A stretch of DNA of 26,105 bases from a virus. The stretch covers positions 1 through 26,105 of IMG/VR virus record IMGVR_UViG_3300017757_000127. One strand, 5' to 3'. Each line of letters starts with the position of its first letter. Positions within the stretch are counted from its first letter, which is position 1. Position numbers and translations under genes: made by a program. The notes under the pieces were generated by a model. The model was not told where the DNA came from. It saw only the letters and a list, made by a program, of their open reading frames with translations, and made no database searches. Positions 1 through 26,105 of the stretch are shown here, one piece after another.

Positions 1-2792
1 GGCAAACTTTTGGAAGGATTTATGATTTCAGCTCCTGTTCTTTCAAGATTTCTTGCAACTCCTTTAGAAAACGGCTGAGGACCAAAAGCACAATCTGGGT
101 CTCCCCCCGCTGTAGGAGTAGAACAAAAACTCGTGCCTGAAGGATATACAGAAGGCATTACCGCTATTGTAGTAATAACAGGTGACTGCCAAATTATATT
201 TTTTAACCTTCTTACTCTAACTATAGCAAACGCTCTAGCCCAATTAGGATGGTCTGTAATCCCCGTTATTTTTAGACCTATTGGTTGTATAAATCCATTA
301 TCAGGAGTAACAGTAACGCCTGCTGAGTCGTCAAATGCAGACATCATCGGAAACTCTGCATTTTCTCTACTTGGAAATTTCCAATCTATTCCTGATTCGG
401 CATGAGAATATTCAGAGCCTCTTGTAACGTATGCTGTAAATTCTCCCGCAAGAAATGCGCTGTATAGAGAAGTGCTAGGAAAGTCTTCAGGCTTATAGTT
501 TACAAGAAGCTTACCGTCATAGTAGACCTCAAATATGGGTAAATACGCTTTTTGTATTCCTCCGGGTAAAAATTTATTAACTTCAATATAGTCTCCTTTT
601 CTAATTCCTAAAACATTTTGAGCAGTGTAAGAACCAAACAACTGTATCGCAGCAATATTTGGACCTTGACCGTGTATTACTTGCGTTACACCTATACCGC
701 CTAGAGGAGCAATACGTTCTCTTGACATACTGCCTGTAAAGTCAAAAGGTAATGGCTGCGACCAACAACCATATCTATCTTGCCAAGTAATTCCAAATCT
801 ATAAACTTCGTCTCTAAAATAGCCTTTGTTTTTTACGGCATTTAATGGGTTTTTATATCCACCTTCTGTAGAGTTAATATTATTTTCTAAATCATTTAGC
901 TGAGAGCTTGAGTCTCCAATAGTTATATTAGTCCCTGCCTCAGTCCAATACATCATATTACCAAAACCGGCTCGTTCAAGCGCCCATGTTCTTCTATCTA
1001 TAGGGTATTTACATCGAACCTTAAACTTGTTTGTGCCAAGATACTTAAGCTCCATTTTACTTGTATCTAATGACGCATTGATAAACTCAACCATATTCTT
1101 TGTTGCTGAGTCATCATCTTCACCCGGAGCAACCAAGTACCTAATATTAAGAAGTTTTAAGTCAGGCTGCATAAAATTAGCGTTATCGCTTTGCGTAGGA
1201 CCTACATTAAATCGGCTATGTGACGCATTAATATGGTTTAAGGCATCCATTTTAAACAAAAATTGTTCCGGTGCAACAATGTCTCCCGACTCTCTCATTC
1301 CCTCTTGATATCCTTTAAAAGAAAAAGCAAGAATATTACCCGCAACAACATTTTGTACTTCAAACGTTGCTTTTCCTTCATAACACCAATCGGGAACTCC
1401 GTTTCCTCGAATAAGGTTTGCTATATTTAAGGGTCCTTCCCCTCCTCTTCCATAAACATCTACATAGTCGGGAACAACACTTACCATATTTACATAAGGC
1501 ACTTCGGGCGCAGGAGGAAACGGACCATCAGCATCAGCTACATCTGCCGGAGAAAGTGCATAATCTGTACGGTCCTGTACAAACTTAGGCTCCCCGCTAA
1601 TACTCCCTGTAAATACTATTTGAGGTCTACTAGCATTTTTTACAAAAGGAGTATATACTGTACTAGATAACCCTAATTGCTTTTTAATGGTCTTAGCGCT
1701 TGTAAAAGAAAAATCATCTACAACCCTGTCCATGTATTTTAAGTTACCCCTAAATAAAACATTGTCTTTAGCAATCAATGTTTTTGCAGCTTGAATACAA
1801 GCATCTGTGCCTGTTATTTCGGAAATATCTAACGTTGATTCTAAACCACCGCCATCATAAACTACTCTTGAAGGATTTGTATAGTACTCTTTATTAGGAG
1901 CGGTTATGTAAGCAACAGTGGGAGACGTTAACAATCCGTTTGTGTTTTTAATTACACAAAGCTGAACAGAGTTATAAAGCTCTGAGTTATACGTGTTTTT
2001 ACCAATTAACAATATTATAGACTTTCTTGTCGCTTCATTAGCAACTCCACCATACAATTCGTCTAATCTAGTAACGTCCTTATAATCCAATGGATATACC
2101 GGTATGGGATTAGTAACAAGACTCCATGTTGTGTATTTTTTATTTTCAGTATTAAAGTATCTATATCCGAATTGATAAGTTCCTGAAGCAAGTTGACCCG
2201 AACCATTTTCTTGAGTTGCATACTCAATAGGGTCAATAGGAGCGTAAGGTATCGCAGTAACTTCTCTAGCGTCAGTTATAACAGTGTCTTTAACATCTAT
2301 CCTTCTTAGTACGTTTTTGTGGTCTTCCCAATAAACTTTATCAATATTGTTTTCTCCAAAAACACAAGCATCAATAGTCCCTTGTGCGGGAAAGTCAAGC
2401 TCATCTTTTGAGTCAGAAGAGGTTTCTAAAAGAGTAAGGCTTCTGTCGTTTACAATGTCATAAAGAACTATTTTACAAATATCCTCTGCTGACGAGTCTT
2501 CATATCTTAAGTAATACAGTATGCTTGGGTGTCTTTGTGTAACAGCTCCATAGCCTTCATACGTTCCAACAACCTCAAAAGCCCCTAGTATGTTGACATC
2601 ATACGCACCAAGACTAATAGGTAGTTTGCCAATTTCTCTACTACCCGAAATGTTTTTACAAGAGTAAAAGTCGCCCTCTGCGGTAACAGAAATATTAACA
2701 GGATTTCTATATGTCGATTTCTCTTGAAACCTAGGGTCAATATCTTGGTTCCAACCTTTTGAGAAACCATTTTCAAAAACTTTAAACGCCAT
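1..2792 (-). CDS. Large phage structural protein, probably tail/neck (partial, C-terminus beyond window)
   Basis: I read this frame codon by codon on the minus strand and it is open from the ATG at 2792 to base 1: 930 residues with no stop, so the gene continues outside the window. The N-terminus contains 'FSKGWNQDIDPRF' followed by 'YRNPVNISV', a 'kG.n.D..p.....Y..a.N' pattern that I associate with large structural proteins of crAss-like and other Bacteroidota podophages, often annotated as stabilisation or tail proteins. The rest is beta-rich, with many aromatic and glycine residues, and has no signal peptide or membrane segment. It lies 12 bp downstream of a neck-like gene and ends a run of three such genes, which supports a virion role. 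The family assignment is from memory. A virion structural role is likely, the exact position in the particle unknown. Confidence 0.75.
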   Translation of the reverse strand, partial: MAFKVFENGFSKGWNQDIDPRFQEKSTYRNPVNISVTAEGDFYSCKNISGSREIGKLPISLGAYDVNILGAFEVVGTYEGYGAVTQRHPSILYYLRYEDSSAEDICKIVLYDIVNDRSLTLLETSSDSKDELDFPAQGTIDACVFGENNIDKVYWEDHKNVLRRIDVKDTVITDAREVTAIPYAPIDPIEYATQENGSGQLASGTYQFGYRYFNTENKKYTTWSLVTNPIPVYPLDYKDVTRLDELYGGVANEATRKSIILLIGKNTYNSELYNSVQLCVIKNTNGLLTSPTVAYITAPNKEYYTNPSRVVYDGGGLESTLDISEITGTDACIQAAKTLIAKDNVLFRGNLKYMDRVVDDFSFTSAKTIKKQLGLSSTVYTPFVKNASRPQIVFTGSISGEPKFVQDRTDYALSPADVADADGPFPPAPEVPYVNMVSVVPDYVDVYGRGGEGPLNIANLIRGNGVPDWCYEGKATFEVQNVVAGNILAFSFKGYQEGMRESGDIVAPEQFLFKMDALNHINASHSRFNVGPTQSDNANFMQPDLKLLNIRYLVAPGEDDDSATKNMVEFINASLDTSKMELKYLGTNKFKVRCKYPIDRRTWALERAGFGNMMYWTEAGTNITIGDSSSQLNDLENNINSTEGGYKNPLNAVKNKGYFRDEVYRFGITWQDRYGCWSQPLPFDFTGSMSRERIAPLGGIGVTQVIHGQGPNIAAIQLFGSYTAQNVLGIRKGDYIEVNKFLPGGIQKAYLPIFEVYYDGKLLVNYKPEDFPSTSLYSAFLAGEFTAYVTRGSEYSHAESGIDWKFPSRENAEFPMMSAFDDSAGVTVTPDNGFIQPIGLKITGITDHPNWARAFAIVRVRRLKNIIWQSPVITTIAVMPSVYPSGTSFCSTPTAGGDPDCAFGPQPFSKGVARNLERTGAEIINPSKSL

Positions 2793-2804
2793 CAGTATAT
2801 ATCT

Positions 2805-3536
2805 CTAAAATCTTGTTATTTTTGAATTTCTCGCTCTTCTTTTAAAATTAGGTATTCCTGACACCCAACGTCTAAGCATAGCGTCAGCACTTAATGGGTC
2901 GGGCATTTTAATGTCTCCTCTAATAGCCATTCTTTGTCGCCTCCACTCATCTCTTGCGTCAGCCACCTCAGCTAAAGGCAAATCCCTAGTTCCAACCCTT
3001 CTTCTTCTTTCTCTTTTTAAATATCGGTATTCTATATATGTAATAATAGCTTCTTTCATTTTTTCTTCAACAAGAGGCTCTCCACAATCATCAATAGGAT
3101 ATCCATAATAAGAAATTTCCATTTTTGTAACCCCTGAGCTTATGGCGTTACTACTAAAAACAAAAGCCTCTTTTTGCTCTGCTACTTTAATAGAAGCGCC
3201 TGTAGAGCTGTTTGTGTTCATCGAGTTGTCAGAAAAACCTTTAAAGCTTTGTTCCGACTCTAAAAATCCACTTTCAGCCATTTGATAATAATAAATACTA
3301 CCACTATCATCTAAAATATTCATATCTAAGCCATACAAGTAGTCATGTGGCTTCATAGCACAAAGATTAGTTATAGGAATACACTTTGTTTTCCTGTCAA
3401 CCCTACTAGGTCCTATCTCTCTAAGAGCATCCCAAGCCCACTCTTTAAATATTAACTCATCCCTTGAGTCGTCAACATCTAAAGCAATAAAAGCTGAAGA
3501 AACTATTTGTTCTAATGTTATTGAAGGATACGCCAT
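2805..3536 (-). CDS. Neck/ring (head-tail adaptor-like) structural protein
   Basis: This 243-residue protein starts at an ATG that overlaps the upstream stop in a TAATG junction. The N-terminal half is helical, with 'LEQIVSSAFIALDVDD' and 'KEWAWDALREIG'. A beta stretch with 'LCAMKPHDYLYGLDMNI' follows. The C-terminal part has 'SYYGYPIDDCGEPLVEEKM' and then a helix 'AIITYIEYRYLKRERRRR'. That layout, with an early helical 'A.d..r.ig', a mid 'KP.Dy' and a late 'D..GeP.i......AI..Yi.y', is one I recognise from uncharacterised structural proteins of crAss-like and other Bacteroidota phages thought to form neck or tail rings. It is not an enzyme as far as I can see. The C-terminal 60 residues are rich in arginine. 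Structural role fairly sure; ring or adaptor identity inferred. Confidence 0.65.
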   Translation of the reverse strand: MAYPSITLEQIVSSAFIALDVDDSRDELIFKEWAWDALREIGPSRVDRKTKCIPITNLCAMKPHDYLYGLDMNILDDSGSIYYYQMAESGFLESEQSFKGFSDNSMNTNSSTGASIKVAEQKEAFVFSSNAISSGVTKMEISYYGYPIDDCGEPLVEEKMKEAIITYIEYRYLKRERRRRVGTRDLPLAEVADARDEWRRQRMAIRGDIKMPDPLSADAMLRRWVSGIPNFKRRARNSKITRF

Positions 3537-4243
3537 TATCTATTTCTTTGTTGTTGTCTTTGTTGTTGTTGTTGTCTTTGTTGTTGTCTTGGTTTTGGCT
3601 GCTCTTGCTGCTTACCGTCATTGTCTAGGTCTTCAGGAAGGTTTAAAACTCTACGCCCAACTTCCTCAACCATCTGAAGAAGCTCCATTATTAGATTTGA
3701 ACTAATAGGGTACTCATCAGAGTCTTTTAACTTAGAGGTGTTTTCTATAGCTACATATACACTAACCTTACCCCCTTTCTTGAAATTATCAGTACCACCA
3801 AATATGGTGAGTTTGTCTGCGGTTCTATAATATACAATATTTTCTCTTGAGGGTTTTCCAAACTTGAGCCTTTTTAAACGGTTTATTTCGTTAGGCTTAA
3901 TCCTATATATAGTATGACCTGTTTGAGTTTCAACCCTATATAATCCTATGTCGTTACCATCTATAACGATTGGCTGAGACGGAAGAGTTACAATAAATTT
4001 AGAGTCACTACAGCCATCAGGACAATCCTTGTCAACCTCTTCTATAGGGATACACTCATATAAACTTAAAAACGATTCAATAGTTACTGAGCCGTTTTGT
4101 TTAAATTTGTCATTGATTAGTTTTGAGCGACTACTGTCTAGCCAAGCTCTAATAAGTCTTCTGTCAATTTGAAAATCATCAGATACATTAGATTGAGTTA
4201 GCCGTAGCTCTATGTTTGATATTAAGTCTATAATTTTTGCCAT
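3536..4243 (-). CDS. Neck-like structural protein with polyglutamine tail
   Basis: This 235-residue protein has its start in a TAATG overlap with the upstream RusA-like gene. The N-terminus is helical ('IIDLISNIELRL', 'DRRLIRAWLDSSRSKLI'), followed by a domain with 'ECIPIEEVDKDCPDGC' and 'LPSQPIVIDGND', then 'YYRTADKLTIFGG'. The order 'helical start, cysteine-containing segment, short strand near lP..i, a late dg.LyI-like strand' matches a group of uncharacterised structural proteins I associate with Bacteroidota phages. The last 25 or so residues are almost only Gln, Arg, Pro and Lys, encoded by a TTG-rich repeat on the plus strand. That tail looks disordered and positively charged. Its neighbours on both sides are neck-like proteins. 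Specific role unknown. Confidence 0.6.
   Translation of the reverse strand: MAKIIDLISNIELRLTQSNVSDDFQIDRRLIRAWLDSSRSKLINDKFKQNGSVTIESFLSLYECIPIEEVDKDCPDGCSDSKFIVTLPSQPIVIDGNDIGLYRVETQTGHTIYRIKPNEINRLKRLKFGKPSRENIVYYRTADKLTIFGGTDNFKKGGKVSVYVAIENTSKLKDSDEYPISSNLIMELLQMVEEVGRRVLNLPEDLDNDGKQQEQPKPRQQQRQQQQQRQQQRNR
3546..3591. repeat. Low-complexity TTTGTTGTTGTC-type repeat coding Gln-rich tail
   Basis: On the plus strand three blocks of 'TTTGTTGTTGT' (the middle one extended by two TTG units) are separated by single C residues. On the coding strand they read CAA codons interrupted by AGA, giving the Gln/Arg tail of the 235-residue neck-like protein. Such a tract is prone to slippage, so the tail length may vary between relatives. 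Confidence 0.8.
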
Positions 4244-4587
4244 TACACTTCTATTATTCTAACAACGTATGTATTAAACTCTAAACTTTCGTCAGGCTCT
4301 ATAATAATGCCTCGATTAAATTTCTTATTATCGTCTTTGATAACTCCCGAATCTTTTAGAGCGTCAAGAAAGAACTTTAATGTTACATTATCGGTGTCAA
4401 TCTTACTATTAAATCTTACGTGAACCTTAAATTTTTCCATTGGTTGTGGCTTTTGCTCAAGTATTAGCCCTTTAAAAAGCGCTCTTCTTTGTACTTTTAA
4501 GCCTTGATTAGCCCTCCAATGTTTGTTTCTTAAGTCATTAGTAGAAGTCCATTTACCTTTATAAACGACTTCAATTATGTTACTCAT
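4243..4587 (-). CDS. rusA: RusA-family Holliday junction resolvase
   Basis: The 114-residue length fits RusA, a homodimeric endonuclease that cuts four-way DNA junctions. The catalytic core is visible: 'IDTDNV' (D64, D66), a lysine at 71, 'LDAL' at 74-77 and 'GVIKDD' at 81-86 (D85/D86), matching the family pattern D.DN...K..lDaL...gvi.DD. One residue appears to be inserted between DN and the following lysine compared with the E. coli enzyme as I remember it. The N-terminus holds a plausible 'N..R.KHW' segment (residues 17-24). The gene overlaps its upstream neighbour by 8 bp and its downstream neighbour by a TAATG junction, so it is expressed with the neck genes. Branch removal before or during packaging is the likely job. 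Family call confident, symbol by homology only. Confidence 0.85.
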   Translation of the reverse strand: MSNIIEVVYKGKWTSTNDLRNKHWRANQGLKVQRRALFKGLILEQKPQPMEKFKVHVRFNSKIDTDNVTLKFFLDALKDSGVIKDDNKKFNRGIIIEPDESLEFNTYVVRIIEV

Positions 4588-5248
4588 TTTCGTTTATTTC
4601 ATTTGCTGCCATTCCGTAAAATTCGGCTTCTCTAATTGATACTCCCGCTTGGCGCAGCGCCATAAAAATTATTTTGTTAGCAGATTTATCTGATAATTCT
4701 ATACCTATGCTGCCCTTTTTGCTAACCGTAAGGTGTTTCTTTAAAACTACAAGTTCTACGTTTGACTCTGTTGCAGGGTTAAATTGTATGTACTTATTAA
4801 ATAATCTGTGAGTCGGATACTCTTCGGTTGGCTTTTTATAAGTATTATCCTTTTGTGCTAACCAATCATTATGTCTTACGAATCTTGACTTTCTTTGTTC
4901 TCCTCCGCACTCTTTACTACTAGCTTTTGACGCACTTAATATGTATGAAAACTCCCTATCAGTAGCTCCGGTTCCTGTTCCTGTTAGGCTATCGTTAATA
5001 TCCGTGTCTTTAATCTTGCCATTTGAATCAGTTCTTAAGTCATCTACAACCTCTATAAGCTGTCTAAGCTCTTCTACGTCTCTAATAGAAGCTTCTGCTC
5101 TGTGAACCGGCTTGGTATCAAAATGGTCGTTAATAAACTCAATAATAGCCCTATTAAGAAAAAGGTCTATCTCCGAATCCTCGAAATATGGAGAAGAGGT
5201 TTTATCTATCCAAAGATTAAATAATTCGTGTGCGTCATCTATATCCAT
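4580..5248 (-). CDS. Conserved phage structural protein, probable neck component
   Basis: This 222-residue protein starts with 'DAHELFNLWIDKTSSPYFEDSE' read in two parts: 'LFNLWIDKTSSPYF' and 'EIDLFLNRAIIEFINDHF'. This 'f..w.DK..spyf...Ei...ln.A...fv..hf' opening is one I associate with a structural family of crAss-like and related Bacteroidota phages. The middle (about residues 70-125) is loop-like, with Gly/Thr/Ser and one Cys. The C-terminal third has strands and a helix 'ANKIIFMALRQAGVS'. It is the first of a compact set of three neck-like genes and a RusA gene. It has no enzyme motif, signal peptide or TM segment. It starts 2 bp after the stop of the collar-domain fibre gene. Confidence 0.6.
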   Translation of the reverse strand: MDIDDAHELFNLWIDKTSSPYFEDSEIDLFLNRAIIEFINDHFDTKPVHRAEASIRDVEELRQLIEVVDDLRTDSNGKIKDTDINDSLTGTGTGATDREFSYILSASKASSKECGGEQRKSRFVRHNDWLAQKDNTYKKPTEEYPTHRLFNKYIQFNPATESNVELVVLKKHLTVSKKGSIGIELSDKSANKIIFMALRQAGVSIREAEFYGMAANEINENE

Positions 5249-5250
5249 AA

Positions 5251-6432
5251 TTATGAAGAAATTTTAATAAAGTGATACATCATCAAATAGCTATCCCTAG
5301 TATCAAACGAAGTGGCTGCTAAAGCACTTTGGTCTTCTGTGTTTCCTACTATAGGGACTTGAATAGTAGCGTCTATAGTAGTTGCAGCACCGCCTGAGTT
5401 ATCCGCAGACCTAGCTGTTTCTACGCTTGTTCCATCAACACTGTGCGTTTCAAGTGTAGCTGTTACGGTTAGGTCTAAAGGGTGGCTATGAGGAGGTAAA
5501 TTGGCAGAAGTTAAAGTAGCGTTTTCTGCCCCTCCTGTTGAACCAATAGCTCCATATGAAGCATCTCCCGACTGATAACCTCTTTGTACTTTTCCTCCTA
5601 AGTCAGGAACATTAAAAGTTGTGCTTCCGTCTCCTACTCCGTAAGATGTACCTATAAGAGCAAACAAGCCTGAATATGTAGTTCTACTTATTGCACCTCC
5701 GTCACAAACAGCCCAACTAGCAGAGGGAGCTGTAAGGCATGACATTGTAACAATCTCACCTAAAAACCTATTATCCGCAGGGTTTATTGCCGCTATAGCT
5801 GCTGTGTTTGTAGCTATGTTGGTTGTGTTTGTAGCTACATTTGCTGTATTTGTAGCTATGTTAGTCGTATTTGTAGCTTGACCCGACTGAAATGTAGATA
5901 CGTCTGATTGCAAATTTGTAATGCTTCCCTGTATAGAAGTAATGTCTGACTGTATAGAAGACATATCAGGAACTCCTGCGGAAACATTATTTATATTCGT
6001 TTGAAGATTATTTAGCTCTGTAGATAAAAAAGAAAGAAATTCGGCAGAAAGTTCTACTGTATAGTCATTGTTGTCTAATGAACTTGGATTTGCAACTGCA
6101 GTAACAAGTTTTGCGGTAAGATTTTTTATCGTTTGAATCTTATCCTTAACAGTAGGCAAGTTTTTGACTTGAGCAGCATATGTAAAACCATCATTAGGAG
6201 CCGTGTTGTTTTTTACATTTCCACCACTTGCAGTTTTTACAAGACCCTGAAAGTTTTCTTTAGCTGAATCCTCTTTGTTTAAAACGAAAGTTATAGAGTC
6301 AAACAAATCCCTGTATGTTTGTTCTGTAGGTAAGTCATCACTAAGAAACCTATCTCCGGGAACAACAGTTCCGTCAGCATTGTTTATTTGTGTTCTCTCT
6401 CTAAAATAGTCTCTTTCTTTTCTATTTGCCAT
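5251..6432 (-). CDS. Phage tail collar-domain fibre protein
   Basis: This 393-residue protein has three parts. Residues about 1-150 are a polar N-terminal region that may anchor to the particle. Residues about 150-220 are a trimeric-coiled-coil-like stretch containing 'NIATNT' heptads. Residues about 223-320 form a phage collar domain: 'FLGEIVTMSC', 'WAVCDGGAISR', 'YSGLFALIGTSYGVGDGST', 'FNVPDLGGKVQRG' and 'NLPPHSHPL'. The C-terminus ends 'SYLMMYHFIKISS', the usual 'lnfiIKi' finish of collar and microcystin-dependent-type proteins. The family forms tail fibres or short spikes that contact the host. It sits between a glycosyltransferase gene and neck genes. Confident of the collar domain; which host feature it binds is unknown. 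Confidence 0.9.
   Translation of the reverse strand: MANRKERDYFRERTQINNADGTVVPGDRFLSDDLPTEQTYRDLFDSITFVLNKEDSAKENFQGLVKTASGGNVKNNTAPNDGFTYAAQVKNLPTVKDKIQTIKNLTAKLVTAVANPSSLDNNDYTVELSAEFLSFLSTELNNLQTNINNVSAGVPDMSSIQSDITSIQGSITNLQSDVSTFQSGQATNTTNIATNTANVATNTTNIATNTAAIAAINPADNRFLGEIVTMSCLTAPSASWAVCDGGAISRTTYSGLFALIGTSYGVGDGSTTFNVPDLGGKVQRGYQSGDASYGAIGSTGGAENATLTSANLPPHSHPLDLTVTATLETHSVDGTSVETARSADNSGGAATTIDATIQVPIVGNTEDQSALAATSFDTRDSYLMMYHFIKISS
5807..5878. repeat. 21-bp tandem repeat encoding coiled-coil heptads
   Basis: The plus-strand string 'TTTGTAGCTA' or a one-base variant begins at 5807, 5828, 5849 and 5870, an exact 21-bp spacing. Translated on the minus strand, each unit is seven residues (N-I-A-T-N-T-x type). 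The period equals one coiled-coil heptad, so the repeat builds the fibre stalk; copy number would set stalk length. Confidence 0.85.
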
Positions 6433-6443
6433 TTTATTTAATT

Positions 6444-7073
6444 TTAGTATTCTACTATTTTTTCTCTAATATCAGAAGGTTGGTTTGCGTGATGAAAAAC
6501 TATATTAGGAACAACACAAAAAGAGTTATTTCTAATTTTTTGAAAACTTAGTGTCATTTCATCAATAGGACACTCGCTTCTTTCTAATTCTTCTAAATAA
6601 AGGTCGTACATCGTTTCATTTACAGCGTAGGCTTGACAACACCAAGCGGCATTTATTTTATGAACAACCCCTCTATGCCATCGTGATGGTATTTCGTGAG
6701 TTGAGTTTAAATGAAAAAAATCAAAATTTTCCGGAACACTTTGCATAGCAGACCTATATATTGATTCAAAGTTTTGTATAAAATCAACATCATCTTCCAT
6801 TATAAAAACATTCTTCCATCCTTCTTTTTTTGCTTTTGTAATTAGCCTTTTTGTTGTGTAAACTAATCCGGCAGCATTCCTAGTCCAACCTTGATAAGGC
6901 TTACCGTTAAACTTAGCAAACTTACTCCTTCCTGAAGTTGCCTTCCAAAACTCGTAATGTTCACCTTCAATCATTCCTAGTTTTTCTTCTAGTCGTTTCT
7001 TAGTTGTAGAGCGTCTATTCTTAGACTTTGCTAAATTGATAACAAATACTCTATCAAAGTTTTCCTGTATCAT
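6444..7073 (-). CDS. Glycosyltransferase family 25-like protein
   Basis: This 209-residue protein has the GT25 hallmarks: 'FVINLAKSKNRR' near residues 10-21 (the family's v.iNL....R pattern), a nucleotide-sugar and metal site 'FIMEDDVDF' at residues 90-98, and a later 'DEMTLSFQK' where the family has a conserved acidic residue. GT25 enzymes transfer hexoses, best known in lipopolysaccharide synthesis, and some eukaryotic members glycosylate collagen. It has no TM segment, so a cytosolic enzyme is expected. It lies between the spike gene (25 bp upstream) and the collar-domain fibre gene (11 bp downstream), inside the late operon. Targets could be virion proteins or host surface glycans; the sequence does not decide. 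Confidence 0.85.
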   Translation of the reverse strand: MIQENFDRVFVINLAKSKNRRSTTKKRLEEKLGMIEGEHYEFWKATSGRSKFAKFNGKPYQGWTRNAAGLVYTTKRLITKAKKEGWKNVFIMEDDVDFIQNFESIYRSAMQSVPENFDFFHLNSTHEIPSRWHRGVVHKINAAWCCQAYAVNETMYDLYLEELERSECPIDEMTLSFQKIRNNSFCVVPNIVFHHANQPSDIREKIVEY

Positions 7074-7098
7074 ATTTATTGTTTCATAAGTTTACTTT

Positions 7099-9141
7099 TT
7101 AACCTTCTAAATCACTTGTAGGACTTGTAGGCTCTATAGCTGTAGCTGTTGTTGCTGTATTAGATATACCGTCATTATTAACCCTAGCCATAAAGTTAAT
7201 TAACAAAGGATACCCATTGTGAGTCCACTGCCAAGCCTTGTTAGTAGGGACAGCTCCAATTCCATGCAACATAAGTTCATCTTGACTAGGATTATACCCT
7301 GTTCCGTCGTCATTAGCATTACTCATTTGAGCAGCAGACTCCCCCATTGTCATGTCCCAAAACCAACCTGCTCTTGCGTATCCAATAGATATAGGATTGG
7401 TAACACTATTGTAAACATTTCCTGTTGTTGTCATTCTCTTACCGTCGTGAAAATAAGTTTGTTTTTGAGGCATAGACGCTCCTACTGCTGAGCTATTAGG
7501 TGTGTGAGTACCTACAAATAGTTGAGGAACATACCAATCTTCAACTGTAATGGTAGCGGTATCTTGATTCGGAACAATAAAAGAAGCTCCGTGTAGTATG
7601 TTTTTAAAAGTCTTGTTTCTAATTCCTCTACAGAAATCACAACCTACCAACCTCCAAGTATTATTTTCCGCGGTATTTGTAAACACTAAGTTTGCGCATT
7701 CATCGCCAAAAGTATTTCCTCTACCACCAATGTTTTCAAAAGAAATATTTTCACAACTTGTCCCAAAGGTGTTGTTGTCCATTTTAGAATAAGGAGAAAC
7801 GTACGAAGTACCATTACCAAGAGCTTCATCTCTATCTCCCAACATGTTTATCAATGAGCAGCTTTGAGCAAATCTATTGTTGCTACCTCCGTAAATTTGT
7901 ATTGACGTACAACTTTGAGCAAAAGTATTATTACTTCCTTTAAATACGGTTATATTAGCACTATTCCTTCCGCAAGTATTATAAAATGCGTCTTTTATAA
8001 AAAATACACTTTGACAACCACCTTCAACTTCGTTGTTTGAAGATTGATTTATTGAAACAATTTTACTTGATAAAGTTCCTACTTTTGTGTCGCTTGCTTG
8101 AATTGTCAAAAGTTGATTAACCTGAGTACCAACATCTATGGAGTAAGAACTAAAAATACCAAGATTTAGACCTCCTTTAATAAAAACGTTAGAGGATGCG
8201 TTCACAACACTTGCAGAAACAAATCTACCAACATCTACAACTGTAGAGCCTACAATCGTTAAGCTAGATGCACGAGTTGCAATAGAAACGTCGAATGAGT
8301 TTACAATTAAAACATCTGTAGTGTTTTCTTGTATAATAACGTTTGTTGATAACGAATCTAAAGATTGGTGATAAGCTACACTCGTACCATCAAAAGAAAT
8401 AAACGTCTCTCCAACTCCAAAAACAATATTTCCATACATGGCTTGGTCAAAATCACTTATAGGGCTTAGAGTGTCGGCATTAGTCTCTGCGTCAGCAACA
8501 ATATTTGTGGCGCTGATATTTACAAAATACCAACCCGCTGAAACCGTACTTCCTGTAACATTGTAATAAATTATGTCACCTTTGTTTTTAGCAGTAGCAG
8601 AAACAACAATACTAGCTGCTTTTGATAAAGAGTATCTAGCAACATAATTGTTTCTAAAATCAAAGAAAGTTTCTATATTTCTCTCAGTGTCTCTTCTGTA
8701 TTTTATAAATCCGCTTCTTGCTGTGCTTGTAGTAGTTTCTACGTTGTCAGTAAAATCATAAGATATAATATCTTTAGGATGATTTAAAGACCGTGCTTGC
8801 CCAAAAAAACTACTACTATCTTTTGCGACAATAGCTATCTGCTCTGTAATAGTTGTGTATCCCGGAACAGACGTATTTAACATTGGTGCTACACTAGAGC
8901 CAACTAAAGATATAGTTTCGTAAGGAAACACGTAAATATTTCCCGGCTCTAAGCTTGAACTAGAAACAAGTATTGATAGATCGCTGTAACTAGGCATTAC
9001 AACAACATTTCCGCACAATGTATCTATTGTATCTTCAAAAGAAGACCTTATATCTTCTGCTGAAACTTCAAAAGTTGTATTGGTAAATATCTTACCATTT
9101 ATTGAGGTTTTTAACGCACCTTTACTTCCTAAATCTGCCAT
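7099..9141 (-). CDS. Probable beta-solenoid tail spike protein
   Basis: This 680-residue protein opens with a polar N-terminal region (about 1-250) rich in Ser, Thr and Val. From about residue 260 it becomes a long series of short strands. In the 390-510 region a motif of the form N-N-x-F-x-x-x-C-x-x-I recurs, for example 'NNTFAQSCTSIQI', 'NNRFAQSCSLINM', 'NNTFGTSCENISF' and 'NTFGDECANLVF'. Spacing of about 20 residues or more suggests stacked solenoid rungs with aligned Asn and Cys ladders, as in beta-helical phage spikes. The C-terminal 150 residues form a non-repetitive domain with aromatic residues. I see no clear glycosidase or lyase active site. Upstream is a 111-residue unknown, downstream a glycosyltransferase. 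Receptor binding is inferred. Confidence 0.7.
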   Translation of the reverse strand: MADLGSKGALKTSINGKIFTNTTFEVSAEDIRSSFEDTIDTLCGNVVVMPSYSDLSILVSSSSLEPGNIYVFPYETISLVGSSVAPMLNTSVPGYTTITEQIAIVAKDSSSFFGQARSLNHPKDIISYDFTDNVETTTSTARSGFIKYRRDTERNIETFFDFRNNYVARYSLSKAASIVVSATAKNKGDIIYYNVTGSTVSAGWYFVNISATNIVADAETNADTLSPISDFDQAMYGNIVFGVGETFISFDGTSVAYHQSLDSLSTNVIIQENTTDVLIVNSFDVSIATRASSLTIVGSTVVDVGRFVSASVVNASSNVFIKGGLNLGIFSSYSIDVGTQVNQLLTIQASDTKVGTLSSKIVSINQSSNNEVEGGCQSVFFIKDAFYNTCGRNSANITVFKGSNNTFAQSCTSIQIYGGSNNRFAQSCSLINMLGDRDEALGNGTSYVSPYSKMDNNTFGTSCENISFENIGGRGNTFGDECANLVFTNTAENNTWRLVGCDFCRGIRNKTFKNILHGASFIVPNQDTATITVEDWYVPQLFVGTHTPNSSAVGASMPQKQTYFHDGKRMTTTGNVYNSVTNPISIGYARAGWFWDMTMGESAAQMSNANDDGTGYNPSQDELMLHGIGAVPTNKAWQWTHNGYPLLINFMARVNNDGISNTATTATAIEPTSPTSDLEG

Positions 9142-9151
9142 TTTTTTTGTT

Positions 9152-9487
9152 TTATATTATTGTAACTTCAGTAATACTCTCTACTAAAAACTCCGGTTGA
9201 GCAAACTCTCCATAAGTAATACTTGGTGAGGTTATTGGAGTATAGCCTATTCCTTTTTTAGGAGGAGCTTCTTCAGGAGCTATTACAACATCTGTACATG
9301 TACTTTCTAACACTCCAATATGTAACATAGCCCACCTAGCCTCTTTCAGTAAACACTTAGCCTTATGCCAATCTCCTATACCGTCTTGTACAGACGCTTT
9401 GATTACATAACTAGCCAACTGTCTTTCCGTGACTGCAATTTGCTCATCTATTGATACCTGAGTAACTATGTTGTCATCTTTTCCCAT
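9152..9487 (-). CDS. Hypothetical protein, probably virion-associated
   Basis: I take the ATG at 9487, which overlaps the upstream stop in a TAATG junction, rather than a GTG four codons earlier inside the upstream gene. The 111-residue product has a helical first half ('SIDEQIAVTERQLASYVIK', 'DWHKAKCLLKEARWAMLHIG') and a Pro/Thr/Ser-rich second half ('APEEAPPKKGIGYTPITSP'). There is no signal peptide or TM segment. I do not recognise the family. Its place between the Cys-tailed protein and the spike suggests a connector, chaperone or minor tail part. Confidence 0.6.
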   Translation of the reverse strand: MGKDDNIVTQVSIDEQIAVTERQLASYVIKASVQDGIGDWHKAKCLLKEARWAMLHIGVLESTCTDVVIAPEEAPPKKGIGYTPITSPSITYGEFAQPEFLVESITEVTII

Positions 9488-10683
9488 TAGCAACCACACT
9501 TACATTTTAACGGCTCACAAATACTGTGTCCTAAATTAACTACGCTCTGTATCTCGGCTTCCGTATAGTTATTCTCTTTCATAACGGAAATAGCCTTGAT
9601 TATGTTTTGTATGTTTGAAGCGTCATCATAAACAGATTTGCTGTTTTTGCAACACTCTTTCTTACTTAAAAGACTAATAAAACAACACTGAAAACCATCT
9701 ATATCATAACACCAAGAAAAAAAGTCATCTTCTGTAGTGTTGTAATCGCATCCTGACACTACCGTTAATACAGAGGTGTACTTACCACCCCTTTCAATAG
9801 TTTTATAACCAAACTCGTTTGAAGCTGTCTCTGAAGGAACGGACATTGAAGAAATATTTGCTGTAGCTGTTGTTAAAGCTGCGTCTTCTGTTCCCGTGTA
9901 TGTAAAACTTATGTCTAACGGAACTCCTGCTTCTTTCGATGTAAAAGTAACAACTCCTTTTGCACTTGTTGCCGCCACGTACTTGTAAAATAAACTAGAG
10001 GTGTCTACAACTGCATTGACAGCGCTTGCTATGCCTTTAGCAACACACTCAGCAGTATTATCACTCTCAACAGTATATGTAATGTCTTCACCACAAAAAG
10101 AAACCGTAAAAATCTTTCCAACCTCGTAAGTAGAAGATGACAATGTAAGGTTATCAACCTGCTTTACAGAGCCTAAATCTAAAGCTGTTCCGTCAGGACC
10201 ATAAAGAGATATGTTTCTAGCCTTAATTAAAGAACCTATAGATATATTACTTGTTACGGGTGTTATACCTGATGTTGCGTCAATATCTGTTAAGCCTCCC
10301 GAAACAGAACCGTCGTATGCAAATATTCTAACGTACCAATCTTTAAATCCCGTTCCATCAGGTTTTATTAGTTCTGCGTTTATACTTGAGCTTTCGTCAT
10401 TTATTAATTTAACAAAAGCCAAATACTGAGACTCTGCGTTTACAATGTTTCCTGAACCATCTACTTCAATAGACAAAGTAACGGTTGTGAAGTTTGTAGT
10501 GTCAAATTCTAAATTAGAAAACGTGTATGTTGTATTTATAGTTGGATTGCCACTTGAATAGTCGTGAAACCTAAATATAGCAGAAGGAAAAAACCCTTCG
10601 CTTACATAGTTAGTTTTGTCAGCAATCGTTAACTTTGGACAGCTTTCTACTGCTTTTCCTAGTGTTAAATTTATTACAGCCAT
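9487..10683 (-). CDS. Virion-like protein with cysteine-rich C-terminal region
   Basis: This 398-residue protein has a Ser/Thr/Asn-rich, strand-dominated body (about residues 1-300) typical of phage tail or fibre proteins. The final 89 residues are different: ten cysteines at 312, 325, 333, 334, 344, 345, 389, 394, 396 and 398, including CC pairs and a terminal 'CKCGC'. Between the cysteine clusters lies an amphipathic helix 'NIQNIIKAISVMKENNY'. The body has only a couple of cysteines, so the enrichment is local. It could bind metal, or form disulfides after the particle leaves the cell. Neighbours are a small membrane protein upstream and an unknown plus the spike downstream. I do not know the family by name; virion role inferred from context and composition. 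Confidence 0.65.
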   Translation of the reverse strand: MAVINLTLGKAVESCPKLTIADKTNYVSEGFFPSAIFRFHDYSSGNPTINTTYTFSNLEFDTTNFTTVTLSIEVDGSGNIVNAESQYLAFVKLINDESSSINAELIKPDGTGFKDWYVRIFAYDGSVSGGLTDIDATSGITPVTSNISIGSLIKARNISLYGPDGTALDLGSVKQVDNLTLSSSTYEVGKIFTVSFCGEDITYTVESDNTAECVAKGIASAVNAVVDTSSLFYKYVAATSAKGVVTFTSKEAGVPLDISFTYTGTEDAALTTATANISSMSVPSETASNEFGYKTIERGGKYTSVLTVVSGCDYNTTEDDFFSWCYDIDGFQCCFISLLSKKECCKNSKSVYDDASNIQNIIKAISVMKENNYTEAEIQSVVNLGHSICEPLKCKCGC

Positions 10684-10753
10684 ATCTTAATAAAAATACA
10701 AATAATATCAAGTACATTCCAAAAGAAGTAACAGATACTTTTGTTAGTTTAAA

Positions 10754-10957
10754 TCATTTACCATTTATTATATCTACTGCGTCTTCAGCGTCAATAAGAC
10801 CCTTATACAGTAAATATACAGCAGCGGCTATCTGTATAACCCTTACACTGCTTTTTATTATTTTCTTAGACTTCGATGTTTTAGCAATACTTTCAATAAT
10901 TGGGTCTAATTTTGGAACTCCTTTCCAAGCGAACTTAGCAAATTTTAATAGTTTCAT
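10754..10957 (-). CDS. Small single-TM protein near lysis genes
   Basis: The ATG at 10957 gives 67 residues; an upstream TTG in frame would add three and is less likely. The N-terminus is basic and amphipathic ('KLLKFAKFAWKGVPK'), followed by a polar linker, then one likely membrane segment at about residues 40-56 ('VIQIAAAVYLLYKGLI') and a short acidic end. It directly follows the M15 peptidase gene, 15 bp after its stop, so it may help lysis as a holin, antiholin or spanin-like part. That role rests on location only. Between its stop and the next start lie 70 bp in which I see nothing convincing. Confidence 0.6.
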   Translation of the reverse strand: MKLLKFAKFAWKGVPKLDPIIESIAKTSKSKKIIKSSVRVIQIAAAVYLLYKGLIDAEDAVDIINGK

Positions 10958-10972
10958 AATAAACAAATTAAA

Positions 10973-11422
10973 TTAAACATCAAATTGATAAACTTTTGGC
11001 TTGTCTTCATCCGACATAACATCTAAATGAACCCAACTTATAGGCTTACCGTTTAAATTTCTTTCTAATCTTATTTTACAAGGTATTTTACTAGGGTTTT
11101 TTATAATCCAATCTCTAACCTCGACAGCAGACATTCCTGACACGTCAAAATCTACAGCTTTTCCAAATATATGAGCTGATAAATAAATACTTTCTTTTGA
11201 GGTGACTAAAGGGCTTCTGTTGTGTCTTAACCCTCTTTGTGTAAATCTACCACCATAGCACCAATTATTTACGGATATAGGAACTCCTAGCTCCTCACGA
11301 ATAGCCAACAAACAATCCAACAACTTTTCATCCATAAATCTCCAAGCCGACTCACCGAATTTTTTATAAACTCCTTCGTCTACTAACTCTTCAATTTTAA
11401 AAAAATCTTTAATTGTTTTCAT
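10973..11422 (-). CDS. M15-family peptidase, probable endolysin
   Basis: I start this gene at the ATG at 11422, giving 149 residues; the start forms an ATGA overlap with the stop of the holin-like gene. An in-frame extension to 11557 would lie wholly inside that gene and is Cys/Lys-rich without family similarity. The zinc site of M15 (D,D-carboxypeptidase/L,D-endopeptidase) enzymes is clear: 'SAHIFGKAVDFD' at 82-93 (H84, D91) and 'WVHLDV' at 130-135 (H132). Such enzymes cut peptide bridges of peptidoglycan, and phages use them for lysis. There is no signal peptide, so it needs a holin-like partner, plausibly the overlapping upstream gene. Confident of family; lysis role strongly supported by context. 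Confidence 0.9.
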   Translation of the reverse strand: MKTIKDFFKIEELVDEGVYKKFGESAWRFMDEKLLDCLLAIREELGVPISVNNWCYGGRFTQRGLRHNRSPLVTSKESIYLSAHIFGKAVDFDVSGMSAVEVRDWIIKNPSKIPCKIRLERNLNGKPISWVHLDVMSDEDKPKVYQFDV

Positions 11423-11754
11423 TGTTCCATATTTATAAAAGCTATTATCACAGCCCAAACAACCTGTATAGCGATAATAATTCCGTAAACAGTAGCCCAC
11501 TTTTGTTTTTGAAGATAAATTTCTTTTTGAGCATCTTCCATATTTGAAGCGCTCCAAACTTCAGAAACTTTTCTTTTCCACTCCTTTAAAGCTTTGACTT
11601 CTTCTCCGTTTATTTTTAGCTTTTCAACGGCAAATTTAAGCTCGTCTATAGACTTACGAGTTTCTTTATTGCACTCGTGTAGGTCTTTTAATTTTTGTAG
11701 TATAGAACTAGCAAACTCTGACCAACCATTTATATCTTTTTGTTCAATCCCCAT
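11419..11754 (-). CDS. Holin-like coiled-coil membrane protein
   Basis: This 111-residue protein has a long charged helix with coiled-coil character at about residues 10-75 ('LQKLKDLHECNKETRKSIDE', 'FAVEKLKINGEEVKALKEWK'). One membrane segment follows near the C-terminus, about residues 90-107 ('VYGIIIAIQVVWAVIIAF'), then a four-residue tail. This resembles the layout of XhlA/hemolysin-type holin accessory proteins: cytosolic coiled coil plus C-terminal TM. Its stop overlaps the start of the M15 peptidase (ATGA), which couples the two. A spanin-like or other lysis function is possible. The 13 bp before it separate it from the fibre gene. Confidence 0.7.
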   Translation of the reverse strand: MGIEQKDINGWSEFASSILQKLKDLHECNKETRKSIDELKFAVEKLKINGEEVKALKEWKRKVSEVWSASNMEDAQKEIYLQKQKWATVYGIIIAIQVVWAVIIAFINMEQ

Positions 11755-11767
11755 TATACAAAAACGC

Positions 11768-12493
11768 TTAAACTATTATTGTTCTTCTTCTTGTGCTGCC
11801 GCCACCACCACCACCGCCGCTAGCTAATATTTCTATAGCTGCGTTAGTAGTAACTCCACCTGTAACAGCTTGTGCTGTAACATCTATAGTTCCTGCTGAA
11901 ACAGCGCTTGTGGTTAAAGCACCTACAATAACTTTAATTATATTAGCTTGATTAGGCTGTAAATTTGCAGGAAAGACATTAACTCCATCCATGACCATTT
12001 TTGTAAATGCACCTGTAGATGTACCTATACCGTAAACTTGTGAACCTTCAGAAACAGATATAGCTCTTGTATGAGTTCGTCCGTTGACTCCGAAATAGTG
12101 CATAGTACCAAGACCGCTTGCACCACTAAAGCACATAGCAGTAATTCTAAACCCGTTAAACATTGAAGTATTAAATTGAACTTCTATGTTCTGAACTCCT
12201 GATAAAGCAGTTGTCGCATCACTACTGTCTTTAAACCAATACTCATGTCTAATCCCGGCTGCCGAAATCCATTTAGGAGTCCCGTTAAATTTAGTTAAAT
12301 TGTCCGTTCCATGTTTTACATATTGAATAGCCTTGTTTTGTGGAATAGCAATATGTACTAATAAAAAATCTCCACTTGGAAGTGATGGGGGAGCCGGACT
12401 CTGATTTGTCAACCACTTAGCTCTTCTCCAAGCAGGAGACGTTGCAGCCGTGTTTCTTGTAACCCCTCCTCTATTTCCGTTCGATACTGCCAT
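11768..12493 (-). CDS. Putative fibre-tip or adhesin-like protein with polyglycine end
   Basis: This 241-residue protein is built of short strands rich in Ser, Thr, Ala and Gly with scattered aromatics ('HEYWFKDSSDATTAL', 'GFRITAMCFSGASGLG'). It ends with seven glycines and a short basic-hydrophobic finish, 'STRRRTIIV'. A glycine run followed by an Arg cluster and a hydrophobic end is a C-terminus I have seen on tail fibre and decoration proteins of marine phages. No enzyme motif or TM segment is visible. It lies between an acidic 86-residue protein and the holin-like gene. An appendage role is inferred from composition and location. Confidence 0.6.
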   Translation of the reverse strand: MAVSNGNRGGVTRNTAATSPAWRRAKWLTNQSPAPPSLPSGDFLLVHIAIPQNKAIQYVKHGTDNLTKFNGTPKWISAAGIRHEYWFKDSSDATTALSGVQNIEVQFNTSMFNGFRITAMCFSGASGLGTMHYFGVNGRTHTRAISVSEGSQVYGIGTSTGAFTKMVMDGVNVFPANLQPNQANIIKVIVGALTTSAVSAGTIDVTAQAVTGGVTTNAAIEILASGGGGGGGSTRRRTIIV

Positions 12494-12494
12494 G

Positions 12495-12755
12495 CTATAT
12501 TGTTTCTTTTATTTCAATATTCATTTCATTCACTCTTTCTATTTCTTCTACTACAAACGAACCTTCAAAACAAACAGGGCTTATCGAATGTTCGGGTAAA
12601 ACTTCATCTTCAGATAAGTTGTTTTCTACCCATTCGTCCCAAGAAATCCAAGAGTCAAAAACTCCCATATTAGCTTCTGTGTTTATAAATGCTATCGGAA
12701 AGCGAACTATTTCGCTATCTATTACTTCTATTTTTGATGTTATCGTGTATGACAT
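12495..12755 (-). CDS. Small acidic hypothetical protein
   Basis: This 86-residue protein starts in a TAATG overlap with the preceding fibre gene and ends 1 bp before the next start. It is strongly acidic: it contains 'SWDEWVENNLSEDEVLPEH' and a Glu-rich C-terminal third. It has no TM segment or signal peptide. I do not recognise the family. Because it sits between two fibre-like genes and is translationally coupled to one, a small fibre chaperone or minor virion part is possible, but no motif shows it. Confidence 0.55.
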   Translation of the reverse strand: MSYTITSKIEVIDSEIVRFPIAFINTEANMGVFDSWISWDEWVENNLSEDEVLPEHSISPVCFEGSFVVEEIERVNEMNIEIKETI

Positions 12756-13825
12756 TACTCTGTATATCTTATATCAATAGTTATGTATTGTCCTGTTGTT
12801 GCTGTGGCAGGAGCAGTAAAAGACACCCAAACCCATGAGTCTGCCGGAATCGTATTATCATCTAAAACAGATGTATTTCCTCCTACTTGACTTGTAACAG
12901 ACTTACTATTTGTTAATGCGTTTGGAGATGCTTCATTTCTGTTCGGGTGATGATAAAGTTGATGAACTACAGCAGTTGCACTACCAACCAATACAGAATA
13001 CACTTCTTGTACTGTTATGTCTACATCAGTTCTAAAAATTGTAATACTATCACCATTTACAGGCTCTTGTAGGGTGAGCGTTTTGTTAAGAGTTTGAGCA
13101 ACAACATTATTAACGGTTACACTGTCTCCAATTTTAGTTATTTGAAAAGTATTTTGGCTATGATATGTTGCGTGAAAAGAAAAATTTGTAGAGCTATATA
13201 AATAAAAGCATATTTCATCTCCTACTTCTAATTCAATATTCCAAATTCCGTTTGGCGTGTCCCAAGAACTAGCTGCATTTTCCCAATCATTACCATAATG
13301 TAAATCTATTGGCGTTCCATTCTTTTCAAGATATATTCTTGACCAACCTGCATTATTTGGAATAAAATAGGCACTTTTAAATTGATAAACTCCGGCTCCA
13401 CTTGAACCAACTACAAATTTATGGTTAGTGTTATCCCACTCGCTATTAATATCAAATCCATCTGAAACATTATCTACAAAATCAACTTTTTCAGCCGTTC
13501 CTCCTGAAAATGATTGTGTAGTGTCTACACTTCCTTGAACAAGAACTTTAGTTCCAATGGTATTATTTCCTTGCCACTTTAAACCTGTTGGCTCGCTACT
13601 GTCAGCTATTAAAACTTGACCATCTGCTCCAATTGGTAGTCTTGCATCGGCTGATGCACCCCGTGTATATAAATCTCCTTTTAATGTTAACGGGCTTGAA
13701 GAACCTGCTTCTACATTTCCTAACTGAGACAAGGGTACATTTCCTGTTCCATCGAGAGAAGCTACCCCGTCATTTGCTGCTTTTTCTGTTTGGGAAATAT
13801 AATTTCCTATTTTGCGCATCGCCAT
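12755..13825 (-). CDS. Tail fibre/appendage protein with C1q-like jelly-roll segment
   Basis: This 356-residue protein begins with 'NYISQTEKAANDGVASLDG' and then 'LTLKGDLYTRGASADARLPI' followed by 'GADGQVLIADS'. This 'pLt.KGDl.t.......rL.vG..GqvL.ad....tglkW' block is common in phage and giant-virus fibre proteins and appears once here (about residues 45-88). A middle domain (about 125-235) has 'YQFKSAYFI', 'IELEVGDEICFYLY' and 'FHATYHSQNTFQITKIG', which looks like a C1q/TNF-type jelly roll. The final 120 residues form another beta-rich domain. It lies next to a decoration-like protein and an acidic small protein. Appendage role likely; receptor unknown. Confidence 0.75.
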   Translation of the reverse strand: MAMRKIGNYISQTEKAANDGVASLDGTGNVPLSQLGNVEAGSSSPLTLKGDLYTRGASADARLPIGADGQVLIADSSEPTGLKWQGNNTIGTKVLVQGSVDTTQSFSGGTAEKVDFVDNVSDGFDINSEWDNTNHKFVVGSSGAGVYQFKSAYFIPNNAGWSRIYLEKNGTPIDLHYGNDWENAASSWDTPNGIWNIELEVGDEICFYLYSSTNFSFHATYHSQNTFQITKIGDSVTVNNVVAQTLNKTLTLQEPVNGDSITIFRTDVDITVQEVYSVLVGSATAVVHQLYHHPNRNEASPNALTNSKSVTSQVGGNTSVLDDNTIPADSWVWVSFTAPATATTGQYITIDIRYTE

Positions 13826-13835
13826 ATCCTGTGTA

Positions 13836-14264
13836 TTATGTTGTTTCTGTTATCCTTGCACTACCATGAACACTCGGCCATATACCGTGTATTTCGCCAC
13901 TAAATTTGTCAATGACGAAAGCCTCGTTTGGACCTATGTTAATTGTAAAGCTAGTAAGTGAGGCGGCAGAACCAAGTTTTAAATAGAGAATTTGACTAGA
14001 CTGATTTGTTACAATGGCTTCAACTCTGTTAGTGTTTGATGCTAACAGTTGAACTGAGCTTGTGCTAGAAACTACACTCGTAACAGCAGCAGTTGTAGCG
14101 CTTGAAGAAGAGCCTCCACCACCACCTGAACCTGTGGCATTATATGGTTCTCCATCTGTTCCTACAAGGAGTACGGGCTTAACCATGTTTGGCTCCATGC
14201 TATCATTCTGAGCTACTGTGTTTTTACTTGGGTCTAACCAAGGTTGTGTAGTGTAATTTGCCAT
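13836..14264 (-). CDS. Decoration- or fibre-base-like protein with Gly/Ser hinge
   Basis: This 142-residue protein has three parts: an N-terminal polar segment with 'QPWLDPSKNTVAQND' (about 7-21), a hinge of glycines and serines (about 46-56), and a C-terminal beta domain (about 65-142) with 'IVTNQSSQILYLKLG', 'FTINIGPNEAFVID' and 'EIHGIWPSVHGSARITE'. The last pattern, 'lylklG......ft..l.p.......ysG.v.giw..a.G.a.it', is one I recognise from small virion proteins of diverse phages. It is preceded by an A/T leader nearly identical to the one in front of the capsid gene, suggesting high output. A head or tail surface position is inferred. Confidence 0.6.
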   Translation of the reverse strand: MANYTTQPWLDPSKNTVAQNDSMEPNMVKPVLLVGTDGEPYNATGSGGGGGSSSSATTAAVTSVVSSTSSVQLLASNTNRVEAIVTNQSSQILYLKLGSAASLTSFTINIGPNEAFVIDKFSGEIHGIWPSVHGSARITETT

Positions 14265-14276
14265 TGTAAAAAATTT

Positions 14277-14987
14277 TTATACTTCTTCTATTCTACTTAA
14301 TATCGCCTCTCTCAAGGTGTCGTCTGATGCGATTTTCGCAATAGACTTTGGTTCGCTATTACCTAAAGAAACTTTAGTGCCATTCAAGTTTGCCTCGAAC
14401 AAAAATCCTTTCTTTAAAATAACGTTTTTATTTAGTGCCTCCTTAAAAATCGCAGTATTTGCAATTTCAGGAGTATCTGCTTTATCGTTAAAATCTCTAT
14501 ACTGTAGCCTAGCATATTCCAAAACTTGAGCATGCTGAACTTCCGGGTCTTCATCAAAACAACCAACGTATAGAGCCATTTGTTTTAGTTTTTCTCCTGT
14601 GCCATAAAGCTCAAGAGCATAATTTTCTGCTTTATTTCTTTCTCTCGTTTCCTCTATCGCTACTTTAGCATCTCTCTTAAGGTTGTATTCGTAAAACATT
14701 CCTTCTCCATCACAGATAGGACTTCCTTTACAATACGGAGAGTTTTTAAGGAACTCGACAAAGCTTCTTCCTTCAATATCTTTTTTGTTTAAAGGAATGG
14801 TAATCATTCTTTTTCCGGCAGGAAATTTAATATTAGCCTTTACTTCTCTACCATCTCTCTTATCTATAACCAACTTTTGTTCCTCGCCATTTTCGTCATT
14901 ATATCTAGCACTAAATTGCCATAAGGCTGTTCTTGGTTCGTGCAATACAAATTTTGCAAATCTTTTCTTAATTTTTTTTTGTGACAT
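14277..14987 (-). CDS. Conserved hypothetical protein downstream of the capsid gene
   Basis: This 236-residue protein is highly charged. Its first half holds 'FVLHEPRTALWQFSARY' and 'ITIPLNKKDIEGRSFVEFLK', then a cysteine pair in 'SPYCKGSPICDGEG' (about residues 83-96). A helical section follows with 'VAIEETRERNKAENYALEL' and 'QVLEYARLQYRDFND', and it ends in 'TLREAILSRIEEV'. I do not recognise the family by name. Its place right after the capsid-gene terminator and before the decoration-like gene suggests a head-associated or completion protein. The two cysteines about six residues apart could bind metal, but two alone make this weak. Confidence 0.6.
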   Translation of the reverse strand: MSQKKIKKRFAKFVLHEPRTALWQFSARYNDENGEEQKLVIDKRDGREVKANIKFPAGKRMITIPLNKKDIEGRSFVEFLKNSPYCKGSPICDGEGMFYEYNLKRDAKVAIEETRERNKAENYALELYGTGEKLKQMALYVGCFDEDPEVQHAQVLEYARLQYRDFNDKADTPEIANTAIFKEALNKNVILKKGFLFEANLNGTKVSLGNSEPKSIAKIASDDTLREAILSRIEEV

Positions 14988-15018
14988 TTCTTAGTTTTTT
15001 TATGTTTCTTGATTACTT

Positions 15019-15047
15019 AAAAAAGAGGGAGAGAAGACCCCTCCCCC
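15019..15047 (-). terminator. Intrinsic terminator after the major capsid gene
   Basis: Transcribed on the minus strand, this is a nine-pair stem (GGGGGAGGG with CTCTCCCTC, two G-U pairs), a five-base loop (GTCTT) and then a run of six U. It lies 22 bp after the capsid stop codon. It is the only clear hairpin-plus-U signal I find in the window. Since genes on the same strand continue at once, partial termination that leaves capsid mRNA in excess over downstream genes is likely. Confidence 0.85.
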
Positions 15048-15069
15048 TAAACCTAACAATTATGAAAAA

Positions 15070-16461
15070 TTAGTCTACTTGATAAAGCGCTCCGTGCTGA
15101 TTTAAGTTTCTAACACAAACAGCGATGTCTGACAACATGTGAGTTGCAACACCATCTTTTCCGTTAGCTACTTTAGCAGTATCGCCCATCATTCCGTCTT
15201 CATACTTATACATGAACTTTCTTTGCTGACCATCAAGCTCCTTGTACTTAAGAGAAATTAATTTATTTCCTCTTTGAGAACCAAGATTTAGCCATAATGA
15301 GAAGTTAGAATAATTGATTTTAGTTGCTGAACCTGTTCCTGTGTAAGGAAGAGTTTGAGCATCATCAAACGTTGGGTAGTGTACAAAGTAGATTGTACAG
15401 TCCATAAATTTATATCCGTTTAATGAAATACCAACCATGTTCGCACTTCCAAAAGAACCATAATTAACACCTCCGTTAATATGGTAATCCTTTAATGCAA
15501 CGTGTGCATCAGACAAGAACTCCATTCCACAGAAAACAACATACTCAGTTGCAGGAGAAGAAATTCTCAATGCAGTAATATGATTCTGAATATCAGTTTC
15601 ATTAACAGCCCCGTCGTAGTTAGAAGTAATACCTCCACTAGCTTTAAGGATTGCAGTAACAATACCCTCAGTAGTTTGGTTGTCAGCTCCACTTGCTGAA
15701 AGCTGCTCGAACATAATAGTGTTCTCTCTATCTCTAGCGAACTCATCCATTTCGATTAACTCTTGCTCGTAAGCCCAAGATTTACCACCGTTTAAGTAAG
15801 TTCTGTTAGTAAGCGCCTTACCTGAAATGTAAGCAGAACGTCTTGTAACCTGTAATTGGTTGTATCTCTCATTCGGTAAGTAAAGACGACCTTGTGGCGC
15901 GTCAGAGTACTCTCCGAAAACACTTCCAATATGTCCAACAGATTCACCTGTAGCGATATCAGGAGTACCTGTAACGTTAATGACTGTACCGTCTACTTTT
16001 GATACAGTAATAGTTTGAACACCACCTGCTTGACCTACTGAGTTAACTCTAAAAGAAGTACCCGACTCACTCTTAATAGTATCTCCTGCTAAGAAGTACC
16101 CGTCTCCATCAGCCGCTGCTGTGAAGTCTGTTGTAAGGGTAACAGAAGCAGCGTTTAGCCCTGATAAACCTGAAGCTGTAACTGTTGCTCCTAAACGAGT
16201 TCTGTCCATTTCAGACCAAGAAAATACATCTTGTCCGATTCCTTCATATCTACCAATTCTCTCAAGAATAGCAGTAGCTAAATATTGAGGGTACTGATAA
16301 GATAGAAAGTCTGAATGCTCAGGCTCTAAAATACCTGATGCAAAAATATAACCCTCTTCTCCTCTACCAATTCTTACGTCGGCAGCATTAGAAGTTGATT
16401 TTGCGGCTTTTCCTGCCGATACGTTGTCAATAAAACTTTGACTTGGATTTCCAAATGCCAT
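15070..16461 (-). CDS. Major capsid protein
   Basis: This 463-residue protein has the position and make-up of an HK97-fold capsid protein: it follows terminase, portal and a scaffold-like gene and is followed by a strong terminator. An N-terminal segment of about 60 residues precedes 'YPQYLATAILERIGRYEGIG', a likely start of the capsid core. A glycine/threonine-rich insertion (about 110-170) has 'TLTTDFTAAADGDGYFLAGD'. Then come 'SYISGKAL'-type strands, a long helix 'WAYEQELIEMDEFARDREN' (the spine-helix candidate, about 230-250), and 'YVVFCGMEFLSDA'. The leader is an A/T stretch without Shine-Dalgarno. I infer identity from synteny and architecture rather than a remembered family match. Confidence 0.85.
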   Translation of the reverse strand: MAFGNPSQSFIDNVSAGKAAKSTSNAADVRIGRGEEGYIFASGILEPEHSDFLSYQYPQYLATAILERIGRYEGIGQDVFSWSEMDRTRLGATVTASGLSGLNAASVTLTTDFTAAADGDGYFLAGDTIKSESGTSFRVNSVGQAGGVQTITVSKVDGTVINVTGTPDIATGESVGHIGSVFGEYSDAPQGRLYLPNERYNQLQVTRRSAYISGKALTNRTYLNGGKSWAYEQELIEMDEFARDRENTIMFEQLSASGADNQTTEGIVTAILKASGGITSNYDGAVNETDIQNHITALRISSPATEYVVFCGMEFLSDAHVALKDYHINGGVNYGSFGSANMVGISLNGYKFMDCTIYFVHYPTFDDAQTLPYTGTGSATKINYSNFSLWLNLGSQRGNKLISLKYKELDGQQRKFMYKYEDGMMGDTAKVANGKDGVATHMLSDIAVCVRNLNQHGALYQVD

Positions 16462-16483
16462 GATAAAAAATTTTAATTATTAA

Positions 16484-17650
16484 TTATTTTGGACCACCTT
16501 TTTTTAAGTCGTTAAAATAATCTCCAAACGCTGTGGTCTCTTTTTTCGTTGGATTAACAAATTGTCCGTTATTACTTCTTACCTGTGGATTAGAAGCTTC
16601 ATCGAAGACTTCTTTTTTCCCCTTGTTAGTGGCGTTTGAAATATTAACTTTCATTATCTCTTTTATGTTTGATAACAAATAAGCATTCTCAACCATACGT
16701 TTAAAGTCGGGTTTGCCATCTGTATAAAACAGGTCGTTCATAAAATTTCCGGTAGTGAGTTCGTTATATAAACTCTTCTTCTTTGCTGCTGTCAACTTAA
16801 CCCCATAAAGAGACTCAGTAGAGTCTAAAGAAGAACGAATTTTAGCATCAGTGTCGATTCTTTTCTTAGCAGCGTCCTGCTTGATTTTATTCATCGCTTG
16901 CTGTTGCTCTTGGTTTAGCTGACTTCTAATTTGGTCAGCTTGGAGTCTTTTCTGTACAGGGTCCATATCTGCCATGTACTTCTTCATACTCTCAGCGTCA
17001 TCACCAAAAACAGACTTTAATTGAATAGCGGCTATTAGCTCATCATCTCCAACTAAACTCCAATCGGTTTGGCTCAATCCTAAAAATTCTTGATAATCAC
17101 CACCGTTCTTAGCGATTTCATTAGCTTGAGCAAGTCTTTCATCTGCAAACTGAGGTTCTTTAGAAAGTTCTTCAACCTTCTGCTTGTATTCCTCGTTTTG
17201 TTGACGAATAGTTTCAAACTCCTTAACAATGTCTGCCTCTCTTCCTGATTCTATTCCTAAAGCTTTGCTTAAAGTTGAATAGTCTACTGTTGAGGTTTCT
17301 TCGTTAGTAGTTGTAGCGCTCTCGCTGTCGTCATCCCACCAATTTTTTTCTTCAATACCGTCAGAACTTCCACTATCATCGGACTTCTCACTTTGAGAAT
17401 TATTGTCCTCGATAGAATTTTCAGCGTTGCTGTTATCTAATTCTTGAGTGGATTCTTCGTTCTTTGGTTGTTCTTGAGCCTCTTCTGTTTCTTGAGTCTT
17501 TTCTGAACTAACTTCTGAAGTTTCTTGGTTAATTGGTTGCTCTTCTTGAGCTGAGGTTTCTTGTGATTGCGTTTCTTGTGAGGCGTTTGACTCAACATTG
17601 GAGCCTTGCTTTGCAAGCATATCCGCAATCGGATTTTGGTTTTGTTCCAT
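16484..17650 (-). CDS. Putative capsid scaffolding protein
   Basis: The 388 residues fall in two parts. Residues about 1-120 are extremely rich in Glu, Gln, Ser and Asn ('QETQSQETSAQEEQPINQE' and similar) and must be disordered, ending with 'KNWWDDDSES'. Residues about 125-370 are helical with coiled-coil character ('EFETIRQQNEEYKQKVEELS', 'RSQLNQEQQQAMNKIKQDAA'). An acidic disordered head, a helical body and a place directly before the capsid gene fit a scaffolding protein that guides shell assembly and then leaves. No protease motif is visible, so if a maturation protease exists it is elsewhere. The C-terminus has 'FGDYFNDLKKGGPK', which could be the capsid-binding end. Confidence 0.75.
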   Translation of the reverse strand: MEQNQNPIADMLAKQGSNVESNASQETQSQETSAQEEQPINQETSEVSSEKTQETEEAQEQPKNEESTQELDNSNAENSIEDNNSQSEKSDDSGSSDGIEEKNWWDDDSESATTTNEETSTVDYSTLSKALGIESGREADIVKEFETIRQQNEEYKQKVEELSKEPQFADERLAQANEIAKNGGDYQEFLGLSQTDWSLVGDDELIAAIQLKSVFGDDAESMKKYMADMDPVQKRLQADQIRSQLNQEQQQAMNKIKQDAAKKRIDTDAKIRSSLDSTESLYGVKLTAAKKKSLYNELTTGNFMNDLFYTDGKPDFKRMVENAYLLSNIKEIMKVNISNATNKGKKEVFDEASNPQVRSNNGQFVNPTKKETTAFGDYFNDLKKGGPK

Positions 17651-17694
17651 TACTATCCGTTTTAAATATACAAATTATTACTTATCTATTGCAA

Positions 17695-17964
17695 CTATTT
17701 ATTGCTTCTTTTGGCTTTCTGACGCTCTATATAAGCGTTAGCAGCCTTCATGCTTTTACTTGGTTCTTGAGAAACGTGTGTTATCACCGTTGCTTTTCCT
17801 TTAGCTTGACCAACGTTAGCTTTAGAATCTGTAGAAACAGCTCTCTTTGCTCGTTTTTTAATTGCTTTTTTAACACCCGACACAACTCCTTTAGATGTAT
17901 CTACAATATCCTCACCAACCTTTATAGTTGATTTTTTCTTTCTTGTTGTAGCTTTCTTTGCCAT
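17695..17964 (-). CDS. Small Lys/Arg-rich protein upstream of scaffold gene
   Basis: This 89-residue protein starts in a TAATG overlap with the 39-residue Lys-rich gene before it. About 28 percent of residues are Lys or Arg (25 of 89), concentrated at both ends and in 'VKKAIKKRAKRAV' (residues 31-43). The middle is Ser/Thr/Ala-rich. It has no TM segment or signal peptide. I do not recognise a family. Placed between portal and scaffold, it may be an internal head protein or a DNA-binding packaging helper, similar in style to the basic cluster upstream of the terminase. Inference from charge and location only. Confidence 0.6.
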   Translation of the reverse strand: MAKKATTRKKKSTIKVGEDIVDTSKGVVSGVKKAIKKRAKRAVSTDSKANVGQAKGKATVITHVSQEPSKSMKAANAYIERQKAKRSNK

Positions 17965-18083
17965 TATTTTTTCTTCTTACCTTTTTTAAATTTATCCTTC
18001 ATTTTTTGCATAAACTTTTTTTGAGCCGGTGACTTAACACTTTTTTTTGTTTTTTTTGCAACTCCTTTACTCTTGTATGGCAT
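17964..18083 (-). CDS. Lys-rich 39-residue miniprotein
   Basis: This short gene reads ATG at 18083 to TAA at 17964 and fills the gap between the portal stop (4 bp upstream) and the next ATG, which it overlaps as TAATG. Eighteen of 39 residues are lysine. It starts 'MPYKSKGVAKKTKK' and contains 'SPAQKKFMQKMKDKFKK', a likely amphipathic helix, then a lysine tail. Perfect packing between two genes, including the stop-start overlap, is the main evidence that it is real. A nucleic-acid-binding or internal head peptide is plausible; no family is known to me. Confidence 0.75.
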   Translation of the reverse strand: MPYKSKGVAKKTKKSVKSPAQKKFMQKMKDKFKKGKKKK

Positions 18084-18087
18084 AATG

Positions 18088-20211
18088 TTATCCTTTTAAA
18101 CGTTCTTTTAATACAGTTTCTTTCATTCTATTTTGATGCCCTTGTTCAGAGCTTTGGGTAAGTCTCTGAGCTTTCATTTGCTCTTCAGACATTTTCATTT
18201 GTTGTTGCTGTTGCATAGCCATTTGCTGACTTTGCATCCTAGACTGCTCCTGCTGTTGCATAGCTTGTGTTTCAGCATCTTGTCGTTCTCTTTCTCTCTT
18301 ACTTATAATTCTTTTTAACTTTCTAATAGCAAAGTCAACATCTTTAGAATCTCTAATAAAATCTAAAGCGTCAGATATTTCTATTTGTTTTGATTGTATT
18401 GCAGCCGATAGCATATCTTGAAACTGTTTCGTCTCGCTTAACATCGGAGGTATAACTTCTATAAATACTCCATAATCCTGCAGGTGCAAGTCAACGTCGT
18501 TTTTAATAAAATCAAAACCTGCATCACCTATTAAAGGAGCAAATATTTCTTTATCGTGACCATAAGTTATTTTAACAAGACCCGCTAAGTTGTTCATTAC
18601 ATCTTCGCTAAATGCGTTAAAAGCTGCGAACATTGGCTCTGTAGATGTCTGAGAGGAGGTTATAGCTGACTGTGTTACCCCTACTGCTTGTGAAGCAGGA
18701 GTGTTACCCATACGCTCTGCATTAATACCCGACACCGCGTTCATTTCCTCATCAATCATTCGGCTAAAAGTAATATACTGCCCAATAGATTGAGAAAGAG
18801 TCATGTCAAACTCGTTAAAGGCTTGACCCGGAGATTGAATCCCGTCTTTTTTAGAGTTGTAAACACCAATACCGGAAGTTTTAAGGTAGTAAAGAACTTC
18901 TTCCATGTTCCAACCTTCGGGAATCATAGAGATGTCATACATAAAACCTTTAGAGCCTGCTCTGTTCATAGCTAGTTGCATGTTATACAACGCTATATTT
19001 TTAAACTTTTGCAAGCCTTTCATTAGATCAACCTTAGAAATGGTTTTACCATTAGAAAAACTATGACAAAGCGAGGAGTAGGAGGGTTTTGTATCGTATA
19101 TATCATCGACACTTCTTGGCATATTCTCCCTAAAACCAAAATTTCGCACCACGCAACCTCCTATTAAAGAACCTTTTCTCCAAGCCTTAATATCTTTTTG
19201 AACACAATCTTTTCCTTTGTAATTGTCTTTAACTTTTTTGTAGTGTTCGTTTCCAAACTTATCTACTGACTTTTTACGCTTTAGCCTTTTATTGTCAAGC
19301 CATTCTGCGTGAAAAACCAATACTTTCATATCGCTACCTGAACCGGTAACGTACTCTAAAGTTGTTTCACTACTATTGTTTAAAAAACTATTAACCTCAC
19401 TAGAACCTGTCGTTTTTATTTCTTCGACTTCTTTTTTTGTAAGGTTGTATATATGCCGAGCATCGGCTAATGGAAGATATTGTATTTCTCCAAACCTCGT
19501 TCCGTCTGATAAAAAATCATCTTTAGAGTTCTCATCAAAAACCATATTTCTTGGGTCAATTCTTCTGTAGCTTGGTAATCCGTTTAGTATTTCTGTTTTT
19601 ACAAAACATCTACCCGTTATTATTAGGTCTTTGTAAACGTCTATCCTAACCATCTCCCACTTGTACTTTCTTATTAAGTACCTAAGCGCAGACTCCATAA
19701 CTAACTCAGATTTTCCCTTGTAGACCATACTCATAAAGTCATCAAGCTCTTCTTCTGTTTCAGGTAGGTTTTCTACAGGAGCAGTAGGTAGTCCCGAAGC
19801 AAATTCTAGTTCTTCTAGGTCTGATTTAATATTCATCTTACCTAACTTCTCGTTTCTAACCTTTAACTTTTCCGCAATAGCGTCCTTGTTTATAGCTTTA
19901 GCTTGAACCTGAAATCCTTTAGCGCTTAATTCTCCAATAAGCGTATCGACCTTAACTCTAATCTTGTTGTAATTAATCCAAATAGCAGGAAGAGTGTCGC
20001 CATTGTCGGATTCTTGCAGAAAGTTTGTTTCTTCGGTAGTTTGAGTTCCATCGTAGAAATCATAAGACTCTTGCATTGTCCTATAGGAGAACTCGTAACG
20101 CCCATCTACAGCGTCATTTATAATTCCCTTGATAAAATCTTTATGCCACTGCTCATCTTTCTTTGAGTCCGGTAAAGTAATATCAGGGTATCCATCCGAA
20201 AATCTACCCAT
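18088..20211 (-). CDS. Portal protein
   Basis: This 707-residue protein lies directly downstream of the large terminase gene, as portals do. The N-terminal part has 'FSYRTMQESYDFYDGTQ' and 'INYNKIRVKVDTLIGELSAK', typical of podophage portal proteins (wing region with the 'y..f..g.Q...........n.i...vd.l.ge' pattern). The centre has 'YRRIDPRNMVFDENSKDD' and 'FRENMPRSVDDI'. A helical section from about residue 480 ('SQSIGQYITFSRMIDEEMNA') fits the stem/channel helices. The last 70 residues are Gln/Met-rich and helical ('QQQEQSRMQSQQMAMQQQQQ'), a long C-terminal barrel or disordered end. Portal dodecamers form the DNA entry vertex and hold the terminase. Confident. Confidence 0.9.
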   Translation of the reverse strand: MGRFSDGYPDITLPDSKKDEQWHKDFIKGIINDAVDGRYEFSYRTMQESYDFYDGTQTTEETNFLQESDNGDTLPAIWINYNKIRVKVDTLIGELSAKGFQVQAKAINKDAIAEKLKVRNEKLGKMNIKSDLEELEFASGLPTAPVENLPETEEELDDFMSMVYKGKSELVMESALRYLIRKYKWEMVRIDVYKDLIITGRCFVKTEILNGLPSYRRIDPRNMVFDENSKDDFLSDGTRFGEIQYLPLADARHIYNLTKKEVEEIKTTGSSEVNSFLNNSSETTLEYVTGSGSDMKVLVFHAEWLDNKRLKRKKSVDKFGNEHYKKVKDNYKGKDCVQKDIKAWRKGSLIGGCVVRNFGFRENMPRSVDDIYDTKPSYSSLCHSFSNGKTISKVDLMKGLQKFKNIALYNMQLAMNRAGSKGFMYDISMIPEGWNMEEVLYYLKTSGIGVYNSKKDGIQSPGQAFNEFDMTLSQSIGQYITFSRMIDEEMNAVSGINAERMGNTPASQAVGVTQSAITSSQTSTEPMFAAFNAFSEDVMNNLAGLVKITYGHDKEIFAPLIGDAGFDFIKNDVDLHLQDYGVFIEVIPPMLSETKQFQDMLSAAIQSKQIEISDALDFIRDSKDVDFAIRKLKRIISKRERERQDAETQAMQQQEQSRMQSQQMAMQQQQQMKMSEEQMKAQRLTQSSEQGHQNRMKETVLKERLKG

Positions 20212-20235
20212 TGTGTAAAAGTCTTTTCAAATAAG

Positions 20236-20257
20236 GAACTTCAAAAAAAAGAAATTC
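20236..20257 (-). other. Hairpin between terminase and portal genes
   Basis: In the 60-bp gap the minus strand reads GAATTTC, eight T, GAAGTTC: a seven-pair stem (one G-U) with a U8 loop, 14 bp after the terminase stop. No U-run follows the stem, so it is not a standard terminator. It may protect an mRNA end or be chance in AT-rich sequence. Confidence 0.35.
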
Positions 20258-20271
20258 GTTACAATATACAA

Positions 20272-22167
20272 TTACTTTTTTACTCTAACAAGTCTGCCGT
20301 TTATTTTCCTAATTCTAGTCTTAGGTAGTGCTTTAGCTATCTCTTCCTTAGAAAAACTTTTTTGATAAGAGTCTTCTAAAGACACTAATAGCCAACCAAA
20401 TGCAATAGCACGGTCAGTGTTGCTTTCTCCATATACGAGAAATTCCTCAAGTAGTTCCTTGTCCGGTATTAAATCGCAAAAATCATCTGTGTAGTGATTA
20501 ATACATCGCTCCATTTCTCTTGTAGACTGAACGGTTTTTCTAACTCCTAGTTGCCTTGACTGTATTTTATTTAGCTTATTTATTGCAACAGGCTCAGGTT
20601 TAAGCAAATGCAAGTATCCTGTGTCCTCATAATGCTTAATCATTCCAAACCTATTATTTTCTATAAGCATCTTTGGAGAGTTGTAGTACAGTAAAGCCAT
20701 AATGGACTGTTCGTAATAATCATTAACTCTTTCAGGTCTGTCCGTATATCCAAAAACAACTTTTGGAGGTCTTGTTCCTTTCTGATGAGAACCTATGTAC
20801 ATAGATAGCTTAGAAGCTCCTTTTTGAACAAAGTCATGGTCAGCAGGGTCACAACCTGCCTCATACTGTAGTGATGAGTTAGGCTCTTCATAGATTACAC
20901 CTTGACCGGATTTATCATAATGAGTGTTTGGCTCAAAGACAACCTTTGGTTCGTTTTGCCGTCCCCACCTAAACCTTCCTATTTTGCTAAAAGAGTTTTT
21001 CTCCTCTAAAGAGCTAAGTTGTTGAGAAATTTTTATCATATTCCCAATACCTGTACCGCCTTTAGATATGAAAGCCTCCTCAGCATACAATGGGTATTGT
21101 TGTTTAAACTCTAAAAGTTTTTTAGCGTTGTCAAGCTTTGAAAGCTTTTCTCTTTCTTTAAGAATCCATTTAACAGAGGCTTTTATATTATCGTTTCCAT
21201 CTTTTTCGGACATAAGACCTGCCCAACCCGGAAAAAAGAACTTGACTAAATCGTATATCTCGTAGTTCTTCCAAAACTCTTTCTGACCTACTCCTACTTT
21301 TGTTTGCTCTCCTGCTGTACCAAACAAAACAGGAATACCAACTCTTTTTGTTTCCTCCATAAGTGTAGGCACTCCCATAGACCAAATTGTTTCTATGTTA
21401 GAAATCTTACCTACCTCATCAACAACCATCTTACCTATCTGCTCTCCTTCAAAACAAGAATCCGTTGGAGCTTTACAGTAAATCTCAGATTCGTTTCCTG
21501 ATAAAGTCCTTTGCCCTAAGTCGTCCTCGTCCTTTCTAGCAAGTACAAACGTTTCCTGTGTTTTAGATGAAAATGGGTGCTTAAGGAACGTTGGTAGCCT
21601 TTCATACATTTGATAAACCTTAGTCATCAAATCTTTGGCTGACGTTTCATCCTTAGATGTCATTCCAACTCTAAAACCTTCTTTGAATAATGCGTCATGT
21701 AAAGAGTCAGAAGCTTGCTTCCAAGAATAACCCCCTCTCCTTCTTTTTACGCATATTACGCCTTGTCCTTGATTGTACTCACCCCATTCACAGCTTTCTA
21801 GTATATGATACCAAATAATATCACTAACTCTAAAGTCCGGTCTAATAAATCCTCCTGAAATATTTTTTATAGAGCAGAAATGATAATAAAAGTACATCTT
21901 ACCCGGAATACCGTCGTGTCCTTTTTCACACCTCCTAAGAAGCTCAAACTCCCATTTTTTCTTGAGAAGGTCGTTAGAGAATTTTATCTGAACGCCTTTG
22001 CTGTCGTAAAACTTATTATTGTTCCAATGTCTTTTGTAGACACCTTTAGTCCAACGAGGAAAATATTTTTGGGCTTCCTTGACGTAATTATCAATATCCT
22101 CTTCTGACTTTATTTTTGGTAGGTCGTAATACTGATACTTCCAACCGCTGTTAACTTGAAAGTTCAT
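20272..22167 (-). CDS. Terminase large subunit (TerL)
   Basis: The 631 residues hold both terminase domains. The ATPase half shows a Walker A-like segment 'VKRRRGGYSWK' (140-150), off the classic GxxxxGK[ST] form, and Walker B 'MVVDEVGK' (247-254, D250/E251). 'YPLYAEEAFISKGG' (358-371) marks the domain border usual in TerL. The nuclease half (RNase H fold) has 'GCDPADHD' (438-445, first acidic residue D440), 'LIENN' (501-505) and 'TDRAIAFG' (584-591, D585). TerL pumps DNA into the head through the portal and cuts the concatemer. It overlaps the candidate small subunit gene by 17 bp and is followed by the portal. Confident. Confidence 0.95.
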   Translation of the reverse strand: MNFQVNSGWKYQYYDLPKIKSEEDIDNYVKEAQKYFPRWTKGVYKRHWNNNKFYDSKGVQIKFSNDLLKKKWEFELLRRCEKGHDGIPGKMYFYYHFCSIKNISGGFIRPDFRVSDIIWYHILESCEWGEYNQGQGVICVKRRRGGYSWKQASDSLHDALFKEGFRVGMTSKDETSAKDLMTKVYQMYERLPTFLKHPFSSKTQETFVLARKDEDDLGQRTLSGNESEIYCKAPTDSCFEGEQIGKMVVDEVGKISNIETIWSMGVPTLMEETKRVGIPVLFGTAGEQTKVGVGQKEFWKNYEIYDLVKFFFPGWAGLMSEKDGNDNIKASVKWILKEREKLSKLDNAKKLLEFKQQYPLYAEEAFISKGGTGIGNMIKISQQLSSLEEKNSFSKIGRFRWGRQNEPKVVFEPNTHYDKSGQGVIYEEPNSSLQYEAGCDPADHDFVQKGASKLSMYIGSHQKGTRPPKVVFGYTDRPERVNDYYEQSIMALLYYNSPKMLIENNRFGMIKHYEDTGYLHLLKPEPVAINKLNKIQSRQLGVRKTVQSTREMERCINHYTDDFCDLIPDKELLEEFLVYGESNTDRAIAFGWLLVSLEDSYQKSFSKEEIAKALPKTRIRKINGRLVRVKK

Positions 22168-22693
22168 CTTTCATTCTTTTAGTTTCCATATACAACTCTA
22201 GCGCTGTTTTAGGAGTTCCTTCTTCGTCTGATTCAAACTTCTCTCTGTATCCAACTATCTCTTCTAGTTCTTTAATTTTCTTGGCGTGAGACGGCATATC
22301 TTTGAAAATCTTAACAGCCCTGTCAGCCTCCTTCTCTGTCTTATTGTTTTTCTTTAAGACCTCCCTCCATTCAGCCATCCGTGCCTTCATAGCTATTAAA
22401 GACTCCATATCTTCATCGTACTGAATTTCTATGTATTTAGCTATCCCTTTTTTCAGGGCGCTCTTATACCTACTAAAGAAAGTACCTATGGTGGACTTGT
22501 TTACATATTCTAGCGATATTAAAACCTGCTCTTTTCGCTGTTCAAACGGAAGACGTGAGTAGGGAGAGAAGTAATCGTACATCAAGACTATGTACTTCAT
22601 AACCTTGTCTGTACAGTCATTAAACTCGGGTATAGCGTCAATGCTATCGTTTACCTCTCTTATTTTTTTTCCGTGAACTACTCTAAAAATCAT
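22151..22693 (-). CDS. Candidate small terminase subunit
   Basis: This 180-residue, mainly helical protein starts in an ATGA overlap with a TM protein gene and its end overlaps the TerL start by 17 bp. The first half has 'DKVMKYIVLMYDYFSPYS' and 'LPFEQRKEQVLISLEYVN', the second half a long charged helix ('ESLIAMKARMAEWREVLKKN') and an acidic end ('FESDEEGTPKTALELYMETK'). No helix-turn-helix is obvious. I call it a candidate TerS because it is small, helical and translationally linked to TerL, the usual place for the DNA-recognition subunit. I have no motif-level proof, and similar proteins in related phages may simply be unannotated. Confidence 0.5.
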   Translation of the reverse strand: MIFRVVHGKKIREVNDSIDAIPEFNDCTDKVMKYIVLMYDYFSPYSRLPFEQRKEQVLISLEYVNKSTIGTFFSRYKSALKKGIAKYIEIQYDEDMESLIAMKARMAEWREVLKKNNKTEKEADRAVKIFKDMPSHAKKIKELEEIVGYREKFESDEEGTPKTALELYMETKRMKDELSS

Positions 22694-22986
22694 TTCTTTA
22701 CCGTGTGGAATATTTGTTTAGACCAAGACCAAGCAATATCTAGCTTGCAGATATTTATGATTGCGTAAACAATAACCATTGGAATAATCGGCACTAACAG
22801 AAACCAAAAAGATGTTTTGGCTTTTTTTGTCGGAATGCTTTTGTAGAAATATTTTAACCTGTTAGACAGAGAGAGGGAAAGAAATTTTCGTTTCTCATCA
22901 TTTAATTGATAAATCTTCTCCTTTCTAATTTGGTCTTCACCATTGGTAGCTAGTCGAGCTAGCGTTCTTGCTTGTTTTCTATCCAT
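22690..22986 (-). CDS. Small single-TM protein upstream of terminase genes
   Basis: This 98-residue protein has a charged N-terminal half ('NGEDQIRKEKIYQLNDEKRK', about 15-34) and one strong membrane segment at about residues 60-79 ('FWFLLVPIIPMVIVYAIINI'), followed by a short aromatic/basic tail ending 'HTVKK'. Its stop overlaps the start of the candidate TerS in an ATGA junction. A membrane protein among head genes is unusual. It could be a holin or inhibitor of superinfection, or help assembly at the membrane. The sequence alone does not tell. Confidence 0.6.
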   Translation of the reverse strand: MDRKQARTLARLATNGEDQIRKEKIYQLNDEKRKFLSLSLSNRLKYFYKSIPTKKAKTSFWFLLVPIIPMVIVYAIINICKLDIAWSWSKQIFHTVKK

Positions 22987-23014
22987 TTTGTTTCTTGTTT
23001 TATAGTCCTTAGAC

Positions 23015-23272
23015 TTATTTCATTGACTTTTTGCCTCTACACTTCCACTTCTTTCTTGACAAAGCGTTAGCGCATGGCGGTTTTTTACACTTTTTAATCT
23101 TAGCAGACCTAGCACAATAAGCATCGCCTTTTTTAGTTCCGGGTCGAATCCTGTCTCCACCGCTTTTAGCTTTTCCTGCTTGACCATAAGAGACTTTTCT
23201 TGTCCTACCGGATTTAGTCTTTACTACTTTTACAAATCTTTTTCCTTTAGATGGTTTTTTCTTGGTAGCCAT
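23015..23272 (-). CDS. Basic four-cysteine miniprotein
   Basis: This 85-residue protein is about 38 percent Lys plus Arg (32 of 85). The first half is a lysine-rich arm. Residues about 26-46 read 'KVSYGQAGKAKSGGDRIRPG' and then 'KKGDAYCARS' and 'LSRKKWKCRGKK'. I recall short marine-phage proteins with a similar 'RkV.yG..g.......pGt.kGdaYCaRs......nplSrk.WkC.gkks' pattern; they are uncharacterised. Four cysteines (53, 62, 67, 78) could bind zinc. It starts 4 bp from the end of the previous basic gene. Nucleic-acid binding is the natural guess but unproven. Confidence 0.65.
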   Translation of the reverse strand: MATKKKPSKGKRFVKVVKTKSGRTRKVSYGQAGKAKSGGDRIRPGTKKGDAYCARSAKIKKCKKPPCANALSRKKWKCRGKKSMK

Positions 23273-23276
23273 ATAA

Positions 23277-23594
23277 TTATTTTTTAGTTGTACGCTTTCG
23301 TTTTCTTACAGTGCTATTCTTTCCATTCCTAGCTCTGTTCTTACTTGCTTTTTCCATACCTCTAAAACCTTTGCCACCTGACTTGTGTGAAGCGTCTAAA
23401 CCGTCTCCATTACCGTAAGTACCTTTTTTTCTGTTGTAGGCATTTGCTTCTACTCGTTTCTTAACTGACGACTTTTTTTTGTTATACTTTTTGTCGTACT
23501 CGGCTTTCTTTTTTCTAGCGTCAGGATTAGCGGCATAATATTTTGCACTCTTAGAGCTGCCTGTTCTTTTGCCTGCTAATTTATTCCTCGCCAT
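23277..23594 (-). CDS. Basic miniprotein with degenerate HNH-like motif
   Basis: This 105-residue protein is about 34 percent Lys plus Arg (36 of 105). An N-terminal segment 'GKRTGSSKSAKYYAANPDAR' leads into 'KKKAEYDKKYNKKK'. The C-terminal third has 'GTYGNGDGLDASHKSGG' and 'KASKNRARNGKN'. The order 'gDG.D.SH..gG.......S.NRarNg' is typical of a short family in marine phages and is reminiscent of the H...N core of HNH nucleases, but here only one histidine and late asparagines remain. I take this as a similarity seen by eye. It is part of the five-gene short-protein run, 6 bp after the next gene upstream. Confidence 0.65.
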   Translation of the reverse strand: MARNKLAGKRTGSSKSAKYYAANPDARKKKAEYDKKYNKKKSSVKKRVEANAYNRKKGTYGNGDGLDASHKSGGKGFRGMEKASKNRARNGKNSTVRKRKRTTKK

Positions 23595-23600
23595 AATAAT

Positions 23601-23825
23601 TTATTTTACACCACAAGATAGGGATTTATCCTTTTCCTTGGTAAGATACACTGTGGGCATATCAAAAACTCTTTCTGCTTTTTTTATTTTGTAGCCCTTG
23701 TCAAAATGTTTGTCAAGAAAAACAACAAAGTCATTAATTTTGCGAAATACAATTCTCATAGTCATATCTCGCCCATCGGGATGAACGACATTGATTATTC
23801 TTCTTTTGTATTTTGCCTTAGACAT
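23601..23825 (-). CDS. Hypothetical 74-residue protein in the basic cluster
   Basis: I choose the ATG at 23825 (starts 'MSKAKYKRRIINVV'), which lies 4 bp after the upstream stop; an in-frame ATG at 23867 would overlap the upstream gene by 38 bp. The product is less extreme in charge than its neighbours and looks folded: strand-rich 'INVVHPDGRDMTMRIVF', a helix 'KINDFVVFLDKHFDKGY' and strands 'FDMPTVYLTKEK'. This could be a compact alpha/beta domain. I do not recognise it. It might be a structured partner within the cluster. Confidence 0.6.
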   Translation of the reverse strand: MSKAKYKRRIINVVHPDGRDMTMRIVFRKINDFVVFLDKHFDKGYKIKKAERVFDMPTVYLTKEKDKSLSCGVK

Positions 23826-23829
23826 TTTT

Positions 23830-24072
23830 CTATCGCTTCTTGTTTTTATGTAGTCCGTGCTTTGCATGTTGTTTACCTTTTTTGGTAGCGTTTCTTTTTA
23901 TTCTATTAGCGTTAGCTAATTTTTTTTTACCTGCTTTTGTGCTTTTAAGCTTGGAAATGGTAGCAGAGGGAGCATAAACCTCCCCTGTCTTAGAAGATTT
24001 CTTTCCCGAAGCTGTTCTCCATTTCTGCTTTGTCCACTTAACTAAACTCTTTTGTCTTTTAGTCCTAGCCAT
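23830..24072 (-). CDS. Basic miniprotein with 'W.TkSGKkSs.TGE' motif
   Basis: This 80-residue protein is 35 percent Lys plus Arg (28 of 80). It starts 'MARTKRQKSLVKWTKQKW' and continues 'TASGKKSSKTGEVYAPSATI', ending in 'KRNATKKGKQHAKHGLHKNK'. The pattern 'kWt.qkW.T.SGk.S..TGE.Y.P...i..L........Kr..t..GKQ' is, from memory, an uncharacterised short family of marine phages and large DNA viruses. It is the second gene of the basic cluster, 5 bp downstream of the 62-residue gene. Charge suggests nucleic-acid contact; function unknown. Confidence 0.65.
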   Translation of the reverse strand: MARTKRQKSLVKWTKQKWRTASGKKSSKTGEVYAPSATISKLKSTKAGKKKLANANRIKRNATKKGKQHAKHGLHKNKKR

Positions 24073-24077
24073 AATGT

Positions 24078-24266
24078 TTATTTTTTAGTCTTGTATCCAC
24101 CTCCTTTAGCTTTGTACTGCTTGGCAAGCATTTGCGCTTTCCTTGCAGACCACTGCCCGGGATTACCACCCTTTGAGCCTGCCTTGATTGAATTGAACAG
24201 CCTTTTTCTCATTGTAGGCTTTGTGTAGTTTCCTGATTTATTTACAGTACTCTTTTTAGACTTCAT
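24078..24266 (-). CDS. Basic miniprotein with 'GQWSARKAQ' motif
   Basis: This 62-residue protein has 18 Lys/Arg. Residues about 28-60 read 'KAGSKGGNPGQWSARKAQ' followed by 'MLAKQYKAKGGGYK'. The 'skGG.pGqWSaRKAQ..a..Yk..GGgY' pattern is one I remember from uncharacterised proteins of several phages and large viruses, sometimes as a domain in longer proteins. Here it stands nearly alone after an N-terminal basic arm. It heads the five-gene run of short proteins. Conservation of Trp, Ser and the GGG end suggests a specific fold or binding surface rather than random basic sequence. Function unknown. Confidence 0.65.
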   Translation of the reverse strand: MKSKKSTVNKSGNYTKPTMRKRLFNSIKAGSKGGNPGQWSARKAQMLAKQYKAKGGGYKTKK

Positions 24267-24305
24267 AACTAAACATTTATGACCTTAATATACGAAAATT
24301 GTTGC

Positions 24306-24551
24306 TTATTTATCTACAACCTCTTCGTTAAAATCACGCAGCTTTTCTAAATCTGATTCGGCTATATCATCTTGTTTAGGAATATCCACCCAACCTATAG
24401 CTCCTTCTTCTTTACTAAAAAGCAAAGCTTTTTTTTTGCTCACGTCTATAAGGGTTATAACGACCCCGACGTTAATAAGGTTTACTATATCCGATAGTTT
24501 TACCTCTTCTGCCCACCTGACAGCTCCTGAAACATAATTAATTATATACAT
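24306..24551 (-). CDS. Hypothetical 81-residue acidic protein
   Basis: This protein starts 2 bp after the stop of the GroES-like gene. The N-terminal 55 residues alternate hydrophobic and charged stretches ('VKLSDIVNLINVGVVITLID', 'SKKKALLFSKEEGAIGWVDI') and probably form a small alpha/beta fold. The C-terminal 25 are acidic and helical ('DIAESDLEKLRDFNEEVVDK'). There is no TM segment, signal or known motif. Coupled placement next to the co-chaperonin suggests joint expression, not necessarily joint function. Confidence 0.55.
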   Translation of the reverse strand: MYIINYVSGAVRWAEEVKLSDIVNLINVGVVITLIDVSKKKALLFSKEEGAIGWVDIPKQDDIAESDLEKLRDFNEEVVDK

Positions 24552-24553
24552 AT

Positions 24554-24985
24554 CTATTTATTTAATGGTCCTAATGTTGCTGAATTAACTTCTACCTTAG
24601 CATCTGTAGCTACAAAATCTTCAGGCTTGGCTCCATCTCTGTAAACTCCAAGAACCCAATTCTGAAAAACCTGTGAATACATAGTTGTGTTTCCTTTGTC
24701 GTCCTTCATAATCAAAGGATAACCTGTTTGCTGACCTAAGATTACAAAGTCTCCCGGACGTACATTGGCGCACTCAGGACCTACCTTCAAAACCTCATAC
24801 GCTAGATCATCTTCCGTAATGGAAGCCGCGCCTTGTTTAGCAGCTTCAGGAATTAATATACCCGAATCTGTAACGTCCTTAACTTCGTGCATCTTCACCA
24901 CAATACCATCGTGTAGTGGGTTGTAACTCTTTAATGTTTGGTTATAGCCATTGTGCTTAATACCAACTAATGAATACTTACTCAT
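24554..24985 (-). CDS. GroES-like co-chaperonin
   Basis: This 143-residue protein carries the Cpn10 signature with an N-terminal extension of about 20 residues. 'NPLHDGIVVKMHEV' (22-35) matches the family's RPLhDrviVk start. 'TDSGILIPEAA' (39-49) is the mobile loop, with 'GIL' (42-44) as the hydrophobic tripeptide that docks on GroEL. 'YEVLKVGPECANVRPGDFVI' (about 63-82) is the conserved V..VG......v..GD.Vi strand pair. Phage GroES analogues (T4 gp31 is the known case) replace or retune the host lid so GroEL can fold a capsid protein. No GroEL gene is in the window. Early place in the head operon fits capsid folding. Confident of family, role inferred. Confidence 0.85.
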   Translation of the reverse strand: MSKYSLVGIKHNGYNQTLKSYNPLHDGIVVKMHEVKDVTDSGILIPEAAKQGAASITEDDLAYEVLKVGPECANVRPGDFVILGQQTGYPLIMKDDKGNTTMYSQVFQNWVLGVYRDGAKPEDFVATDAKVEVNSATLGPLNK

Positions 24986-25009
24986 ATCTAACTGTTTAAA
25001 ATTTACTAT

Positions 25010-25174
25010 TTAAAATGGAAGGTCTTCTAACAACATCTTAACATCGTGAGACAAGTCCCTCTCGTAATTTGTTAACTCACCAACTTTACCACTGTCTACC
25101 AAGTCATCAAGCGTAACCTTTGACGGTTCAACTTTAGCGGCATCTGACTTTTTATTATCCTTGTTTTTCTCCAT
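25010..25174 (-). CDS. Hypothetical 54-residue protein
   Basis: This short gene is in the 226-bp gap between the GroES-like gene and the first gene. It reads ATG at 25174 to TAA at 25010. The N-terminus is polar and basic ('MEKNKDNKKSDAAKVEPSKV'), the rest acidic and helical ('TLDDLVDSGKVGELTNYERD', 'VKMLLEDLPF'). It has a good fit in the operon: 37 bp after the previous stop and 24 bp before the next start. I do not recognise it. Reality rests on an uninterrupted frame, sensible composition and packing. Confidence 0.6.
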   Translation of the reverse strand: MEKNKDNKKSDAAKVEPSKVTLDDLVDSGKVGELTNYERDLSHDVKMLLEDLPF

Positions 25175-25211
25175 ATCTATATTAGATGCGGTAGCATCTC
25201 GACGCGATTTT

Positions 25212-25466
25212 TTAACCCCTCTTTAAGTACAAATTATCCAAACCATCACCCTTATCAGGGTTTATCCAATACACACGGTCATTCTTCTTTGTCTCTAAAA
25301 ACATCTTAGCTACCAAATTTTTTACTCTATACATCTTACCCGACAAATTAACAAAACGGCTACCGGTATTCATAATCTTATTATGCCTGTTCTTTATTCT
25401 GCCAAGAGATGACACCGAATAATCACCATAAGGAATCCAAACCTCAACCTTAGTTATATCTATCAT
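25212..25466 (-). CDS. NUMOD4/HNH-like protein lacking HNH histidines, first gene of operon
   Basis: I start at the ATG at 25466 (84 residues); a TTG at 25502 would place the coding sequence over the operator-like repeats. The N-terminus 'VEVWIPYGDYSVSSLGRIKN' (7-26) has the NUMOD4 form (W.pi..Y.vSnlGRi.n), a DNA-binding module of homing-type HNH nucleases. 'YRVKNLVAKMF' (46-56) follows as the vh.LVA..F strand-helix. In HNH_3 proteins a '.NHiDGdk.nN...NL' block comes next; here it reads 'YWINPDKGDGLDNLYL' (66-81), without the histidines, and the protein ends. So a nuclease is unlikely and a DNA-binding or relic protein more likely. It is the first gene behind the candidate promoter, so a regulator is a fair guess. 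Confidence 0.65.
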   Translation of the reverse strand: MIDITKVEVWIPYGDYSVSSLGRIKNRHNKIMNTGSRFVNLSGKMYRVKNLVAKMFLETKKNDRVYWINPDKGDGLDNLYLKRG

Positions 25467-25518
25467 TTCTATAAACCTTAAAACTATAACTGTAAATAAC
25501 AACCCCTTATAGCATTTC

Positions 25519-25551
25519 TATTTACACTAAGGTAGTAATTATTTACACTAA
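25519..25551 (-). promoter_or_regulatory. Operator-like 12-bp direct repeats upstream of first gene
   Basis: The 12-mer 'TATTTACACTAA' (plus strand) occurs at 25519-25530 and again at 25540-25551, 21 bp apart, two DNA turns. Its inner half, TATTTACA, also appears inverted as TGTAAATA at 25491-25498. All lie between the candidate -7 element and the chosen ATG at 25466. Two same-face sites plus an inverted half-site are what a repressor operator looks like. Binding partner unknown. Confidence 0.6.
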
Positions 25552-25553
25552 AG

Positions 25554-25561
25554 CAAAAATA
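25554..25561 (-). promoter_or_regulatory. Candidate Bacteroidota-type -7 promoter element
   Basis: On the minus strand these bases read TATTTTTG, an exact match to the Bacteroidota primary-sigma -7 consensus TAnnTTTG. It is the only match I found on either strand in 25503-26105. A start point about 25547-25550 follows, inside the repeats at 25540-25551. I see no good TTG-type -33 element at the usual distance, so strength is uncertain, or a phage factor may help. Confidence 0.5.
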
Positions 25562-25874
25562 TAGCAGTTTTTTAACCATATGCACCCATATCCCTATATA
25601 AGTACCCCTCTTTTTGAGGCGACACCCCTTCTCGCACACAGCATTTTTAAGCCATTTTTATCTCACTCAGGTACAACGACAACCAAATCGACTAGAACGA
25701 GGCAGGGTGGGCTTTTAAAATAAATCTGACGAGGGAAGTGATAATAATAAATATTCAATGTCGCGCGTAAAGGCGAAACGGGGGGGCACAAAACAGCTCA
25801 GAAAAAGGGTCCCATAACAAAAATGTTTCCACTCAAAGCCTTGTATTCATTGACTTTAGCCGGCTATGACATAT

Positions 25875-25886
25875 GGAAACGTTTCC
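25875..25886. promoter_or_regulatory. Perfect 12-bp palindrome GGAAACGTTTCC
   Basis: The sequence equals its own reverse complement, with no spacer. A direct 8-bp repeat TGACATAT abuts it on the left (25867-25874) and recurs at 25906-25913. A dimeric regulator site is a reasonable reading, but there is no functional proof. Confidence 0.5.
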
Positions 25887-25929
25887 TGTAATATGACTAT
25901 AAAACTGACATATTAAACTTAATTTCTAT

Positions 25930-25944
25930 TTAACATAATGTTAA
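25930..25944. promoter_or_regulatory. 15-bp palindrome TTAACAT-A-ATGTTAA
   Basis: Seven-base arms are exact reverse complements around a single A. In AT-rich sequence such palindromes arise more easily by chance, but it lies 43 bp from another perfect palindrome in the same non-coding region, which raises the odds of an operator. Confidence 0.45.
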
Positions 25945-26105
25945 TTATAAGGCTTACCGGTTTTAGATAACGCGTTGAAAACTAGGCAATTAAGCAAAAG
26001 AGTTTATTAATCTTATTAAAACCGTATTAATTGAGCTAATTGATTAAAACAGTTTAAAAATATCTTGCTTTACTTGATACCCTTTTTAATCCTTTATTTT
26101 TTGGA

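Follow-up and report, generated by a model that had tools for sequence, protein, structure and literature searches.

Several families of very small, highly basic proteins adjoin one another in many unrelated aquatic phages, and together they probably represent a common toolkit that handles or accompanies phage DNA during packaging. The window analyzed here, a complete IMG/VR record of 26,105 bp, carries a cassette of this kind, which is thus more general than a single phage. We tentatively read it, at somewhat short of probable, as an island of late genes, mosaic in its make-up, whose basic products work on the phage DNA while it is packaged and may end up in the head. The features referred to below are the following:

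p5: 24078-24266, minus strand; 62 aa; N-terminal half of the DUF5872 domain, GQWSARKAQ motif; phrog_17747, E 4e-36
p4: 23830-24072, minus strand; 80 aa; C-terminal half of the DUF5872 domain, SGKkSsKTGE motif; phrog_14910, E 2e-14
p3: 23601-23825, minus strand; 74 aa; outside the basic families; phrog_18583, E 0.018
p2: 23277-23594, minus strand; 105 aa; apparently a shortened relative of HNH_3-type small proteins; phrog_6437, E 6e-25
p1: 23015-23272, minus strand; 85 aa; DUF6321 relative, YCARS...LSRKKWKC motif
indel segment: 23826-24283, minus strand; 458 bp, exactly p5 plus p4; the closest relative has about 9 bp instead (L331, 8336-8344)
membrane-type gene: 22690-22986, minus strand; 98 aa, one likely membrane helix; between p1 and the terminase; without family match
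candidate small terminase: 22151-22693, minus strand; 180 aa; named only from its position just upstream of the large terminase; without family match
large terminase (TerL): 20272-22167, minus strand; phrog_6681, E 7e-60
portal protein: 18088-20211, minus strand; phrog_6547, E 1e-92
extra basic mini-gene: 17695-17964, minus strand; 89 aa, K+R 28%, net charge +19; directly after the portal gene

The five ORFs of the run all lie on the minus strand and are transcribed in the order p5, p4, p3, p2, p1, with intergenic gaps of 5, 4, 6, and 4 bp, in agreement with an initial annotation of this DNA that had described five ORFs of these sizes separated by 4-6 bp. The same annotation had assigned a Lys plus Arg (K+R) content of 29-38% to four of the five products, and the recomputed values (p5 29%, p4 35%, p2 34%, and p1 38%) bear this out, p3 being the exception with 26%. 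Net charges are +30 for p1, +27 for p4, +29 for p2, and +18 for p5, with a milder +10 for p3. Among the window's 32 likely genes, p1, p4, p2, and p5 rank first to fourth for K+R, and outside the run only the product of 17695-17964 reaches 0.28; this product had no match in Pfam and is possibly a further member of the basic set. The run had been placed right before the packaging genes. It is indeed nearby, but the 98-aa and 180-aa genes separate p1 from TerL. Upstream of p5 are an 81-aa gene and a GroES-like co-chaperonin gene (24554-24985, minus strand; PF00166, E 4e-7), which heads the cassette, and at 25212-25502 (minus strand) there is a small protein with a sub-threshold match (E 0.0013) to NUMOD4, a homing endonuclease motif. 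The p3 ORF could begin at 23867, while its MSK start is backed by the close relative L331; clear relatives of p3 were not found beyond this closest contig. TerL has distant relatives among the large terminases of crAss-like and Flavobacterium phages, which points to Bacteroidetes as the probable hosts of this phage.

None of the five window proteins had a match in Pfam or NCBIfam when searched individually, and no DNA-level relatives of the window were found among phages. In PHROGs, p5, p4, and p2 fall into three separate families. Searches with TBLASTN located p5 and p4 in one shared group of phages (pelagi-, roseo-, and HMO-2011-type) and p5 additionally in Methylophilales phages. Matches to p2 came from T7-like cyanophages, and those to p1 from Vibrio phages, S-TIM5-type cyanophages, and roseophages. 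Scans of viral contigs gave hundreds of relatives for each basic family. Each motif thus occurs in other marine viruses, in agreement with the initial annotation, and the basic proteins constitute conserved families whose motifs are near-invariant across hosts. The possibility that the five genes are paralogues was rejected, as they have no mutual similarity. The initial annotation had also held the proteins to be mutually distinct; there are no copies among the four basic ones, but p5 and p4 are halves of one domain. A search of PDB sequences with DUF5872, p1, and p2 profiles produced no credible match; SUMO hits obtained with p1 (best E 0.0017) were judged to be due to low complexity.

We assessed whether the families cluster using 240 loci that were collected by p5 or p4 only. 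The 832 kb of flank lying no more than 2 kb from p5-p4 held 32 p1- or p2-type genes, all on the same strand, whereas the 1,535 kb lying 2-10 kb away held none. The difference persisted after removal of redundancy (18 vs 0, binomial P 7e-9; P values in this work are only partly corrected for contig relatedness and gene calls are longest-ORF approximations) and when the search was anchored reciprocally on p1 (12 vs 0) or p2 (9 vs 0). Two other contigs (L023 and L045) have all four types together, and the isolates HTVC033P, HTVC035P, and S-CRES1 have mixtures of the families. The set is also carried by the cultured phages HMO-2011, MEP401, and CRP-13. Thus, the motifs recur beyond this phage as a tight same-strand cassette, as would be expected from the unit originally proposed. 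Carriage is patchy, with p1 and p2 absent from most p5-p4 loci. The p5-p4 pair prefers the upstream side of TerL: of 30 contigs, 16 had a TerL gene (PF03237) no more than 3 kb downstream of p4 and in the same orientation, compared to 2.5 expected under uniform placement. With p1 and p2, TerL likewise shared the strand wherever it was found, though the distance was mostly 4-15 kb.

The neighborhood is also enriched for further basic mini-proteins. Of the small genes near p5-p4 that share its strand and belong to none of the four families, 25% had a K+R of at least 0.25, compared to 7.7% at 3-10 kb. In a paired test of basicity on dissimilar loci, 30 of 35 were positive (p 3e-5), vs 44 of 84 control anchors. 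The paired effect was clear around p2 (p 0.001); around p1 the means did not differ significantly (p 0.21), and very basic genes made up a larger fraction there (p 0.009). The idea of a set of basic mini-proteins is supported to this extent; it falls short in that p2 is HNH-related. As p5 and p4 together are one split domain and p2 has HNH ancestry, the set does not consist simply of polycations.

The closest relative of the window is a 128.7-kb contig with a TerL that is 95% identical. This contig keeps p3, p2, and p1 in the order of the window, with 9 bp in place of the 458-bp p5-p4 segment, and the DNA around the indel is 81-88% identical between the two (BLASTN). We did not find p5 elsewhere in the record of this relative. 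The exactness of the indel indicates that p5-p4 was acquired or lost as one unit.

Sequence comparisons show that a single DUF5872 domain is divided between p5 and p4. Both genes were present in 165 fetched viral loci, on the same strand and with p5 first in 164 of them, and usually overlapped or had a short gap between them. A scan of 84,980 species genomes gave 80 loci. A single ORF holds the p5 and p4 parts in 30 of these 80 genome-assembly loci (domain E 1e-10 to 1e-27), in the order p5-p4 in 26 (Acidobacteria, Spirosoma, Hymenobacter, Fibrella, Rubrobacter, and others) and in the permuted order p4-p5 in four, from Pelagibacteraceae. Fused phage forms occur in S-CRES1 and Hodr. Fused homologues in which the p5 and p4 domains were both clearly hit match the DUF5872 model (PF19197) with E values from approximately 1e-5 to 5e-2; those of L391 and L407 (E ~1e-5) and L403 (2e-4) score slightly below its curated cut-off of 27.5 bits. 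Window p5 and then p4 cover the domain known from giant viruses and bacteria as PF19197. In comparison with that family, the domain here and in most of the aquatic phages seen is more basic and is split in two adjacent genes. Since the window encodes it not as one polypeptide but as two genes with a 5-bp gap, we refer to the pair as a split DUF5872 rather than as a standard member. A toxin-antitoxin relationship between p4 and p5 was rejected, as both are basic and they are fused elsewhere.

Some cellular DUF5872 proteins have Lys/Ala/Pro-rich (H1-like) tails, and those of L403 and L407 have Rho_N or SAP-like domains. These additions are our best hint of a role involving nucleic acids. On the other hand, several of the cellular cores have balanced charges (K+R 0.23, D+E 0.24), and DNA condensation is therefore not intrinsic to the DUF5872 fold. 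AlphaFold2 confidently predicted a helical structure for the fused L391 protein from a 45-row alignment (pLDDT 91, pTM 0.64; rows from phage records were left out of the structure-prediction alignments). The model shows an ordered fold, which speaks against a generic polycation, as do the charge-neutral cellular proteins. Neither the DUF5872 model nor that of p1 had a PDB match of note with Foldseek or VIA-align, and a BFVD search returned uncharacterised viral relatives only. One BFVD entry, A0A6J5PCY7, has a p5-like region within a 1022-aa phage protein named ParB/Sulfiredoxin, and is possibly another link of DUF5872 to DNA. The circularly permuted forms, with the p4 half before the p5 half, belong to SAR11 loci (L393, L397, L404, and L411). 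In L397 the gene adjoins SDR, TspO, DAO, DUF1365, cyclopropane-fatty-acid synthase, and DUF3833 genes, and we take the TspO/DUF1365/cyclopropane-fatty-acid synthase/DUF3833 neighbor set of SAR11 to be of the kind found in light- or oxidative-stress operons. In another Pelagibacteraceae assembly (L378, 4331-6407), a T7-like TerL overlaps p5, which is followed by p4; this region is probably a prophage or a phage within the assembly.

The C-terminal half of p1 aligned with DUF6321 in a profile comparison (hhalign probability 97.7, E 2e-12, 36 columns), and the C-terminal motif of DUF6321, consisting of two Cys and a Trp, is present in p1. The gp65 protein of S-TIM5 bridges the two, as it matches both p1 and DUF6321 (E 0.0013). 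The (F/Y)CARSxG...DPNS...RRWKC motif is common to p1 and DUF6321 (PF19846), which is found in T4-like cyanophages and pelagiphages. Because window p1 had no match to the PF19846 model, and only one of 12 close homologues did (E 0.02), we filed p1 as a DUF6321 relative and not as a member. It also differs from DUF6321 in its N-terminal half (SYGQAGKAK), and is an 85-aa protein that stands alone, whereas in T4-like cyanophages the domain forms the end of proteins of 376-815 aa. Stand-alone DUF6321 occurs in pelagiphages, such as HTVC033P (E 2e-24), and the domain was found in 498 phage records altogether. A structure model of p1 had fair confidence (pLDDT 85).

In T4-like cyanophages, genes for DUF6321 proteins are located between those of the small terminase (TerS) and TerL in S-CREM2 (gp137) and B23 (gp266), and upstream of TerL in P-TIM68 and S-SCSM1 (S-SCSM1_29). 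S-CREM2 ORF137 was detected by mass spectrometry in CsCl-purified virions, with four unique peptides and 4.1% coverage (PMC10665884). The S-SCSM1 virion proteome was measured as well (PMC9602691), and S-SCSM1_29, with DUF6321 at 445-515 (E 3e-22), is annotated as "virion protein" in its record. This virion evidence covers DUF6321 relatives of 490 and 517 aa, which have only the C-terminal domain in common with p1. The papers on S-EIV1 and S-CRES1, two phages with DUF5872 proteins, give no virion proteome for these proteins.

Window p2 did not match HNH_3 (PF13392) at E values up to 10. Relatives of p2 such as those in L290, L272, L090, and L045 did, and p2-type and HNH-type sequences aligned over 62 columns (hhalign probability 95.1, E 3e-8). 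The D..H and the terminal NR are kept in p2 and the central N-rich segment is absent, from which we infer that p2 is a truncated HNH protein; the missing segment makes nuclease activity doubtful. The packaging-region setting of p2 is shared with HNH_3 small phage proteins and with packaging HNH proteins of the HK97 gp74 type, which differ from p2 in having that segment. HK97 gp74 boosts cos cleavage by TerL (PMC9410871).

These observations are consistent with an island that would be a mosaic of highly basic mini-proteins in the late part of the genomes of aquatic tailed phages, often near the terminase. Late transcription from the GroES-like gene toward the terminase and portal genes would result in the basic proteins being made alongside the packaging machinery. 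Together, p4 and p5 would form one two-chain DUF5872 domain, while p1 and p2 may contribute other DNA-binding surfaces. Binding to phage DNA is suggested by the charge of the products, by the H1-like tails and SAP/Rho_N domains of cellular DUF5872 proteins, and by the HNH ancestry of p2. The products may then act during packaging and, at least in part, accompany the DNA into the head; there they would neutralise or organise it and perhaps be co-injected. For a genome the size of the 128.7-kb relative, with about 257,000 phosphates, neutralisation of 10% would take about 1,000 copies of proteins with a charge near +26. A stronger form of this reading, which we consider doubtful, is that many aquatic tailed phages have a modular "nucleoid kit" in which exchangeable, unrelated basic mini-proteins, among them a two-piece DUF5872 protein also found in bacteria and giant viruses, coat the genome in the head and help to compact it. 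If true, this would contradict the idea that cations and polyamines alone neutralise the DNA of tailed phages. We know of no phage that gives such basic mini-proteins the task of handling or accompanying DNA at packaging. Small or basic proteins thought to neutralise packaged DNA are encoded by other dsDNA viruses (adenovirus core proteins, baculovirus P6.9, chlorovirus A278L/A282L), but we saw no sequence relation between these and the window proteins. Phages are held not to rely on DNA-condensing proteins of this sort, and no large share in the neutralisation of phage DNA is known for basic proteins (PMC3281028). It also counts against a role in packaging or the head that sequence and fold searches found no structural relative of known function.

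The main rival to packaging-associated DNA binding, unlikely in our judgment, is that the region is an accessory hotspot between lysis and packaging genes, occupied by small accessory genes of unrelated kinds (counter-defence genes, homing relics, morons) that have an address in common but not a task. The gain or loss of p5-p4 as a unit, the patchy presence of the families, the HNH ancestry of p2, and the variation in neighbors between phages all agree with this. While a hotspot accounts for the mosaicism, it does not account for the enrichment in basic proteins, as it fails to explain why unrelated neighbors are specifically basic; moreover, the p5-p4 pair is conserved in strand and order, and the same three families recur together. 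At the other extreme, Lys-rich ORFs could arise from A-rich DNA by compositional accident and have no common role, as the presence of another Lys-rich gene elsewhere in the window (17695-17964) might suggest. Conserved families with near-invariant motifs across hosts contradict this, as do the clustering and the matched controls, and we find it barely credible.

Alternatively, the proteins may be directed at the host, where they would coat, condense, or silence the chromosome or ribosomes in the course of takeover, with DUF5872 having been derived from a host stress or nucleoid protein. The Lys/Ala/Pro tails and Rho_N/SAP domains of bacterial DUF5872 proteins are in line with this, as are the neighbors of the SAR11 gene, presumably a stress-operon set. 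We nevertheless regard it as rather improbable, since the genes sit among late lysis and packaging genes and not among early genes, and DUF6321 proteins are found in virions. Their presence in mature virions is likewise at odds with the set being an accessory to the packaging enzyme that aids the terminase in end cleavage, motor loading, or DNA clamping and stays out of the virion. The relationship of p2 to HNH proteins, with HK97 gp74 as a precedent in cos cleavage by TerL (PMC9410871), the DUF6321 genes between TerS and TerL, and the overlap of p5 with the end of the T7-like TerL in L378 would fit such an accessory. However, p2 lacks the middle N-rich HNH segment and may be inactive, and we consider this explanation quite improbable.

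In line with the claim that the unit had not been described before, we found no description of it in the literature searched, where DUF5872 is mentioned in one paper and DUF6321 in none. As far as this literature shows, the unit and the split DUF5872 are undescribed, while their parts belong to or border known families that are so far on record only as DUFs or unnamed PHROGs. Viewing them as a unit turns several hundred hypothetical genes of abundant marine phages into one testable question, namely whether basic proteins are packaged with the DNA of tailed phages, and the split and fused forms of DUF5872 provide a ready test of a protein-protein partnership. In another contig (L137, 9408-10616), five basic mini-genes occur in direct succession, two of which are p5 and p4. 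Two further families are present in this run, one of the KKGKAAAKKAKSGSKKF type and the other a Cys/Lys-rich 49-mer. In two T4-like cyanophages, S-SCSM1 (L420, 6936-7157) and P-TIM68 (L415, 5893-6123), TerL is followed, directly or at a short distance, by a gene for a small Cys-rich protein of the ECRxCG...CKxC type.
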